NCBI RefSeq assembly: GCF_026421305.1
Contig: NZ_JAPJBQ010000001.1
Span: forward strand, 806,001 to 870,000
Direction: 5' to 3'
Source of the DNA: Dyella silvae
GTDB lineage: Bacteria; Pseudomonadota; Gammaproteobacteria; Xanthomonadales; Rhodanobacteraceae
DNA length: 64,000 bases
The position numbers were made by a program, and so were the translations under genes. Below the pieces are notes generated by a model. The model ran no database searches. It saw only the letters and a program-made list of their open reading frames with translations, and was not told the DNA's origin. Of this stretch, positions 1-64,000 are shown in pieces. Numbering within the stretch: position 1 is the stretch's first letter; every line of letters begins with the position of its first letter.

Positions 1-1
1 C

Positions 2-982
2 GGTCTTTATGAGAACGATCAGCTAATCGCTGCGGCGCCGCTTTACCTCAAAGGCAATTCGCACGGCGAGTTCGTGTTCGACTGGAGCTGGGCCAGCGCG
101 TGGGAGCGTGCGGGTGGCGACTACTACCCCAAGCTGCTCAATGCCGTGCCCTATTCCCCCGTACCCGGCCCCCGCCTGCTGGCCGGCACAGGACCGCAGG
201 CACCCGCGCGCCGGGAGGCGCTGGTCTCAGCCATGCGTGCGTTCGCAGAGCGCATGCAGCTCTCTTCGGTGCATGCCAACTTTCTGCGCGATAACGAACT
301 GGCAGCGTTCGACGACCACTGGCTCACTCGTTCCGATGTGCAGTTTCACTGGCATAACCGCAACTACACCGACTTTGCGCAGTTTCTCGGCACGCTCAAT
401 CACAAGAAGCGGAAGAACATTCGCCACGAACGCAACCAGGTCGCCGGCAGCGGTCTGGACATCGGCCTGCACGGTGGCAGTTCACTCAGCACGCAGGAAT
501 GGCGGCGCATCCACGCGCTGTACGAATCCACGTTCGATGCCAAGGGCAATCACGCCGCGTTGACGCGCGAACTCTTCCTCGCGTTTGGCGAAACCCTTGG
601 CGACCATGTGCAAGTGGCTCTTGCGCGACATCATGGCGACATCATCGCCATGGCGCTGTTCCTGCAGAGTCATGACACCTTATACGGCCGCTACTGGGGT
701 GCCGCGATGGATGTACCCGGCCTGCATTTCGAGCTGTGCTACTACCAGGGCATCGAGCATGCGATTCGCCACGGGCTTCAGCGTTTCGAGCCCGGCGCGC
801 AGGGCGAGCACAAACTGGCCCGCGGCTTCCTGCCCGTGCGCACCCATTCGCGCCACTATCTGGTGAACGCCAGCTTTCGCACGGCGGTGCGTGCTGCTTT
901 GGCCCAGGAGGCCGAAGCCATGGACGACTACGCGCGGGAGCTACTGCTGCACAACCCCTACGCGCACGTCCAGAGCCCCTGA
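2..982 (+). CDS. GNAT / peptidogalycan-type protein (DUF482, COG3146), 5' end outside window
   Basis: The reading frame is open from base 2 with no start codon in view, so the N-terminus is missing; a GTG at 74 is internal. The visible 326 residues include PYSPVPGPRLL near residue 50 of the visible part, a basic run NHKKRKNIRHERNQV near residue 135, and later GRYWGAA and FEPGAQGEHKLARGF. These are characteristic of the DUF482 family, a FemAB-like branch of the GNAT acyltransferase superfamily. Members are annotated as peptidogalycan biosynthesis or N-acetyltransferase proteins and their substrate is not established. It ends 4 bases before the stop codon of the convergent serine hydrolase gene. 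Family assignment is from conserved blocks; the function is unknown. Confidence 0.8.
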   Translation, partial: GLYENDQLIAAAPLYLKGNSHGEFVFDWSWASAWERAGGDYYPKLLNAVPYSPVPGPRLLAGTGPQAPARREALVSAMRAFAERMQLSSVHANFLRDNELAAFDDHWLTRSDVQFHWHNRNYTDFAQFLGTLNHKKRKNIRHERNQVAGSGLDIGLHGGSSLSTQEWRRIHALYESTFDAKGNHAALTRELFLAFGETLGDHVQVALARHHGDIIAMALFLQSHDTLYGRYWGAAMDVPGLHFELCYYQGIEHAIRHGLQRFEPGAQGEHKLARGFLPVRTHSRHYLVNASFRTAVRAALAQEAEAMDDYARELLLHNPYAHVQSP

Positions 983-986
983 TTTT

Positions 987-2384
987 CTAGCCAATGGAAA
1001 TGCCGACCACCTTGCCCTCGGCATCCAGCGCTACGCCGAACTGCAGATTGTTTCCGGGCCCGAACTCAATCCTGTAATCGCTCCAGGTCTTGTCCTTGTC
1101 CTGCCGCTGCCCCTTGAAGATGAAGGACGAGGGTTCGCCGAACACTGACAGCTGTTTGGCCAGGCGGCCGGACAAGCCGGCGCTCATCTTTCCTTTCAGC
1201 TTGTCGCCGAACAGGGAGAGATCCTCGTTCCCTCCTTGCAACTGGGCAAAGACTTTGCGCGTTACTGCCGTTGTTGCCGGGTTTTCGCCGGCAGCAGACG
1301 TGCGGGCCGCCGTGGCAATGTCCGGATACAGCGCTTCGAACGTCGACGTCACCAGCATCTGGCCGGGCTCGGGATTATCGCCGGAGTTGGTGAACGCGAT
1401 GATCTGAATGCCCTGCTTGGGGAAGTACTGGTTCGACGTCGTAAAGCCGAACGAACCGCCGGTATGGCCAACGCGCGGCTGATCGTCCAGCGAATCGATG
1501 AACAGGCCAAGACCATAATCCGTACTGCCCTGCACGGGTGTCGTCATCAACGCATAGTCCGCGGGACGAATGACCTTTCCGCTGCGGAGCGCCACGTTCC
1601 AGCGTTCCAGATCGTCCACCGTGGACACCAGATTCCCCGCCGCCCAGCCCACCGTGGCATGGATGACCGGCGCAGGCTCCAGCTTTCCTTCCGTGTGGCG
1701 ATAGCCCTTCGCCATGCCCGGCAGGCGTGACTCGTCGGCGACGGTGTATGTGTGAGTCATGCCGGCTACCGTCAGCAGATGCGTCTTCACGTAGTGCTCG
1801 TAGGACTCGTGCGATGTCACCTCAATCACCCGGCCCAGCAATGCATAGCCGGTGTTGGAGTACGACCAGCGGCTGCCCGGTGGAAAATCCAGCGGCTTGT
1901 CCTTGATGCGAGCCATCAGTTGGCCGAACGTCGCTGGCTTGACCGCCCATGGCTCGACATCCGGTCCATCCAGATATTCCGGCATGCCACTGGTGTGCGA
2001 CATCAACTGTTTCAGCGTCACTTCCTTCGCGTGCGGCGCGTCCGGCAGGTAAGTGGTCAGCGTGGCGTTGATGTCGAGTTTCCCGGCCTCTTGCAACTGC
2101 AAGATGGCAGCGACCGTGAATTGCTTGGTGATCGAACCAATCTCAAACCAGGTATCCAGCGTGGCAGGCAGACGGCGCTCCCGGTCGCGATAGCCATAGG
2201 CCTGGCTGAAGACCAGCCGCCCATCCTTGTAGATCGCCATGACGGCGCCCGGCGTACCCGTACGCTGCAACAGTGCGCCTGCGTCGGTGTCGATGCGTTT
2301 GGCGGTGGCCGGATCGAGGGCGTTCGCAACGGCCGGCGCCAACGCAACTAGCAACAACGAGGAGACCAGGGCAAACAGGCGCAT
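987..2384 (-). CDS. secreted serine hydrolase, class C beta-lactamase fold
   Basis: The 465-residue protein starts with a Sec signal peptide (hydrophobic residues 3-20, likely cut after the Ala-Asn-Ala at 20-22). The penicillin-binding/class C beta-lactamase motifs are present: SITK at 84-87 (nucleophile Ser and general-base Lys), YSN near 172, and HTGG near 307 in place of the KTG motif. Around 100 residues follow as a C-terminal extension. Such proteins act in the periplasm as esterases, D-amino-acid peptidases or beta-lactamase relatives. The HTGG motif argues for an esterase or peptidase rather than a resistance enzyme, but the substrate cannot be read from sequence. It is convergent with the upstream DUF482 gene and divergent from aat. 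Confidence 0.88.
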   Translation of the reverse strand: MRLFALVSSLLLVALAPAVANALDPATAKRIDTDAGALLQRTGTPGAVMAIYKDGRLVFSQAYGYRDRERRLPATLDTWFEIGSITKQFTVAAILQLQEAGKLDINATLTTYLPDAPHAKEVTLKQLMSHTSGMPEYLDGPDVEPWAVKPATFGQLMARIKDKPLDFPPGSRWSYSNTGYALLGRVIEVTSHESYEHYVKTHLLTVAGMTHTYTVADESRLPGMAKGYRHTEGKLEPAPVIHATVGWAAGNLVSTVDDLERWNVALRSGKVIRPADYALMTTPVQGSTDYGLGLFIDSLDDQPRVGHTGGSFGFTTSNQYFPKQGIQIIAFTNSGDNPEPGQMLVTSTFEALYPDIATAARTSAAGENPATTAVTRKVFAQLQGGNEDLSLFGDKLKGKMSAGLSGRLAKQLSVFGEPSSFIFKGQRQDKDKTWSDYRIEFGPGNNLQFGVALDAEGKVVGISIG

Positions 2385-2493
2385 CGTCGTCCATCCATGG
2401 CTGAAAGAGGTGCGCCATCCTAATCACAGCGACATACCATTAGCATGTGTCCCGCGGCTCTCACCCTGCCCCCGGTATCCGTACCCGCTCTCA

Positions 2494-3225
2494 ATGATTC
2501 GACTACCCCTGCTCGATACGACCAAGCCGGACCATTTTCCCGATCCGCGCAAGGCGCTGATGGACCCGAATGGCCTGCTGGCCTTCGGTGGCGATCTATC
2601 GCCCAGACGGTTGTTGGCGGCCTACGCACAGGGCATCTTCCCCTGGTTCAATGAGGACGAGCCTCTGCTGTGGTGGTCACCCGACCCTCGTTGCGTGTTT
2701 CACACAGCGTTGCTGAAGGTCAACCGCAGCCTGCGGCGCCGGCTGGCCGAGGTGTCATGGCGGGTCACGGTGGATCACGCCTTCCGCGACGTAGTGGAAG
2801 CCTGCGCGGCGCCGCGGCCCGGCCAGGCGGGCACCTGGATCGTGCCGGCCATGATTGGTGCGTACACCCACCTGTACGACATGGGGCACGCGCACAGTGT
2901 CGAAGTATGGCAAGACGATCAGTTGGTAGGCGGCATCTATGGCATCGCCGTTGGCCGCCTGTTTTGCGGCGAATCCATGTTCAGCCGCGAGAGCGGTGGA
3001 TCGCGGGTTGCGCTGACTGCGCTTGGCCAGCTGCTGCAGCACTGGGACTTTCCCCTGATCGACGCCCAGGTCACCAATGCCCACCTGCTTCAGCTAGGCG
3101 CGGTGGAATATCCCCGCACCGAGTTTCTGCGCATGGTGGCCCAGCTGGCCCACCTGCCAGGTCAACCCGGCAGCTGGGCCGGGTTCACCCATCTGGCGCA
3201 ACTGCCCGGGTTACGCGGCAGCTGA
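2494..3225 (+). CDS. aat: leucyl/phenylalanyl-tRNA--protein transferase
   Basis: The 243-residue protein transfers Leu or Phe from aminoacyl-tRNA onto proteins with N-terminal Lys or Arg, marking them for ClpAPS degradation (N-degron pathway, cytoplasm). Family blocks are YAQGIFPW (44-51), WWSPDPR (60-66), a central HSVEVW, and GGIYGIAVGRLFCGESMFS. Length is typical. The ATG at 2494 is chosen because it gives the usual N-terminus (LPLLD, then FPDP and GLLAFGGDL); no strong Shine-Dalgarno is visible. The frame is open further upstream, but that part has no family similarity. The last 15 bases overlap the convergent hydrolase gene. Confidence 0.96.
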   Translation: MIRLPLLDTTKPDHFPDPRKALMDPNGLLAFGGDLSPRRLLAAYAQGIFPWFNEDEPLLWWSPDPRCVFHTALLKVNRSLRRRLAEVSWRVTVDHAFRDVVEACAAPRPGQAGTWIVPAMIGAYTHLYDMGHAHSVEVWQDDQLVGGIYGIAVGRLFCGESMFSRESGGSRVALTALGQLLQHWDFPLIDAQVTNAHLLQLGAVEYPRTEFLRMVAQLAHLPGQPGSWAGFTHLAQLPGLRGS

Positions 3226-3849
3226 ACGACGCTGTTTGGCGGCACGGTAGGACTCGAGAATGGTCTCGCGTACCGGTGACTCTCCGGTAGCCAGCACGTG
3301 TAGCCATTCGGTCGTACTCAACACCGCAGCGAACCGCGACTGCTCCACCACGCTGAACACGCGATGGATTTCTTCCGCAGTCGCGTAACCCGCATGATTG
3401 GCATAGGAGACGGACCCCGAGGCGTCGTGCACAAACTCCACCTGCATGCCGCGATCGAAGGCGTGTTTGATCGTGGTGTCGTTGCAGTTGTGCGTCATGT
3501 AGCCCACCACGGTAAGCGTGTCGATGTCATGTGCGACCAGCCAATCGGCGAGGCCGGTTTCGCTGAACGCACTCGGCAGCGGCTTCTGGAAGAACGCATC
3601 GCGATGGCGCTTATCCACCGTTTCATGCAAGCGCCAGCCGTCAGTACCCTGTGCGAACGCCGGCGCATCGGCGGGCGAGTGTTGCTGGATCACGATCACC
3701 GGCACACCGGCGGCCGTAGCGGCATCCATGACGCGGCCGATGTTGGCCAGCGACTGCGACGGCGGCGGGTATTCGATCTGCAGGTTGCCGGTGAAGTACT
3801 CGTTCTGCACATCGATCACGATAAGGGCGCGGCGCGGCTTCTGGGACAT
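3211..3849 (-). CDS. isochorismatase-family cysteine hydrolase
   Basis: The 212-residue protein carries the Asp-Lys-Cys triad of the isochorismatase-like hydrolases: D13 in ALIVIDVQNEYF, K89 in FFQKPLPSAF and C122 in GYMTHNCNDTTIKHA. Members cleave amides or vinyl ethers (nicotinamidase, ureidoacrylate hydrolase and others); the substrate here is not identifiable. The ATG at 3849 is preferred over upstream in-frame starts because AGGAG lies about 7 bases before it and homology begins there. It is divergent from a GlxA-type AraC regulator 114 bases away, a common pairing in which the regulator controls the hydrolase. Confidence 0.88.
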   Translation of the reverse strand: MSQKPRRALIVIDVQNEYFTGNLQIEYPPPSQSLANIGRVMDAATAAGVPVIVIQQHSPADAPAFAQGTDGWRLHETVDKRHRDAFFQKPLPSAFSETGLADWLVAHDIDTLTVVGYMTHNCNDTTIKHAFDRGMQVEFVHDASGSVSYANHAGYATAEEIHRVFSVVEQSRFAAVLSTTEWLHVLATGESPVRETILESYRAAKQRRSAAA

Positions 3850-3963
3850 GGCACAACTCCTGTCGGGTGAAAAGGTGTGCACATGGTGCCCGCCGGCACT
3901 CTTGCGAACGAGTGGCCCGAAGGACAATATTCGATGGTATCGGGCCACGCAGGAAACATCGCC

Positions 3964-4932
3964 ATGAAGTGCATTCGCATCGCCGTGGTTGCCTTCGAGG
4001 GCATCCTGCCCTTCCACTTGTCCGTGCCGTGCGCGGTATTCCAATATCCGTCGCCGGGCCAATCCTCTCCGTTTCGGGTACGCGTGTGCTCGGCCGAAGG
4101 TCCGCAGATCAGCACATCCGCTGGCTTCACCATCGGCACGCCCTACGGCATGGAAGAACTGGCGCGCGCTGACCTGATTGTGGTGCCTTCGTGGCGCGAT
4201 CCTGCAGAATCGCCGCCCGCCGCTTTATTGGCGGCGCTGCAGCGCGCATCGCGGCGTGGCACCCGTATCGTCGGGTTGTGCCTGGGCGCATTTGTACTCG
4301 CCTACGCAGGTCTGCTCGATCATCGGCGTGCCGCCACGCACTGGGGCTGGTCACAGGAGCTGGCGGAGCGATTCCCCGAGGTCGAGGTCGACGCCGACGT
4401 GCTGTATATCGACGAAGGTGCCGTCGTGACCTCGGCCGGCGCAGCGGCCGGCATTGATTGCTGCCTGCACCTGGTGCGCCAACTGCTTGGCAGCGAAGTA
4501 GCAAACCGCATCGCACGCCGGATGGTCGTGTCGCCGCTGCGCCGGGGTGGCCAGGCCCAGTTCATCGAGCAACCGCTACCGGAGATGCCCGCCGACCGGC
4601 GGCTGGCTCGCTTGCTGGAGAACGTGCAGCGACACCTGCACGAGGATCACCACCTCGACGACATGGCGACCAAGCTGGCGATGAGCCGGCGCAGCTTCAC
4701 CCGGCATTTCCGTCAGCTCACCGGCAGTAGTTTCGGCGACTGGTTGCTTACCCAGCGATTGAGCCAGGCTCAACGCTTGCTGGAGACAACCAGCATGCCA
4801 TTGGAGCGCATCGCGCAAAGCATCGGCCTCGGATCGCCGGTCACGCTGCGCCAGCATTTTCAGCGGGCGTATCGCACCTCGCCGGCCAATTACCGTCGCA
4901 GCTTCAACGCGGCGCGGGCGGAAGCCGGCTAA
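3964..4932 (+). CDS. GlxA-type AraC-family transcriptional regulator (DJ-1/PfpI + HTH)
   Basis: The 322-residue regulator has an N-terminal class I glutamine-amidotransferase/DJ-1-like domain (about 1-190) with the elbow motif GLCLGAF, and a C-terminal AraC double helix-turn-helix (about 215-315; MATKLAMSRRSFTRHF and ERIAQSIGLGSP). The N-terminal domain usually senses a small ligand rather than acting as an enzyme. The start at 3964 is preferred because MKCIRIAVVAFEG matches the domain edge; in-frame codons back to 3877 look non-coding. It lies divergently next to the isochorismatase-like hydrolase, its most likely target together with its own gene. Confidence 0.87.
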   Translation: MKCIRIAVVAFEGILPFHLSVPCAVFQYPSPGQSSPFRVRVCSAEGPQISTSAGFTIGTPYGMEELARADLIVVPSWRDPAESPPAALLAALQRASRRGTRIVGLCLGAFVLAYAGLLDHRRAATHWGWSQELAERFPEVEVDADVLYIDEGAVVTSAGAAAGIDCCLHLVRQLLGSEVANRIARRMVVSPLRRGGQAQFIEQPLPEMPADRRLARLLENVQRHLHEDHHLDDMATKLAMSRRSFTRHFRQLTGSSFGDWLLTQRLSQAQRLLETTSMPLERIAQSIGLGSPVTLRQHFQRAYRTSPANYRRSFNAARAEAG

Positions 4933-4983
4933 GGGACGCTGACAAAACCCGATAGCACCAACGAGGCCCCCGTGTTTCGGGTC

Positions 4984-5661
4984 TCACTGCACAAGGAAAC
5001 CCCATGCCTTCAACAGCTCGTGCACGCCGTTGATGACGAACTGCACGCCAATGCACACCAGCAAAAAACCCATCAGCCGGGAAAGCGCGTCGATGCCCGT
5101 TTCGCCGAGGAAATGCATGATCCTGGTGGCGCCGCGCATGCAAACCCAGAACACCAATGCGAACAGCAGAATGGTGGTCACTACCACCACATGCACCATG
5201 GGCGTCAGCGCGCCCCCGGGAATTCCAGCGGCCGCACTGATGATGAAGGCGATGGTGCCGGGGCCGGTTGTGCACGGCATGGTGAGCGGAATGAAGGCAA
5301 TGTCCTGCAGTTTGGTCGTGTGCTCCTGCGAAGCCATTTCCGCCTGCACTTCGTCTTCTTTTCCATGCGCGGGAGGAAACAGCATGCCGAAGCCGATGTA
5401 CGCCACAATCAGGCCGCCCGCCAGGCGCAGGCCGGGAAGGGAAATACCAAATCCGCTCATGACCGCGTTGCCGGCGTAGAAACAAATCAGCAACACGATG
5501 CTCACATAGATCGTCGCGCGATTGATCTGCCGGTTACGTTCTGCCTCGGGGTAACGGCCGGTCAGTGCCAGCAGCACCGTGGCGCTGGTGATCGGGTTGG
5601 CAATGGGCAAAAGTCCCAGCAACCCGAAACCTACGTAATCGAGGAAGGCGTGCATGGGCAT
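4984..5661 (-). CDS. MarC/SnatA family integral membrane protein
   Basis: The protein of about 225 residues has six hydrophobic segments and the MarC family pattern: NPITSATVLLALT near the N-terminus, a central PLTMPCTTGPGTIAFII, and a C-terminal GFLLVCIGVQFVINGV. MarC proteins sit in the inner membrane. E. coli YchE (SnatA relative) has been linked to amino-acid export, while MarC itself has no proven role. Two in-frame ATGs, at 5661 and 5655, are equally possible; neither has a clear ribosome-binding site. The acidic-Lys insert GKEDEVQAEMASQEH is a cytoplasmic loop. It is the last gene of a minus-strand series starting at the DUF350 gene, though co-transcription is uncertain. Confidence 0.85.
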   Translation of the reverse strand: MPMHAFLDYVGFGLLGLLPIANPITSATVLLALTGRYPEAERNRQINRATIYVSIVLLICFYAGNAVMSGFGISLPGLRLAGGLIVAYIGFGMLFPPAHGKEDEVQAEMASQEHTTKLQDIAFIPLTMPCTTGPGTIAFIISAAAGIPGGALTPMVHVVVVTTILLFALVFWVCMRGATRIMHFLGETGIDALSRLMGFLLVCIGVQFVINGVHELLKAWGFLVQ

Positions 5662-5719
5662 CCGTTCTCGCGCGGGAAGCCCATAGCCTACCCCCATGCA
5701 TGCCCGCAGAGAAGCGTTT

Positions 5720-6829
5720 CTACGCCGGCTGAAACAGGTGTGGCACGAAGCAACTCGTGTTGCGGGTGATGCGATCAGCATCCTCGCGTATGCCCATGCC
5801 GACTGCCGTGTGCCCCACCACCCACGAGCCCACCAATGCATGACGGTTGTCGTAAACGGGCAGCGGTGCAAATGCCTGGTAGATGCAGGACTCATCCGTA
5901 GCGGGACCCGCGTCGCCACGATCGAGCACGATGACACCCGCGCCCTCCCTGCCCCAGCACGGCTTGCGTACCGCCATGCCATCGATGGCGTCGCGCCGTC
6001 GGCTGGCCGGCAACAGATTGGGATGCCCGGGAAAGAACTCCCATAACAACGGCAGAATCGCTTTGTTCGACAGCAGCATCTTCCATGCCGGCTCGATCCA
6101 GCGCAGCCGCACGTCAGGCAAGTGGGCCGCAAACGATTCGGCGAGCATCCATTCCCACGGATACAGTTTGAACATCCGCTCGATCGGATTGTTTTCCATA
6201 TCGATGAAGTCGCGCCCCGACCAGCCTACCTGCTCGATATCCAACGCCGTCGTGCGATGCCCGGCCTGCATGCAGGTGTCGAGCAGATAGTCGGTGGTTA
6301 CCGCATCTTCGGTGTTGTCATAGCACGCAGCGAAATGCACGTGAGATACGTTGGGCCACACCTTCCATCGTTCGACCAGCGCCTCGTGGATCGCGTTGAA
6401 CTGATCCATGTCGGGCGCGACGTCCTGCAACCAATACCATTGCGCCACCGATGCTTCGAACAGCGCCGTGGGTGTATCCGCGTTGTATTCAAGCAGACGC
6501 GGCGGAGCGCTACCGTCATAGACCAGATCCATGCGGCCGTAGAGCGCGGGCTCGCGATCCCACCAGCTGCGCTCGACCAGCGTGGCCGCGCGGGTGTCGA
6601 GACCAAGCTCGGCATATCGCCCGGCGCGTACGATCCGGTCCACCGCCTCCAGGCATAGCGCGTGCAATTCGTTGGTGGCGGCTTCGATCTCATCGATCTC
6701 CCGCGCTTCGAACACGTAACGCGCGTCCTCTCGCCAGTAGGGCTGCCCATCGATGGTATGAAAAGCAAAACCCAGCGACTCGAGCCGCGTACGCCAGTCG
6801 GCGCGTGGCACGCATGTTTCGCGGCGCAT
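5720..6829 (-). CDS. glutathionylspermidine synthase-like ATP-grasp protein (YjfC/YgiC type)
   Basis: This 369-residue protein matches the C-terminal synthetase domain of glutathionylspermidine synthase, without the amidase domain. Blocks include PALYGRMDLVYDG, LLEYNADTPTALFEA, HFAACYDNTEDAVTTDYL, a central NPIERMFKLYPWEW, and the ATP-grasp element AVRKPCWGREGAGV. E. coli paralogues YgiC and YjfC have this architecture. They have not been shown to make glutathionylspermidine, so the ligase substrate is open. Its ATG shares one base with the stop of the DUF1190 gene (TGATG). That coupling plus the DUF350 gene reproduces the E. coli yjfL-yjfM-yjfC order. Family assignment is firm; the reaction is inferred. 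Confidence 0.92.
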   Translation of the reverse strand: MRRETCVPRADWRTRLESLGFAFHTIDGQPYWREDARYVFEAREIDEIEAATNELHALCLEAVDRIVRAGRYAELGLDTRAATLVERSWWDREPALYGRMDLVYDGSAPPRLLEYNADTPTALFEASVAQWYWLQDVAPDMDQFNAIHEALVERWKVWPNVSHVHFAACYDNTEDAVTTDYLLDTCMQAGHRTTALDIEQVGWSGRDFIDMENNPIERMFKLYPWEWMLAESFAAHLPDVRLRWIEPAWKMLLSNKAILPLLWEFFPGHPNLLPASRRRDAIDGMAVRKPCWGREGAGVIVLDRGDAGPATDESCIYQAFAPLPVYDNRHALVGSWVVGHTAVGMGIREDADRITRNTSCFVPHLFQPA

Positions 6830-7305
6830 CAGCTGCCTCGCGCGGAAACGCGGCCGCTCGAGCCGAAGCCGCCACGCGTACCCAGCTCGACCGACTGCGG
6901 CCCGCCGGCGAAGCCGCCCATCGGCACGCTACGCGCTGCCGAACCCAGGGTGCGTCCCGCCCCGGGATCAGAAGCACCGCCACGTCCGTCACTGCGATAC
7001 CACGGCCCGTAGTAATACAGGGCGCCATGACCGGTGGAGCCGACCTGGTTATCGATCTCGCATTGACCGGTGGAGTAGTCGTGCACGCAGTCTTCCAGCG
7101 AGCCGTAGCGATTGCGCTGCACATCGTGGCCGCCACTGAACATCGACAGCCCCACCACCGCCGCACCGCCCAGCGCGAGCAAAGGCACCGCCATGGAGCG
7201 CTTTTGTGGCCGCAGTGCCGAAGCGCTGAAGTGCGCGTCACGCCGGGGCGTGGTGCCGGCATAGTGTGGCGTTATCGGGTTATCAGGTTTGCGCGGAGAA
7301 TTCAT
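6829..7305 (-). CDS. DUF1190 (YgiB/YjfM-like) membrane-anchored protein
   Basis: The 158-residue protein has one hydrophobic segment (about 38-57), then a DUF1190-like pattern: GSLEDCVHDYSTGQCE, comparable to the paired-Cys EDCxxxxxxGQC segment of E. coli YgiB, a Gly/Ser-rich low-complexity middle, and a closing TRGGFGSSGR like the TRGGFGES of YgiB. It is shorter than YgiB (about 220 residues) and lacks the lipobox Cys. Its place between DUF350 and the glutathionylspermidine-synthase-like gene supports the call. The biochemical role of the family is unknown. Similarity is recognised by motif, not by alignment. Confidence 0.75.
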   Translation of the reverse strand: MNSPRKPDNPITPHYAGTTPRRDAHFSASALRPQKRSMAVPLLALGGAAVVGLSMFSGGHDVQRNRYGSLEDCVHDYSTGQCEIDNQVGSTGHGALYYYGPWYRSDGRGGASDPGAGRTLGSAARSVPMGGFAGGPQSVELGTRGGFGSSGRVSARGS

Positions 7306-7311
7306 GGCGAG

Positions 7312-7713
7312 TTACCACGTCATCGCCGCGGCATTGATCAGGCCCACGCCGATCGCCACAGCGGCCGCAAGCACGGCGACGGCGCGATTGTCTTCTTCGA
7401 CGTGCCTGGCCAGATCATGGATGACCAAGCGCACGGCACTGTGTGCCAGCCATTGCACGACCATGGCCACCACGCCCCACAGCGCGAGGTCCGCGAGACT
7501 GACGCTATGCGCGATGGCACTGACCAGAGGCGCCACGAAACCGATCAGCGCACCCGCCAGACTGATGGCCGCCGCCTGATTGCCATGACGGATCAACAGC
7601 ATCTCGCGCTGAGGCGTGAGCCAGATATGCACCGTGCAAAACACTGTGAAAAACAGAACGCCAAGCCCAAAGTACGCCGCGAACGCTGGCAGCGTGGAAA
7701 AGTCCGGCCACAC
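7312..7713 (-). CDS. DUF350 (YjfL-like) inner-membrane protein
   Basis: The 133-residue protein is almost entirely hydrophobic, with four predicted membrane helices. The family-like segments are ISLAGALIGFVAPLVSAI, WGVVAMVVQWLAHSAVRL and the terminal AAVAIGVGLINAAAMTW; a short charged loop HDLARHVEEDN precedes the last helix. The start is a GTG at 7713 preceded by GGGGA at a suitable distance; no ATG is available. It is the first gene of the DUF350-DUF1190-GSP-synthase-like operon, with 6 bases to the next gene. The family has no established function. Confidence 0.85.
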   Translation of the reverse strand: MWPDFSTLPAFAAYFGLGVLFFTVFCTVHIWLTPQREMLLIRHGNQAAAISLAGALIGFVAPLVSAIAHSVSLADLALWGVVAMVVQWLAHSAVRLVIHDLARHVEEDNRAVAVLAAAVAIGVGLINAAAMTW

Positions 7714-7797
7714 GGTGCTGTCCCCTGTCGATACGCCTGCTGCAGGCGCCGCCTCAGTTTAGCGTGAAGGTGGCTGGCGCCGTCCAGCCGTTCGCAG

Positions 7798-8616
7798 TCA
7801 GTCCGGTTCCATGCCATCCACGCCGATCACTTTCAGCGCGTCGTAATGTTCCAGAAACAAAGCGACGATCTGCGGATCGAGCTGCCCGCCGGCTGCATTG
7901 CGCAGATAGTCCAGTACTTCTGGCTCGGGCCACGCGTGTTTGTAGACGCGTGGAAAACTCAAGGCGTCCCACACGTCCACCACGCTGAAGATACGCGCGG
8001 CCAGTGGGATAGCCTCGCCGCTCAGGCCGCGTGGATAACCGGTGCCATCCCAGCGCTCGTGATGGGCATAGGGGATATCGATAGCGGAACGCAGAAAGGC
8101 GGTGCGCATCAGCAGGTCCCTGCCCAGAACGGGATGCGTGCGCATCACTTCTGTTTCGTCCGCCGTCAGTGGGCCAGGTTTGATCAGGATGGTATCCGGC
8201 AAGGCCAGCTTGCCGATGTCATGCAGCAGCGCACCGAAACGCACGTGCCGCAGCGCATCGCCGTCGAGGCCCGCATGGCGGGCCAGCGCTACAGTCATGC
8301 GCATCACGCGCTCGGAGTGATCGCGCGTTTCCTTGTGGCGCACATCCATCGCCGACACCAGCGCCCGCAACGATTGCTCGTTGCCGTTGAGCAGCATGTG
8401 ATTGAGGCGATCCAGACGGCGCACGTCGCGGCCGATCAGCCAGTACAACAGCAGCCCGGTGCACAGCACATAGAAGCTGCCCTTGACGGTGTGCAGCATG
8501 CTCAGCGTGTGCTTATCGTAGCCGAGCGAAAACAGCAGGCGATCCGAAAAGAACACCCACACCCACGCGAGCAACATGTAGATAGCGGCAATGCGAACTT
8601 GCGGCTTGAGCGTCAC
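7798..8616 (-). CDS. membrane HD-GYP domain protein (putative c-di-GMP phosphodiesterase)
   Basis: The 272-residue protein has two N-terminal membrane helices (about 8-27 and 42-62) and a cytoplasmic HD-GYP domain (about 85-260). Metal-ligand and signature motifs are present: RDHSERVMR, HDIGKLALPD (HD pair) and HHERWDGTGYPRGLSG. HD-GYP enzymes hydrolyse cyclic di-GMP, and this one looks intact. It has no sensor domain beyond the short membrane part. The start is a GTG at 8616 with GGGAGG just before it. With the GGDEF-EAL protein at the other end of the window it is one of two c-di-GMP proteins here. Confidence 0.9.
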   Translation of the reverse strand: MTLKPQVRIAAIYMLLAWVWVFFSDRLLFSLGYDKHTLSMLHTVKGSFYVLCTGLLLYWLIGRDVRRLDRLNHMLLNGNEQSLRALVSAMDVRHKETRDHSERVMRMTVALARHAGLDGDALRHVRFGALLHDIGKLALPDTILIKPGPLTADETEVMRTHPVLGRDLLMRTAFLRSAIDIPYAHHERWDGTGYPRGLSGEAIPLAARIFSVVDVWDALSFPRVYKHAWPEPEVLDYLRNAAGGQLDPQIVALFLEHYDALKVIGVDGMEPD

Positions 8617-8729
8617 CCAACCTCCCCCACCGCAGACGCAGGGAACGATTCATCTGCGGACTTAACGACACCCCGAGCATACCCGCAGAATGGCGTGCCG
8701 TAAGCGCTACTGGCTCACGCCCGGGGGTA

Positions 8730-9023
8730 TCAGGCGTCTTCGGGCTCGATCAGCACATCCACAGGCTGGCCGGCATCCAGACCCGCAGCGGTGGCCGGCG
8801 ATTCTTCCAGCATCAGCCAGAACCCACCTCCGCGTTCGACGACGGCTCCATGAAAGTCCTGGCCATTCAGGCTGCCGCGAACGCGATGCCCGTGCCCGCA
8901 TTTCCACAAAGGACGTGCAGGCGTCGACCACTGCGTGACCGGATCAAACGGCAGCGGCAACAGCCAAGGCTTCTGGCCGCTCTGGATGGTGGTGCGAAAC
9001 GCTACGGCACGGTGCCTGTTCAT
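8730..9023 (-). CDS. small DUF1905 domain protein
   Basis: The 97-residue protein fits the DUF1905 fold: FRTTIQSGQKPWLLPLPFD at the start, then RVRGSLNGQDFHGAVV, a glycine turn, and a C-terminal AAGLDAGQPVDVLIEPE, equivalent to the aaG...GD.V.V.l end of the family. DUF1905 domains also occur fused to YdeI/OmpD-associated domains; here the domain is alone. The ATG at 9023 has GGGGAG about 8 bases before it. It is followed on the minus strand by the HD-GYP gene and preceded by a methyltransferase gene 11 bases away, so the two are likely co-transcribed. Function unknown. Confidence 0.7.
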   Translation of the reverse strand: MNRHRAVAFRTTIQSGQKPWLLPLPFDPVTQWSTPARPLWKCGHGHRVRGSLNGQDFHGAVVERGGGFWLMLEESPATAAGLDAGQPVDVLIEPEDA

Positions 9024-9034
9024 GCCCGCTCCCC

Positions 9035-9718
9035 TTAAGAGCCTGCCCTTAGCCCCGCCATGAAGATAACGGAGGCCGGCCGTTCTGTGTGCGGATGCAA
9101 CGGTTCGATCATACGCTTAAGTTGCAACCCGGCAGCCTCGAAGGCCGCCACCCAGCTACCAAGGGTGCGGAAGTACCACGGGGCAGGCTCACCAAAACCA
9201 TCGCCGCAACCGATCCATGAGCCCTCGCGCCAGCCATCGCGATAGGGCTCCACCCCTGTCGCCAGCGGGTGCAGCGTCTGCACCACCAGTGCGCCGTCAG
9301 CTTTAAGCAAGCCAGGCACGGCGACCAGCAGCGCATGCACCGACGACTCACCGAGCAAGGAGAAATTGCAGATCACCACATCGGCGCGCTCTTGCAGCGC
9401 ACCGCCCGACACATCCGCGTAGGACATCACCTGGAACGTCCCGCCGCCCTGCGCCTGTGCCGCATCGACCAGCGCGGGTATCGCATCGATCCCGGTCACC
9501 TGAACACCGGCCTTTGCCAGCGCTCGCGCGAGCCAGCCTTCGCCACACCCCAGATCAATGGCCGTGCGTGGCGCTTGCGACAGCACGGCATCGATGATGG
9601 CCTGATCGGTGACCAGCCGGCGGCTTTCGATTTGGCCACTGCGCACGGCACGTTCCCATGCCTGCGCGTTGGCGTGCCAGGCATCGAGGATCTGTGATTC
9701 ACCCGAGCCGGCGGTCAT
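9035..9718 (-). CDS. class I SAM-dependent methyltransferase
   Basis: The 227-residue protein has the Rossmann-like methyltransferase pattern: motif I AIDLGCGEGWLARALAKAG near residue 55, the acidic end of strand 2 (TGIDAIPALVDAA), motif IV DVVICNFSLLGE, and a C-terminal strand pair near VIFMAGL. It resembles small-molecule or quinone-type methyltransferases, but the substrate cannot be assigned. It sits 9 bases downstream of ispG and 11 bases upstream of the DUF1905 gene, so it is probably read through from ispG. Confidence 0.85.
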   Translation of the reverse strand: MTAGSGESQILDAWHANAQAWERAVRSGQIESRRLVTDQAIIDAVLSQAPRTAIDLGCGEGWLARALAKAGVQVTGIDAIPALVDAAQAQGGGTFQVMSYADVSGGALQERADVVICNFSLLGESSVHALLVAVPGLLKADGALVVQTLHPLATGVEPYRDGWREGSWIGCGDGFGEPAPWYFRTLGSWVAAFEAAGLQLKRMIEPLHPHTERPASVIFMAGLRAGS

Positions 9719-9727
9719 GCGGAGATC

Positions 9728-10984
9728 TCAGCCCGCGCGACTGGCGTACTTGTTGGCAACGTAGTTGTCGAGAATGCCGATGAACTCGTTGGCGATGTTG
9801 TCGCCACGCAGCGTCATGGCTTTCTCGCCATCGATAAACACGGGCGCCGACGGCGCTTCGCCATTGCCCGGCAGCGAGATGCCGATATTGGCATGCTTGG
9901 ACTCGCCGGGACCGTTCACCACGCACCCCATCACCGCAAGCGTGAGGTTCTCAACGCCGTCGTACTTCACCCGCCACAGCGGCATCTGCTCGCGCACATG
10001 CGACTGCACCGTGCGCGCCAGCTCCTGGAAGAACTCGCTGGTGGTGCGGCCACAACCGGGACATGCGGTGACGAGCGGCGTAAACGCGCGCAACCCCATG
10101 GTCTGCAGCAGTTCCTGCGCCACGATCACCTCGCCCGTGCGCGACGCGCCCGGCTCCGGCGTCAGCGAAATACGGATGGTGTCGCCAATGCCTTCCTGCA
10201 GCAGCACCGCCAGAGCAGCCGACGATGCCGTGATGCCCTTGGAGCCCATGCCCGCCTCGGTGAGGCCCAGATGCAACGCGTAGTCGCAGCGCCCCGCGAT
10301 ATCGCGGTACACCGCAATCAACTCCTGCACGCCCGACACCTTGCAGGAAAGAATGATGCGATCGCGCGGCAAACCGATTTCTTCGGCGCGATGCGCCGAA
10401 TCCAGCGCTGAGCGAATCAGTGCTTCGCGTGCGACGTGCGACGCGTCCCAGGGTTCGGCGCGCTGATGGTTTTCATCCATCAGCGTGGCGACCATGCTCT
10501 GGTCCAGCGAACCCCAGTTGGCGCCGATGCGCACCGGTTTGCCGTAACGCAACGCCATCTCGATGATGGAAGCGAACTGACTGTCCTTCTTCTTGCCGAA
10601 TCCGACGTTGCCGGGATTGATGCGGTACTTGGCCAGTGCTTCGGCACAGGCAGGCTCCGCTTCGAGCAGCTGGTGACCGTTGTAGTGGAAGTCGCCGATG
10701 ATCGGCACATCCACGCCCATCATGGCCAGCTTGTCGCGAATACGCGGCACTGCGGCAGCGGCAGCCGGCGTATTCACCGTGATGCGCACCAGCTCCGAGC
10801 CCGCGCGCGCCAGTTCCGCAATCTGCCGGGCGGTGCTGGACGGGTCCTCGGTGTCGGTGTTGGTCATCGACTGTACGACGACAGGCGAGCCACCGCCCAC
10901 CGTGATCTTTCCGATCTGGACGCCGACGCTGGGGCGGCGCGGCAACGGCTGGGCGGGACGCGGAGTGGATTTCGAGTCGCTCAT
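9728..10984 (-). CDS. ispG: 4-hydroxy-3-methylbut-2-enyl-diphosphate synthase (flavodoxin)
   Basis: This 418-residue cytoplasmic [4Fe-4S] enzyme converts 2-C-methyl-D-erythritol 2,4-cyclodiphosphate to HMBPP in the MEP isoprenoid pathway. The N-terminal TIM-barrel half begins near [20 protein letters not shown]. The C-terminal iron-sulfur part contains the cluster cysteines in [11 protein letters not shown] and [11 protein letters not shown]. Length and order match the compact proteobacterial form. The start ATG at 10984 precedes a Ser/Pro-rich leader of about 20 residues. It is divergent from the FNR-type regulator gene with 201 bases between them. Confidence 0.97.
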
Positions 10985-11148
10985 GGGTGATGGGTTCGCG
11001 AATCAGTGCCCGCCGGCGGCGGAGCTAATAAGGAGAAGGATAACCGAATGGCTATTGCCGCCCTAGCAAGCTTTCCGCCCCTTGTTCCATTGCGGCAAAA
11101 CCGCGCAGCGTAGCCATTCCAGGCCCGTAAGCGAGGATCATGGACGCC

Positions 11149-11162
11149 ATGGTAACGATCAA
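11149..11162 (+). promoter_or_regulatory. weak candidate FNR/Crp-type operator
   Basis: ATGGT-N4-ATCAA, compared with the FNR consensus TTGAT-N4-ATCAA. The right half-site is perfect; the left matches at two or three bases. It lies 24 bases before the regulator's ATG, where binding would repress, as in negative autoregulation of fnr. Seen by eye only; chance occurrence is quite possible. Confidence 0.25.
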
Positions 11163-11185
11163 AGGCTAAGGAGGCCTCACCTACC

Positions 11186-11926
11186 ATGCTCACGACACTA
11201 CAACGCCAGGATGGCGTACATCGCATGTCCCCCTCTCCCTCATGCGCCGGCTGCGGGCACGCGTCCGTCTGCCAGGCCAGTGGCTACGACCGCCCGGAGC
11301 TTTCCGGGATGCGTCATATTGCTGAACGCATCGGGCCGCTGCGCACCGGAGAGTATCTCTATCGCCCCATGTCGCCCTTCCGCGCCATCTACTCGGTGCA
11401 GTCCGGCATGGCCAAGACGGTAGCGGTGGATATCGCCGGCCGCGAGCAGGTGGTGGCATTTCATCTGCCCGGCGAGATGATCGGCCTGGACGCCATCGAT
11501 CGCGAAGTGCATGAGAATGCCGTCGTTGCCTTGGGCAAGACGCAGTTCTGCCGCTTCCCGTTCACCGCGGTGAAGCAGATCTCTGTCGAACAGCCGGACG
11601 TGCCCTGGCACCTGGTTCAGGCAGCGAGTCAGCGCATCTCGCGCCTGCAACTGACCGGTGGCAATTACCTCGCGGAAGAACGCTTTGCCGCCTTCCTCGT
11701 CGACCTGCGCGACCGACGCGCCACCCTCGGCCTGTCGGCTGACTATCTGCCGCTGCCGATGTCACGCGCCGATATCGGCAACCACCTGCGCCTGACCACG
11801 GAAACGGTGAGCCGGCTGCTCGGCCGCTTCAAGCAGCGCGAACTGATCGCGCTCGACCGCCACGGTCTGTACGTCAAGGACCTGGATGCCCTGCGCGAGC
11901 TCGGGCAGTCGCTGCTGGTGCAATAA
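11186..11926 (+). CDS. FNR-type oxygen-sensing Crp-family regulator
   Basis: The 246-residue regulator has a cNMP-like sensor domain (about 35-150), a dimer helix, and a Crp-type HTH (about 180-235). Cysteines C20, C23 and C29 (in CAGCGHASVC) and C122 (in QFCRFPF) fall at the same positions as the four [4Fe-4S] ligands of E. coli FNR. The recognition helix TTETVSRLLGRF keeps the Glu-x-x-Ser-Arg of FNR, predicting TTGAT-type sites. AAGGAGG ends 11 bases before the ATG at 11186, which favours this start over 11225; only the long form keeps that numbering. It should activate or repress genes under low oxygen. Anr/Fnr naming in this genus is not certain. Confidence 0.92.
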   Translation: MLTTLQRQDGVHRMSPSPSCAGCGHASVCQASGYDRPELSGMRHIAERIGPLRTGEYLYRPMSPFRAIYSVQSGMAKTVAVDIAGREQVVAFHLPGEMIGLDAIDREVHENAVVALGKTQFCRFPFTAVKQISVEQPDVPWHLVQAASQRISRLQLTGGNYLAEERFAAFLVDLRDRRATLGLSADYLPLPMSRADIGNHLRLTTETVSRLLGRFKQRELIALDRHGLYVKDLDALRELGQSLLVQ

Positions 11927-11940
11927 GCGTTACCAACATT

Positions 11941-11968
11941 CAGGAGCAGGCCGCCTGGCCTGCCCCTG
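11941..11968. terminator. hairpin between convergent genes
   Basis: Two 12-base arms (11941-11952 and 11957-11968) pair with a single mismatch around a 4-base loop. AAAATT follows on the plus strand. It lies between the convergent FNR-type and acetyl-CoA hydrolase genes and could stop transcription from either side; the U-tract is weak. Confidence 0.5.
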
Positions 11969-11972
11969 AAAA

Positions 11973-13946
11973 TTAAGCCTCGCGAGCCGATGAAGCCAGC
12001 GTGCTACCGGTACGGCGCAAAGCCGTCACCAGCAGGCGGCGCAACAAGCGCTGATTCATTCCGGCAGGCTTCGACAAATCCATACGCGCCAGCGCCTCAT
12101 CCTCACCTTCCACAGGCTGGCCGGGCTGCCATACCGCTTTCAGCAGACCCGCTTTGCCACGCCACGTGGTACTGCGCGATTTCAACCAGTCCAGCGCAGG
12201 CACCAGGCGCTGTTCCACCTCGGAGAAGTCGCTGCCAAAAGGAAACGCAGGCAGGGCACCTTTGGCTTCCCACGGACCCAGTGCTTCGCGCAGGTAGTCC
12301 GGACGGTTGTTGCGCCAACGCTCCGGCACCTGGAAGTCCGCCGCCAGCTTGCCGTGCGATTTGGCCTCCGCGCACAACGCGTCGATAAAGCGCGCATCCG
12401 CAATGGACAGCATGGCTTCGACGCATTCGCTGTCCGTCTTGCCGCGCAGATCGGCGACGCCGTACTCGGTCACGTAAATATCGCGCAGGTGGCGTGCGAT
12501 GGTGGTGTGGCCGTAGTTCCAGCGGATGTTGGTTTCCACGCCACTGCGCCCGTTTCGGGTGGAGCGCAACATGAGCACGGAACGACCATCGGTCAGCTCG
12601 TGTGCCATCGCCACAAAGTTGTACTGCCCACCGACACCGCTGACGACTTCACCATTCTCCAGGCCGTCGGACACGGCCGAGCCCAGCAGGGTAGCCATCA
12701 TGCACGTGTTGAAGAAACGCGCACCGCGCCGCTGCAGCGCCGCCAGCGCCTGATGGTCGCCATACAGCTGGTTGACGTTGGATACGCGGCACATGTCCAG
12801 CGCATCGGGATCCTCGGCCTCCAGCGTCGCCAGCCATTCGTACAGCTCGCGGGAACCAAGAAAGAACGCGCCGCGCAGATAGTGCCCGCCCGGCGTCTCC
12901 GGAGGCAGCCGGCCACAGGCCGCGGCACGTTCAAGATCGATATCGTCCCAGGCGCGGCGCTTGAGAATGCCGGCACGCTGAAGGTGCATGAAGCCATCCA
13001 TCACCATTTCGCTGGCGCCGTAGAGGCCCGCACGCAACGGCGCAAGTCCGCCAAAACGGGCCGCCAGTGCGTGCGTGCCGCCACGCGGATCGAGCGCCAC
13101 CAGCGCGCGGCGCCACTGCGTATTGTCCTGCTGGCGCCAGCGTAGTGCGTGCACCAGCGCGTCGGAAAGGCTGCCGATGCCTACCTGCAGGCAACCGCCA
13201 TCCCTTACCAGAGCGCTTGCGTGCATGCCCAGCGCGTACTCGACGATATCGACAGGTTGGCGCGGCAGCGCAAACAGCGGAGCCTCCGCATCGGTACGCA
13301 ACTCGATATCGAAGTAATCGCGATCGACTTCCGCGTGACCGCTGACATACGGCAAATCGGGGTGCACAACCGCCACACACAGCGGACGCGTCTTGCCGGA
13401 CTGCACCACCTGATCAATGAAATCGAGGGTCAGGTCGGGATTGCACGAGAGACTGTAGCGTACGCCTTCAGCCGTCTCGCGCCTGGCCACCAGCTGCACC
13501 AGCAGATTGATGTCCTGTACGGCGAGATCGCGCGCAACATGCGTGTAGTTCTGACTGATGTAGTTGCGTTGCGCGCTGCCGGAATGCAGTAGCGCACCCG
13601 ACTGCATGTAGAACTCGTGCACAGCAACATTCGTCGGCAGTTGATTGCGCGCCTGGTCGATCGCGTACTCAGGGTCCACCGCATCAGCGCCAAAATGCCG
13701 TTCGATAAAGGGGGACAGAAAGCGCTCTTCCAGTCCCGGCGCCGGATGGGGGCGGGTCAGTGACAGCGCCGTATAGAGCGCCAGCGAGCGCGACGTGTCA
13801 GCCTTGGTCAGCCGATACAACGCATTGAGTAGCGCATGCGGCTTGCCCAGCCCCAGTGGTGCCGCCACACGCAGATCCGGGCCGAGCTGATCGGCGATCT
13901 GCTGTGCGCAGGCTTCGGTGTCCGTATGGCATTGCTCAGGCGACAT
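11973..13946 (-). CDS. acetyl-CoA hydrolase/transferase family protein
   Basis: The 657-residue protein belongs to the acetyl-CoA hydrolase/CoA-transferase superfamily. The N-terminal half contains QNYTHVARDLAV and the middle GIGSLSDALVHALRW. The C-terminal AcetylCoA_hyd_C-type domain has GVGGQYNFVAMAH, the segment SGVETNIRW, and TEYGVADLRGKTD. The family includes acetate:succinate CoA-transferases and 4-hydroxybutyrate CoA-transferases. The extra-long form (above 600 residues) is a separate, poorly characterised subgroup in proteobacteria. It converges on the FNR-type gene and lies alone. Confidence 0.85.
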   Translation of the reverse strand: MSPEQCHTDTEACAQQIADQLGPDLRVAAPLGLGKPHALLNALYRLTKADTSRSLALYTALSLTRPHPAPGLEERFLSPFIERHFGADAVDPEYAIDQARNQLPTNVAVHEFYMQSGALLHSGSAQRNYISQNYTHVARDLAVQDINLLVQLVARRETAEGVRYSLSCNPDLTLDFIDQVVQSGKTRPLCVAVVHPDLPYVSGHAEVDRDYFDIELRTDAEAPLFALPRQPVDIVEYALGMHASALVRDGGCLQVGIGSLSDALVHALRWRQQDNTQWRRALVALDPRGGTHALAARFGGLAPLRAGLYGASEMVMDGFMHLQRAGILKRRAWDDIDLERAAACGRLPPETPGGHYLRGAFFLGSRELYEWLATLEAEDPDALDMCRVSNVNQLYGDHQALAALQRRGARFFNTCMMATLLGSAVSDGLENGEVVSGVGGQYNFVAMAHELTDGRSVLMLRSTRNGRSGVETNIRWNYGHTTIARHLRDIYVTEYGVADLRGKTDSECVEAMLSIADARFIDALCAEAKSHGKLAADFQVPERWRNNRPDYLREALGPWEAKGALPAFPFGSDFSEVEQRLVPALDWLKSRSTTWRGKAGLLKAVWQPGQPVEGEDEALARMDLSKPAGMNQRLLRRLLVTALRRTGSTLASSAREA

Positions 13947-14050
13947 GGAGCGAGCATGACAGAAGGTTCATCGGGGCGGCTCGATCAAGTGAGGCGGCGC
14001 GTATTGGTGGCACGATGTGAGTGAACATGACTTGAAGACCCCCCAAAGTC

Positions 14051-15535
14051 ATGCCCTACACTCAGGCCATGAATCAGAAGCGATCGCTGGCGCCCGCCCG
14101 TATCCGACTGCACGCCGAACAGGCGCTGAGCCGGGCCGCGGGTGCCCCGCTGCTTGGTGGCAACACCGCGGATCTGCTGATTGACGCAGCCGCGCATTTC
14201 GATGCCTGGCTTGCCGCTATTCGCGGCGCCCGTCATCGCGTGCTGTTGGAGAACTACATCATCCGCGACGATGACGTAGGCCGCGCCTTTCGCGATGCGC
14301 TGATCGAGTGTGCGGAGCGCGGCGTGTTCGTTGCCGTGGTGTACGACTGGCTGGGTTGCAAGGGCCAATCGCGCGACAGCTTCTGGACGCCCCTGCGTGC
14401 CGCGGGCGGCCAGGTGCGCGCGTTCAACCCGCCGCAATTCGGCAGGCCGCTTGGCTGGATCAGCCGCGACCATCGCAAGCTGCTGGTCGTGGATGGCGTG
14501 CACGGCTTTCTCTCCGGCGTCTGCATCAGCCAGAAGTGGCTGGGTGATCCGGCCCATGGCGTCGCCCCATGGCGCGACACCGGCGTCGCCCTGCGTGGGC
14601 CGGCCGTGGCCGAACTGGAAAACGCCTTCGCAGAGAGCTGGGCCAGCATAGGCTTGCCATTGCCCGCCCTCCCTTCACCGATGGCTGACCCCATTGCCGG
14701 CGCCGTGACGCTGCGCGTTATTGCGACCCAACCCGCCACGGCAGGCATGTATCGCCTTGATCAGCTCATTGCCGCCATGGCGCGCAAGACCCTGTGGCTT
14801 ACCGATGCCTATTTTGTCGGCGTGGCGCCCTACATGCAGGCGCTGGCCGCGGCGGCACGCGACGGTGTGGACGTTCGCCTGCTGGTGCCGGGCAGCAGTG
14901 ATATCCCGGTGGTCGCCGGCATGTCGCGTTCGGGCTACCGCCCCTTGCTCAAGGCCGGCATTCGCGTGTTCGAGTGGAACGGCAGCATGCTGCACGCGAA
15001 GACAGCTGTGTCCGATGGGCAGTGGGCGCGAGTCGGGTCGTCGAACCTCAATCTCGCCAGCTGGGTCAGCAACCGCGAAATCGACGTGGCGGTCGAAGAT
15101 GTGGACTTCGCCCGCCGCATGGCCGAGCAATACGAACGTGATCTGGGCCATGCCACCGAGATTGTGCTCGCGCCCCATCGCGGGCGGCGGGCCGATCACA
15201 TACAAAGACAGCCCGGAGGCGCGCGCCGTCCGCAGCGTATGGGTGGTAGTTCCGGCCGTGCGGCAGCGGGTGCGTTGCGCCTGGCCAACACCTTTGGTGC
15301 CGCGCTGACGGATCGCCGCGTGCTTGGCGACACGACCACCAGCCCGCTGGTCATCGGCACCCTGGTGCTGGCCGCGTTTGCCGTCGTGGCCATCGTTTGG
15401 CCGGCCATCATCGGCTGGCCGCTGGGCCTGCTGTCGGCCTGGTTTGCGCTGAACCTTGGCGCGCACGCGTGGCGGCTGCGCCAGCGCTTCCTGCGGCGTC
15501 AGGCTGAATACGACGACACTGACCAATCTTCGTAA
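14051..15535 (+). CDS. phospholipase D-like / cardiolipin synthase-family membrane protein
   Basis: This 494-residue protein has two PLD half-sites of HxKxxxxD form: HRKLLVVD (about residue 140) and HAKTAVSD (about 318), followed by RVGSSNLNLASW. Such a pair forms one active site, as in cardiolipin synthases (ClsB type) that join or cleave phospholipids. Unlike ClsA, membrane helices are at the C-terminus (two, about 433-475) instead of the N-terminus. ATGs at 14051 and 14069 are both possible; neither has a good ribosome-binding site. A role in membrane phospholipid synthesis or remodelling is likely, but the acceptor is not known. Confidence 0.85.
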   Translation: MPYTQAMNQKRSLAPARIRLHAEQALSRAAGAPLLGGNTADLLIDAAAHFDAWLAAIRGARHRVLLENYIIRDDDVGRAFRDALIECAERGVFVAVVYDWLGCKGQSRDSFWTPLRAAGGQVRAFNPPQFGRPLGWISRDHRKLLVVDGVHGFLSGVCISQKWLGDPAHGVAPWRDTGVALRGPAVAELENAFAESWASIGLPLPALPSPMADPIAGAVTLRVIATQPATAGMYRLDQLIAAMARKTLWLTDAYFVGVAPYMQALAAAARDGVDVRLLVPGSSDIPVVAGMSRSGYRPLLKAGIRVFEWNGSMLHAKTAVSDGQWARVGSSNLNLASWVSNREIDVAVEDVDFARRMAEQYERDLGHATEIVLAPHRGRRADHIQRQPGGARRPQRMGGSSGRAAAGALRLANTFGAALTDRRVLGDTTTSPLVIGTLVLAAFAVVAIVWPAIIGWPLGLLSAWFALNLGAHAWRLRQRFLRRQAEYDDTDQSS

Positions 15536-15651
15536 TTTGTTTTATTTCAATTGACTAGACTCCATGCCTCACGATCTTGCTGTGTTTGATCGGGCAAGCG
15601 GATGTAATGCAAGCAATCAGGGCGGCGCGGTCGTGTTAGGCTCCCGCCCTC

Positions 15652-17013
15652 ATGCGCTCGCCCGACGACTACAGCTCCGATCAAGGCGGCTCCCCGCCGC
15701 GGCAGATCCTCACGCCCAGCTCGCTTAACCGGTTGGTGCGCGATCTGCTGGAAGACGCGCTGCCGCTGATCTGGATCGAAGGCGAGCTGTCCAACGTGGC
15801 CCGGCCAGCCTCGGGCCACCTGTACTTCACGCTGAAGGATGCCGGCGCCCAGGTGCGCTGCGCGATGTTTCGTCCCAAGAGCGGCTGGCTGAAGTTCCGC
15901 CCCGCCGATGGCATGCACGTGCTGATTCGGGCACGCGTGGGTTTGTACGAACCGCGCGGCGAGTTTCAGCTGGTGGCCGAACACATGGAGCCCGCTGGCG
16001 AAGGCGCCTTGCAACGCGAGTTCGAGCAACTCAAGGCGCGTCTGGATGCGGAGGGCCTGTTCGATCCGGCGCGCAAGCGTGCCCTGCCCCATTACGCTCG
16101 CCGCATCGGCGTCATCACCTCGCCCACCGGCGCGGCGATCCGTGACGTACTGAGTGTGATGTCACGCCGCTGGCCATTGGCCGAAGTGGATGTGTTGCCG
16201 GTTCCGGTACAAGGACGCGAGGCGCCGCCGGCGATTGTGCAGATGCTGCGCAAAGCCTCGGCCAGTGGCCGCTACGACGTGCTGCTGCTCACCCGTGGCG
16301 GCGGCTCGCTGGAAGACCTGTGGGCGTTCAATGACGAACAGGTCGCCCGCGCCATCCATGCCAGCGCCGTGCCCGTGGTTTCCGCCGTAGGTCACGAGAT
16401 CGATTTCAGCATTGCCGACTTCGTGGCGGATCTGCGTGCCCCCACGCCTTCCGCCGCGGCCGAATTGCTGGTGCCTGACGCGCATGCACTGCGCCGCCAC
16501 CTCTATCAGTTGCAGCAACGGCTTGTCACGCTGGAACAGCGCCGCTTGCAATCACGCATCCAGCGCGTGGATCAGCTGCTCGCCCGCCTGCAGGCGCAAC
16601 GTCCGCAGGCGCGTCTTGCGCGCGATCGCGAACGCCTGATGCATCTGCATCACCGCATGCGGGGACTGCAGCGCGAACAGGCGCAGCGGCGCCGTGCTGC
16701 ACTCGATCGGGTTCACGCGCGCCTGCTGGCCCAACATCCTCGTCTGCGGCTGATGCTGCTGCGCCGGCAACTGACGGGGCTGTCGCAACAGTTGCGCCAG
16801 TCGATCGAGCGGCGGCTCGAACGCGATCGCCTGACGCTGCAGCAAACCGGCCGCGCACTTCACGCCATCAGCCCGCTAGCGACGCTGGATCGCGGCTACG
16901 CCATCCTGTTCGATGCCGATGGCAAAGTCGTGCGCTCCGCCCAGAACGTGCCCGAAGGCTCATCACTTCGCGCGCGCCTCGCCGATGGCGAGCTGAAGCT
17001 GCGAAGCGAATAG
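15652..17013 (+). CDS. xseA: exodeoxyribonuclease VII large subunit
   Basis: The 453-residue protein is the catalytic subunit of ExoVII, which with several small XseB subunits degrades single-stranded DNA into oligonucleotides. An N-terminal OB-fold (about 20-115; [21 protein letters not shown]) precedes the nuclease core (about 130-300), with [31 protein letters not shown] and [26 protein letters not shown] long Arg/Gln-rich coiled coil (about 300-395) and the C-terminal [15 protein letters not shown] follow. All family blocks are intact. The subunit partner XseB is not in this window. Confidence 0.97.
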
Positions 17014-17107
17014 ACCCTCGCAAGACGCACGACGCGCCCACGACCCGGCTCACGTGCTTTCAACAAGCCCTATCGCATCCTGCCCGTCTTGACCTCGGGA
17101 GCGCGGC

Positions 17108-18751
17108 ATGAAGGCAGCCACACTGTTTGTGAAAGCGCTGGAAGCGGAAGGCGTGCACAGTATCTTTGGCGTGCCAGGCGAGGAGAATCTGGATCTGGTC
17201 GACGCGTTGCGCGAGTCATCCATCCGCCTGATTGTGACGCGCCACGAACAGGCCGCCGGTTTCATGGCGGCGACCTGGGGCCGTCTTACCGGCGAAGCCG
17301 GCGTCGCCCTGTCGACACTGGGCCCCGGCGCCACCAATCTCGTCACTGCGGCCGCCTATGCCCAGCTCGGCGCCATGCCGATGCTGATGATCACCGGCCA
17401 GAAGCCGATTCGCGAGCACAAGCAGGGCCTGTTTCAGCTGGTCGACGTGGTCGACATGATGCAGCCGCTGACCAAGTACACGCGCCAGCTGGTATCGGCT
17501 TCGACCATCCCTGCCCGTATACGCGAAGCCTTCCGCCGGGCCGAAGAAGAACGCCCCGGCGCGGTGCATCTGGAATTACCCGAAGATATCGCCCGCGACA
17601 CGGTCGAAGACGCTGTCCTGCTGCCCACCGAGTACGCACGCCGGCCTGCGCCCGATGAAGCGGCGCTGGTGCAGGCCGCCGAAGCGATCACGCGCGCCAA
17701 ACATCCCATCTTGATGATCGGCGCCGCCGCCAACCGCCAACGCACCACGGTCGCTTTGCGCGCCTACATCGATAAGCTGGGCATTCCCTTCTTCAGTACG
17801 CAGATGGGCAAGGGGGTGGTCGATGAGGACCACCCACTGTGGCTCGGTAATGCGGCACTGACGGATGGCGACTTCGTACACCGCGCCATCGACGCCGCGG
17901 ATGTGATCATCAACGTCGGTCACGATGTGGTGGAGAAGCCACCGTTCCTCATGCGCAAGGGACGGCGCACGGTGATCCACATCAACTTCTCCAGCGCGGA
18001 GGTGGACGCGGTTTATTTCCCGCAGATCGAGGTGGTGGGAGACATCGCGCATACCGTGGAACGGCTCACCGACGCGCTGCAGCCGCAGGCGCACTGGAAC
18101 TTCACCTTCTTCGATCGCGTGCGCGAGGCATTCCTCGCGCAGCTTTGCGATCACGCCAATGACGATCGCTTCCCGATGCACCCGGTGCGCGTGGTGGACG
18201 ACACGCGCCAGTTCATGCCCGATGACGGCGTGCTGTGCCTGGACAACGGCATGTACAAGATCTGGTACGCGCGCTACTTCCGCGCACGTCAGCCCAACAC
18301 GATTCTGCTGGACAACGCGCTCGCCACCATGGGCGCAGGCCTACCCTCGGCCATGGCCGCCAAGATGGTGTATCCCGACCGCAAGGTGCTGGCCATCTGC
18401 GGCGACGGCGGCTTCATGATGAATGCGCAGGAGCTGGAAACCGCGGTGCGGCTCAAGCTCGACCTGGTGATTCTGCTGCTGCGCGACGATGCCTACGGCA
18501 TGATCCGCTGGAAGCAGGCCGAGATGGGCTATCCCGACTATGGCATGGTGTTTGGCAACCCTGATTTTGTGAAATTTGCCGAAGCCCATGGTGCGCATGG
18601 TCATCGCCCCGGCAGCGCCGCCGAGTTTCTTCCCACGCTCAAGCGCGCGTTCGATGCCGGCGGCGTGCACCTGATCGACCTGGCCATCGACTACTCGGAC
18701 AATCACCGCATCCTCAACGAAGAGATCCGCCGGCTGAGCGCAGCCGTCTGA
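17108..18751 (+). CDS. acetolactate synthase-like thiamine-diphosphate enzyme
   Basis: The 547-residue protein has the three-domain ThDP fold. The N-terminal Pyr domain carries the catalytic Glu in RHEQAAGFMA (about residue 47). A central Rossmann domain follows, then a C-terminal PP domain with the ThDP motif GDGGFMMNAQELETAVR and DDAYGMIRWKQ. It resembles catabolic acetolactate synthases, which join two pyruvates, and no small regulatory subunit gene is adjacent. GGGAG precedes the ATG. The aldehyde dehydrogenase gene starts 15 bases later, so the two probably act together; an alternative is a related carboligase with another substrate. Confidence 0.85.
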   Translation: MKAATLFVKALEAEGVHSIFGVPGEENLDLVDALRESSIRLIVTRHEQAAGFMAATWGRLTGEAGVALSTLGPGATNLVTAAAYAQLGAMPMLMITGQKPIREHKQGLFQLVDVVDMMQPLTKYTRQLVSASTIPARIREAFRRAEEERPGAVHLELPEDIARDTVEDAVLLPTEYARRPAPDEAALVQAAEAITRAKHPILMIGAAANRQRTTVALRAYIDKLGIPFFSTQMGKGVVDEDHPLWLGNAALTDGDFVHRAIDAADVIINVGHDVVEKPPFLMRKGRRTVIHINFSSAEVDAVYFPQIEVVGDIAHTVERLTDALQPQAHWNFTFFDRVREAFLAQLCDHANDDRFPMHPVRVVDDTRQFMPDDGVLCLDNGMYKIWYARYFRARQPNTILLDNALATMGAGLPSAMAAKMVYPDRKVLAICGDGGFMMNAQELETAVRLKLDLVILLLRDDAYGMIRWKQAEMGYPDYGMVFGNPDFVKFAEAHGAHGHRPGSAAEFLPTLKRAFDAGGVHLIDLAIDYSDNHRILNEEIRRLSAAV

Positions 18752-18766
18752 TCGCCGGAGTGTTTC

Positions 18767-20197
18767 ATGCTTGCAAAAAGCTACCCCTACTATCTCGCCA
18801 ATCAGCCACAGACCTCGAAGGAAACGATGGATGTGCTGGACAAGTACAGCGGCAAGGTCGCCACGCGCGTGGCCGTGCCCGATGCCAAGGCCACGGAGAA
18901 AGCCATCGCCGCCGCGGTGAAAGCGGCCGGCCCCATGCGCGACTTCAAGCCATGGGCACGCCAGCAGGTGTTGCAGCATTGCGCCCGGCGCTTTACCGAG
19001 CGTCGCGACGAACTGGCCTACGCGTTGTGCGTGGAAGCAGGCAAGCCGATCAAGGACTCCGACGGTGAAGTCACCCGCCTGATCGAAACCTTCACCATCG
19101 CCGCCGAAGAAGCCGTGCGCATCAACGGCGAAACCATCACGCTGGAGATCGCCAAACGATTGAATGGCTATCACGGCTACACCAAGCGTGTGCCGCTGGG
19201 TCCGGTGTCCTTCATCACGCCCTTCAATTTTCCGCTGAACCTGGTCGCGCACAAAGTGGCGCCGGCGATCGCGGCGGGCTGTCCGTTCGTGCTCAAGCCG
19301 GCGGAACGCACGCCCATCGGCGCACTCATCATCGGCGAGATATTGGCCGAAACCGATCTGCCCAAGGGCGCGTTCTCGGTGCTCACGCTGGACGGCAAGC
19401 ATGCCAACCCGTTGGTGGAAGATCCGCGCTTCAAGCTGCTCTCCTTCACCGGCAGCCAGATCGGATGGGATCTCAAGACGCGCGCGGGCCACAAGAAGGT
19501 GACGCTGGAACTCGGAGGCAATGCCGCCTGCATCATTGATGCGGATCAGGGGCCGCATCTGGATCGTGTCATCGAGCGACTGGTGTTTGGCGCGTTCTAT
19601 CAATCCGGCCAGAGCTGCATCAGCGTGCAACGCATTTATGTGCACGAATCGCTGTACGACGAACTGAAGAAGCGTCTGGTCACGGCGGTCAAGAAACTCA
19701 AGGCGGGCGACCCAAAGAAGAAAGACACCTTTCTCGGCCCCATGATCGATGAGGCCGCTGCCGAACGCCTGCATGGCTGGATCGAGGAGGCGCGCAAGGG
19801 TGGCGGCAAGATCCTGTGCGGCGGCAAACGCCAGGGCGCCATGCTCGACGCCACGCTGATGGAGAACGTACCAGCGAGCGCCGATGCTTACCGGAAGGAG
19901 GCGTTCGGTCCGTTCGCCCTGCTCGCTCCGTTCCGCAGCTTTGATGACGTGGTCGCCATGGTCAACGACTCGGAATACGGCCTGCAGGCAGGCATTTTCA
20001 CCGACAGCCTGTCCAATGCCATGCGCGCATGGAACGAACTGGAGCAAGGCGGCGTGATCGTCAACGACGTGCCGAGCTTCCGCGTGGACAACATGCCTTA
20101 CGGTGGCGTGAAGCTTTCCGGCATTGGCCGCGAGGGCATTCGCTGTGCGATTGAGGATATGACCGAAGTGCGCCTGATGGTGATGCGCGAACTGTAA
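18767..20197 (+). CDS. aldehyde dehydrogenase family protein
   Basis: The 476-residue NAD(P)-dependent enzyme keeps all core motifs: the coenzyme-site Asn in FITPFNFPLN, SFTGSQIGWDLK, the general-base Glu in LELGGNAACI, the nucleophile Cys in SGQSCISVQRI, and KEAFGPFALLAPF. The sequence is closest in style to lactaldehyde or non-phosphorylating glyceraldehyde-3-phosphate dehydrogenase-like members, but specificity is not assignable. GGAG lies 7 bases before the ATG. It is cotranscribed with the upstream acetolactate-synthase-like gene (15-base gap) and followed by a strong hairpin. Confidence 0.9.
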   Translation: MLAKSYPYYLANQPQTSKETMDVLDKYSGKVATRVAVPDAKATEKAIAAAVKAAGPMRDFKPWARQQVLQHCARRFTERRDELAYALCVEAGKPIKDSDGEVTRLIETFTIAAEEAVRINGETITLEIAKRLNGYHGYTKRVPLGPVSFITPFNFPLNLVAHKVAPAIAAGCPFVLKPAERTPIGALIIGEILAETDLPKGAFSVLTLDGKHANPLVEDPRFKLLSFTGSQIGWDLKTRAGHKKVTLELGGNAACIIDADQGPHLDRVIERLVFGAFYQSGQSCISVQRIYVHESLYDELKKRLVTAVKKLKAGDPKKKDTFLGPMIDEAAAERLHGWIEEARKGGGKILCGGKRQGAMLDATLMENVPASADAYRKEAFGPFALLAPFRSFDDVVAMVNDSEYGLQAGIFTDSLSNAMRAWNELEQGGVIVNDVPSFRVDNMPYGGVKLSGIGREGIRCAIEDMTEVRLMVMREL

Positions 20198-20204
20198 ACA
20201 CGGG

Positions 20205-20231
20205 CGTGGCGCCCGCCTGCCGGGCGCCACG
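20205..20231 (+). terminator. GC-rich hairpin after the aldehyde dehydrogenase gene
   Basis: A perfect 11-base-pair stem (20205-20215 with 20221-20231) and a 5-base loop begin 7 bases after the stop codon. No T-run follows, so it is either an atypical terminator or an mRNA 3'-end stabilising hairpin. Confidence 0.55.
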
Positions 20232-20300
20232 CATGTCAGCTGTCACCGGACTGTCTTGCGCAAGTGTTTTGCTTCCCGGGGTCGACCTGGAGCGTATGTC

Positions 20301-21884
20301 ATGCAGACTGAAGCCGCTGTCGCCACGCCCACCTCTGGCACGCCATCGTCCGGACGGATATTCGGCCTCGTTTTCGGCGCTATCCTCGTCATCGGCATGG
20401 TCTACGCGGGCATGCATCTGGTGCAGGATCTCTCCATCGTTCGCGTGCATTCCCTCGGCCCGTTCGTGCTGCTGGGCATCGCGCTGGTGATTGCGCTGGG
20501 CTTCGAATTCGTCAATGGCTTTCACGACACCGCCAATGCGGTGGCGACGGTGATCTACACCAACTCGATGCCACCGAACCTGGCGGTGATCTGGTCGGGC
20601 ACCTTCAATTTTCTCGGCGTGCTGATGTCATCGGGCGCGGTCGCCTTTACCGTGGTGTCGCTGCTGCCGGTGGAGCTGATCCTGCAAGTGGGCAGCCAGG
20701 CTGGCTTTGCGATGGTGTTTGCGCTGCTGCTGGCGGCCATTCTGTGGAATCTGGGCACGTGGTATTTCGGTTTGCCCAATTCGTCGTCGCACACCTTGAT
20801 CGGTTCGATCATCGGCGTGGGGCTGGCCAATCAGCTCCTGGCGGCCAAATCGGGCACCAGCGGTGTGAACTGGGATGCGGCCATGGGCGTATTCCGCGGA
20901 CTGATCTTTTCGCCGATCGCGGGATTCCTGCTGGCGGGCCTGCTGATGCTGTTGCTCAAGGCGCTGGTGAAAGTTCCTGCGCTATACCGTGCACCGGAGG
21001 GCAAGCGCCCGCCGCCGTGGCCGATCCGCGCCCTGTTGGTGCTTACCTGCACCGGCGTGAGCTACAGCCATGGCTCCAACGATGGCCAGAAAGGCATGGG
21101 TCTGATCATGCTGATCCTGATCGGCACGGTGCCAACCGCCTACGCGCTCAATGGCGCGGTCTCCGGCGGTCAGGTCAAAACCTTCCATGAGGTTTCGGTG
21201 GAGACGCGGCAAGTGCTGCAAGGTTTCGGCGGCGCGGTGACGGTCAGCGGCAATCCGCGAGAGCTGGTCACCGAGGCGGTACAGCAGCGCCAGTTGCTGC
21301 CCACCACGGCGCCGGCCCTGGCCCTGTTGATTGGCGAGATCGATCACCAGGTAGGCAATCGTCCGTCGCTGCGATCCGTACCTCCGGAGCAGATGGGCAA
21401 CGTGCGCAACGACATCTATCTGGCGAGCTCCGCCATCCCACTCGTGCTTGCTCAACCTGGCCTCAGCAAGCAGCAGACGGCCACGCTTACCAGTTGGCGA
21501 GGGCTCGGCACGCAGGCGATCCAGTTCATTCCGCCCTGGGTGAAGGTGGCGGTGGCGCTCGCGCTGGGCCTGGGCACCATGGTGGGCTGGAAACGCATCG
21601 TGGTGACGGTAGGCGAGAAGATCGGCAAGGAACACCTCACCTATGCGCAGGGCGCTTCGGCCGAGCTGGTCGCCATGGGGCTGATCCAGGCCGCCGACAT
21701 GTACCACCTTCCGGTCAGCACCACCCACGTGCTCACTTCGGGCGTGGCCGGCACCATGGCGGCGAACGGGTCGGGCCTGCAATGGGCCACCGTGCGCAAC
21801 CTGTTGATGGCCTGGGTGCTGACCCTGCCCGCCTCGATCGTGCTGGCTGGCCTGCTCTACGTGGTCCTCCGCCACGTCTTCTGA
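20301..21884 (+). CDS. Pit-family inorganic phosphate transporter
   Basis: The 527-residue inner-membrane protein belongs to the PitA/Pho-4 family of low-affinity phosphate transporters coupled to proton or metal-phosphate symport. The N-terminal half has GFEFVNGFHDTANAVATVIY and the C-terminal half GVSYSHGSNDGQKGMGLIM, the two family signatures built around GFHDTANA and GSNDGQKG. About ten to twelve membrane helices flank a central hydrophilic loop (about residues 295-400). The ATG at 20301 is chosen over in-frame codons back to 20256 because the upstream part is not conserved in style. No regulator or PhoU-like gene is adjacent. Confidence 0.93.
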   Translation: MQTEAAVATPTSGTPSSGRIFGLVFGAILVIGMVYAGMHLVQDLSIVRVHSLGPFVLLGIALVIALGFEFVNGFHDTANAVATVIYTNSMPPNLAVIWSGTFNFLGVLMSSGAVAFTVVSLLPVELILQVGSQAGFAMVFALLLAAILWNLGTWYFGLPNSSSHTLIGSIIGVGLANQLLAAKSGTSGVNWDAAMGVFRGLIFSPIAGFLLAGLLMLLLKALVKVPALYRAPEGKRPPPWPIRALLVLTCTGVSYSHGSNDGQKGMGLIMLILIGTVPTAYALNGAVSGGQVKTFHEVSVETRQVLQGFGGAVTVSGNPRELVTEAVQQRQLLPTTAPALALLIGEIDHQVGNRPSLRSVPPEQMGNVRNDIYLASSAIPLVLAQPGLSKQQTATLTSWRGLGTQAIQFIPPWVKVAVALALGLGTMVGWKRIVVTVGEKIGKEHLTYAQGASAELVAMGLIQAADMYHLPVSTTHVLTSGVAGTMAANGSGLQWATVRNLLMAWVLTLPASIVLAGLLYVVLRHVF

Positions 21885-22060
21885 GCGTTAACCACGCTGC
21901 GGGTGCCTCGCCTCCTGCCGGTCCACAAGCGTGCGGTCGGCCCTGCGAGATGGTCCTGCCTCCGGAGACCGCGTCTGGCGTCGCGGTTACAGGTATTGTT
22001 CAATCTTGGCACCTGCCCGGCAGGGTGACAGTCGTCGCGTCCTTATAAGGAGCTTCGCGG

Positions 22061-23089
22061 ATGCACGCAAAAAGAATCCTATGGCTTGCTGCTCTCCTGG
22101 TTGCCACAAGCACCCGGGCCCAGACCATCCCGCCGTCCGCCAGCACCAGCCCAGGCGCACCGACACCCGACACAGCCGTCAATTTGCAGACGGTCACGGT
22201 GCATGGCGAGCAACCGGGTCCCGCGCTTTGGGAGGTACGTCGAGGTGACCACGTCATGTGGATCATCGGCACGATGTCGCCTCTACCCAAGAACGCTGAG
22301 TGGCAGTGGACGCAACTGGAAAAGGCCCTGGGCCGATCGCAGGAGCTGCTGGAGGCACCTTCCGCGCGCCTCAAGATGCCCACCAGCTTGTTCTCGCGTC
22401 TGGCACTGCTGCCATCCGCCAAGCTCAATCCCGGTGGCGGCACGCTGGAACGCCTGCTGACGCCCGATATGTATGCGCGCTGGCGCGTACTGCGCAAGCA
22501 GTACATGCAGGATGACGACGCGCTCGAATACATGCGCCCCATCATCGTGGCGGAGCGGCTGTACCAAGACGCCCTCACCGCCAGCGCGCTTACCGACCAG
22601 ACCGATCTGGAAGGCATGATCGAGAAGCTCGCGCACAAGCACGGCACCCGCGTCATCGGTGTGCGCTACGAGCTGGTGGTGACACACGCGAAACCCGCCA
22701 CCACTGCCGACCAGGACCAAAAACAGGGTATCGCCTGCCTGGACGAAACCATGCAGACGGTGGAGCGTGATCTGCCCGCGCTGACCCAACGCGCCAACGC
22801 CTGGGCCACCGGTGACATGAAGACCCTGCAGAGCCTGGTGCAACAGACGCACTACGACCCTTGCGTAGTCGCCGCCATCAATGGCGACTTCGAACACCAG
22901 CTCAATGTGCCCGACCTGCCCAAGCGCATTGAGGATGCGTGGATGGACGCGATGGATCACGCCCTGGTACGCAACCGCAGTACAGTCGCCATCCTGACCA
23001 TGGAGCAGCTGATGGCGCCGGATGGCTATATCGCCAAGCTGAAATCGCGCGGCTTCATCATTCGCCCGCCTGCAGGCGTTACGCAGTAG
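22061..23089 (+). CDS. TraB/GumN family secreted protein
   Basis: The 342-residue protein has a signal peptide (hydrophobic 7-18, cut near TRAQ). A TraB/GumN domain begins around residue 55 with ALWEVRRGDHVMWIIGTMSPLP, and a GumN-like C-terminal region ends with LKSRGFIIR. Members share a Tiki-like metalloprotease fold; GumN lies at the end of the xanthan locus in Xanthomonas, though it is not needed for xanthan synthesis. Here the usual metal-ligand GxxH motif appears as GTMS, so the first His is missing and catalysis is doubtful. AAGGAG lies 9 bases before the ATG. A strong terminator follows. Confidence 0.8.
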   Translation: MHAKRILWLAALLVATSTRAQTIPPSASTSPGAPTPDTAVNLQTVTVHGEQPGPALWEVRRGDHVMWIIGTMSPLPKNAEWQWTQLEKALGRSQELLEAPSARLKMPTSLFSRLALLPSAKLNPGGGTLERLLTPDMYARWRVLRKQYMQDDDALEYMRPIIVAERLYQDALTASALTDQTDLEGMIEKLAHKHGTRVIGVRYELVVTHAKPATTADQDQKQGIACLDETMQTVERDLPALTQRANAWATGDMKTLQSLVQQTHYDPCVVAAINGDFEHQLNVPDLPKRIEDAWMDAMDHALVRNRSTVAILTMEQLMAPDGYIAKLKSRGFIIRPPAGVTQ

Positions 23090-23120
23090 AAGCTATCCAG
23101 CACTTATAGCCGTCCATAAA

Positions 23121-23147
23121 AAAACTGCGCCCTGAGGGCGCAGTTTT
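23121..23147. terminator. bidirectional rho-independent terminator
   Basis: A perfect 12-base-pair stem (23121-23132 with 23136-23147), starting AAAACTGCGCCC, closes on a 3-base loop. It has A-rich sequence on the left and TTTTCGTTT on the right. It serves the converging TraB/GumN and S10 peptidase genes. Confidence 0.93.
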
Positions 23148-23169
23148 CGTTTGGCGCAACGTCAAAGCT

Positions 23170-24723
23170 TTACTTCGAGCCGTACATCGCCGCCGCATCC
23201 GACTTGAACGACGCTGCACTTTCCGGCCGGCTGTAGAACATGTGTCCGCCCGGATACACCGACAGCTTCACCCGCTGGGTCTGGCCGAAGGTCGGCATCT
23301 GGTCGATGATCAGCCGCGAGGTAAAGAACGGGCATGACAGATCGTTGTAGCCATGCACGATCAGCACCTTCATGTTGTGATCGTTGCCGATGGCCTTGCG
23401 CAGATCCGCCACCGGCTTGTCGTCGGCATTGCCGCGATCCCACTCCTTGTTGACCGTGTACGACAGCGCCTCGTAGTGCGCATCCGTCTTCCAGCCCACT
23501 TCGCGCGTGACGAAATCCACCATCGCACTGGTGGTGGGGGCGAGCAATGCTTCGAGAATCGGGTCACCCGACTGGCGTTCAGCGGAGCCCGGGAACGGAT
23601 CGAAGGCGGTCACGTTAGCGTCGTACACGCTGCCGATCTTCTTGTCGTTGCGGTGCAATTCGCGCAGGAAGGTAGCGATATCGACACGACCGTCGAGCTT
23701 GGACACCAGCGCCGGATCGAGCCCCGTATAAGCCGACACCTTCTGCACCATGCGGCCGATGGCACCCGGATCGGAACGCCCCGCCAGGAAATCGGTGACG
23801 AACTGCGTGCGCACATAGTTCTCGACGTCCGACATCGCAGCCGGCGTCAGCTTGCCCTGCGCTTCAAGGCGCGCCGCCGTCATCGACGGCAGGTTGATCA
23901 TCCACGGCAACGGCGAGAGCGCGTCGCCATCGCCAATCGCGGCGGGGTCAAGATACGGCGACACCATCACCAGACCATTCACGCCCACGCCCATGTGGGT
24001 CTGCAATTCATACGCGACGCGTGGCGCGCGATAGCCGCCGTAACTCTCGCCCATCACATACTTCGGTGCGCGCAGGCGGCCATGCTTGACCAGCCAGTCG
24101 TACACCACCCGCGAGAGGTATTTGATGTCCGCCTCGGTGGCATAGAAATCTTTCTTGGTCTGATCCTCGTCCTCCAGCGAGCGCGAGAAACCGGTGCCTA
24201 CCGGATCGATGAACACCAGGTCGCTCATATCGAGCCAGGTGTTGGGGTTGTCCTTGGTCGTCGCGCTGTCGGACGGTGCATCACCATCGACGCCGAACTG
24301 AATGCGCTTGGGACCGATCGCCCCCATGTTCAGGTACACCGACGAGGCACCCGGGCCACCGTTGAACGCGAAGGTCACCGGCCGGTTCGGATTGCTACCG
24401 GGCACCGTGTAGGCCGTGTAGACCACATCGGCGATCTTCTTGCCCTTGGCATTGCGCACGGGGATGGTGCCCACCGTAGCCTCATAGGAGACCGTACGCC
24501 CACCCACCCGCACGCTCTGCTTGATGGCTTTGTCGGCCGGCAACGGCGGCAGATCGATATCGGACTTCTTCTCGGCACCGGCTTCCGCGGCCGGTTTGGC
24601 GTCAGCCGCCACGGCAAACGACCACGGCGACAGGGCCGCTCCCAGGGCCAGCACGGCCGCACACCAGGCGGCGCCGCGCTTCACGCGGGCTACACGGCCC
24701 CCAACAGGCAGATCACGCTTCAT
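23170..24723 (-). CDS. secreted S10-family serine carboxypeptidase
   Basis: The 517-residue protein has a long signal peptide (basic residues 1-16, hydrophobic to about 38, cut near VAA) and an alpha/beta-hydrolase core. S10 motifs are FNGGPGASSVYLNMG (oxyanion region), MGESYGGYRAP with the nucleophile Ser, the Asp in HGYNDLSCPF, and the His in PGGHMFYSR. It should cleave C-terminal residues from peptides in the periplasm or outside. The ATG at 24723 is the first with a signal-peptide-like sequence; in-frame codons to 24837 have no such character. It is divergent from the ECF sigma gene, with 252 bases between. Confidence 0.93.
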   Translation of the reverse strand: MKRDLPVGGRVARVKRGAAWCAAVLALGAALSPWSFAVAADAKPAAEAGAEKKSDIDLPPLPADKAIKQSVRVGGRTVSYEATVGTIPVRNAKGKKIADVVYTAYTVPGSNPNRPVTFAFNGGPGASSVYLNMGAIGPKRIQFGVDGDAPSDSATTKDNPNTWLDMSDLVFIDPVGTGFSRSLEDEDQTKKDFYATEADIKYLSRVVYDWLVKHGRLRAPKYVMGESYGGYRAPRVAYELQTHMGVGVNGLVMVSPYLDPAAIGDGDALSPLPWMINLPSMTAARLEAQGKLTPAAMSDVENYVRTQFVTDFLAGRSDPGAIGRMVQKVSAYTGLDPALVSKLDGRVDIATFLRELHRNDKKIGSVYDANVTAFDPFPGSAERQSGDPILEALLAPTTSAMVDFVTREVGWKTDAHYEALSYTVNKEWDRGNADDKPVADLRKAIGNDHNMKVLIVHGYNDLSCPFFTSRLIIDQMPTFGQTQRVKLSVYPGGHMFYSRPESAASFKSDAAAMYGSK

Positions 24724-24879
24724 CAGAACTCTCACGAAAAGGTCAAACGACAGGAAGCCAGCCGGCTCCCAAGCACTCCCCACAACACCCGGGCGGCCCC
24801 GGATGCGAACGCCATAGATGCGTAAACCCGAACGCATCCACCAGTGCCGTTAGGCACGGATACCCGCCCAGGCAGCAAA

Positions 24880-24905
24880 GGAACGCCACCCGAATGGCCC
24901 CCGTC
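24880..24905 (+). promoter_or_regulatory. putative ECF-sigma-dependent promoter
   Basis: GGAAC at 24880-24884 and CGTC at 24902-24905 are 17 bases apart, the typical layout of ECF sigma promoters. It lies just ahead of the ECF sigma gene, as for positive autoregulation. The transcript would start near 24912, giving a leader of about 60 bases to the ATG at 24976. Confidence 0.5.
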
Positions 24906-24975
24906 AGGCATTTGAACCAGAATGGCGTTCGAGGGTATGGACGCCTGGGCATTGCACCAGTTTCCGGGAGCGGCC

Positions 24976-25566
24976 ATGCACGGCGGCGATTCAGGCACGG
25001 GCAAGTGGAGCAACGGCGTCTCTGACGACGACGAGGCAGTGCTGCTCGGCCGTGTCGCCGCCGAAGAAGTGGCTGCGTTCGAGGACCTGTACCGCCTCTA
25101 TAGCCCACGTCTGCAGCGATTCGTTCGCGGCATCACCAGGCAGCCAACGCTGATCGAGGAAATTCTCGATGACACCATGATGGTGGTCTGGCGCAAGGCG
25201 TATACCTTCAATCATTCCGCCAAGGTGTCGACCTGGATCCTGGCGATTGCTTATCGGCAGTCTTTAAAGGCATTACGTCGATCGGGTGACGCGATCCACG
25301 ACGAGGTCGCCGACCATGCCGACCTCTCTGCCGCCGGGCCCGACGACGTATTGCTGCAGCAGGAGCTGCGCAAGCATCTGGACGCTGCGCTGAGCACGCT
25401 TTCGACCGAACAGCGCACGGTGATGGAACTTACCTACTACTTCGGCTACGCCTGCCGCGAAATCGCCGAGATCATGGGTTGCCCGGTCGACACCGTCAAA
25501 ACGCGCATGTTCTATGCGCGACGCAAACTCAGGGCGTGGCTGTCCTCACGCAGGGAGGCCATATGA
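24976..25566 (+). CDS. ECF RNA polymerase sigma factor
   Basis: The 196-residue protein has sigma region 2 (about 25-95; AAFEDLYRLYSPRLQRFV and ILDDTMMVVWRKA) and region 4 (about 130-190; LSTEQRTVMELTYYFGY, CREIAEIMGCPVDTVKTRM). The usual region-2 QE/Q-E-t-F pattern reads LDDTMMVVW. GGGAG 5 bases before the ATG at 24976 favours this start over ATG at 24922, which would follow the presumed transcription start too closely. Its stop codon overlaps the anti-sigma start (ATGA). It probably directs transcription of its own operon and envelope genes. Confidence 0.92.
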   Translation: MHGGDSGTGKWSNGVSDDDEAVLLGRVAAEEVAAFEDLYRLYSPRLQRFVRGITRQPTLIEEILDDTMMVVWRKAYTFNHSAKVSTWILAIAYRQSLKALRRSGDAIHDEVADHADLSAAGPDDVLLQQELRKHLDAALSTLSTEQRTVMELTYYFGYACREIAEIMGCPVDTVKTRMFYARRKLRAWLSSRREAI

Positions 25567-26195
25567 ATGGCCGCATCATTAAATTCGAAGGGCCGGTTCA
25601 CGCCGAAGTGGACCGCCTGCTGCCCTGGTGGGTCAACGGCACACTGGACGACGACGAGCGTACGCAAGTCGAGCAACACGTCGCCGAGTGCGTGGCATGC
25701 CAACGGGAGATAGCCTGGCTCAGGGCGATGCAGCATGCCTATGACGCAAAGGATGTGGCCGCCAACGACGCCACGCCTGCCCTGCGCCGGCTTCGCCGCC
25801 GCGTTGCTCATGAACATGCCAACGCCATCGCCTCGCCCATCACGAGCTGGTGGCATCGGAATCGCCGTGTGGCCTGGGTGATCGCCGCTCAGGCGGTGCT
25901 CATGCTCGTACTGGGTGGCGCCTGGCTGCAACAGCGTGCGCCCTCGTATCACACGCTCAGCACTCCCACAGCGAAGAGCGAACTACTGGTCGTGACGTTC
26001 GACCCCAAGACCAGTGAAGCGCGACTGCGTGAACTGCTGCGCGCCAACCACGCGCGCCTGGTTGGCGGTCCCTCGCAGACAGGCGCTTATCTGCTCAGCG
26101 TGCCGGATGAGAATGCCGATGCCGCACGCCAGCGGCTACGTCATGCCCCGGAAGTGACTCTGCTGGAAAATCTCGACTCGGGCGGTTCACCGTGA
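25563..26195 (+). CDS. anti-sigma factor with periplasmic subtilase-prodomain-like domain
   Basis: The 210-residue protein starts with a zinc-finger anti-sigma (zf-HC2-type) domain, with ligands H39, C43 and C46 in EQHVAECVACQ. It has one membrane helix (about 103-122) and a periplasmic tail. Within the tail, about residues 135-205 (LLVVTFDPKTSEARLRELL, GAYLLSVP and the closing HAPEVTLLENL) look like the alpha/beta prodomain or I9 inhibitor fold that precedes subtilases such as fervidolysin. It is translationally coupled to the sigma gene before it and the subtilase after it (4-base overlaps on both sides). It should hold the sigma factor at the membrane until a periplasmic cue releases it. 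Confidence 0.85.
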   Translation: MNGRIIKFEGPVHAEVDRLLPWWVNGTLDDDERTQVEQHVAECVACQREIAWLRAMQHAYDAKDVAANDATPALRRLRRRVAHEHANAIASPITSWWHRNRRVAWVIAAQAVLMLVLGGAWLQQRAPSYHTLSTPTAKSELLVVTFDPKTSEARLRELLRANHARLVGGPSQTGAYLLSVPDENADAARQRLRHAPEVTLLENLDSGGSP

Positions 26196-27469
26196 ACAGG
26201 CACTGGCGAAGCTTCATCGCCGTGTGCGCACTTGCCGTTGCAGGATGCGCCTCCAACGCGACCATGGCCGTTCACGCCGGCGACGCCGTGGGTAACGAAG
26301 CATCGCAAGTGCTGGTGATGTTGCCTTCGGTACCTCCTCATCTTCATGCCTCTGCCGATTACGGCGGCCATTACAGCGCTACAACGGGAAGCACTAGCCG
26401 ACTGCGTGTCGCCCAACAACTCGCGCACGAGTATGGGCTCGAACTTGTCAGCGACTGGCCGATGCCTGCGCTGGGCCTGGACTGCTTTGTCATGCGTACC
26501 GCGCCGGGGAAATCCGTAACGCAAGTGACTCAGGCGCTGGCACACGATGCACGCGTGGAGTCGGCCGAGCCGATGCAGCTGTTTCATGTACTGGCCAAGC
26601 GTGACCCGCTTTACCCCTTGCAACCCACGGCGTCCCAGTGGCATCTCGCCGAGCTTCATGCCACTACCACCGGCAGGGGCATCACCATTGCGGAACTGGA
26701 TAGCGGCGTCGACACATCGAATCCCGACCTCGCCGGACAGGTCACGCAAACGCAGAACTTTGTAGATAACGGCCCTTATCGTGCAGAACTGCATGGCACA
26801 GAAGTCGCCGGCGTTATGGTTGCCATCGAGGGAAACGGGTTGGGCATCGCCGGTGTTGCACCCGACGCCCGCCTGCTTGCCTTGCGGGCCTGTTGGCAGG
26901 AAGCCGCCAACGCTGCTGCGATGTGCAGCAGCTTTACGCTCGCAAAGGCGTTGCAGTACGCACTGGAAAACCACGCCCAGGTTGTCAATCTGAGTCTGGC
27001 TGGCCCCTACGACAGGCTGCTTGAACGCCTGCTGGAGATTGCCCTCTCGCGCAATGTCACGGTTGTCAGCGCCATCGATGGCGCGGCGGCCGATGGCGGC
27101 TTTCCCGCCTCGCTGCCGGGCGTGCTGGCGATTGCCGATGAAGGCACGACATCCGCGGCGATCACCGGTGCCATGCGTGCCCCCGGACAGGATGTTCCCA
27201 CCACACTGCCGGGGCGGCGCTGGGACTTCGTGACGGGTTCATCGTTCTCCGCCGCAGAAGTCAGCGGGCTGGTAGCGTTGATTCGTCAGCTGTCGCCGGA
27301 CATCCCGGCAGGTCAGCTACGCGACGCTCTGGCGACGAGAACTGCGCTAGGCTTGGTCGCAATGCGGCCGACCATGATCGATGCATGTGCGGCTGTGGCG
27401 CGAGTCCGGGGGAACTGCACGTGCGACTGCGCTACGGCCCATGCTTCCATCGGGGAGCTGCGCCAATGA
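26192..27469 (+). CDS. subtilase (S8 family) lipoprotein, possibly impaired
   Basis: This 425-residue lipoprotein starts with GTG at 26192 inside the previous stop codon. Lipobox LAVAGC puts the lipidated Cys at 19. A prodomain-like segment (about 38-132) precedes the subtilase core, with catalytic D170 (AELDSGVD), H201 (ELHGTEVAGV) and S351 (GSSFSAAEVSG). The oxyanion-hole Asn expected in an AAGN-like motif reads VVSAIDGA, with Asp at 296, so full activity is uncertain. The C-terminus has a Cys cluster NCTCDC. Its 4-base overlaps in the sigma/anti-sigma operon suggest that it acts on the anti-sigma factor or the same envelope process. Confidence 0.88.
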   Translation: MNRHWRSFIAVCALAVAGCASNATMAVHAGDAVGNEASQVLVMLPSVPPHLHASADYGGHYSATTGSTSRLRVAQQLAHEYGLELVSDWPMPALGLDCFVMRTAPGKSVTQVTQALAHDARVESAEPMQLFHVLAKRDPLYPLQPTASQWHLAELHATTTGRGITIAELDSGVDTSNPDLAGQVTQTQNFVDNGPYRAELHGTEVAGVMVAIEGNGLGIAGVAPDARLLALRACWQEAANAAAMCSSFTLAKALQYALENHAQVVNLSLAGPYDRLLERLLEIALSRNVTVVSAIDGAAADGGFPASLPGVLAIADEGTTSAAITGAMRAPGQDVPTTLPGRRWDFVTGSSFSAAEVSGLVALIRQLSPDIPAGQLRDALATRTALGLVAMRPTMIDACAAVARVRGNCTCDCATAHASIGELRQ

Positions 27470-27478
27470 GAACGCCCC

Positions 27479-28177
27479 GTGTTACGAGCGATGCTAGCCG
27501 CCGGTGTCGCGTTATTTGCGATCGCAGCCCACGCGCAGGTTGCGGGCAGCGTATCGCTGGCATCCGACTATCGCTTTCGCGGTATCTCGCTCAGCGACGA
27601 TCGCCCGTCGGCTCAGGCTTCGATCAGCTACGACCCACCCACGAGTGGCTGGTACGCAGGCGGCGCCGTGTCATCGGCGCGGATCGACCAACAGACGGCA
27701 GCGCAGCTACTTGGCTATGCGGGCTTCGTGCAGCGGCTGCGGCCCAACCTGAGCTGGGAGGCCGGCGTGACCTACAGCCGATTCACGGGACACGAATCGT
27801 ATGCGTATGCAGAAGCCTACGCTGGCATCACCTATCGGCAAATCGTGGCGCGTTTGTACTACGCACCCGACTACTTCAATTCCGGCGTGCCCGTGTTGTA
27901 CGGCGAACTCAATGGGAGTCACGCATTGCACGGCAACTGGTACCTGTTTGGTCACCTCGGCTTTCTGCGGCGCAATGGCAACCTGACCATGGATCACACC
28001 AGCCGCTATCGATCGGATCTGCGCGCGGGCATTGGCGTGACCCTCAAGCCTGTCGATATCCAGCTCAGCTGGTCGGGCGTTCACGGTGGTCATGGCTCGG
28101 GCTATCTGTTTGGTTATCCAGTGAGCAATGAGGTGACACGCGACGCCTGGATCATCAGTCTTTCGTACAACTGGTAA
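27479..28177 (+). CDS. TorF-like (Gcw_chp) putative outer-membrane beta-barrel protein
   Basis: The 232-residue protein has a signal peptide (hydrophobic 4-17, cut near AHAQ). Alternating beta-strands follow, starting with GSVSLASDYRFRGISLSDD, the opening signature of the TorF/Gcw_chp family of putative porins, and ending with the aromatic tail SLSYNW typical of outer-membrane barrels. It begins at GTG 27479 or ATG 27491; an ATG at 27466 overlapping the subtilase stop is one frame off. Its tight spacing places it in the sigma-factor operon. Whether it forms a pore is not established. Confidence 0.75.
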   Translation: MLRAMLAAGVALFAIAAHAQVAGSVSLASDYRFRGISLSDDRPSAQASISYDPPTSGWYAGGAVSSARIDQQTAAQLLGYAGFVQRLRPNLSWEAGVTYSRFTGHESYAYAEAYAGITYRQIVARLYYAPDYFNSGVPVLYGELNGSHALHGNWYLFGHLGFLRRNGNLTMDHTSRYRSDLRAGIGVTLKPVDIQLSWSGVHGGHGSGYLFGYPVSNEVTRDAWIISLSYNW

Positions 28178-28374
28178 GAGCACCAACAACGTTCCAACGC
28201 CTCGCCTTAGCGAGCCACGGAACGGGTAAACATGGAAAGGAGGACGCGTTCGCAGACCATCGCGAGGCCCTCACGCGCCTTACTCACCGACACCGTCCCG
28301 GATTGACGTCATCCGGACAAGGTGCGGCACGCATGGACTTGCCCCTGGTTTTTCACCGAATGGAGGAGTCCCTA

Positions 28375-29460
28375 ATGACATCTACCCCTCGTCAAAAGAC
28401 GTTGGTTCGGCATCTGCTAGCCGCCATGGTGTCGGTACTCGTCGCCTCGAGCGCCCTGTACTCGCTACCGGCGGTCGCGCAGAACGACAACGCCCACATA
28501 CTCATCGCCGATCAGTTCAACAACCGTGTTATCGAGATCAACCGGTTTACGCATCAGGTCGTGTGGCATTTCGGCAATGGCTCGGACATTCCGGGCCCGC
28601 AGAGTGTCGTCGGCGTCAATGATGCCGAACGCATCGGGCCTTTCACTCTCATATCAGGTACCGGCACACCGCCGGGGCTGCCCGGGTGCGCAGACACCGT
28701 CAACGGCTGCCCCGACAACCGGGTGTTCATCGTCGATCAGAGCGACCACATCCTGTGGCAGTACGGCCAGGCAGGCGTCGCCGGCGCAGGCCCCAACCAG
28801 CTCAATACGCCGGTCCACTCGCTTTACCTAAACAGCTTCCCCTATCACCTGGGCCCTCACGTGCTGATCACCGACCAGGGCAATCAGCGCATCATTCTGG
28901 TCAACTTCGGTCGCCAGATCGTCTGGCAATACGGCACCACCGGCACGGCCGGCAATGGCGCCAACCAGCTCAACAATCCCAATAGCGCCGAAGTGCTGCC
29001 AAACGGGCACATTCTCATCGCCGACGAAAACAACAACCGCGTCATCGAGATCAGACCCAATGGGACTATCTTCAAAACCTTCACCGCAGGAGGCACGGTG
29101 AGCGGAGCGGCGTTTGCAAGCCGCCTGCCTAATGGGCATACGCTGATCACTGACTCCAACAACAACCGCATCGTCGAAGTGGACGGCAACGACAATGTAA
29201 CGTGGCAGTACTTCACCAATACGCAGGCGGGCAGCAACCCCTCGCCGCTTCCCACCCGCGCGATACGGCTGAGCAATGGCCACACGTTGATCAGCGATCA
29301 GTTCAACAATCGCGTCATCGAAATCACCATGGGTAAACAGATTGTCTTCCAGCAGGGTGCACTCAACGTTGCTGGCGACGGCTTCAATCAGCTCAATGGG
29401 CCGTATGACGCCAAGGTGATCGGCGACTTCAATGGACTGACGCCACCGTTCGTGTTCTGA
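28375..29460 (+). CDS. secreted six-repeat beta-propeller (NHL-like) protein
   Basis: The 361-residue protein has a signal peptide (hydrophobic about 15-30, cut near AVAQ) and about six copies of a 45-60-residue unit. Each unit has a core such as HILIADQFNNRVIEI followed by a Trp/Gln-rich strand such as VVWHFG or IVWQYG. The units begin near residues 40, 110, 160, 210, 255 and 310. This suggests a six-bladed NHL or PQQ-like propeller. GGAGG lies 8 bases before the ATG at 28375. No catalytic residues are recognisable, so it is more likely a binding protein of the periplasm or exterior. A terminator follows; 197 bases separate it from the porin gene. Confidence 0.75.
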   Translation: MTSTPRQKTLVRHLLAAMVSVLVASSALYSLPAVAQNDNAHILIADQFNNRVIEINRFTHQVVWHFGNGSDIPGPQSVVGVNDAERIGPFTLISGTGTPPGLPGCADTVNGCPDNRVFIVDQSDHILWQYGQAGVAGAGPNQLNTPVHSLYLNSFPYHLGPHVLITDQGNQRIILVNFGRQIVWQYGTTGTAGNGANQLNNPNSAEVLPNGHILIADENNNRVIEIRPNGTIFKTFTAGGTVSGAAFASRLPNGHTLITDSNNNRIVEVDGNDNVTWQYFTNTQAGSNPSPLPTRAIRLSNGHTLISDQFNNRVIEITMGKQIVFQQGALNVAGDGFNQLNGPYDAKVIGDFNGLTPPFVF

Positions 29461-29491
29461 CCACCACGCCGGCCATTGGCCAACTGCGCAG

Positions 29492-29512
29492 AGCCCCACG
29501 TCATGTGGGGCT
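29492..29512 (+). terminator. hairpin terminator after the propeller gene
   Basis: An 8-base-pair stem AGCCCCAC/GTGGGGCT with a 5-base loop is followed by TTTGCGT. The short U-tract makes it a moderate terminator. It separates the propeller gene from the convergent DUF1579-like gene. Confidence 0.6.
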
Positions 29513-29542
29513 TTGCGTGAGCGCGTTTCAATAGATGGACGA

Positions 29543-30151
29543 TCAGTGCGCGGCAGCGACTGACGGCGCTACTCGCTGGAAATCCATGGTCCAGTTGGTT
29601 TCCCAGGTTTTGCCGTCGTCAGCGGAATAAGCCTGCTCCCAATGCGCCGTGGTCGGCGTGATCTTCGACCACACGAAGCGGACGAGAATAGGTTTTCCAC
29701 GTAACGTGTCATGGGCATAGAACGTGCCCACGCCATGCTCGAAGTGACCCTTCACTGGCGGATCGAGATTGCCGAACGGGTCGCGGCCATCCATCCACCA
29801 GATCGCCCATTGTCCCGTTTTCGGATCGTACGAACGAAGACCCACACCGCGGTAGGTGCCGTCGGGTGTGTTGAACATGTTGTCGTCGACGTTGGCATAG
29901 CCGTCCATCAGCTTACGCATGCTGAGCGTGCCTTCGAATTCCACCCATTCGTGGCTGTTGGCGAGCTTCTCCTTCAGCTTGCGGTGATGCCCGTGCCAAT
30001 CACCCACCAGAAAATCGAAGTCGTGAAGACCCGAGAGATTGGCAACACCCTGCTGGGCCTTGGGCGTGTCCTGGGATGCGCGAACGGCCACCCCCGTAGC
30101 GAACAACAGCGTGGCCAGGATGGCCGTAAACACAACGCGGAAACCCTTCAT
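29543..30151 (-). CDS. secreted DUF1579-like protein
   Basis: The 202-residue protein has a signal peptide (hydrophobic 6-22, cut near VRAS). The mature part resembles the DUF1579 beta-barrel group: FDFLVGDWHGHHRKLKEKL, a central RSYDPKTGQWAIWWMDGR, and an internal HWEQAYSADDGKTWETNW. DUF1579 proteins have a lipocalin-like fold that may bind or convert small molecules; no function is established. The upstream side is the only gene-free gap over 300 bases in the window, containing the REP-like pair. Confidence 0.7.
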   Translation of the reverse strand: MKGFRVVFTAILATLLFATGVAVRASQDTPKAQQGVANLSGLHDFDFLVGDWHGHHRKLKEKLANSHEWVEFEGTLSMRKLMDGYANVDDNMFNTPDGTYRGVGLRSYDPKTGQWAIWWMDGRDPFGNLDPPVKGHFEHGVGTFYAHDTLRGKPILVRFVWSKITPTTAHWEQAYSADDGKTWETNWTMDFQRVAPSVAAAH

Positions 30152-30266
30152 AGGATGGTCCTTCGGCGATGGTGTCCGGTCATCATCGCGCTGTCAGATG
30201 ACGTGTGCCACCTCGATTCGGTCACTAACAGATGAACCCATAGCGAAACGCCGCGCGCTTCTTTTG

Positions 30267-30434
30267 CTCCCTCTCCCCTGCGGGGAGAGGGTTGGGGTGA
30301 GGGGTGGGTGCTCGCGGGAAAGTTTCTTAGTGGTGAAACCGGGTGCGAACAAATTGCACGGAAGCCCGCTTCGATCCATCCGTATCGCAAGGTTGGCCCC
30401 TCACCCCAGCCCTCTCCCCGCTGGGGAGAGGGAG
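30267..30434. repeat. inverted pair of REP-like palindromes (REPIN-type element)
   Basis: Two 38-base units at 30267-30304 and 30397-30434 are near-perfect inverted copies. Each contains a 10-base-pair hairpin CCCTCTCCCC/GGGGAGAGGG (loops TGC and GCT) with an adjoining GGTTGGGGTGAGGGG-type arm. The 92 bases between them carry no gene I can see. This head-to-head arrangement is that of REPIN or BIME elements moved by RAYT transposases. It lies in the 327-base gap between the DUF1579-like and AraC genes, which otherwise holds no clear feature. Confidence 0.85.
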
Positions 30435-30478
30435 AAGTGGCGTGCACGGCACCCCAATAGGCAGCTGCTACCCACTCC

Positions 30479-31417
30479 TTACGCCGCAGACCCCGCATCC
30501 TCCCACCGCAATCGCGCCACGTCGCGCAGCGGCGGCGCACCGAAGTGACGACTGTACTCACGGCTGAACTGCGACGGGCTTTCATACCCCACACGATGGG
30601 CCGCCGTGGCGACATCGCACTGCCCTGCCAGCAGCAATCGCCGCGCTTCATGCAGGCGCAGTTGCTTCTGGTATTGCAGCGGACTCATCGCCGTGATGGC
30701 GCGAAAATGATGATGCAGGGACGACGCGCTCATGTTGACGCGTCCCGCCAACGCCTCGATGCGCAAAGGCTCGTCGAAGTGCCGGCGCAGCCAGTCGATG
30801 GCGCGCGACACCTGGTGACTCTGGCTGCCCGAGGTGGCGATCTGCGCCAGCTTGATGCCCTGTTCACCGGTCAACAGGCGATAGAGCAGTTCGTGCTCGA
30901 TCAAGGGCCCCAGCACTGCGAGATCCTTCGGCGCCTCCAGCAGTCGCGCAAGACGCAGCAGCGGGTCCAGCAGACTGTCTTCCAGCGCGCTGAAGGAAAG
31001 CCCCGGCGAAGACACGGCCGCAGCGCGCGCCAACGCCACCTCGGGCAGCATGTCGCGGATACGCTGCAGATCGAGCCGGAAGGTCAGACAGAGGCATGGC
31101 TGCTCCGCGGAGGCCTGCATGACCTGGGCGGACACCGGTACGTCCACCGAGGTCACCATGTAGGACGCAGGCTCGTGGACGAAGCGGTGCTGGCCCAGCA
31201 GGATCTGTTTGGCCCCCTGCAACGCCAGCCCCAGGCTGGGCTCATACATGGCGCAAGTCGGCACACCGGCCGAGTCCGCGCGAAACAGGGTCAAAGCAGG
31301 CCAGGCCGTGACATGCACGCCCTCGGTGGGCGTCAATCGTTCAACGATGGCTGTCAATTCCTCGCGATCCTGTTCCAGTCGCGATGACGGCGTGGGGCTG
31401 TATGGCTTGCTGCTCAT
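30479..31417 (-). CDS. AraC-family transcriptional regulator (AraC_N type)
   Basis: The 312-residue regulator has an N-terminal cupin-like AraC_N domain (about 25-180; MYEPSLGLALQGAKQILLG and YMVTSVDVPVSAQV) and a C-terminal AraC double HTH (about 210-305; LAGRVNMSASSLHHHFRAIT and AAHRVGYESPSQFSREYSRHFG). The ATG at 31417 is preferred, with AGG about 6 bases before it; an in-frame start at 31468 is possible. E. coli YqhC, a relative of this architecture, activates the alcohol dehydrogenase yqhD. Here the gene is divergent from an alcohol dehydrogenase gene (171 bases), suggesting the same type of control. Confidence 0.88.
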   Translation of the reverse strand: MSSKPYSPTPSSRLEQDREELTAIVERLTPTEGVHVTAWPALTLFRADSAGVPTCAMYEPSLGLALQGAKQILLGQHRFVHEPASYMVTSVDVPVSAQVMQASAEQPCLCLTFRLDLQRIRDMLPEVALARAAAVSSPGLSFSALEDSLLDPLLRLARLLEAPKDLAVLGPLIEHELLYRLLTGEQGIKLAQIATSGSQSHQVSRAIDWLRRHFDEPLRIEALAGRVNMSASSLHHHFRAITAMSPLQYQKQLRLHEARRLLLAGQCDVATAAHRVGYESPSQFSREYSRHFGAPPLRDVARLRWEDAGSAA

Positions 31418-31588
31418 GGACCTGCCTGCGGAGCTCTGGCAGCAAGATTGCCTGTTCCTCCGCGCCAAGACGAGTAGCTCACGCGGCGCCTTGCAGGATC
31501 AGGCAAGGATTCCGCAGGATCCGGCTACCCGACGCCCCACCCGGCCGACCATACTGCGCCCTTCGCCGTCCCCTCCAAGGAGTTACGC

Positions 31589-32650
31589 ATGGCCCTTTCG
31601 ATTCGCGGCTACGCCGCACAGAACGCCACATCGCCGCTGGCCGCGCATCAGTTCGAGCGCCGCGACCCGCGCCCGGACGATGTGGTGATCGACATCCTCT
31701 ATTGCGGCGTCTGCCACTCGGATATCCACCAGGCCCGCAACGAATGGCACGGCAGCATTTATCCGATGGTGCCGGGTCACGAGATCGTGGGCCGCGTCAC
31801 CGCCGTGGGCAGCCAGGTGACCCGGTTCAAGGCGGGCGACACCGTCGGCGTCGGCTGCATGGTCGACTCGTGCCGGCACTGCGCGTCGTGCAACGCCGGT
31901 CTCGAGCAGTACTGTGAGGAAGGCCCGACCTGGACCTACAACGCGATGGATCGTCGTGATGGCCTGCCGACCTTCGGTGGCTACTCCGAGCGCATCGTCG
32001 TGTCGGACAAGTTTGTGGTGTCCATTTCCGACAAGCTGGATCTCAAGGCGGCGGCACCGCTGCTGTGCGCCGGTATCACCACCTGGTCGCCGCTGCGCCA
32101 CTGGAACATCGGCAAGGGCAGCAAGGTGGCGGTGATTGGCCTCGGCGGTCTTGGCCATATGGGCCTGAAGTTCGCCAAGGCGATGGGTGCTGACGTCACC
32201 TTGTTCACTCGCACGCCGGGCAAGGAAGCCGAAGCACGCCGCCTTGGTGCGGACCACGTGGTGCTTTCCACCGATGCCAGGCAGATGTCGGCGGCGGCCA
32301 AGCAATTCGACTTCATTCTCGACACGGTGCCGTCACCGCACGATCTGAACCCCTACCTCGCCACGCTGAAGCTCAACGGCGTGCATTGCCTGGTGGGCCA
32401 GCTCGAACCGCTCGATCCGCCGGTGCAGGCAGGCATGGTGATCCTGGGTCGCCGCTCGATTTCGGGCTCGGCCATCGGCGGCATCGCCGAAACGCAGGAA
32501 ATGCTGGATTTCTGCGCCGAGCACAACATCGTGAGCGACATCGAGATGATCGACATCAAGGATATCAACCACGCTTACGATCGCATGCTCAAGAGCGACG
32601 TGCACTATCGCTTCGTGATCGATATCGCCTCGCTCAAGCAGCCTGCCTGA
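31589..32650 (+). CDS. zinc-dependent NAD(P) alcohol dehydrogenase (YahK/cinnamyl-alcohol type)
   Basis: The 353-residue medium-chain dehydrogenase has a catalytic zinc site (CGVCHSDIH, PGHEIVG), the four-Cys structural zinc loop (DSCRHCASCNAGLEQYC) and the cofactor motif VIGLGGLGHMG. It resembles the broad-range aldehyde reductases YahK and YjgB of E. coli and the plant cinnamyl alcohol dehydrogenase group, acting on aldehydes with NADPH as the more usual cofactor. AAGGAG stands before the ATG. The divergent AraC regulator probably induces it in response to aldehyde stress. A hairpin follows at the stop codon. Confidence 0.92.
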   Translation: MALSIRGYAAQNATSPLAAHQFERRDPRPDDVVIDILYCGVCHSDIHQARNEWHGSIYPMVPGHEIVGRVTAVGSQVTRFKAGDTVGVGCMVDSCRHCASCNAGLEQYCEEGPTWTYNAMDRRDGLPTFGGYSERIVVSDKFVVSISDKLDLKAAAPLLCAGITTWSPLRHWNIGKGSKVAVIGLGGLGHMGLKFAKAMGADVTLFTRTPGKEAEARRLGADHVVLSTDARQMSAAAKQFDFILDTVPSPHDLNPYLATLKLNGVHCLVGQLEPLDPPVQAGMVILGRRSISGSAIGGIAETQEMLDFCAEHNIVSDIEMIDIKDINHAYDRMLKSDVHYRFVIDIASLKQPA

Positions 32651-32657
32651 TGAGACT

Positions 32658-32688
32658 GGCAAGAGCGCGGTCAGGTCGCGCTCTTGCC
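32658..32688. terminator. 12-bp hairpin spanning the end of the ClC gene
   Basis: GGCAAGAGCGCG (32658-32669) pairs perfectly with 32677-32688 around a 7-base loop, 8 bases after the alcohol dehydrogenase stop. The stop codon of the convergent ClC gene lies in the loop. No T-run flanks it, so termination is not certain. Confidence 0.6.
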
Positions 32689-34521
32689 ACCCAGGTGACG
32701 GCTAGGCTCATGCGCTTCGCGCAAACGCTGCGCATGTGCTTTCAGCAAATCACCACGCGTGATGATGCCTACCACCTGCTGCATATCCTTGCCGCCCACC
32801 ACTACCAGACGGCCCACATCGGCCTCGACCATGTGATCAGCCGCTTCGCGCAAGGTGTGATCTTCGCGCACCACCAGCGGCGCGCGATGCACCAGCGACT
32901 GGACGATGGCATCGCCGCCCACCGCACCATTGAGCAGATCCCTGCGCGTCACTACGCCGAGCAAACGACCACCCTCATCAAGTACCGGGAAGCCCTGATG
33001 GCGGGCTGCTACCTGCTCCGTGGAAAGCCACTCGCGCACCTCGCCGAGACGCTGTGATGCACGCAGGCTCACCACGTCGCGGCTGCAGGCATCGGCCACG
33101 CTGATGCGCTCCAGGTAATCCGCCGCATACTCCGTCGGCACGCGCACCCCGCGGCGCGCAATCTTCTCGGTCATGATGGTGTTGCGCATCATCAGGCCGG
33201 AGACCAGATACGCAGTCGCACAGCCGCACAGCAGCGGCAGCAGGCCATGCGGTTGCTGCGTGGTCTCAAAGGCAAACACCACCGAGGTGAGGAAGGCGCG
33301 CGACGCGCCCGCAAAGATCGCGGCCATGCACACCAGTGCCGCCACCTTGGCATCTACCTGCAGCCACGGCAGCCATGCCACACAAAGCAGACCCAACACG
33401 CCACCCAGCGCACCGCCGATGGTGAACAAGGGCGCCAGCGTACCGCCCGATGTGCCGCTACCCAGGGCGACCGACCAGGACAGCAGCTTCATCAGGCACA
33501 ACGCCAACATGCCGCCGAGACCGATCTGGCCGGCGATGACCGCCGCGATATTGGTGTAGCCCACGCCCAGCGTTGTGGGCATCAGATAACCGACGACACC
33601 CACCACCACGCCACCGATGGCAGGCCACCACATCCAGTGGATCGGCAGCTTCTCGAAGCCATCCTCGATGGCATACGTGAGCTTGGTGATGCCGACGCTG
33701 GCCACGCCAACAATGACGCCCATGACCATGTACGCGATCAGTGCACTGAAGGCCGGCGTGGCAATGTCCGGCATGGGGAACATCGGCTCGTTGCCTTCCA
33801 GCACATAGCGCACGCCGGTACCAATCGCCGCCGCCAACGCGACAGGAATCAACGAACGCGCACGGCGTTCGAACAAGAGCAGTTCGATGGCCAGCAAGAT
33901 CGACGAGATCGGCGCAGAGAACACTGCGGCCATGCCGGCTGCGGCGCCAGAGGCGAGCAGCGTCTTGCGCTCATCGGCCGTCACATGGAGCAACTGCCCC
34001 ACCAGCGAACCCAGCGCGCCGCCGGTCGCGATGATGGGACCTTCCGCACCAAACGGGCCGCCCGTACCAATGGCGATGGCGGACGACACCGGCTTCAGCC
34101 AGGTGATGCGCGGCGGGATGCGGCTTTCGTTGAGCAGCACCTGCTCCATCGCCTCAGGAATACCGTGGCCGCGAATGGCACGCGATCCCCAGCGCGCCAT
34201 CACGCCGACGATAAGACCGCCTACCACCGGCACGCCGATCACCCAAAGGCCAAGATGATTGCCGGCCGGGCTGCTGAATTCAGTGCTCACGCGGCCATAG
34301 AACGCCAGGTTGGTTACCAGTCCGATCAACCCGGTGAGCAGGCGTGCAACCAGCGCCACCACGGCGCCGAGCATCATCGCCAGCGTGGCGATCCATAGCA
34401 CGCGCCGCCCCAAGGGACGGAAGTGCCGCGGCATATGCGCCGCAGACAACGTGGGGTCCAGCGAAGGGGCAAGCGGAAGCGCCGCACGCGAGTGCGGCTC
34501 AGACGACGGATCGGGATGCAT
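32671..34521 (-). CDS. ClC-family chloride channel/antiporter with two CBS domains
   Basis: The 616-residue protein has an N-terminal ClC core of many helices and a C-terminal pair of CBS domains (about 480-605; VVSLRASQRLGEVREWL and LVHRAPLVVREDHTLREAA). Selectivity-filter motifs are GHGIPE (near 134), GPFGAEGPI with the gating Glu (near 172), and GTSGGTLAPLFTIGG. The gating Glu is kept. ClC proteins either exchange chloride for protons or conduct anions; without a test the choice is open. CBS domains usually bind adenine nucleotides. The first 40 residues are Pro/Ala/His-rich and not family-specific. It converges on the alcohol dehydrogenase gene. Confidence 0.9.
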   Translation of the reverse strand: MHPDPSSEPHSRAALPLAPSLDPTLSAAHMPRHFRPLGRRVLWIATLAMMLGAVVALVARLLTGLIGLVTNLAFYGRVSTEFSSPAGNHLGLWVIGVPVVGGLIVGVMARWGSRAIRGHGIPEAMEQVLLNESRIPPRITWLKPVSSAIAIGTGGPFGAEGPIIATGGALGSLVGQLLHVTADERKTLLASGAAAGMAAVFSAPISSILLAIELLLFERRARSLIPVALAAAIGTGVRYVLEGNEPMFPMPDIATPAFSALIAYMVMGVIVGVASVGITKLTYAIEDGFEKLPIHWMWWPAIGGVVVGVVGYLMPTTLGVGYTNIAAVIAGQIGLGGMLALCLMKLLSWSVALGSGTSGGTLAPLFTIGGALGGVLGLLCVAWLPWLQVDAKVAALVCMAAIFAGASRAFLTSVVFAFETTQQPHGLLPLLCGCATAYLVSGLMMRNTIMTEKIARRGVRVPTEYAADYLERISVADACSRDVVSLRASQRLGEVREWLSTEQVAARHQGFPVLDEGGRLLGVVTRRDLLNGAVGGDAIVQSLVHRAPLVVREDHTLREAADHMVEADVGRLVVVGGKDMQQVVGIITRGDLLKAHAQRLREAHEPSRHLGGKSAT

Positions 34522-34606
34522 CAGGAAAGTGTCAGCAAGAGTGGCCGCGCAAGGTTACGCAAAAGCGCGTGCAGTAGCTGGCTGGAAAATGAACGGAAAA
34601 CGCAAG

Positions 34607-35362
34607 TTAGTGCGATAACAACGGCGCCTTCGGCGCATTCCAACCCAACGCGTTGTAGACGCGGTAACGCAGGATGCCCAGGTACTCGTGCATGGCGGCG
34701 TCAGCCAGCAAGTAGTTCCACGAATCGGGGATGACTTCGCGGCGCGCATTCATCCAGTCCCCGGCCACCGGTTGTGGCGTGATGCCGAAATGCTCGAAGT
34801 ACAGCAACGACCGGCGCAGATGAATGCCCGACGTCACCAGCACCGTGTGTTGCGGCGCGTAGTCGACCAGCAGCGGACGGCTGAATTGCGCGTTCTGCCA
34901 GGTGGACATGCTGCGTGTTTCGTACGACAGATCGGCTGACGGAATGCCCAGCTTCTCCAGCGCGCGGCCGTAGACGACGGACTCGGGTTCGCCGTGGTCC
35001 TGCGAATCGCCGCCTGACACGAGCACGCGGCATTCCTTGCCGGCGGCCTTGCAGGCGACATACAGCTGCGCCGCGCGCAACACGCGACCATCCGCGAAAT
35101 ACGAAGGCTGCAACGGTTCATCGCCCGCCACGGTAGTGCCGCCACCGAGCAGCACGATGGCATTACGCGGTGCCCACGCGATCGCAGGCTCCACGTCATA
35201 GGGACTCTGCAGGCCACGGATCAACCAACGCGGCACCGCCCCGCAACCCACGGCGAAGAACAGCAGCGTCGCCATGGCGATCAGCACATGCCCCGTCCGG
35301 CGCCAGCGCCGGCGATAAAGCAGCGCCGCCACCAGCAGCATGACAAACAGGAGAGTCAGCAT
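34607..35362 (-). CDS. YdcF/ElyC family (DUF218) membrane protein
   Basis: The 251-residue protein has two N-terminal membrane helices (about 1-15 and 25-45) and a DUF218 domain (about 65-230). Motifs are AIVLLGGGTTV, RVLVSGGDSQDHGEPESV, the Ser/Thr-rich SYETRSMSTWQNAQF and VLVTSGIHLRRSLLYFE. The family includes SanA and ElyC, involved in envelope integrity. The ATG at 35362 has GGGA before it and is preferred over an in-frame TTG 12 bases upstream. It lies 85 bases downstream of the ClC start on the same strand. Confidence 0.83.
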   Translation of the reverse strand: MLTLLFVMLLVAALLYRRRWRRTGHVLIAMATLLFFAVGCGAVPRWLIRGLQSPYDVEPAIAWAPRNAIVLLGGGTTVAGDEPLQPSYFADGRVLRAAQLYVACKAAGKECRVLVSGGDSQDHGEPESVVYGRALEKLGIPSADLSYETRSMSTWQNAQFSRPLLVDYAPQHTVLVTSGIHLRRSLLYFEHFGITPQPVAGDWMNARREVIPDSWNYLLADAAMHEYLGILRYRVYNALGWNAPKAPLLSH

Positions 35363-35502
35363 GCGGATTCCCAAGTCCGTGGAAAGTCATGGCATCTTAG
35401 GGCCTTACCGCGACACGAGGCGATAGCGCACGCCATAGAAGGGCCATCCCCTATGGACATGCCAGCCACCAGGAAGGCGGAACCCAGGCAAGGAACCGGA
35501 CC

Positions 35503-36936
35503 ATGACTACGCTCGTTTTCGTGCACGGCTGGAGCGTCACCAACACCTCGACCTATGGCGCCCTGCCCCTGCGGTTGCAGCAACAGGCGGCCGCCCAGGG
35601 AGTGGCGCTGAAGGTCGCCGATATCTGGCTTTCCGAATACGTGAGCTTCGACGACACCGTCACCATGGCCGACGTGGTGCGCGCGTTCGACCACGCATTG
35701 CGCGACCTGCATCTGCTGGATAGCCGCTTCGCCTGCATCACGCATTCCACCGGCGGGCCGGTCGTTCGCGAATGGCTGCGCGCACAACGTGAACGCCCCG
35801 GCGCTTTCAGCACCATCCGCCTCACGCATCTGATGATGCTGGCACCCGCCAACTTCGGGTCAGCGCTGGCGCAACTTGGCAAGGGTGTGTTGGGACGGCT
35901 GCATGCATGGGTCGACGGCGTGGAACCGGGCCAGCGCATCCTTGACTGGCTGGAACTGGGCAGCGCCGAATCGCTGTCGCTCAACCTCGATCACATCCAC
36001 GGCGGCGACCTCGCACAGAGCGGCCAATATCTGTTCGTGCTGACCGGCGACCGCCCGGACCGCTCGCTGTATGACCATATCAACAGCTACACGGGCGAGG
36101 ATGGATCTGACGGCGTCGTACGCATCGCCGCGGCCAACCTCAATGCGCGGCATGCCGTGCTTGCACGGCCTGATGGCCAGTCAGCCGACATGCTGGCGCT
36201 GAACATCACGGCCTCGCCTCGCACCGCCTTCAAGTTGATTCCCGGCGCGGCGCACTCCGGCGTTGAGCAAGGCATCATGGCCGCCGCGCCGCACGCCACT
36301 ATCGATGCCTTGCTGCGTTGCCTACGCGTCGATCATGCCGATGCCTATGCGCAGTTGTGCGACGACTTCGATGCGGAAAATGCCGCGCGCGATAGCGACA
36401 TGGTGGAGTTTGAGCCGGTCGGACCGTTCCCCGCTCGCGTGCATTTGCACGACCCGCGCAGCCTGTTGATCGTCCGCCTCGCCGACGAAAGTGGCGAGGC
36501 GCTGCATGGCAGCCGCCTGTTGCTCAATGCAGGCACGCCACCGAATCCCGACTGGATGCCGCAAGGCTTCATGCTCGACCGGCAGGCCAACAGCCGCCAC
36601 GGCAATGTGGTGTCGTTCTTTCTCAACCATGCGCTGCTGGCAGGCGCGCCGCGCGTGAGTCATCCGGACAACAGCCGCAAGACGCTGCGTGCGACTGTCG
36701 AAGCGCACCGCCCCTACAGCGCGACCGTACAGCCGGCCAACCTGCGTGGACTGGTGCATCACGCCGTGGCCACTACCGAGCCAGGCCATGACTTGTTTCA
36801 CGCGCTCGCCGCCCATCAGACCACCGTGCTGGACATCGTATTGCCCCGCAAGGTGCATGAAGGCGTGTTCCGCCTCACCCAGAAGCTCGCGCCCGAAGAC
36901 TTCAGCCGCCCGGTAGCGGGCGACCCCATTCCCTGA
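35503..36936 (+). CDS. lipase-like alpha/beta hydrolase with unassigned C-terminal domain
   Basis: The 477-residue protein has an N-terminal alpha/beta-hydrolase core: oxyanion segment TLVFVHGWS at residues 3-11, nucleophile elbow ITHSTGGP with S82, and a putative His in PGAAHSGVEQ near 250. The last 170 residues or so (after DDFDAENAARDSDM) look like beta-rich repeats that I cannot place. There is no signal peptide or membrane helix. Phospholipase or lipid-ester hydrolysis is the family expectation. The elbow is T-H-S-T-G rather than the standard G-x-S-x-G. AAGGAACCGG precedes the ATG. Some such proteins are secreted effectors, but no secretion genes are near. Confidence 0.65.
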   Translation: MTTLVFVHGWSVTNTSTYGALPLRLQQQAAAQGVALKVADIWLSEYVSFDDTVTMADVVRAFDHALRDLHLLDSRFACITHSTGGPVVREWLRAQRERPGAFSTIRLTHLMMLAPANFGSALAQLGKGVLGRLHAWVDGVEPGQRILDWLELGSAESLSLNLDHIHGGDLAQSGQYLFVLTGDRPDRSLYDHINSYTGEDGSDGVVRIAAANLNARHAVLARPDGQSADMLALNITASPRTAFKLIPGAAHSGVEQGIMAAAPHATIDALLRCLRVDHADAYAQLCDDFDAENAARDSDMVEFEPVGPFPARVHLHDPRSLLIVRLADESGEALHGSRLLLNAGTPPNPDWMPQGFMLDRQANSRHGNVVSFFLNHALLAGAPRVSHPDNSRKTLRATVEAHRPYSATVQPANLRGLVHHAVATTEPGHDLFHALAAHQTTVLDIVLPRKVHEGVFRLTQKLAPEDFSRPVAGDPIP

Positions 36937-37067
36937 GTCCGGTACCGGGTACTTGCCAGCCCGGATGACACCACCTTCCCGTCGTGCCATAGTCGCAAGA
37001 AGTTGCGCTACTGATGGACAGGCGGCGCCGACCGTCCGACAACGGCTCGTACCAGGGGAAGGAAACC

Positions 37068-37568
37068 GTGAAGAAGCTGATACTGCTGGCCCTGTTGGCC
37101 GGCCTGGCATGGTGGTATTTCGATGCCAGCCGCCGCATGACCGATGCGCAGATTCGCGAAAGCTACGCGCAACAGACCGAAGCGATCCGGCAGTTCGACG
37201 CCGAGAGCCTGTGCAAGCGTCTGTCGGATGATTTCCATGGCAGTCAGTTGACCCAGATGGGTGGCCAGTCCGTCGAACAGACCTTCGACAAGAAGGCGCT
37301 GTGCGATCAGCAGAACAAATCCATTGCCCTGATGAAGCGCATCAGCGACGCGTCCGGGGGCCTCGTCGCACTCGATATCGAGCTCGAGATCAAAAATATT
37401 GAACTGTCGGCTAACCGCAAGCAGGCCACGGTACAGACCATTTCCACCGCGCGGCTGGGTGACAGGACGCTGAGCCGTGACCGCACCACGGAGCAACTGA
37501 TCCGCCGCGACGGGCGCATCCTGAGCACGGGTGGCGAATCCAAAGTCTGGGCCTACACACCGCAGTAG
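37068..37568 (+). CDS. small membrane-anchored protein of unknown function
   Basis: The 166-residue protein has one N-terminal hydrophobic stretch (about 3-16, KKLILLALLAGLAWWYF) acting as a signal anchor, and a soluble domain with mixed helix and strand (Glu/Gln/Asp-rich, two Cys). The general look (RESYAQQTEAIRQFDAESLC, later TISTARLGDRTL) is compatible with an NTF2-like or similar small alpha+beta fold, but I do not recognise a family. The GTG at 37068 is chosen for the preceding GGAAGGA; in-frame codons back to 37014 are not protein-like. It sits between the lipase-like gene and a second ECF sigma gene. Confidence 0.7.
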   Translation: MKKLILLALLAGLAWWYFDASRRMTDAQIRESYAQQTEAIRQFDAESLCKRLSDDFHGSQLTQMGGQSVEQTFDKKALCDQQNKSIALMKRISDASGGLVALDIELEIKNIELSANRKQATVQTISTARLGDRTLSRDRTTEQLIRRDGRILSTGGESKVWAYTPQ

Positions 37569-37738
37569 CCCAGTCCGTGTGGCCCGGTTAACCCCACCGG
37601 CGCCGGCCGTGCGTTTCACAACCATGAGCCATCGAATGGATCCACTTGCCCATGCGCTGGTCCCAACCGTGCGCCCCATCACTGCCGGTCGCCCCTGACG
37701 CTTACCGGCGCGGCCGGTTTGGCTTAACCTCGCCGCCC

Positions 37739-38293
37739 ATGGATGCTCCTGTGGACGACGATGCAACACTGATGCTGGCCTATGCAAAGGGCCAGATGTC
37801 GGCGTTTGACACGTTGTATGCGCGCCACAAGGGCACGCTGTACCGGTTTCTACTGCGCGCGGCCCGCGATCCGCAGCTGGCAGACGAGTTGTTCCAGGAG
37901 ACCTGGAGCCGTGTCATCGCCGCGCGCGCACGCTATACCCCACAGGCCAAGTTCACGACCTGGCTGCTGCAGATCGCACACAATCTTCTGATCGACAGCC
38001 ATCGGCGCAAACGCCCCGTGGCGACCGGAGAGGATGCGGAGCAGGTCTTTGAGACTCTGGCCTCGCCCGACCACGAACAGCCGGACCATGTACTGTCCGA
38101 CTTTGAACGTCGCCGCAAGCTTCAGTTGGCTATTGAGCAATTGCCCGAGGAACAGCGCACCGCTGTGCTGCTGCGCCTCGAAAATGATCTGAGCGTGGAG
38201 GAGATTGCCGACATCACCGGCGTGGGACGCGAAACGGCGAAGTCGCGCCTGCGCTATGCCATGAACCGATTGCGCGAACAGTTGGCCGAATGA
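37739..38293 (+). CDS. ECF RNA polymerase sigma factor (second)
   Basis: The 184-residue protein has region 2 (about 12-85; AFDTLYARHKGTLYRFLLR, DELFQETWSRVIAARARY and TTWLLQIAHNLLID) and region 4 (about 125-180; LPEEQRTAVLLRLENDLSVEEIADITGV). Unlike the first ECF gene, it keeps the classical DELFQETW motif. The ATG at 37739 is placed by the start of homology. The stop codon overlaps the next start (ATGA), so an adjacent partner is translated with it. A consensus GGAAC-type promoter is not visible upstream. Confidence 0.92.
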   Translation: MDAPVDDDATLMLAYAKGQMSAFDTLYARHKGTLYRFLLRAARDPQLADELFQETWSRVIAARARYTPQAKFTTWLLQIAHNLLIDSHRRKRPVATGEDAEQVFETLASPDHEQPDHVLSDFERRRKLQLAIEQLPEEQRTAVLLRLENDLSVEEIADITGVGRETAKSRLRYAMNRLREQLAE

Positions 38294-39135
38294 ATACGCA
38301 CGATCACCACGACGACGAACCGCTGCCCGGCGAAGACGAGCTCAAGGCGCTGTACCGCAGCCTGCCGCGCAAGGAGCCGAAGCCGGCACTCGACGAGGCC
38401 GTGCGGCAAGCGGCGGCTGGTGCCGTGCGCCCATCTCGCACGAAGCGCATGCCGAGGTGGCCCGTCGCTGCCGCAAGCGCCGCCGTGCTGGTTCTCGTGG
38501 CGGGGGTGAGCTGGCGCTGGTACGAGCAGCCTTCCAGCGTGCCGCAGATACCTGCCCAAGCCGAAATGAAGGAAGGTGCGCCAGCGCCACAGCCGGCCGC
38601 TACCTCCCCTGTGGCTGCCGCCGAACAAGCGGCACCACCGGCGGCAGCCGCAGCGCCGTCTGCTGCGCAAAATGCGCCCCAGATGCAGGCATCTGCGCGC
38701 CCGGTAGCAAAAGCACGTGTCATGACACCCGCACTGGCAACCCGCGAGGCCACACCACCTGTCGCGGCACCGGCCCCGATGACCATCACCTCGCAGATCG
38801 CCGAACCGGCACCCGCGCCACGCGCTGCCATGCCGGCCCCGGCCCCTCCGTCAGCGCCCGCGCCGGAAGTCGCCTCCGAATCGCGCGCTGACTACAGCAG
38901 CCACGCGGTGATGGCCATGAAGGCGGCTGCCGCCTCCATGCGCGCCGCGCCTGTCATCGATCCCACAGCGCCTAATCCGACGGACACGCCTGTGCAGGAG
39001 CTCGACAAGATCCGCCAACTGTTCGCGCAACAACGTCGCGACGAAGCCCTGAAACGGCTCGCTGCTTTCCAGCAGATGCATCCCGACCAGCCCTTGCCCG
39101 ACGATTTGCGAGCCCAGTTGCCCGATCATGAGTGA
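38290..39135 (+). CDS. putative membrane partner (anti-sigma-like) with Pro/Ala-rich region
   Basis: The 281-residue protein begins with an acidic-His stretch, then ELKALYRSLPRKEPKPALDE, a pattern common at the N-terminus of proteins following ECF sigma genes. It has one membrane helix (about 57-76). A long Ala/Pro-rich segment (about 95-205) follows, then a helical C-terminus (QELDKIRQLFAQQRRDEALKRL) like a short tetratricopeptide-type pair. No H-x3-C-x2-C zinc motif is present. ATGA overlap with the sigma gene supports anti-sigma function, which is an inference. The gene overlaps yigZ by 8 bases. Confidence 0.7.
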   Translation: MNTHDHHDDEPLPGEDELKALYRSLPRKEPKPALDEAVRQAAAGAVRPSRTKRMPRWPVAAASAAVLVLVAGVSWRWYEQPSSVPQIPAQAEMKEGAPAPQPAATSPVAAAEQAAPPAAAAAPSAAQNAPQMQASARPVAKARVMTPALATREATPPVAAPAPMTITSQIAEPAPAPRAAMPAPAPPSAPAPEVASESRADYSSHAVMAMKAAAASMRAAPVIDPTAPNPTDTPVQELDKIRQLFAQQRRDEALKRLAAFQQMHPDQPLPDDLRAQLPDHE

Positions 39136-39724
39136 CACGCTGTACACCCTCGCCACGGCCTGCCAGCACAGCGAGGACATCAAGAAGAGCCGTTTTCTCG
39201 CGCAGGCCGCACCGGTGCAGACACCCGAGGAGGCACTGGCGTTCGTGCGCCAGGTGAGCGACCCGGCAGCCACGCACAATTGCTGGGCCTATCGCATTGG
39301 CCAGGACTATCGCTTCAACGATGACGGCGAACCCGGTGGCACTGCCGGCCGCCCCATCCTTCAGGCCATCGAAGGCCAGGGCATCGACCACGCCGTGGTG
39401 GTGGTGACCCGCTGGTATGGCGGCATCAAGCTCGGCGCGGGTGGCCTGGTGCGCGCTTACGGCGGCACGGCGGCCGAATGCCTGCGCCGGGCCGAGCGTC
39501 TGCCCATCGTGGCGATGGCACGACTTGGCATGCGCTGCGACTTCGCCGAGCTCACCCTGCTCAAGGCACGCCTGCGTGAACTCGACGCCAGCGTGCTGCA
39601 AGAAACCTTCGGCGCCGAGGGCGTGACACTGGAAGTGCAGTTGCCCGAAAGCCAGGTCGCAGAGGCGCAGGTACGCCTTACCGATATCACGCGCGGCCGG
39701 CACAGCGCTCGCAGGCTGGATTGA
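39128..39724 (+). CDS. YigZ/IMPACT family protein
   Basis: The 198-residue protein has the N-terminal UPF0029/IMPACT domain (about 18-125; KKSRFLAQAAPV, HNCWAYRIGQ, DDGEPGGTAGRPILQAIEG, RWYGGIKLGAGGLVRAYGG) and a C-terminal DUF1949-like ferredoxin fold (about 135-195). Eukaryotic IMPACT binds GCN1. In bacteria the role is not settled, though structural work on YigZ suggests nucleic-acid binding. It starts within the end of the preceding gene and ends in the region where an ABC exporter gene begins. Confidence 0.9.
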   Translation: MSDTLYTLATACQHSEDIKKSRFLAQAAPVQTPEEALAFVRQVSDPAATHNCWAYRIGQDYRFNDDGEPGGTAGRPILQAIEGQGIDHAVVVVTRWYGGIKLGAGGLVRAYGGTAAECLRRAERLPIVAMARLGMRCDFAELTLLKARLRELDASVLQETFGAEGVTLEVQLPESQVAEAQVRLTDITRGRHSARRLD

Positions 39725-39792
39725 ATCAGCCGGAAACTCCCCCAAACTTGAGGGTCATGCGCCCATCCGGCGCCCGCCCATCACAGGACGCC

Positions 39793-41562
39793 ATGAGCCA
39801 ACCCGCCGACACCCCTCGCCCCTCCAAACGTGTCGGCGCCCTGCTGAAGCTATGGCCCTTCCTCAAGCCGCATCGCCGCCTTGCCGTTGGCTGGCTGGTG
39901 TTTCTGGCCATTTCCTCGTCGGCCACCCTGGCACTGCCCATGGCCGTGCGGCACATGATCGACCAGGGCTTCGTCCACTCCAATGCCAGTGCGATCAATG
40001 CCACGTTTCTTGGCCTGTTCGGTGTGGCGCTGGTGCTCGCGTTTGCCACGGCCGCGCGCTATTACTGCATCACGCTGCTCGGCGAACGTGCCCTCGCCTC
40101 ACTGCGCGCCAAGCTGTACGCGCATGTGATCAGGCTTGACGTCAGTTTCTTTGAGCGCAGCCGCGTCGGCGAATTGATCTCGCGTCTGGGCACCGATACC
40201 GAAGTCATCCAGGCGCTCATCGGCTCCGGCATTTCGGTGGCCTTGCGCAGCGCCGTCATGCTGCTCGGCGCCTCCGGCATGATGATCTGGACCAGCCCGC
40301 GCCTGGCCGGCCTGACAGCGCTGGTGATTCCCGCGGTGATGCTACCTATTCTGCTATTCGGCCGCCGCGTGCAAAAGCTGTCACGCGCCAGTCAGGACCG
40401 CCTCGCCGACACGGCCGCCATCGCCAATGAAACGCTCAATGCCGCCCCGGCGGTCAAAGCGTATGCACGCGAAGATATCGAAAGCACACGCTATGGCAGT
40501 GCCATCACGCGTGCGCTGGCGACGGCACGCAAGCGCATCGGCATGCGTTCGATGCTTACCGCGACCGTCATCGTGTTGTTCTTTGGCGCGATCACGCTGG
40601 TGCTGTGGGCCGGTGCACGCGACGTGATCAACGGCACGCTGGGCGCAGGCGTGCTGGGCCAGTTTGTGCTGTATGCCATCTTCGCCGCAGGTTCGCTGGC
40701 GGGCCTGTCCGAGGTATGGGGCGATGTGCTGCGCGCAGCAGGCGCGATGGAGCGCATCGGCGAGCTGTTCGAAGAACGCGCTGATATCACCAGCCCGGCG
40801 CAACCCTCGCGGCTCCCCAAACCGATGCATGGCGCGTTGCGTTTCGAAAATGTCGCGTTCCACTACCCCACCCGCCCCGAGGCACCGGCACTCCACGATT
40901 TCGATCTGGACATCAAGCCGGGCGAAACGGTGGCACTGGTAGGACCGTCGGGCGCAGGCAAGAGCACCGTGTTTGCGCTGCTGCTGCGTTTCTACGATCC
41001 CCAGAGCGGCCGCATCACGATTGATGGTGTCGATCTGCGCGCGCTCGCCTTGCCCGAACTGCGCGGCGCTATTGCGCTGGTGCCCCAGGAGACGGTGATT
41101 TTCAGCGGCAGCGCAGCCGACAATATTCGCTTCGGCCGACAGGACGCCGGCGACGACGAAGTACACGATGCCGCCCGTGCCGCCGAGGCACATGAGTTCA
41201 TCAGCGCCCTGAGTAAGGGTTATGACGAGGAACTGGGCGAACGCGGAGTGCGTCTCTCTGGCGGTCAGCGCCAGCGCATTGCCATTGCCCGGGCCATCCT
41301 GCGTGACGCGCCGCTATTGCTGCTGGATGAAGCGACCTCGGCATTGGATGCTCAATCCGAGGCCGCCATTCAGCAGGCGCTGGAACGCCTTGAGAAGGGC
41401 CGTACGACGCTGGTGATCGCCCACCGCCTTGCTACCGTGCAGCGCGCCGATCGCATCGTGGTGATGGATGGCGGCCGCATCGTGGCGCAAGGCACGCACC
41501 AGAGCCTGCTGGCTGAAGGTGGTCTCTATGCCGAGCTAGCCAGGTTGCAGTTCACTGCCTGA
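39793..41562 (+). CDS. MsbA-like ABC exporter (fused permease-ATPase)
   Basis: The 589-residue half-transporter has an N-terminal six-helix ABC membrane domain (about 15-310) and a C-terminal ATPase. The ATPase carries Walker A GPSGAGKST, Q-loop LVPQETVIFSGS, signature LSGGQRQR, Walker B LLLLDEATSALD and H-loop IAHRL. It works as a dimer in the inner membrane. The family includes lipid A flippases and drug exporters; the substrate is not assignable. The ATG at 39793 has AGGA 7 bases before it. An upstream in-frame TTG overlapping the yigZ stop (39721) is a less likely alternative adding 24 residues. Confidence 0.9.
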   Translation: MSQPADTPRPSKRVGALLKLWPFLKPHRRLAVGWLVFLAISSSATLALPMAVRHMIDQGFVHSNASAINATFLGLFGVALVLAFATAARYYCITLLGERALASLRAKLYAHVIRLDVSFFERSRVGELISRLGTDTEVIQALIGSGISVALRSAVMLLGASGMMIWTSPRLAGLTALVIPAVMLPILLFGRRVQKLSRASQDRLADTAAIANETLNAAPAVKAYAREDIESTRYGSAITRALATARKRIGMRSMLTATVIVLFFGAITLVLWAGARDVINGTLGAGVLGQFVLYAIFAAGSLAGLSEVWGDVLRAAGAMERIGELFEERADITSPAQPSRLPKPMHGALRFENVAFHYPTRPEAPALHDFDLDIKPGETVALVGPSGAGKSTVFALLLRFYDPQSGRITIDGVDLRALALPELRGAIALVPQETVIFSGSAADNIRFGRQDAGDDEVHDAARAAEAHEFISALSKGYDEELGERGVRLSGGQRQRIAIARAILRDAPLLLLDEATSALDAQSEAAIQQALERLEKGRTTLVIAHRLATVQRADRIVVMDGGRIVAQGTHQSLLAEGGLYAELARLQFTA

Positions 41563-41589
41563 GCCGCCCGGCGTTCTGATGACCGGCTA

Positions 41590-41612
41590 CCGTGGCGAGC
41601 ATCACGCCACGG
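41590..41612. terminator. 8-bp hairpin between the convergent ABC and cutC genes
   Basis: CCGTGGCG (41590-41597) pairs with CGCCACGG (41605-41612) around a 7-base loop. The cutC stop codon lies in the loop. There is no T-run. Confidence 0.45.
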
Positions 41613-42348
41613 CTAGTTGCTGCACCAGCGCACGCACTTCGTTCTCGTCGGTGCGTGTTTCGCCACCTGCCATGCCCAGCGTATCGGACGGCGCGTAATG
41701 CATGCCCGAGTCATGAACGCGCTTGGCCGAAGCATGGAACTCCTGCGCTCCGGTAAGCATCGCCAGCTCGGCGATATTGCCGGCGTCGATGCCCGCCCCC
41801 GGCATGACCACGATGCGCCCACGCGCCTGCTCCATGAGCACCTGTATGCGTCTGGCGCCTTCTCTCGCGGTCCGTCTGGCGCCTGAGGTGAGCACGCGCT
41901 CGGCCCCCAGCGCGATGACATCCTCCAGCGATCGCGCCTGATCGCGCACCAGGTCGAAGGCGCGATGGAAGGTGATGCCCATGCCTGCGGCCGCACCGAT
42001 CAGCGTTCGGCAACGGGCCGTGTCGACATCGCCGCCCGCATCGAGCGCACCGATCACGACGCCGTCGCATCCCAGTGCCACGCAGGCTTCGATGTCGCGC
42101 CGCATGGTGTCCAGCTCGTCATCGTCGTAGAGGAAGTCGCCCGCGCGAGGCCGGATAAGTACGTACAGCGGCAGCTGCACCCGCTCCCGCACCAGGCTGA
42201 TCTCTCCATGCGAGGGCGTAAGCCCGCCCAGTTCCAGCGCCGTGCACAGTTCGATGCGCCCCGCACCACCGGCCTGCGCAGCGAGCGCGGAGGCCAGCGA
42301 GTTGGCGGCGACTTCCAGCAAGCGTCGTGGCGCTTCAGAGCGTGACAT
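41602..42348 (-). CDS. cutC: CutC-family protein
   Basis: The 248-residue TIM-barrel protein shows CutC blocks: LLEVAANSLASALAAQAGGAGRIELC is split by a conserved ALELGGLTPS, then LIRPRAGDFLYDD, TFHRAFDL, LTSGARRTAREG and MPGAGIDAGNI. CutC was named for copper homeostasis in E. coli, although later work disputes a direct copper role. The ATG at 42348 is chosen because homology starts there; earlier in-frame codons overlap the asparaginase gene. It begins 1 base after the asparaginase stop, so the two are one operon. Confidence 0.93.
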   Translation of the reverse strand: MSRSEAPRRLLEVAANSLASALAAQAGGAGRIELCTALELGGLTPSHGEISLVRERVQLPLYVLIRPRAGDFLYDDDELDTMRRDIEACVALGCDGVVIGALDAGGDVDTARCRTLIGAAAGMGITFHRAFDLVRDQARSLEDVIALGAERVLTSGARRTAREGARRIQVLMEQARGRIVVMPGAGIDAGNIAELAMLTGAQEFHASAKRVHDSGMHYAPSDTLGMAGGETRTDENEVRALVQQLAVA

Positions 42349-42349
42349 C

Positions 42350-43384
42350 TCAATACACGCTCTTCGCCGGCAACAAACCATCCTGTCGCTGGGCATCGCA
42401 TACCGCATAAGAGAAGCCCGGCTGGATCGCGAAGGCGCCGACCTCGCCGTCGCGATTCATCGCGAGAAATCCCACCTGCAAATCTTTCGATGCATGGGGA
42501 CGCTTCTTGACGATACGCATGACAGCTTCGCGGCAGGCCTCCTGCGGTGAACGCCCTTGCCGCATGAGCTCCACGACCAGAAAGCTACCAGCGTTGCGGA
42601 TGACTTCCTCGCCCACACCGGTAGATGTGGCGGCGCCCACCTCGCCATCGACGTACAGGCCCGCGCCGATGATCGGGCTGTCGCCCACGCGGCCGCGTAA
42701 TTTCCATGCCATGCCACTGGTGGTGCACGCGCCCGCCAGACGTCCCTGCGCATCGATAGCCAGCATGCCGATGGTGTCGTGATTGTCCTTGCCGCCAGGC
42801 AGACCCGTCTTGCCGTAATCGCGCACTTCGCTATTGGCAGAAGGCTGATAGTGCGCGGTCTTCAACCACTCCTTCCAGGCCAGTTCGGATTCGGGCGTCA
42901 GCAGCTCCTCTTTCTTGAAGCCCTGCTCCAGTGCGAACTGCAACGCGCCATCACCCACCAGCAACACGTGCGGAGTACGTTCCATCACGCGGCGCGCCAC
43001 CTGGATCGGATGCGCAATGTGCTCAAGCGCCGCCACGGCACCACAACTGCCATCGGCATCCATGATGCTGGCATCCAGACTCACATGACCGTCGCGATCG
43101 GGATAACCCGCGCGACCGACACTGTGATTCTTCAGGTCGGCCTCCGGCACCATCACGCCCGTTTCCACGGCGTCCAGCGCATGGCCGCCTTTAGCCAGTA
43201 CCGACCACGCAGCTTGGTTGGCCGCGACACCAAAGTCCCAGGTCGATATGACGCGGGGCCCCTTGCCCTGCCCGGCGGTCTTGCCAGTACCTGTCGGCCC
43301 CGTCAGCGCGTTCGCGCCACTCGCCAATGCCACGGCTGAAGCACCCAGCAACGATGCTTTCAGAAAATCCCTGCGATCTGCCAT
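42350..43384 (-). CDS. Tat-exported N4-(beta-N-acetylglucosaminyl)-L-asparaginase / isoaspartyl peptidase-type Ntn hydrolase
   Basis: The 344-residue enzyme carries a twin-arginine-like leader (DRRDFLKASLLGASAVAL, residues 3-20, then ASGANA). The autocleavage site is GKDNHDTIGM, making T204 the N-terminal nucleophile of the beta subunit; downstream are GRVGDSPIIGAGLY and ATSTGVGE. The HDTIGM motif fits glycosylasparaginase more than plant-type asparaginase. It should act in the periplasm on N-acetylglucosaminyl-Asn or beta-aspartyl dipeptides. It is co-transcribed with cutC, and lies after the terminator of the cold-shock gene. Confidence 0.9.
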   Translation of the reverse strand: MADRRDFLKASLLGASAVALASGANALTGPTGTGKTAGQGKGPRVISTWDFGVAANQAAWSVLAKGGHALDAVETGVMVPEADLKNHSVGRAGYPDRDGHVSLDASIMDADGSCGAVAALEHIAHPIQVARRVMERTPHVLLVGDGALQFALEQGFKKEELLTPESELAWKEWLKTAHYQPSANSEVRDYGKTGLPGGKDNHDTIGMLAIDAQGRLAGACTTSGMAWKLRGRVGDSPIIGAGLYVDGEVGAATSTGVGEEVIRNAGSFLVVELMRQGRSPQEACREAVMRIVKKRPHASKDLQVGFLAMNRDGEVGAFAIQPGFSYAVCDAQRQDGLLPAKSVY

Positions 43385-43418
43385 CAGTGGTTCCTGTATC
43401 CCCGTTCCAGAAACAAAG

Positions 43419-43446
43419 AAACCCCGCGCCTTGCGACGCGGGGTTT
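43419..43446 (-). terminator. rho-independent terminator of the cold-shock gene
   Basis: AAACCCCGCG and CGCGGGGTTT form a perfect 10-base-pair stem with an 8-base loop. On the minus strand it is followed by CTTTGTTTCTGG, a T-rich tail. It separates the csp gene from the asparaginase-cutC operon. Confidence 0.85.
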
Positions 43447-43488
43447 CCTTTTACATCGATGACCGGCGTACGCGCCGGCTCGCCTTCA

Positions 43489-43692
43489 TCAGGCGATTTC
43501 GACGCCCGAAGCCTGGGCACCCTTGGGGCCCGTGGTGACTTCGAACTTCACGCGCTGGCCTTCCTGCAGACTGCGGAAGCCCTTGGCGTTGATCGCCGAA
43601 AAGTGGACGAACACGTCCTCCCCACCGTCCTCGGGCGCGATGAAGCCGAAACCCTTGGCGTCGTTGAACCACTTGACCGTACCGAAACGCAT
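43489..43692 (-). CDS. cold-shock domain protein (CspA family)
   Basis: The 67-residue protein is a single cold-shock domain: start [23 protein letters not shown]1-like KGFGFI, RNP2-like VFVHFSAI and ending [12 protein letters not shown]. It binds single-stranded RNA/DNA and melts structure. The ATG at 43692 follows AGAGG at 9 bases. In-frame codons extend upstream for 51 more residues, but that extension matches no part of the family; it is the likely 5' leader. The leader of up to 160 bases is long, as in cold-shock genes. Confidence 0.95.
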
Positions 43693-43782
43693 TGCGTGAA
43701 CCTCTGAATCATGGACTGGATGCACCACGGTATAGCGCTGAACCACCTTGACCCCTTGGTCCGCCGCCCCTGGCACAGCGGA

Positions 43783-43812
43783 AGTATCAACATGTTTTAT
43801 GGCAAAGCGCAA
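43783..43812 (-). promoter_or_regulatory. possible promoter of the cold-shock gene
   Basis: On the minus strand, TTGCGC (4 of 6 to consensus) and GATACT (4 of 6) are separated by 18 bases, about 90 bases before the ATG. By-eye assignment only; low confidence. Confidence 0.3.
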
Positions 43813-43853
43813 TACGAAAGATGCTTTGACACGATCAAAACCCAAACCGCTGC

Positions 43854-44615
<762 letters not shown>

Positions 44616-45176
44616 TTAGAGATGGTTGGCCGTCGCCGACAGGCGTTCGGCAAATCCTTCCAGATGGCGGCCCAACGCTTCGCGCGTACGCTCGTCGGTA
44701 AGCCGCCCATCGATGATCTTGGTGTGTGCCTGAAATACCAACACGTCGCCCTGCGGCTCGGAGCGTGCACCGGCCCGGCGCAGCACCTGACGCAACTGGT
44801 CCTGCGCCCGCACCGTACCGGTAATGCCTGGGCTGGCACCCACGATGCAGATGGTCTTGCCCGTGAGCGGCGCCACCTTGCGCGACTTGCCTGCGCGCGA
44901 CGCCCAGTCGACGGCGTTCTTGAGCACGCCGGTGATACCGCCGTTGTATTCCGGGCATGCGAACAGCAGGCCATCCGCGTTATCGATCGCCTCCTTGAAG
45001 GCGATCACGGCGGCGGGGTCGCCCTGCTCTTCCACGTCCTGGTTGAACAGCGGCAGATCATGCAGATGATGGATGACGATATGCATCCCCGCCGGCGCCA
45101 GCTCCTGCGCAGCATGCAGTAGCACGGTGTTGAAAGAAGCCTGCCGCAGGCTGCCGGAGATACCCAGAATGTTCAT
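44616..45176 (-). CDS. NADPH-dependent FMN reductase
   Basis: The 186-residue flavodoxin-like protein has the family motifs GISGSLRQASFNTVLL, LPLFNQDVEEQGDP, CPEYNGGITGVLKNAVDW and a central TGKTICIVGASPGITGT. Such enzymes (ChrR, YieF, MdaB-like) reduce FMN, quinones or chromate with NAD(P)H and protect against oxidative stress; the physiological substrate is not given by sequence. It lies 50 bases after hpt and 18 bases before the MTIP gene (GTG start), all on one strand, consistent with an operon. Confidence 0.88.
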   Translation of the reverse strand: MNILGISGSLRQASFNTVLLHAAQELAPAGMHIVIHHLHDLPLFNQDVEEQGDPAAVIAFKEAIDNADGLLFACPEYNGGITGVLKNAVDWASRAGKSRKVAPLTGKTICIVGASPGITGTVRAQDQLRQVLRRAGARSEPQGDVLVFQAHTKIIDGRLTDERTREALGRHLEGFAERLSATANHL

Positions 45177-45226
45177 GCGTCACCCACAACGTCACGGTGC
45201 CGGCCATCAGGGCCAGCCGGATGGAC

Positions 45227-45775
45227 TCACTTCAGCGCGTAAATACCCGGCAGGTTACGGCCCTGCTCGTGGTAATCCATACCGAAGCCGAACACGTAGC
45301 GATCGGGCAATTCCACGCCGTTGAAGTCGGCAGCGATCCCTTCGACCAGACGGTCATGCTGCTTGGTGCACAGGCTGGCGATCAGCACGCGGCGTGCACC
45401 ACGACGGGTGCAATCGTCGCGCACCGCTTTCAGCGTGTGCCCCTCGTCGAGAATGTCGTCTACCAGCAGCACGGTGCGACCGGTCAGGTCCACCGCCGGC
45501 TCGCGCAGCCAGTGCAGCTCGCTGCCGGACGTCGCGCCGCGGTAACGGGTGGCATGCACGTAGTCGAACTCGACGTCCGTGCGAATGGCCAACGCCAGGT
45601 GGCCGGCGAAGATCAGTGCACCGTTCATCACGGTGAGAAACACCGCTCGCTCGCCATCCAGCGCCGCATCGATGTGGCGCCCCATATCGGCAATCACCGA
45701 TTCCAGTGCCGGACGATCAAACAGCAGATCGGCGTCCGCGAGCGCTGCGGCCAAAGAAGGGGTTTGAGTAGTCAT
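45227..45775 (-). CDS. hypoxanthine-guanine phosphoribosyltransferase
   Basis: The 182-residue type I phosphoribosyltransferase has the PRPP-binding motif VLLVDDILDEGHTLKAV (about 105-121), a VMNGALIFAGHL strand loop near residue 50, DYVHATRYRGATSGSELHW, and the base-contact ELPDRYVFGFGMDY. It forms IMP or GMP from free base and PRPP. In Lysobacterales the enzyme is often annotated as hypoxanthine-guanine phosphoribosyltransferase, so the symbol (hpt) is not certain. The start at 45775 overlaps the nagZ stop by 4 bases (ATGA). It belongs to the same cluster as MTIP. Confidence 0.9.
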   Translation of the reverse strand: MTTQTPSLAAALADADLLFDRPALESVIADMGRHIDAALDGERAVFLTVMNGALIFAGHLALAIRTDVEFDYVHATRYRGATSGSELHWLREPAVDLTGRTVLLVDDILDEGHTLKAVRDDCTRRGARRVLIASLCTKQHDRLVEGIAADFNGVELPDRYVFGFGMDYHEQGRNLPGIYALK

Positions 45776-46794
45776 GCCAGAGAGTGTCCTTCCACGGGAT
45801 AGAGCGCCGTGACGCGCGCGATGAATCGATCGCGCTGGGGATTGTCGAGTAGTCCTTCCCAGGTGGATGCCACAGCGCCGCGCAACGCAGCCAGCCGCTC
45901 GGGCGAGGTGGCCGCCCGCCCCTGCACCGCTGCCAGGGCTTCTTCGACCACGTCGGGAAAACAGGCCAGTACCAGGTCGCAACCGGCATCGAGATGCGCG
46001 GCCACACGCGCCGCCACGCCACCCGCCGCACCGGCCGCGGCCATGCTGATGTCGTCGCTGATCACGGCACCGTTGAAACCAAGCTCGCTGCGCAGGATGT
46101 CTTTGATCCAGCGGCTGGAGAACCCGGCCGGCTGCGGATCGACCTCGGGGTAGATCACGTGCGCCACCATCACGGCCTCGGCATGGGCCGCCAGGCTTTC
46201 GACGAATGGCACCAGATCGTCGCGACGAATCTCGTCGAGCGAACGCGGGTCGATGGCAGCGGCCTTGTGCGTGTCCACCGCAACCGAGCCATGACCCGGG
46301 AAATGCTTGAGCACCGCAGCCATCCCGCCCAGATGCATACCGCGCACGTAAGCCTGCGCGAGCTCGGCGGTGATCGCGGGGTCCGCATGAAAGGCACGTA
46401 GCCCAATGGCAGCATTACCGCGAGCCAGATCAACCACGGGCGCAAAACTGAAATCCACGCCGCTGGCACGCAGCTCGCTGGACATGACCCAGGCATGCTC
46501 TTCGGCCAGACGTATCGCATCCTCCGGATCGCGGTCGTACACCGCGCCGATTGCGGACAGCGGCGGCAAACGCGTGAAGCCCTCGCGGAAACGCTGCACC
46601 GGACCGCCTTCCTGATCGACGGCGATCAACATGTCGTCGCCACCGGCGCCGCGAATGTCGTCGACCAGCGCCATCAACTGATCGCGCGACTGGAAGTTAC
46701 GGGAAAACAGCACCACGCCAGAGACGCCCGGCGACGTCAGCCACGCATGTTCGGAGGCGGCCAGGGTGGTACCGGCCAGACCAATCATCAGCAT
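45772..46794 (-). CDS. nagZ: beta-N-acetylhexosaminidase (family GH3)
   Basis: The 340-residue cytoplasmic enzyme removes GlcNAc from GlcNAc-anhydroMurNAc peptides during peptidoglycan recycling. GH3 blocks are IAVDQEGGPVQRFREGFT, FAPVVDLARGN, LKHFPGHGSVAVDTHKA (catalytic-loop Asp and His) and FNGAVISDDISMAAA (nucleophile Asp). No signal peptide is present, as expected. The ATG at 46794 is used; upstream in-frame codons to 46836 overlap the CYTH gene. It overlaps the CYTH gene by 7 bases and hpt by 4, giving tight coupling. Confidence 0.96.
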   Translation of the reverse strand: MLMIGLAGTTLAASEHAWLTSPGVSGVVLFSRNFQSRDQLMALVDDIRGAGGDDMLIAVDQEGGPVQRFREGFTRLPPLSAIGAVYDRDPEDAIRLAEEHAWVMSSELRASGVDFSFAPVVDLARGNAAIGLRAFHADPAITAELAQAYVRGMHLGGMAAVLKHFPGHGSVAVDTHKAAAIDPRSLDEIRRDDLVPFVESLAAHAEAVMVAHVIYPEVDPQPAGFSSRWIKDILRSELGFNGAVISDDISMAAAGAAGGVAARVAAHLDAGCDLVLACFPDVVEEALAAVQGRAATSPERLAALRGAVASTWEGLLDNPQRDRFIARVTALYPVEGHSLA

Positions 46795-47315
46795 GACATC
46801 GATTCCCCGGCGGCGTGCCGCTCGTCCGCAGACCACTGTGCATACGGATGGGCAATCAGATTGACGTTGTAGTAACGGGGCAGATGACTGACTTCGCGCC
46901 CGAGCCAGGACGGCCGGGGAAACGATGCGTCCACCGTGACAAGTTCTACCTCGGCGACCACCAGCCCGGCGTTGTCACCGAAAAATTCGTCGATTTCAAA
47001 CAGTACGCCATCCACGGTGACATGGTGCCGGATCTTTTCCAGCACGCCGTCGCACAGTGTGGCAAGCATCTGCTCGGCATCCGCCATCGGCATCGGGTAT
47101 TCGAATTCAGCACGCTCGATACCCAGTTGCGCCGACTTGATGTTGAGCCACGCATGATCGCCTGTACGGCGCACGCGCACGGACGCGCGTGCGGTGCCGT
47201 CACGCAGTGCTTGCGCGCCCACCAGATAACCCTGCGCGATGCGTTCGCTGTGCGTAACCGAAGCACGCCAGCTGTCGTCACTCAGAAGAAATTTGCGTTC
47301 GATCTCAATGCCCAT
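46788..47315 (-). CDS. CYTH-domain (triphosphate tunnel) protein
   Basis: The 175-residue protein has the CYTH signature EIERKFLL at residues 3-10. Alternating charged strands follow (ASVRVRRTGDHAWLNIKS, RAEFEYPMPMADAEQML, VLFEIDEFFGDNAGLVVAEVEL), typical of triphosphate-tunnel metalloenzymes. These hydrolyse inorganic triphosphate or nucleoside triphosphates, while relatives are adenylate cyclases of class IV; the sequence fits the small YgiF/NeuTTM-like triphosphatase type. It starts the cluster ahead of nagZ. RlmD precedes it in the same direction, 65 bases away. Confidence 0.88.
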   Translation of the reverse strand: MGIEIERKFLLSDDSWRASVTHSERIAQGYLVGAQALRDGTARASVRVRRTGDHAWLNIKSAQLGIERAEFEYPMPMADAEQMLATLCDGVLEKIRHHVTVDGVLFEIDEFFGDNAGLVVAEVELVTVDASFPRPSWLGREVSHLPRYYNVNLIAHPYAQWSADERHAAGESMSC

Positions 47316-47380
47316 GCTGCAACCGATAGTGGGGTATGTGATGTGGCCATGAAGGAAGCCAGACCCTTCACGCCTCGGAC

Positions 47381-48694
47381 TTAGCGCTCGAACAGCGCAA
47401 TCGACTCCACATGGGCCGTATGCGGGAACATATCCATCACGCCCGCCGCACTCAAGCGAAAGCCGTGCTTCTGAACCAGAATACCGGCGTCACGCGCCAA
47501 CGAGCCCGGGTGACACGAAACGTACACAATGCGCTGCGTTTCCTTATGCGGCAAGTAGTCGAGCACCTTGTCGGCACCTGCACGCGGCGGGTCGAGCAAC
47601 AGCTTGTCCCACGGCTGCTTCGCCCAATGGGTGTGCCGCTGGTCTTCGAACAGGTTGGCCACCTCGAAGCGTGCGTGGGTGATGCCATTGCGCGCTGCGT
47701 TTTCCGCTGCGCGTTCGACCAGGCCGTGCTCGCCTTCCACGCCCACCACCTCGGCCACGCGGCGGCCGATCGGCAAGGTGAAATTGCCCAGCCCACAGAA
47801 CAGGTCCAGCACGCGATCGTTCGGCTGCGGATCGAGCAGCTCCATTGTGCGAGCCATCATGCGGCGGTTCATGCCGGCATTGACCTGCACGAAGTCCAGC
47901 GGACGGAACTCCAGCTCGACATCTTCAATGGACGCATCGCCACTGGGAATGCGGAAGGCAAGACGCGGGTGCTCCGGCCACAGCGGATGCACGCTCGTTA
48001 CACCACCGGGTTGCAGGTAAATGGCAAAACCGTGCTGCTTGCCGAACGCGATGAGCGCAGCCTGGTCGCGCTCACTCAGGGGCGACATGTGGCGAAACAC
48101 CAGCGCCACGGTATCGTCGCCCGCGGCAAATTCGATCTGCGGAATATCGTTGGCCGCATCCATGCTGCTCACCAGCTCTGCCAGCAGCCCGATCTTAGGA
48201 CCGAGAGCCGGATGCACCACTTCGCACCGGCTGATGTCGGCGACAAAGCGAGGGTTGCTCTCTTCGCGAAAACCCACCAGCACGCGGCCTTTCTTGGCCA
48301 CCGAGCGCACTGACAAACGTCCCTTGCGGCGATAGCCCCACGGCTCGTCGGTGAGTGGCGGCAGCCACATTGCCGGTTCAACCTTGCCGATACGCTCGAA
48401 GTTATCTTTCAGAACCCGCTGCTTCACTTCGATCTGCGACACGGCATCCAGATGCTGCAACGAGCAGCCGCCGCACTGGCCGAAATGCTGGCAACGTGGT
48501 TCCACGCGATGCGGTGAGCGGGTGATCAGTTGCACCACCTCCGCTTCGTCGTAATGACGGTGGCGCTTGCGGATGCTGAGCTTCACTTCCTCGCCGAGCA
48601 GCGCGCCGCTGACGAACACGGCCTTGCCGTCGATGCGCGTAACGCCTTTACCGTCGTGGCTAAGGTCAGTGATGGTGGCTTCGAATTCTTTCAT
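47381..48694 (-). CDS. rlmD: 23S rRNA (uracil-C5)-methyltransferase RlmD
   Basis: The 437-residue SAM-dependent enzyme makes m5U1939 in 23S rRNA. An N-terminal TRAM domain (about 1-60) precedes a [4Fe-4S] cluster with Cys ligands in CQHFGQCGGCSLQHL. The methyltransferase core has NAGMNRRMMART, DLFCGLGNFTLPIGRR, LLDPPRAGADKVLDYL and the nucleophile Cys in IVYVSCHPGSLARD. Motif order matches RlmD (RumA). The start ATG at 48694 gives a normal TRAM start. It is separated from the YdbL-like gene by a terminator. Confidence 0.96.
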   Translation of the reverse strand: MKEFEATITDLSHDGKGVTRIDGKAVFVSGALLGEEVKLSIRKRHRHYDEAEVVQLITRSPHRVEPRCQHFGQCGGCSLQHLDAVSQIEVKQRVLKDNFERIGKVEPAMWLPPLTDEPWGYRRKGRLSVRSVAKKGRVLVGFREESNPRFVADISRCEVVHPALGPKIGLLAELVSSMDAANDIPQIEFAAGDDTVALVFRHMSPLSERDQAALIAFGKQHGFAIYLQPGGVTSVHPLWPEHPRLAFRIPSGDASIEDVELEFRPLDFVQVNAGMNRRMMARTMELLDPQPNDRVLDLFCGLGNFTLPIGRRVAEVVGVEGEHGLVERAAENAARNGITHARFEVANLFEDQRHTHWAKQPWDKLLLDPPRAGADKVLDYLPHKETQRIVYVSCHPGSLARDAGILVQKHGFRLSAAGVMDMFPHTAHVESIALFER

Positions 48695-48711
48695 GGGGTC
48701 TCAAAACGCAG

Positions 48712-48739
48712 GCGCCCGGGTCATGAGGATCCCGGGCGC
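48712..48739 (-). terminator. rho-independent terminator after the YdbL-like gene
   Basis: A perfect 9-base-pair stem GCGCCCGGG/CCCGGGCGC with a 10-base loop is followed on the minus strand by CTGCGTTTTGAG. It ends the ydbH-ydbL-type operon before rlmD. Confidence 0.85.
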
Positions 48740-48767
48740 GACAATCGGGTAAGGCGGGGCGAACGGC

Positions 48768-49373
48768 TTACTTCTGCTTCCAGGCGCCCGAAGAGTCCTG
48801 ATAATACCAGCCCGCACGTGCCCGCTCGATCCAGCCCTTGGCGAACGTAGCGCGGATCTGCGCCTCCCACTCCGGATGGTTGTTGGCGTTGGCCACTTCA
48901 CGGTAAAGCGCGTTGCGGTCGCGGTTCTCGTCGGCAACGGCAGCACTCACGCTCGCACGCTGGTCGAGAGGCAGCTTGGCCGCGTCGCGCACGGCCACCA
49001 GGCCATCTTGCGTAAAACCGATGACGCCACTGTTGAACAGGGGGGCAAGCGTATTGCTGAAGCGATCGCGCATGCGGCCATGGATGGCGTCGGTCGTCGG
49101 GGTCTGGATACGGATATTGGGCGCGTCGGCCGCGTAAGCCGCAGGAATCAGCAGATCCAGCAACATGGCCGACGGCTGGCTGCTTTTCTTGGGCGGTGCG
49201 GGCGGCTGATCGCTCTTGGGTGCGGGCGCCGGCGCAGTATTTTCGAGCACGGTACCAATGAACTGGTCGGCGGCCTTCTGCGCCGCAGCCTCAGGGAAGT
49301 ACACATTGATCGTGACGCACCCCACCAGTGCGACCAGGCACGTGGTCAACAATCCATAGATGAGCTTGCGCAT
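48768..49373 (-). CDS. YdbL-like (DUF1318) lipoprotein, probably standing in for YnbE
   Basis: The 201-residue protein is a predicted lipoprotein: lipobox LVGC with Cys19 and no Asp at +2, so outer-membrane sorting is expected. Right after the Cys is VTINVYFPEAAAQKAADQF, then a Pro-rich linker (about 45-66), a second hydrophobic AYAAD stretch, and a DUF1318-like helical domain (about 105-195) ending GWYYQDSSGAWKQK, comparable to the GQWVKK end of YdbL. In E. coli YdbL is a separate periplasmic protein and YnbE a small lipoprotein; here one lipoprotein covers both places. It follows ydbH by 48 bases. Confidence 0.75.
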   Translation of the reverse strand: MRKLIYGLLTTCLVALVGCVTINVYFPEAAAQKAADQFIGTVLENTAPAPAPKSDQPPAPPKKSSQPSAMLLDLLIPAAYAADAPNIRIQTPTTDAIHGRMRDRFSNTLAPLFNSGVIGFTQDGLVAVRDAAKLPLDQRASVSAAVADENRDRNALYREVANANNHPEWEAQIRATFAKGWIERARAGWYYQDSSGAWKQK

Positions 49374-49421
49374 GTTCTACAACTCCTTCGGGGGTGGAGA
49401 CTCACCGCTGGGTGAGAGCGT

Positions 49422-51443
49422 TCAATGGACTTCCGGTCCGTTGCCTTGAATGGCGGCTTTCACGCGCCGGACCAAGGTGGGCCAGTCCACCTGGGTCTGA
49501 TGGCCAATCACCTGCAAATGCGGCAGGCCGCTACCTTCGACGATAGTGTAGCCATCCGCATCGTTATCCAGACCACCCATATGACATACGGAGGCCTGCA
49601 AGGTGCAATTGAGGCCGATACGTTTGTAACCAAACGTTTTGAACAGCTTCAGCACCGCGCCCTGCAGACCCGCTGCCATGCCGCCACCGCCCACCGCCGT
49701 GAGATTGTTCACCGCGCGCTGACTGATGCGCCCGCCGCTACCGGCGAGCAGATTGGCTTTGAACGCCACAGGGTTCCAGTTGACCAGACGTAGCTCGTCG
49801 ATGGAGCCGTCCATACGTCCGGTGATACTGCCGAAATCGAACACGCTGGTCATCGCCCCCAGATCGAGCTGACGCAGTTGTACGTCACCGGTGAGCACCG
49901 GACTGGGACCAAACGGCCCTTGCAAGGTAAGCCGCGTGATATCGACAAAGCCGTCGAACACGCTCACCGACAGGCCGCCATCGAGCTCGATGCGGTCATC
50001 GACGAGGCGCAGCGCAGGAATGGCGCCACCGAGCGTACCCGGGAACTCCGGCCAGCCCATGGCTTTTGAGAACGCCGCCATGTCGATGCCCGTGAAGGCC
50101 AGTGACGTGGTCAGTCGACGCCCCCTTGCGGCAGCCGGGCGCCACTCCAGATCGCCCACGCGTACACGGCCATTGAGCAACGGTACTTCGACCGCGCGCT
50201 GCAGGCTCAACGAGCCACCTCGGCTCTGCCAGCGGGATTGCGCCGCGCCGTTGGCCATCTTGTAGACCTGCAATGACTGCCAGCCCAGGGTGGTCGCCGG
50301 GCGTTCGCCATCGGTGGTCCAGTCCATCCCGCCACGCAGGCCTTTCGCTGCGAGCCGCCCTTCGCCATCCGCGAAATCCAGACCATCGGTATCGAAAGCG
50401 AAGCTGCGCAATCCGCTGGCTTCGAGATCGAGGCTGCCGCTCAACTGCCCGGCCACATGCATATCGCGCATGCCCAGCGTTGCCAACCAGGCCTGACCGT
50501 ACCGCTGATACGCGGCTGGGAACCGCGCCTGCACTCGTTCCAGCTTGAGTTTCTGCAACTCGCCCTTGGCATTGAAACTCATGGCGCCATCCAGCTGGAG
50601 GGCGTCGGCGTCAGCCACGCGCAGCCGCGTCAACTCCACGGCACCGTTACGCGTCGTAGCCGCCAGGCCCAATTGCACGGGGTGATCAGGCAGATGGGCA
50701 AAGATGGGGCCAAGCAGCAGCTCGCCACCGCGCAGGCTGGCATCCAGGTCGATGCGCGACGGGGAACCCGTGGTGTCGATGTTGAGCCGGCCGTTGCCAT
50801 TGACCGACTGCCCAGCCAACGTGCCGCTGGCCGTATCAAACCCGCCCCCGCTCAGCGCGAACTGGCCGGACGCCTGCAGACCCTTATCGGCCAGATCCAG
50901 CGCCATATCCGCATCAAGCTTGCCGCCTGTGGCGCGACCGGACCACACCGTGCTCAACAAACCCTGCAGCCAGACGGCAGGCACGCCCTTGAGGCTGATT
51001 TGCGCGTGGGTAGGCTGATCCAGCGGCAACGCCGTGCTGGCCTGGGCCGCCCCCTGGGTGATATCGATTTCCAGCGTATTGGCGGCCTCGTCAATCACCA
51101 TGGTGACTTTGGCGTTGCTCAACGCGCCGCCCGGCGCACCCGCCAGCTGCGCGGTGCCATCGAACAGCCAGCGCATATGTGTGTCGCGCTGCAAGACGCC
51201 CTTGAGATCCACGCCGATGCGCTTCCAGCCCATCGATGGCACGTCGGCTTTGGCGGCTTTCAGGTTGAGCATCAGCCCACCCTGGCCGTCCTCGCCGATC
51301 TGGGTCTGGACGTCCTGCATCTTCAGGCCGGGTATGCTGACCGCCTTGGCGCCCAACGCGATGTCAGCCCGGGCGGGCAGCACGAGACCCATCCAGATCA
51401 GGATGCCGAGACTGAGCAATAGGTAGCTTGATGTGGAACGCAT
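49422..51443 (-). CDS. YdbH-family AsmA-like intermembrane protein
   Basis: The 673-residue protein has an N-terminal hydrophobic anchor or signal (about 7-24) and a long repetitive beta-strand body typical of AsmA-like proteins. It ends in the YdbH-type segment ISQRAVNNLTAVGGGG, KTFGYKRIGLNCTLQASVC and GSGLPHLQVIGHQTQVDWP. E. coli YdbH, YhdP and TamB bridge the inner and outer membranes and carry phospholipids outward. The ATG at 51443 is used; an alternative ATG 18 bases upstream exists. It is shorter than E. coli YdbH (about 880). The lipoprotein gene downstream is its likely partner. Confidence 0.85.
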   Translation of the reverse strand: MRSTSSYLLLSLGILIWMGLVLPARADIALGAKAVSIPGLKMQDVQTQIGEDGQGGLMLNLKAAKADVPSMGWKRIGVDLKGVLQRDTHMRWLFDGTAQLAGAPGGALSNAKVTMVIDEAANTLEIDITQGAAQASTALPLDQPTHAQISLKGVPAVWLQGLLSTVWSGRATGGKLDADMALDLADKGLQASGQFALSGGGFDTASGTLAGQSVNGNGRLNIDTTGSPSRIDLDASLRGGELLLGPIFAHLPDHPVQLGLAATTRNGAVELTRLRVADADALQLDGAMSFNAKGELQKLKLERVQARFPAAYQRYGQAWLATLGMRDMHVAGQLSGSLDLEASGLRSFAFDTDGLDFADGEGRLAAKGLRGGMDWTTDGERPATTLGWQSLQVYKMANGAAQSRWQSRGGSLSLQRAVEVPLLNGRVRVGDLEWRPAAARGRRLTTSLAFTGIDMAAFSKAMGWPEFPGTLGGAIPALRLVDDRIELDGGLSVSVFDGFVDITRLTLQGPFGPSPVLTGDVQLRQLDLGAMTSVFDFGSITGRMDGSIDELRLVNWNPVAFKANLLAGSGGRISQRAVNNLTAVGGGGMAAGLQGAVLKLFKTFGYKRIGLNCTLQASVCHMGGLDNDADGYTIVEGSGLPHLQVIGHQTQVDWPTLVRRVKAAIQGNGPEVH

Positions 51444-51487
51444 GACGCGCCATTCTGCCAAAAACAGCTGAACGACACGGACTAGTC

Positions 51488-52243
51488 ATGTTCAACACGC
51501 TTCCTGGCGACCCTTCGCAGGCTCCTGCCGCACCCGAAACCGTCCGCGCCCTCGTGGCGGATGATGACGCCAGCAGCCGTCTTTTCCTTGTGGAGGCCTT
51601 GCGGGGCCTGGGTCTGGAGGCCCGGGCCTGCAACGATGGCCAGGCTGCTATCGCCTTGGCTCACGACGAAGCGTTCGACCTGCTGCTGCTGGATTGCCGG
51701 ATGCCCGGCGCCGGTGCCGAAGAAGTGCTTGCCGCGTTGAGGCGGGATCCCGAGGCGCTCTCCAGTGACTGCACGGCCGTAGCCACCAGTGCCGAGATGG
51801 ATGCCTCGGAGCGACAGCGCCTGCTGGCGGCCGAGTTCAGCGAAGTGCTGCAGAAGCCCTGCAACGTTGCCGATCTGCGCCGCATCCTGACCCTGGTCCA
51901 GGCAGGTGCCGGCGCGATGCCTCTACTGGATGACGCGCAGGCCTTGGCGACCATGGGTGATTCGGATGTAGTGAAGGCCATGCGCACGCTGTTGCGTGCC
52001 GAACTGGTAGGCCTTTATCAGGATCTGGACGCGCTGCGGGAAGACACCGAAGCCCTTGCCGGACGCCTGCACCGACTGCGCTCTTCCTGCGGATTCTGTG
52101 GCGCGACCGCCTTGGGCACCCAGGCCACCGTGCTGCAACGCCATCTCAAGCTCGGTCACTCGGGATCGATGGCGCCACTGTCGCGCTTCCGCCGTTCGCT
52201 ACTGGCCACGATCGAGGCACTCGAATCCAGCGGCGCGGCCTGA
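51488..52243 (+). CDS. response regulator with C-terminal Hpt-like domain
   Basis: The 251-residue protein has a receiver domain (about 18-138) with the acidic pocket D25/D26, the phosphoacceptor D69 (LLLLDCRMPG), S101 and K123 (QKP). A four-helix region (about 150-250) carries LHRLRSSCGFCGA, matching the Hpt pattern H-x-L-K-G-x5-G, with H195 and Arg in place of Lys. Thus receiver and Hpt are fused without a kinase or output domain, the layout of a phosphorelay shuttle. No kinase gene is adjacent; it may serve an orphan hybrid kinase. It converges on recO. Confidence 0.82.
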   Translation: MFNTLPGDPSQAPAAPETVRALVADDDASSRLFLVEALRGLGLEARACNDGQAAIALAHDEAFDLLLLDCRMPGAGAEEVLAALRRDPEALSSDCTAVATSAEMDASERQRLLAAEFSEVLQKPCNVADLRRILTLVQAGAGAMPLLDDAQALATMGDSDVVKAMRTLLRAELVGLYQDLDALREDTEALAGRLHRLRSSCGFCGATALGTQATVLQRHLKLGHSGSMAPLSRFRRSLLATIEALESSGAA

Positions 52244-52259
52244 GCCACATCCCCGTCCG

Positions 52260-52973
52260 CTAACGCTGTCGCGACAACGCCACGCCCAGCACCTGCCAGG
52301 CACGCAACTCGCCGCCGCCCAGATGATGCCGAATCACTTCGCGCATCATCACCCGTAGCGCTGACAGGCCCACCGCATCGGGTTGCCGGTCCTCGGAAAG
52401 TGCAAGCAGATCATCGCCTCGCAGCGCATGTGGCGTGCCGGGACGGCAAGGCGAAGGCCCCTCTTCCACCAAGTAGCGATACAGCTGGCCAGGCTCCACC
52501 GGTTCGCCGGATTCACCTTCGAACTCGAGTTGCAGGCCATAGCCAATGGCGTCCAGCAGATCACGCTCAAAACGCCGCAAGGTCCACGCCAACGGCTCGG
52601 TACTGGCCAGGCGCGGTAGCGTTCGTGCGTAGGCATCGAACAAGGCGGGATGCGGGTCCTGGCGCCCGGTCAGTCGTACGGCCAGCTCATTGAGATAAAG
52701 CCCGGCGAGGCCGGCATCGCCCAACAGACGCAATGGCGCACTCGTGCTCTCGGCACCCAGCAGGGTCGCGAGCTCTCCCCGCAACAACATATCGAGGGCC
52801 AGCGGCTGGAAGGGCTCCAGCTGAGCTCGCTGCAGGCGCGCGCGCTCGCGCCGCACGCCCCGCGCCACCACACCGATGCGGCCGTAGTCACGTGTCAGGC
52901 ATTCGAGCAGCATGGATGTTTCGCGGTAAGGCCGCGAATGCAGGACGTAGGCCGGCTGCTGCTCGATGCGCAT
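52260..52973 (-). CDS. recO: DNA repair protein RecO
   Basis: The 237-residue protein has the N-terminal OB-fold (about 1-80; AYVLHSRPYRETSMLLECLTRDYG split by RIGVVARGVRR) and a helical C-terminal domain (AGLYLNELAVRL, TLRRFERDLLDAIGY), as in RecO. It helps load RecA on SSB-covered DNA together with RecR. The C-terminal Cys zinc motif of some RecO proteins is absent, as in many gammaproteobacteria. It lies 116 bases downstream of era in the rnc-era-recO order. The gap contains no obvious promoter or terminator. Confidence 0.93.
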   Translation of the reverse strand: MRIEQQPAYVLHSRPYRETSMLLECLTRDYGRIGVVARGVRRERARLQRAQLEPFQPLALDMLLRGELATLLGAESTSAPLRLLGDAGLAGLYLNELAVRLTGRQDPHPALFDAYARTLPRLASTEPLAWTLRRFERDLLDAIGYGLQLEFEGESGEPVEPGQLYRYLVEEGPSPCRPGTPHALRGDDLLALSEDRQPDAVGLSALRVMMREVIRHHLGGGELRAWQVLGVALSRQR

Positions 52974-53089
52974 GAGGTGGTTACGATCGAGTACTGCGGA
53001 GCAGACGAAGAGTCAGTGCCAGCGTGCGGTCATCGCCACACCCGAGACGACGATGTGCGCCAGCCCCCTCGCCGTCCATGCCACGCCTC

Positions 53090-54031
53090 TCAGTCCGTGT
53101 AGCCGAACTTCTTGAGCATCGTCTCATCGTCCACCCAGCCTTCGCGCACCTTCACCCACAGGCGCAGGAACACTTTGCGTTCAAAGGTGCGCTCCATGTG
53201 CCGGCGCGCGGCCGTGCCAATAGCCTTGAGCTGCGCACCGCCGTTGCCGATCACAATAGCCTTCTGGCCATCGCGCTCGACCCAGATCACGGCATGGATC
53301 TCGGCAACACCATCGGGTCGATCCGTGAACTGCTCGATCTCCACCGTGGTGGCGTACGGCAGCTCCTGATCCAGACGCAGCATCAGCTGCTCGCGGACCA
53401 TCTCGGCTGCGAGGAAACGCTCGCTGCGGTCGGTGATTTCATCTTCACCGTAAACTGGCGGCTGCACCGGCAGGCGATTGAGAATGCCCAGCTCCAGCTC
53501 CTTGAGCCCCTTCTGCTTCAGCGCGCTGATGTAGAAAACCGCATCAAAACTGTGACTTGCCATCAACTCGGCCACGAATGGCAGCATGGCCGACTTTTCC
53601 TTGGCCAGGTCGACCTTGTTGATCACCAGCAGCCGCGGCACCTTCTGTTCTACCAGCGCGTCGTAAAGCGCCTGATCTTCATCCGTCCAGCGACCGGCTT
53701 CGATCACCTGCACAACCAGATCCACCTCGCTGATCGCCGAGCGGGCAGCACGGTTAAGGCTGCGGTTCATGGCGCGCTTGGCGCCACGATGGAGGCCAGG
53801 CGTATCCACGTACATGATCTGCCCGGCTTCGCTGGTGGCAATGCCCAGAATGCGGTGGCGGGTGGTTTGCGGACGCGGGCTGACGATGGACAGCCGAAAG
53901 CCGATCAGCGCATTGAGCAGCGTGGATTTGCCCACGTTGGGGCGCCCCGCCAATGCCACGGTGCCGCAACGGAAGTCGTCGTGGGGAAGTTCGGCGGGTG
54001 CGCCGAGGTCGAGTTCGTCGTTGTCGTTCAT
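53090..54031 (-). CDS. era: GTPase Era
   Basis: The 313-residue GTPase binds the 3' end of 16S rRNA during 30S assembly. The G domain (about 20-185) has G1 [10 protein letters not shown]2 region PQTTRH, G3 DTPG and G4 NKVD. A C-terminal KH domain (about 215-310) has the GxxG-like [11 protein letters not shown]. An N-terminal extension of about 20 acidic residues is not universal. The start codon overlaps the rnc stop by 4 bases, so era is translated with rnc. Confidence 0.97.
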
Positions 54032-54684
54032 GAGTTCAGTTCCTGCAATCGACGCAGCACGCTTTCGGCGGCGTCTTGTTCAGCGGCACGGCGACTGCCG
54101 CCGCGACCCTCAGCCCGGATCTTTGCGGGCTCGGCGATTTCGCAGGAGACGTCAAAGGTCTTGGCGTGATCCTCGCCGTGGCTGTCGATCAGATCGTACT
54201 GCGGCAGGGGCCATCCGCGCCCCTGCAATAATTCCTGCAAGCGGGTCTTGGCGTCCTTCGACGAGCGCGGGATCGCCGCCACCAGCGGTTCGAACAGCGC
54301 ACGCACCACGGTGCGGCATGCGTCAAAACCAGCATCGAGATAGACCGCAGCCACCATGGCTTCAAACGCGTCAGCCAGGATGGACTCGCGACGAAAACCG
54401 CCGCTCTTCAGTTCGCCGGAACCAAGCTTGAGTTCGTCGCCAAGCTCCAGCTCACGGGCAATGACCGCAAGAGCCTGGCCGTTGACCAGCTGCGCTCGCA
54501 ATCGGGAAAGCTCACCCTCACTGGCATTCGGGTGAGCCTCATACAGAAGCTCGGCCACAACCAAGCCCAGCAGTGCATCGCCCAGGAACTCCATTCGCTC
54601 GTTGTTCGGCTTCCCAGCGCTGCGATGGGTAAGCGCCAGCTGCGCGAGCGCGGGATCACGAAAACTATAGGCGAGCTTGGTCAA
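54028..54684 (-). CDS. rnc: ribonuclease III
   Basis: The 218-residue endonuclease cleaves double-stranded RNA (rRNA precursors, some mRNAs). The nuclease domain (about 1-140) holds the signature [14 protein letters not shown] and the second metal-ligand region [15 protein letters not shown]. The dsRNA-binding domain (about 148-215) has [29 protein letters not shown] and [12 protein letters not shown]. The only start codon after the upstream in-frame TAA that leaves the domain intact is TTG at 54684; AGG lies just before it. The frame is the same as the preceding DUF4845 gene and 15 bases separate the two, so reinitiation is likely. Confidence 0.95.
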
Positions 54685-54699
54685 ATCCTGGGCCTGCGC

Positions 54700-55080
54700 T
54701 TAACCGCTGACATTACCTTGCAGAGCCACACTTTTCTCGAAATGCAGCAGAAAATCGATGTTGTACATAAAGGGAATACGCTTGTCATAGCTGACCATCA
54801 GTTCCGCAGCGTTATCGGCGCGCTTGAGTGTAATGTCTTTGGGCTTGATGGTCGCGTCAGCTACGTACTGAAAATCGAGCTTATATATGAGATCACGACG
54901 CAGACTATCCAATGATCGTCCTTCTGCGCCGCCGCTGGCCACCTGATTCATAGCCTTGTTAACGCCCATAAACTCAACATATGCAGGAACCAGCTTCATG
55001 GCCATAAAACCGAAGAAGCTAGCGACGACCAATACGAACATAAACCCAATTAGGGTGATACCTGTCTGCTTCGATTTCAT
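54700..55080 (-). CDS. DUF4845 membrane protein between lepB and rnc
   Basis: The 126-residue protein has one N-terminal membrane helix (about 8-28; LIGFMFVLVVASFFGFMAMK) after a pilin-like KQTGITL, then a mixed helix-strand domain (YVEFMGVNKAMNQV, LRRDLIYKLDFQYV, YNIDFLLHFEKSV). This is the DUF4845 family always found between lepB and rnc in many gammaproteobacteria. The ATG at 55080 is chosen by homology edge. Two lines of sequence counted by hand gave 42 and 48 percent G+C, well below the genes around it (about 60 percent). Function unknown. Confidence 0.88.
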   Translation of the reverse strand: MKSKQTGITLIGFMFVLVVASFFGFMAMKLVPAYVEFMGVNKAMNQVASGGAEGRSLDSLRRDLIYKLDFQYVADATIKPKDITLKRADNAAELMVSYDKRIPFMYNIDFLLHFEKSVALQGNVSG

Positions 55081-55223
55081 AGTCCCCTCGCTATGCCACA
55101 CGTTGCGATTTCCGGCTGACTGGCCATGCGCCACCGACGCGCCCCGGCAGCCCGGTCGGCGCATCCATTGTCGCCGGTAGCTGCCCCAACGTCACTGGCA
55201 GACAGCCTATGGCCATCACGCTT

Positions 55224-56126
55224 TTAATGGATGACCGTGCCCATGCGATGGAACGCAACGCCCGAGCCAGTCCAGCTCAGCCAGATCAGGAAGGCCTTGC
55301 CCGCCAGATTCTGCTCCGGCAGACAGCCCCACCAGCGGCTATCCGTGCTGTTGTAACGGTTGTCGCCCATGGCCAGATAGCAACCCTGCGGCACCACCAG
55401 CGGCACGTGCGGGTTAGGCAGCGGCGGCGGCACCGCGTAGTTGGGCATGCGGGCCGCCAGATGGTTGACCACGCCGCCCTGACCGTTGGGCAGGTGCTCG
55501 TTCCACACCGTGGCGCCCATCTCCAGCATCAGGCGGGACTCCGCGCGCTTGGGGTCGCCCTCATAGGGACCGATCAGATCAGCAGCCACCGGCTCGCCGT
55601 TAACCACCAACTGGTCCCCATGCATTTCCACGCGATCGCCGGGCATGCCCACGATGCGCTTGATCCAGTTCTGGCTGGGCACCGGCGCATGCGGGTCGGC
55701 GCAGCTCTGGTCGCCACTGCGAACCAGCTTGCCGCCGTCTTCGCACAGATAACCGGGGAAGCGGAACACGATCACATCTCCGCGCTTGGGCTCGCCCAGG
55801 CTAAGAAACTTGTTGTTGAACGCCGGCATGCGCAGGCCGTAGGCGAACTTGTTGACCAGGATGAAGTCGCCCACGTCCAGCGTCGGCATCATCGAGCCGG
55901 AGGGGATGCGAAACGGTTCTGCCACAAACGAGCGCAGCAGCAATACCACCAGCACTACCGGAAACAGCGAACGGGACCAGTCCACCAGCACCGGCTCGCG
56001 CTCTTCCGCGCCCGCTGCCTCGGCCCTGGCCTTGCGCTTCTTGTGGAAGAACAGGCGGTCCAGGCCCCACACCACGCCGAACAGCACGGTGAGGCCAAGC
56101 AGAATCGCCGAAAAGTCGAAATCCAT
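55224..56126 (-). CDS. lepB: signal peptidase I
   Basis: The 300-residue inner-membrane enzyme cuts signal peptides from exported proteins. Two N-terminal membrane helices (about 6-24 and 53-68) precede the catalytic domain with Ser78 (RIPSGSMMPTL) and Lys156 (QNWIKRIVGMPGD). The conserved C-terminal box is CYLAMGDNRYNSTDSRWWG. Length and motif spacing match the proteobacterial type. It lies 50 bases downstream of lepA in the same operon. Confidence 0.97.
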   Translation of the reverse strand: MDFDFSAILLGLTVLFGVVWGLDRLFFHKKRKARAEAAGAEEREPVLVDWSRSLFPVVLVVLLLRSFVAEPFRIPSGSMMPTLDVGDFILVNKFAYGLRMPAFNNKFLSLGEPKRGDVIVFRFPGYLCEDGGKLVRSGDQSCADPHAPVPSQNWIKRIVGMPGDRVEMHGDQLVVNGEPVAADLIGPYEGDPKRAESRLMLEMGATVWNEHLPNGQGGVVNHLAARMPNYAVPPPLPNPHVPLVVPQGCYLAMGDNRYNSTDSRWWGCLPEQNLAGKAFLIWLSWTGSGVAFHRMGTVIH

Positions 56127-56176
56127 GCCCTACTCCAAGGTTGCTCGACGAGGGGAACGCCGAATCCACAGGTTTA

Positions 56177-57967
56177 TTATTTGTCCACCTTCAATACGGC
56201 AAGGAAGGCTTCCTGTGGGATCTCCACGCGGCCGACCTGCTTCATGCGCTTTTTGCCTTCTTTCTGCTTCTCGAGCAATTTCTTCTTTCGGCTGACGTCA
56301 CCGCCATAGCACTTGGCCAGTACGTTCTTGCGCAGCGCCTTGACCGTGGAGCGGGCGACGATCTGGGCACCGATGGCGGCCTGGATGGCCACGTCGAACT
56401 GCTGGCGGGGGATCAGGTCTTTCATGCGCTCGACCAGGTCGCGGCCACGACGCTCGGCATGGACGCGGTGCACGATCAGGCTCAGTGCGTCGACGCGATC
56501 GCCATTGATGAGCACATCCACGCGCACGAACGGGCCGGCCTCGAAGCGCTCGAAGTGGTAATCCATCGAGGCATAACCGCGCGACACCGACTTCAGGCGA
56601 TCAAAGAAGTCCAGCACCACCTCGGCCAGCGGCATTTCGTACGTGATCTGCACCTGGGTCGCCAGATACTGAATGGAGCGCTGTACGCCGCGCTTCTCTT
56701 CGCACAACGTGATGATGTTGCCGATGTAATCAGCCGGCGTGAGGATGCTCGCCACGATGATCGGCTCGCGGATCTCCTCAATGAGATTCGCAGCCGGCAG
56801 CTTGGCTGGGTTGTCCAGCATCATCATCGAACCGTCGCTCTTCACCACTTCGTAGACGACGGTAGGCGCGGTGGTGATGAGGTCGAGGTCGTACTCGCGC
56901 TCCAGGCGCTCCTGCACGATCTCCATGTGGAGCATGCCGAGGAAGCCGCAACGGAAACCGAAGCCCATGGCCTCGGAGCTTTCCGGCTCAAAGAACAGCG
57001 CTGCATCATTGAGGCGAAGCTTGTCGAGCGCTTCGCGCAAAGCGGGATAGTCGTCAGCCGACACCGGGAACAAGCCGGCGAACACGCGTGGCTGCATGGT
57101 CTGGAAACCTGACAGCGGCTTCGCGGCCGGCTTGCCGGCCAGCGTCAGCGTGTCACCCACTGGTGCGCCATGCACGTCCTTGATCGACGCGGTAATCCAG
57201 CCCACCTCGCCCGGCGAGAGCTTGTCGAGCTTCTTGCGTTTGGGCGTGAACACACCCACTTCGCTCACTTCGTGCGCACGACCGGTCGACATCACCAACA
57301 GCTTGTCGCCCGGCTTGATCTCGCCCTGCACGACGCGCACCAGCGACACAACGCCCAGGTAGTTGTCGAACCAGGAGTCAATGATCAATGCCTGCAGGCG
57401 ATCCGTGTCGCCTACTTTCGGTGGCGGGATGCGCGCCACAATGGCTTCCAGCACCTCGATCACGTTCTGGCCGGTCTTGGCGCTAACTGCCACGGCGTCG
57501 GTGGCATCAATGCCAATCACGGCTTCGATCTCGCCCTTCACCTTTTCCGGATCAGCGGTGGGCAGATCGATCTTGTTGAGGACCGGCACCACTTCCAGGC
57601 CCATTTCCACCGCGGTGTAGCAGTTGGCAACGGACTGTGCTTCCACACCCTGGGCTGCATCCACCACCAGCAGCGCCCCTTCACACGCGGCTAGCGAGCG
57701 ACTCACCTCATAGGAGAAGTCGACGTGCCCCGGGGTGTCGATGAAATTCAGCTGGTAGGTTTTGCCGTCGCGTGACTTGTAAGGCAGCGACACCGACTGC
57801 GCCTTGATCGTGATGCCGCGCTCGCGCTCGATCGGATTGTTGTCGAGCACCTGCGCCTCCATCTCGCGTTCGGTCAGTCCACCGCAGATCTGGATGATGC
57901 GGTCGGCCAGTGTCGACTTGCCGTGATCGATGTGGGCGATGATGGAGAAGTTTCGGATCAGTTCCAT
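56177..57967 (-). CDS. lepA: elongation factor 4 (back-translocating GTPase)
   Basis: The 596-residue ribosomal GTPase has G1 [14 protein letters not shown]3 DTPGHVDF and G4 NKID. It has the EF4-specific domains, including [17 protein letters not shown] near residue 340, and the LepA C-terminal domain ending [20 protein letters not shown]. It helps ribosomes recover from stalled translocation and aids initiation and assembly. Full length with all motifs. It lies upstream of lepB in the usual lepA-lepB order. Confidence 0.98.
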
Positions 57968-58099
57968 GGAGCACGCTAGCTGCGTTTACTGCCTTGCGCG
58001 GTGCGCGGGCAGCGTATCGCCGGGGTTGGCAATACGAACCCGGCATTATCGCATGGAACGCTCGGTTGTCGGGCATCGCCGGAAGTTGCCAGCGCTCCC

Positions 58100-58145
58100 G
58101 CCACCATGCCCCGGGACGATGGTGGCCCAAGCGCCCATCGTCCCG
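58100..58145. repeat. two overlapping inverted repeats upstream of lepA
   Basis: Within the 236-base gap between the lepA and mucD genes, GCCACCAT/ATGGTGGC (58100-58107 with 58119-58126) and CGGGACGATGG/CCATCGTCCCG (58112-58122 with 58135-58145) share bases. Only one hairpin can form at a time. No T-run flanks them, so they are not an ordinary terminator for mucD. Confidence 0.5.
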
Positions 58146-58203
58146 AGGCCGTTGACGGCTGAAAAGACCTGTCGCGGCGCTGCCACGCCGCGCCCTGGGC
58201 TCC

Positions 58204-59691
58204 TCAGTCGTCCTTACCACCCGGCACGGTCAGTCCAATGAAGCCGCTCTGATTGCCGTGCCGTACGAGCAGCAGCACCGTATCGCCCGGCTTGGCGTCC
58301 TTGGTCGCCTCGCGGAACGCCGTGGCACTGCCCACCTTTTGCTGATTCACCATCAGGATCACATCGCCCGGCTGCAGGCCCGCGCGAGCGGCCGCCGCGC
58401 CAGTGACGTTATTGATGCCCACCCCCTCGCCAGCCTTCAGGCCCAGCTGCTGGCGATCGCCAGCGTCCAGGTCTTGCACGGCGAGGCCGAGTGCGCTGGA
58501 GCCGCTGGCAGCCGCTGCCTTGCCGGTATCAACCGAGGCCAGCACGGCACTCTTGTCGCGGGGCATCTCGCCGACATTGACGTTCACATCCTGCTTCTTG
58601 CCATCGCGAAGGATCTGCAAGGTCGCTTTGGTACCCGGCGTGGTCTGACCAACCAGCGGCGGCAGATCGGTGGACGAATTGATGCTCTGACCGTTGTAGG
58701 CAAGGATGATGTCACCCGCGTGCAGACCGGCCTTCTCCGCCGGGCCGCCCTTGGTCACTTCGGCTACCGCCGCACCGGATGCGTTGTCCAGCTTGAACGC
58801 CTTCACCATGGCATCGCTGATTGGCTGCACCATCACGCCGAGCTGGCCACGCGAAACGTAGCCCTTCTCCTTGATTTGCTTGACCACATTCATGGCCACG
58901 TCAATCGGAATGGAGAACGCCACACCCTGGTATCCCCCGGTGTTGGAGTAGATCTGCGAGTTGACGCCGACCACCCGGCCTTGCAGGTCGAACAACGGAC
59001 CACCCGAATTACCGCGATTGATCGGCACGTCGGTCTGGATAAACGAGGTGTAGGGCTGATCCTGGCTACCCAGGTTGCGCCCGACCGCACTGACGATGCC
59101 TTGCGTCACGGTGTAGTCAAAACCAAATGGCGAGCCGATCGCCAACACCCACTGACCCGGCTTCAGCGCGCGCGAGTCACCGATGGTGACGGCCGGCAAA
59201 CTGCCCTTGGCGTCCACCTTCAGCAATGCAATGTCGTATTGCGGGTCGCTGCCCACGACCTTGGCCGTCAACGTGCGATGGTCCTGCAGACGCACGGTGA
59301 CCGTGTCCGCGCCATCCACCACATGGTTGTTGGTGAGGACATAGCCGTCCCCGGAAATAACGAAGCCCGACCCCAGCGAGGTGCGCTGCTGCTCCTCCGG
59401 TGAAGGCACCATGGGCATGCCGAAAAAGCGGCGGAACAGCTCCGCCGACGGATCATCACTATCATCGGGCATGTCCGGCATGCCGCGCGCTGCAGCACGT
59501 CCCTTGGTCTGCTTCTTGCCGCTGTACTTGGCCTCGACATGCACCACCGCCGGCGCGTTCTTCTGCACGATGCCGGTGAAATCGGGCAAGCCGGATACGG
59601 CGGGCGCAGCATTCTGTGCCTGTACACCGCCAGCCAACACCAGGCTCATCAGGACGGCGCACGACAGCGTGCGCAAAACGAGTCGATTCAT
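58204..59691 (-). CDS. mucD: periplasmic Do-family serine protease (DegP/MucD type)
   Basis: The 495-residue protease has a signal peptide (hydrophobic about 10-24, cut near GVQAQ), a trypsin-like domain with the triad His (VLTNNHVVDGAD), Asp (YDIALLKVDA) and Ser (NRGNSGGPLF), and two PDZ domains (about 290-380 and 400-490). The MucD name rests on position after rpoE-rseA; such enzymes degrade or refold misfolded envelope proteins. GGAGGA 5 bases before the ATG at 59691 decides the start; in-frame codons extend to 59724. It is expected to be under sigma-E control. Confidence 0.9.
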   Translation of the reverse strand: MNRLVLRTLSCAVLMSLVLAGGVQAQNAAPAVSGLPDFTGIVQKNAPAVVHVEAKYSGKKQTKGRAAARGMPDMPDDSDDPSAELFRRFFGMPMVPSPEEQQRTSLGSGFVISGDGYVLTNNHVVDGADTVTVRLQDHRTLTAKVVGSDPQYDIALLKVDAKGSLPAVTIGDSRALKPGQWVLAIGSPFGFDYTVTQGIVSAVGRNLGSQDQPYTSFIQTDVPINRGNSGGPLFDLQGRVVGVNSQIYSNTGGYQGVAFSIPIDVAMNVVKQIKEKGYVSRGQLGVMVQPISDAMVKAFKLDNASGAAVAEVTKGGPAEKAGLHAGDIILAYNGQSINSSTDLPPLVGQTTPGTKATLQILRDGKKQDVNVNVGEMPRDKSAVLASVDTGKAAAASGSSALGLAVQDLDAGDRQQLGLKAGEGVGINNVTGAAAARAGLQPGDVILMVNQQKVGSATAFREATKDAKPGDTVLLLVRHGNQSGFIGLTVPGGKDD

Positions 59692-59816
59692 GCATTCCTC
59701 CATGGGTACGTCAGGCGCATCCATACAAGCCCGCGACGCGGACTTGCATGAATGATTGGCAAGGGAAACAGATCAGGCAATAAAGCAAGCCGCGGGAATA
59801 GACACACGGCTACGCG

Positions 59817-60467
59817 TCACTGAGCGTTGGCGGGGGCCTGTGCAGCTTGCTGCTGTTCGGGGTGAATCAACAACAGATAACTGCCGTCGCCATTGTTCAC
59901 GGGATACCGCGCCACACGATAAGGGGTCAGACTGTTGCGCGAATACAGCAGCGTGCTGTTGTCGCCCTCCAGCGTCGCGGATGCCTGCTGGCTCAGCTTG
60001 TAGGGAGAGTCGGCATACGCATTGACCCACGGCGGCGCCACCGCCGGCACATCCTGGTGGGCCGCCACCTGGATGCCGCTACCAGGCGTCGCCGCAACGG
60101 AGGTTGCAGAGGCCACCTGAGGCCCAGCACGATCCGCGCTCGGTCCTGCGGGCTGAGCCACCATGAGGGCAGCGACCGCCACGCTGGCGGCAATAGCGCC
60201 ACCCGCCGACCAGTGCAGCCAGTGCCGGCGTTTGCCATGAGCCACCGCGCCTTCCTGCTCGATCGCCTGCATCACGCGGGCAGCGAAGCCCTCTGAGGCC
60301 TGCGGCGGAAGCTGGCGACGCAAGCCATCACGGGCTACGTGATAGCGCGACCAGGCCTCCTGCAGCGAGACATCGTGGTCGAGCCGGCGCATCAGGAAGC
60401 GCAGCTCTTCCTTCGACAGCTCGCCGTCCATGCCTGCAGAAAGGTTTTCGCGTTGGGTATCTGTCAT
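59817..60467 (-). CDS. rseA: RseA-like anti-sigma-E factor
   Basis: The 216-residue protein has the RseA N-terminal domain (about 1-75; NLSAGMDGELSKEELRFLMRRLD), a single membrane helix (about 88-104; GGAIAASVAVAALMVA) and a periplasmic tail rich in Ala/Gln. It binds the sigma factor at the membrane and is destroyed by DegS/RseP-like proteases in E. coli. The ATGA overlap with rpoE gives coupled synthesis. The periplasmic part has no recognisable RseB-binding motif, and no rseB gene follows; mucD comes next instead. Confidence 0.9.
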   Translation of the reverse strand: MTDTQRENLSAGMDGELSKEELRFLMRRLDHDVSLQEAWSRYHVARDGLRRQLPPQASEGFAARVMQAIEQEGAVAHGKRRHWLHWSAGGAIAASVAVAALMVAQPAGPSADRAGPQVASATSVAATPGSGIQVAAHQDVPAVAPPWVNAYADSPYKLSQQASATLEGDNSTLLYSRNSLTPYRVARYPVNNGDGSYLLLIHPEQQQAAQAPANAQ

Positions 60468-61060
60468 GGGGTTTTGTCCTCGCGGTCGGACAACAGTGGC
60501 CGCAGTTTCTCATCGATAGCTTCGCGCGCCCGAAAAATACGTGAACGTACCGTACCGATCGGACAGCCCATCGCCTCAGCGATTTCCTCATAGCTGAGGC
60601 CGTCCACTTCACGCAAGGTGATCGCGGTCCGCAATTCCTCAGGCAGCGATTGGACAGTGGAAAATACGGTTTGTTCAATTTCTTGCCGCATGAGTTCGCG
60701 CTCGGGGGTGGCGCTCTCCTGCATACGATCTGCCCCGGGTATAAATGCGGCATCGTCAATGGCGATGTCGTCCGCCGGCGGGCGGCGCCCCATCGCCACC
60801 AGATGGTTCTTGGCGGTATTCACGGCAATTTTGTACAGCCAAGTATAGAAAGCACTTTCGCCACGGAACGAGCCAATCGCCCTCCATGCCCTGATAAAGG
60901 CCTCCTGGGCAATGTCTTCACACTCGCTGTGGTTCTTCACATAACGGGAAACCAGCCCCACGACCTTGTGCTGGTACTTGCGCACCAGCAGGTCAAAGGC
61001 CCGCTTGTCCCCTTGTTGGACGCGCTCGACCAGCGCACTGTCCAGTTCGTTTTCGCCCAT
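60464..61060 (-). CDS. rpoE: RNA polymerase sigma factor RpoE (sigma-E/AlgU)
   Basis: The 198-residue ECF sigma factor has region 2 (about 10-95; LVERVQQGDKRAFDLLVRKY, DIAQEAFIRAWRAIGSFRG, FYTWLYKIAVNTAKN) and region 4 (about 130-190; LPEELRTAITLREVDGLSYEEIAEAMGCP). It controls envelope-stress genes. The ATG at 61060 has AAGGAG 9 bases upstream; the in-frame ATG at 61069 would be too near that site. A sigma-E-type promoter upstream (61126-61153) indicates autoregulation. Confidence 0.97.
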   Translation of the reverse strand: MGENELDSALVERVQQGDKRAFDLLVRKYQHKVVGLVSRYVKNHSECEDIAQEAFIRAWRAIGSFRGESAFYTWLYKIAVNTAKNHLVAMGRRPPADDIAIDDAAFIPGADRMQESATPERELMRQEIEQTVFSTVQSLPEELRTAITLREVDGLSYEEIAEAMGCPIGTVRSRIFRAREAIDEKLRPLLSDREDKTP

Positions 61061-61125
61061 CCGGGCCATCTCCTTCGTCGATGCTGCCACGCGCCTCGGG
61101 ATGCCTAAGGATGTGAGCGGATTGC

Positions 61126-61153
61126 TCAGACAAGAACAATGCCTCCTAGTTCA
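61126..61153 (-). promoter_or_regulatory. sigma-E-type promoter of rpoE
   Basis: On the minus strand, TGAACTA (against GGAACTT) is followed by 16 bases and TCTGA, the exact E. coli sigma-E layout. Transcription would begin near 61118, about 58 bases before the ATG. Confidence 0.65.
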
Positions 61154-61343
61154 GCATGACGGCTTGCGTTTACCAACCCCAGTTGGGGAGTGCGCCTAAT
61201 GGCGACACTATCAAGGGAAAACGCACGAATGCGAAAGAGGCGCACCGCCCCTTGCCAAGCCGCTTACTGCCCCCTGGGCGCAGCCAACGGGCGCATCAGG
61301 CGCCCTTCACCAGAAGTATGGGGGCCATATGGGCCCATGCAAG

Positions 61344-63905
61344 TCAGGCGGCTGTCCCGCTGACGCCACTCAGCATGCGCTGGCGCTCCTGCAGCAACTT
61401 TTCGAAGGCCGGCTGTGGTAGAGGACGGCAGAACAGGTAGCCCTGCAACTCATCACACTGATTGTTACGCAGGAACTCCATATGGGGTTCGGTCTCCACA
61501 CCCTCGGCCACCACCCCACGATTCAGTCGATGAGCCATTTCGATGGTCGCTCGAACGATGGCTTCGTCATCCGGATCAACGCCGATGTTGCGCACGAAGC
61601 TCTGGTCAATCTTGATGCGGTCGGCCGGCAGCTTGCGCAAATAGTCCAGCGACGCGGCGCCCGTACCGAAGTCGTCGATAGCGATGCGGCAACCCAACCG
61701 GTGCAGGCCCTGAAGGTTCTCCACCAGATTGGGGGCAGCCTTGATGCTGATGCTCTCGGTCACCTCCATTTCCAGCAGATTGGCATCCAGTCCGCTCTCG
61801 TCGAGCGCCGAGGCGACGATCTCCAGCAGGTTGGGCTGCATCAACTGCACCGCCGACAGGTTGACACCCAGGCGCAGGCCCAGCCCGAAGCGGCGCTCCC
61901 ATTCCTGGGCATGGCGGCACGCGGTACGCAGCACCCATTCGCCGATGGAGACAATCAGCCCCGTTTCCTCAGCCAGAGGAATAAAGAACCCGGGCCCGAT
62001 AAAGCCAAGCTCGGGATGCTCCCAGCGCACCAATGCCTCCATGCCGACGATGTCCTCTGTCACCGCGTCGACCTGCGGCTGATAGAACACACGCAGCTCG
62101 CCTTTGTGTTCGGCGTGGCGCAGGCCGGATTTCAGGGCGAGGTTTTGCTGTTGCGACTGATCGGCCCGTCCTTCAAAGATCTGGTAGTTGTTGCGCCCCA
62201 GGCTCTTTGCCGCATACATCGCTTCATCGGCGTGCTTGAGCAGGGTCTCGGCATCGGGCGCGTCGTCGGGGAAGAAGCTCACGCCGATGGATGCAGTGAC
62301 CTGCAGCTCGGTGCCGTCGTCGATGCGCAACGGTGCGCCCATGACTTGCACGATCTTCTCGGCGATCCGCAGCACGTCTTCGTTCTTGACGATGTGGCGC
62401 AGGATCACCACGAATTCGTCGCCCGCATAGCGAGCCACGGTGTCCGAAGCGCGCACGGTGCCGCGCAGCCGTTGCGTGGTGGTGAGCAGTACCTGATCGC
62501 CTACCGCATGACCCAGGGTGTCATTAATGGTCTTGAAGCGATCCAGGTCGACAAACAGCAGTGCAAACGATTCGCCCGTGCGGTTGGCCTCGCGGATCAC
62601 CGTATCCAGGCGATCGTTGAACAGCAGGCGGTTGGGCAACCCCGTGAGTGCGTCAAGCAAACCTTCCGCGCGACCCTGCTCGCGAGTGTGGCGCAGTTCG
62701 AGGGCATGGGCAAAACGCGATGCCGCACAACGCAGCACTGGCTGCACGATATCCAGCGACGGCAGCGGCTGACGCGTTCCGATCAACAATGCGCCAAGCA
62801 CGGTGCGCCGCTCATCCTGTAGCGGCCAACCGGCGAAACCGGCCAGCCCAAGCTGTGCAAGCAAGGGATCCATCGGCGCCAGCCGGGCGGCATCCGCCTG
62901 ATGCAACATGGCCTGCCCCGAAAGCACCAGGCGCAACGAACTTTGCAGGTGGGGTCCTGGCCACAGCTGCTCGTCACCGCGCCAATACTGCACCAACTGA
63001 ATCGGCGAACCGGCTTCGTCTGGCCGTGATGACCACACAGCCACGTAGTCCAGCCCCATCTCTTCGTAGAGCATGCGAGCCGCGGCCGCCATACCTTCAT
63101 CGCCGCTGCCCGAGCCGAACATACGCGCAAGCAGGCCGAGGGCGATCTCCGCACGCACGCCGGCGCGATCGCTACGGAAGACAAGTGCCACGGCATCACG
63201 GCCGGCGTGGCGCACGGCACGCGCACTCGCCTCGCCGCTATCCACGCCGCGCACTGAGCGACGCCGCCCGGGATACCAGCGACGCGCACCCTCAGCGATC
63301 ACCTGCTCAACACTGACGTCGGCAAAGCTGAGAATTTCCTGCAACGGACGGCCACGTAACTCGTGATCACCCAAGCCGCTGTTACGCGCCAGCGTCGGGC
63401 TGTACTCGACCACGCGCCCGCGAGCCGGGTCGACGATCAACCATTCCCGCTCGGCTTCCTCAAACGCAAAGCGATAGTCGCTCTCTCCCGGTACCACGAG
63501 TTCGCCCGCAGTCGCGCCGGGGCGTGCCGCGACGCGCTGCATGCGTTGCCAGCGTGGCAGTAGCTCGTGTTCGATCTGCGAACCGTATAACCAGTCGGCA
63601 ATGCCTGCAGGCAGCACGTTGGGCTTCAGTACGGCCGTATCGTCCAGTACGGCAATGACCGGCGCGACTGCGCAAGCCGGCAAGCTACGCAGCACCTCCA
63701 TGCCGGCCATCGCCTCGCGGCCATCGCCATCAAACACCATGATGATCAGCGCCAGCGGCGGCCTGCCCTCCAGCAGGATGCCCGCATGAGTGGCATCGCG
63801 GGCGGAATGCACCACGAAATGCCCATCGCGCTCAAACGTATCGAACAAGGCCCGGCGCAGCTCACGCTGTGCCGCCACGACGAGAATGCCAGCAGGACTT
63901 GCCAT
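61344..63905 (-). CDS. PAS-GAF-GGDEF-EAL cyclic-di-GMP protein
   Basis: The 853-residue protein has a degenerate receiver-like N-terminus (about 5-110), a PAS-like segment (about 145-245), a GAF-like domain (about 255-400), GGDEF (about 415-575) and EAL (about 595-845). The GGDEF motif reads AGDEF (494-498) with an inhibitory RxxD at 485-488; DLDRFKTIND is intact. The EAL site is intact: EAL at 623-625, VNLSAVQL, EVTES, DDFGTG, KIDQSFV, AEGVET. Hydrolysis of c-di-GMP is likely, with GGDEF acting as regulator or weak synthase. It starts 1 base after the stop of an upstream gene, so it is translationally linked to that unseen partner. Confidence 0.92.
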   Translation of the reverse strand: MASPAGILVVAAQRELRRALFDTFERDGHFVVHSARDATHAGILLEGRPPLALIIMVFDGDGREAMAGMEVLRSLPACAVAPVIAVLDDTAVLKPNVLPAGIADWLYGSQIEHELLPRWQRMQRVAARPGATAGELVVPGESDYRFAFEEAEREWLIVDPARGRVVEYSPTLARNSGLGDHELRGRPLQEILSFADVSVEQVIAEGARRWYPGRRRSVRGVDSGEASARAVRHAGRDAVALVFRSDRAGVRAEIALGLLARMFGSGSGDEGMAAAARMLYEEMGLDYVAVWSSRPDEAGSPIQLVQYWRGDEQLWPGPHLQSSLRLVLSGQAMLHQADAARLAPMDPLLAQLGLAGFAGWPLQDERRTVLGALLIGTRQPLPSLDIVQPVLRCAASRFAHALELRHTREQGRAEGLLDALTGLPNRLLFNDRLDTVIREANRTGESFALLFVDLDRFKTINDTLGHAVGDQVLLTTTQRLRGTVRASDTVARYAGDEFVVILRHIVKNEDVLRIAEKIVQVMGAPLRIDDGTELQVTASIGVSFFPDDAPDAETLLKHADEAMYAAKSLGRNNYQIFEGRADQSQQQNLALKSGLRHAEHKGELRVFYQPQVDAVTEDIVGMEALVRWEHPELGFIGPGFFIPLAEETGLIVSIGEWVLRTACRHAQEWERRFGLGLRLGVNLSAVQLMQPNLLEIVASALDESGLDANLLEMEVTESISIKAAPNLVENLQGLHRLGCRIAIDDFGTGAASLDYLRKLPADRIKIDQSFVRNIGVDPDDEAIVRATIEMAHRLNRGVVAEGVETEPHMEFLRNNQCDELQGYLFCRPLPQPAFEKLLQERQRMLSGVSGTAA

Positions 63906-63906
63906 G

Positions 63907-63999
63907 TCAGAGCATCCACCGGCCGTCGCGAAGACGTGGGCGCTGCGCAGGCTTGGGCTGGCAGCTCAAACGTACGAGCACGTCGTTGAAGCTGGTCAG
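63907..63999 (-). CDS. 3' end of an unidentified gene
   Basis: The last 30 codons of a minus-strand frame run off the window: begins LTSFNDVLVRL, then SCQPKPAQRPRLRDGRWML and a stop. The frame ends 1 base before the ATG of the GGDEF-EAL gene. Too little is visible to name it; it could be a partner of the c-di-GMP protein or an unrelated gene of the same operon. Confidence 0.5.
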   Translation of the reverse strand: MTSFNDVLVRLSCQPKPAQRPRLRDGRWML

Positions 64000-64000
64000 C

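Follow-up and report, generated by a model that had tools for sequence, protein, structure and literature searches.

A Four-Gene Sigma Factor Switch Carried by Many Bacteria, with a Protease-Like Protein as Its Possible Signal

Related Signalling Systems

Several described systems resemble parts of the locus discussed here. In the sigmaV/RsiV systems of Bacillus and Clostridioides, as far as the available accounts go, a membrane anti-sigma factor takes an entire enzyme as ligand through its extracytoplasmic domain, as we propose for this locus. The ligand of RsiV is lysozyme from outside, whereas in this locus a prodomain-like receptor would have a partner from its own operon. Cell-surface signalling of the Fox/Fec type likewise brings together an ECF sigma factor, a membrane anti-sigma factor and an outer-membrane barrel, and FoxR is shielded from proteolysis by the binding of FoxA, according to the accessible part of the source (PMC11637429). 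In contrast to Fox/Fec, this locus has a TorF barrel and a subtilase, no TonB-dependent receptor was seen in it, and a prodomain-like tail replaces the C-terminal domain of FoxR. ECF54 also has subtilase genes conserved near the sigma factor, and control by protease was proposed for it; in the available portion of the text, ECF54 is described as being without an anti-sigma factor (PMC8999054), whereas here a tail-bearing anti-sigma factor is constant in the readable named loci (78/78).

Other comparisons concern subtilases themselves. The site-1 protease (S1P) is controlled by a second protein, SPRING, which competes with the prodomain, and similar control is conceivable here. However, that system is eukaryotic, S1P retains Asn338, and SPRING is not described as prodomain-like in the accessible text (PMC11231238). 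CspB and PCSK9 are self-processed subtilases whose prodomain remains bound, and in CspB the C-terminus of the prodomain blocks the active site. In contrast to the present locus, neither is linked to a sigma factor in the part of the source available, and an Asn (287) is among the active-site contacts of CspB (PMC3567191).

Literature searches for the present combination found no description of it, and the ECF reclassification of 2021 by Casas-Pastor et al. (NAR) may contain a description of the group. If the reading developed below is true, this is, as far as the searches show, the first ECF system to signal by a handshake between prodomain and subtilase. It would also explain a widespread subtilase subfamily that has retained its triad and lost its oxyanion Asn, and it would offer a role for the TorF-type barrel.

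Organization and Conservation of the Locus

The locus lies within a stretch of 64,000 nucleotides of Dyella silvae, referred to here as the window, and its four genes are all on the + strand. The ECF sigma factor gene (24976..25566; frame open from 24922) was recognized from its ORF and from Pfam matches to Sigma70_r2 (E 1.8e-9) and Sigma70_r4_2 (E 4.8e-14); as in ECF sigma factors, the product is short (196-214 aa) and has regions 2 and 4 only. It is preceded by a conserved ECF-type promoter, TTGAACC-N14-GGGTAT (24912..24938, + strand), which is kept 5' of the sigma factor across relatives. Since this promoter covers the first possible start at 24922, translation most likely begins at the ATG at 24976 (196 aa). 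The genes for the membrane anti-sigma factor (25563..26195) and the S8 subtilase lipoprotein (26192..27469) follow, joined by four-base overlaps (ATGA at 25563 between sigma and anti-sigma, GTGA at 26192 between anti-sigma and subtilase). A 9-base gap separates the stop of the subtilase from the start of the TorF/Gcw_chp outer-membrane barrel gene (27479..28177). Two other promoter candidates were rejected: GGAAC-N16-CGTC at 24879 was present in 1/102 loci, which is the control level, and a promoter copy of the barrel's own was present in 1/32 of the loci where the barrel lies upstream.

The sigma, anti-sigma and subtilase genes are found together and in order in all 30 relatives fetched. In 80 named loci, collected by similarity of the subtilase alone, the tail-bearing anti-sigma gene adjoins the subtilase gene wherever the sequence is readable (78/78); the two lie on the same strand in 77 loci, are divergent in 1 and meet contig ends in 2. 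Among 61 genomes, 29 have both the tail and the subtilase (31 tails and 31 subtilases of the family), and 32 have neither. This conserved arrangement far exceeds chance, and the four-gene switch is carried by many bacteria. A sequence-only reading of the window had described four genes in one direction, the first three overlapping by four bases, which the coordinates bear out. It had also treated them as a signalling unit and made that proposal depend on the subtilase and anti-sigma genes being neighbours in related genomes. The neighbourhood is kept in the 30 relatives and the 78 readable loci, and together with the co-occurrence in 61 genomes this supports one conserved unit in which the genes of the subtilase and the anti-sigma factor are tightly linked. 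Among 18 informative distant loci, five carry a tail-bearing anti-sigma factor without an S8 neighbour (L086, L088, L089, L091, L100). At L053, a stop separates an in-frame pair.

The barrel matches Gcw_chp in Pfam (E 2.2e-14) and the NCBIfam TorF model TIGR02001 (5e-23), and it is the sole match to PF09694 in its own genome. A TorF-like barrel was found in 30/30 fetched relative loci with a profile built from 13 of these 30. In 68 of the 80 named loci it lies at most 4.5 kb away, with varying gene order; it was not found within 4.5 kb in the other 12, several of which end at contig ends. Such constancy, and the classical combination of an outer-membrane receptor with an anti-sigma factor and an ECF sigma factor in the accessible part of PMC11637429, would suit a relay with the barrel as chief sensor, in direct contact with the anti-sigma factor, and with a subtilase that only guards or recycles the barrel. 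We consider this very improbable. With 232 aa and no Pfam match beyond Gcw_chp/TorF, the barrel is too small for a plug or a signalling domain and is not a TonB-dependent receptor with a signalling domain. The prodomain-like tail indicates the subtilase, not the barrel, as the partner of the anti-sigma factor, and four loci of 10.8-13.1 kb each (L127, L162, L165, L174) have no detectable barrel. Our own suggestion, that the barrel may be the outer-membrane partner of the subtilase, is put forward at somewhat less than even likelihood.

The Anti-Sigma Factor and Its Prodomain-Like Tail

The anti-sigma factor matches zf-HC2 (Pfam, E 8.1e-9), and the HxxxCxxC motif occurs in 30 of 31 anti-sigma proteins. 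Its N-terminal HxxxCxxC and membrane helix are those of class I (zinc-finger type) anti-sigma factors; the long helix modelled at about aa 97-123 is taken as the membrane anchor. Beyond it lies a periplasmic tail, aa 129-210 (25947..26192, + strand), delimited by fold model and register. The whole protein matches the Fervidolysin_NPro-like Pfam family weakly and below the cut-off (E 0.003), and the window tail alone matches it (PF22148) just at the cut-off (E 4.6e-4; 21.0 of 21 bits). PF22148 matches 12/31 tails at E <= 0.1 (best 1.2e-6) and 2/31 of the subtilases' own prodomains (best 5.5e-4). When the tail was aligned with the own prodomain of the subtilase using hhalign, a match of 87.8% with E 3.3e-6 was obtained; by profile comparison, the two are related.

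The tail was modelled as beta-alpha-beta-beta-alpha-beta, with block-mean pLDDT values of 92-97 and of 75 in the last block. Subtilisin propeptides were among the top Foldseek matches of this model. The matches were weak, not one reaching E <= 0.001, and ribosomal S6 and further ferredoxin-like folds were mixed in. Neither the tail profile nor that of the own prodomain picked up a prodomain chain when the PDB was searched by sequence. In the window, the tail extends 8 residues beyond a conserved Glu in its last strand. Exactly this distance is seen in 58 of 109 proteins, and a distance of 6 in 25 of them; altogether 51 tails fall short of 8 or exceed it. The +8 position aligns with the propeptide Tyr in pro-subtilisin E (3whi), a register that depends on two chained alignments, from the tail to the own prodomain and from there to 3whi. 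As modelled and aligned, the tail has both a ferredoxin-like fold and a C-terminus in scissile-position register. The prodomain-like character of the periplasmic part, suggested earlier from the sequence, is borne out by the fold model, the hhalign relation and this register.

The mixed Foldseek list and the wide distribution of ferredoxin-like folds are also what would be seen if this were an ordinary envelope-stress sigma/anti-sigma pair, with the subtilase and the barrel as mere output genes and the likeness of the tail arising from a common fold. The position of the promoter before the operon itself fits that reading as well. It nevertheless appears improbable, given that the tail and own-prodomain profiles are related, that one Pfam prodomain family matches both, that the C-terminal length of the tail is narrowly conserved, and that the tail and subtilase co-occur completely in 61 genomes. 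Also, the anti-sigma factor, subtilase and barrel are present in three loci where the sigma factor is not detectable (L104, L105, L107), and in barrel-upstream loci the barrel stays adjacent although so few have the promoter copy.

The Subtilase and Its Oxyanion Site

The subtilase carries a lipobox (AVAGC, Cys19), a triad of Asp170, His201 and Ser351, and an N-terminal prodomain of its own (aa 38-134; 26303..26593, + strand). It matches Peptidase_S8 in Pfam (E 7.6e-25), and the lipobox pattern is present in 25/31 subtilases of relatives. The top structural match of its model is pro-subtilisin E (3whi, E 9.6e-24). The model places its own prodomain unlike pro-subtilisin, because the match runs over 397 columns at an rmsd of 18.8; the catalytic domain alone gives 3-4.

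In the named loci the triad is conserved throughout (Asp 80/80, His 80/80, Ser 79/79 readable). The oxyanion Asn, by contrast with subtilisins, is absent in 80/80 of these proteins and in 31/31 relatives; in the window, A294-I295-D296-G297 (27071..27082, + strand) stand where subtilisins carry Ala-Ala-Gly-Asn in PDB alignments. According to the accessible part of one report (PMC4182778), human PC1/3 without this Asn showed slowed yet retained prodomain removal and an inactive secreted enzyme, and human PC2 is functional with Asp in its place. A sister subfamily with a like kind of anti-sigma factor has the Asn intact. Since this subfamily keeps the Asn and PC2 works with Asp, the missing Asn is no proof of inactivity, nor is the loss class-wide. 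It is somewhat probable that the subtilase cuts other proteins poorly, and because the subfamily is without the oxyanion Asn, it more likely binds a partner or makes a single cut than acts as an ordinary protease. Of the earlier view of the subtilase, membership in the conserved unit stands, while its control of sigma release is a proposal.

A single cut would be made if the subtilase were a site-1 protease that docks via the tail and cleaves the anti-sigma factor once, after which RseP would act and the sigma factor would be freed in positive feedback. The catalytic Asp, His and Ser are intact in every readable sequence, sister modules join like anti-sigma factors to S8 enzymes with the oxyanion Asn, and L100 pairs a like anti-sigma factor with a caspase gene. 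Eukaryotic S1P, itself a subtilase, acts in this way on SREBP and is licensed by SPRING, which displaces the inhibitory prodomain (PMC11231238, in its accessible part). The genome also has an M50 protease, which is trivial since 14/14 control genomes have one. Against these points, the oxyanion Asn is missing in all members of the subfamily that were read, the available text on PC1/3 reports that the secreted enzyme became inactive through such a change (PMC4182778), and a receptor with its C-terminus in the active site resembles an inhibitor and not a substrate. We therefore judge a site-1 protease unlikely.

Proposed Mechanism

The preferred reading takes the locus as an ECF signalling module, self-contained and autoregulated, with the subtilase as partner of a prodomain-like receptor, and we give it an even chance. 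Its demonstrated part comprises the gene linkage, the co-occurrence, the domain relationship, the C-terminal register, the loss of the Asn and the conserved promoter. Several observations speak against it: the weak and mixed Foldseek list of the tail, the profile searches of the PDB that found no prodomain, the unlike placement of the prodomain in the subtilase model, the five distant loci without an S8 neighbour, the three loci without a detectable sigma factor, the 12 named loci without a barrel within 4.5 kb, and the Asn kept by the sister subfamily together with the working Asp of PC2. The anti-sigma factor ends in a domain like the one by which subtilisin-type proteases are normally blocked, and its gene stands beside that of such a protease whose active site is altered; this suggests that the signal may be a protein resembling a protease. 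We think that the tail has the subtilase as its dedicated ligand, and physical binding of the two is quite probable.

The cytoplasmic half of the anti-sigma factor would hold the sigma factor, and the periplasmic tail would be a subtilisin-prodomain-like receptor for the subtilase of the adjoining gene. The subtilase probably strips its own prodomain once and, being without the oxyanion Asn, would have little or no cutting activity on other proteins. Once processed, it would dock on the tail and receive the tail's C-terminus in its active-site cleft, at the place reached by the end of a cleaved prodomain. At the outer membrane, the TorF barrel might present, release or titrate the lipoprotein. 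Changed occupancy of the tail by the subtilase would then decide whether general periplasmic proteases and RseP destroy the anti-sigma factor. The sigma factor freed in this way would transcribe its operon and also, in certain hosts, a divergently oriented gene for a surface or redox protein. As to direction, we lean tentatively to protection, in which loss of free subtilase would turn the sigma factor on and so replenish the subtilase; the opposite, cleavage of the anti-sigma factor induced by binding, seems rather unlikely. It is also possible, if doubtful, that in several bacterial phyla a self-processed, catalytically blunted subtilase has become a signalling ligand. The anti-sigma factor would then act as a prodomain that is tethered and already cleaved, with its final residue at the scissile position, and the two would form a PCSK9-like ligand-receptor pair in transcriptional control. 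In that case, sigma activity would report the amount of free periplasmic subtilase.

Promoter Matches and Other Observations

The promoter TTGAACC-N14-GGGTAT is presumably read by the operon's own sigma factor; the site 5' of the sigma factor is its single exact match in the genome. In some loci the promoter occurs twice, and the additional copy is directed towards a divergent gene whose product is a surface or redox protein. When a wider regulon was sought by promoter pattern in six genomes, the total number of matches was about that of the reversed-pattern control. Each of these six genomes has one site at the sigma gene; in G033 this site is opposite to the orientation of the sigma factor. 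The defined promoter would provide a readout for testing the module. In a PADLOC search, one match was to subtilases in general; the matches to IetS were weak, as was a match of the sigma factor to CARF.

Gene content and linkage of the module

On re-reading the window, the positions that the sequence-only reading had given for all four genes, together with its four-base overlaps, proved correct: the sigma factor lies at 24976..25566, the anti-sigma factor at 25563..26195, the subtilase at 26192..27469 and the TorF-like barrel at 27479..28177, all on the + strand. Their identities were borne out by family matches (ECF sigma, zf-HC2, Peptidase_S8 and TorF/Gcw_chp, respectively); in Pfam, the anti-sigma factor has a weak Fervidolysin prodomain match besides zf-HC2. 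The window is 806001-870000 of contig 11 in a genome of 4.45 Mb. An NHL-repeat secreted protein gene (28303-29460) lies 3' of the barrel and also neighbours the module at a locus from another genome, L033 (72% identity). On the - strand, a divergent S10 serine carboxypeptidase gene (23170-24837) has its upstream region in common with sigma; a tblastn search for it gave no matches in the 30 fetched loci described below.

Among 61 related genomes, the window genome counted, 29 hold a total of 31 strong matches to the window subtilase (E <= 3.7e-53). The next-best match has an E value of 1.1e-18, and 22 more of the 61 genomes contain weak matches alone, to other subtilases. The 30 strong matches other than the window's were fetched with their surroundings. 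The conserved neighbourhood that the sequence-only reading had proposed to look for was found in these relatives, as the order sigma, anti-sigma, subtilase on one strand was present in 30/30. The anti-sigma factor was identified by tblastn in 29 and by position in L053. With starts picked nearest such an overlap, four-base overlaps join sigma to anti-sigma in 27/30 loci and anti-sigma to subtilase in 21/30. A search with only the prodomain-like periplasmic tail of the anti-sigma factor (residues 129-210) returned 31 tails, all from these 29 genomes, and nothing from the remaining 32 of the 61; since the tail profile was derived from these loci, the positives are partly circular, but the absences are not. 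Two genomes, G013 and G007, carry two module copies each (L033 and L055; L050 and L061), and the copies in G013 represent one barrel arrangement each.

Genome contigs were also scanned with the subtilase alignment, and the best 80 of 515 relatives make up the named loci, a set with at least three records in common with the 31 loci of the window and its relatives. Their hosts are mostly Beta- and Alphaproteobacteria (Duganella, Massilia, Janthinobacterium, Sphingomonas, Caulobacterales) and Gammaproteobacteria, with Acidobacteriota and Verrucomicrobia records also among these best 80. A tail-bearing anti-sigma gene lies immediately 5' of the subtilase in 77 of the best 80 (76 by an adjacency rule and L172 by inspection); in L151 it is divergent, and the records of L177 and L178 begin at the subtilase. 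Sigma was found in 72 of the best 80. Five loci are too short to show it (L163, L173, L177, L178, L181), and in L104, L105 and L107 the anti-sigma, subtilase and barrel are there and no sigma gene was detected. L104 holds a possible sigma-motif fragment.

The anti-sigma tail and the subtilase prodomain

In the AlphaFold model of the anti-sigma factor (25 sequences, mean pLDDT 82.8, pTM 0.42), the N-terminal domain is helical, a long helix comes next, and the tail has the order beta-alpha-beta-beta-alpha-beta, its block-mean pLDDT being 92-97 and falling to 75 in the last block. Among the first 28 Foldseek matches of the tail are pro-subtilisin E (3whi) and the subtilisin propeptides 2z58_B, 3cnq_P, 1spb_P and 1scj_B (TMt 0.67-0.74); ribosomal S6 and further ferredoxin-like proteins are interspersed, and no match reaches E 0.001. 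The sequence evidence for kinship is more specific: hhalign pairs the tail with the subtilase's own prodomain (residues 38-134) at 87.8% (E 3.3e-6, 54 columns), and PF22148 matches 12/31 tails (best 1.2e-6) and 2/31 own prodomains. Searches of PDB sequences with the tail or own-prodomain profile found no prodomain.

The two C-termini can be compared from a conserved Glu/Gln in the last prodomain strand. In the alignment of the subtilase with 3whi, the residue at +8 pairs with the terminal Tyr of the propeptide, which we take to be the cleavage site. This residue is Tyr in 23, Leu in 22, Gln in 11, Met in 6 and another in 5 of the 67/111 subtilases that matched the pattern, the strand having missed it in 44. 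Aligned Glu to Glu, the tail ends at +8 in 58/109 anti-sigma factors and at +6 in 25/109; the remaining 26/109 end at other distances, 4 to 16 after Glu. As over half of the tails stop where the propeptide Tyr lies, the anti-sigma factor looks like a prodomain with a stop codon at or near the cleavage site.

The subtilase active site and its putative role

Asp, His and Ser are present in 31/31 subtilases of the window and its relatives, and among the 80 named loci (the best 80 of 515 relatives) in 80, 80 and 79 (one cut), respectively. The oxyanion Asn was found in none of the 31 and in none of these best 80. The window enzyme has Ala-Ile-Asp-Gly (A294-G297) against Ala-Ala-Gly-Asn, in a register that agrees across PDB alignments. 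Its model (60 sequences, mean pLDDT 85.9, pTM 0.72) shows the own prodomain as beta-alpha-beta-beta-alpha-beta, the same order as in the tail. Foldseek ranks pro-subtilisin E first (E 9.6e-24); the rmsd of 18.8 over prodomain and catalytic domain indicates that the two parts are placed unlike in pro-subtilisin.

The combination of a kept triad and a missing oxyanion Asn would suit a subtilase that processes itself and then binds. In a report on human convertases (PMC4182778), PC1/3 N309K retains slowed prodomain removal and is inactive once secreted, and PC2 is functional with Asp at the oxyanion position. Most simply, the partner of the prodomain-like receptor would be the adjacent subtilase. 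Precedents for such a putative pair are available: the active site of CspB is closed by the C-terminus of its prodomain (PMC3567191), FoxA is a partner that protects an anti-sigma factor (PMC11637429), and SPRING competes with a subtilase prodomain (PMC11231238). Based on these precedents and the triad/Asn pattern, we favour subtilase and tail as a putative ligand-receptor pair, with protection ranked slightly above activation as its direction. The main rival explanation is that the subtilase acts as the site-1 protease of the system. ECF54 is described (PMC8999054) as having subtilases in the sigma neighbourhood and as working without an anti-sigma factor, whereas the window module has a tail-bearing one. 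Literature searches, with the main ECF classification outside their scope, found no published description of the present gene combination.

Tail-bearing anti-sigma factors across the class

Across 369 genomes sampled from the class, with up to 14 candidates scored per genome, the tail profile gave 21 matches in 19, and 19 more loci were fetched. Sigma is 5' of the anti-sigma gene in 18/19 (L098 is cut), and an S8 gene is 3' of it in 13 (L101 is cut). Of these 13, six fall within the window's subfamily, and the remaining seven (L094-L099, L102) form a sister group of tail-bearing anti-sigma and S8 genes, with sigma where readable (L098 cut), in which the N-terminal part is longer and the oxyanion Asn intact (L099 is cut just past it). 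For this group, the site-1-protease reading may hold. The one sister locus scanned, L097, has a TIG domain in its subtilase.

No S8 gene follows the tail-bearing anti-sigma gene in five of the 19 loci (L086, L088, L089, L091, L100). L086, L088 and L089 are one family, a sigma/anti-sigma pair without a protease neighbour; nearby genes in L086 and L089 are presumably dnaJ, dapB and carA/carB. In L100, a caspase (C14) and Sel1 gene (6611-7975) takes the subtilase's place. The subtilase-less anti-sigma factors end at +13, +6 and +14 (three of one family) and +8 (L091), and that of L100 is without a clear Glu.

The promoter and probable divergent targets

A conserved ECF-type element precedes sigma, TTGAACC-N14-GGGTAT in the window. 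In an unseeded count of spaced tetramers, GAAC-N17-GTAT occurred upstream of sigma in 16/41 non-redundant loci with the barrel downstream, whereas no pair exceeded 6 in any of three shuffles. A two-block model, its first block seeded with this motif, was trained on barrel-upstream loci and scored the element above the 99th percentile of control stretches in 44/46 barrel-downstream loci; with training and test sets exchanged, 17/32 passed. The element's presence in 78/86 loci refers to the training set and is hence not independent. With up to one mismatch allowed, a search of six genomes placed a single site at sigma, in sigma's own orientation, in five of them; that of the sixth, G033, is 72 bases upstream of sigma and points to the divergent gene. 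Other matches in the six were at control level.

A site in the opposite orientation was found upstream of sigma in 13/45 barrel-downstream loci (control 1/829), nine of them scoring >=17; the scan did not find one for the window's divergent carboxypeptidase. Divergent frames were listed for the nine, and eight loci were scanned with Pfam, seven of them also with NCBIfam (L118 was left out). The genes encode a TIGR03118 protein (L034), plastocyanin-type copper proteins (L135, and L037, whose frame also holds a ResA-type redoxin domain), a PEP-CTERM protein (L153) and RTX repeats (L136, Pfam alone); the sorting protease MrtJ of JDVT-CTERM, above its cut-off, lies upstream of sigma on the - strand in L106, L108 and L111, and in L106 a redoxin-domain protein of the JDVT-CTERM type comes after it. 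From these identities, surface-anchored and redox proteins are probable recurring co-targets, which hints at the physiology. Copper-protein genes stand beside the module in L037 and L135 (Pfam) and, by eye, in L060, L062 and L120.

The TorF-like barrel

In 68 of the 80 named loci (the best 80 of 515 relatives), a TorF-like barrel is encoded within 4.5 kb, downstream in 52 and upstream in 16. It is present somewhere in 30/30 fetched loci; these 30 contributed 13 of the 18 module barrels used for the profile. The module barrel is the single PF09694 protein of the window genome. Each of the 37 genomes searched contains 0-3 such proteins, an underestimate, as many barrels of the upstream arrangement escape the Pfam model or only just reach it. 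A promoter copy before the barrel itself was found in 1/32 barrel-upstream loci, and this speaks for a role of the barrel beyond that of an output. At L042 (3044-9237), a cytochrome c gene lies 5' of the barrel and a FolE2 GTP cyclohydrolase gene closely 3' of the subtilase (Pfam); similar-looking genes were seen by eye at several other barrel-upstream loci.
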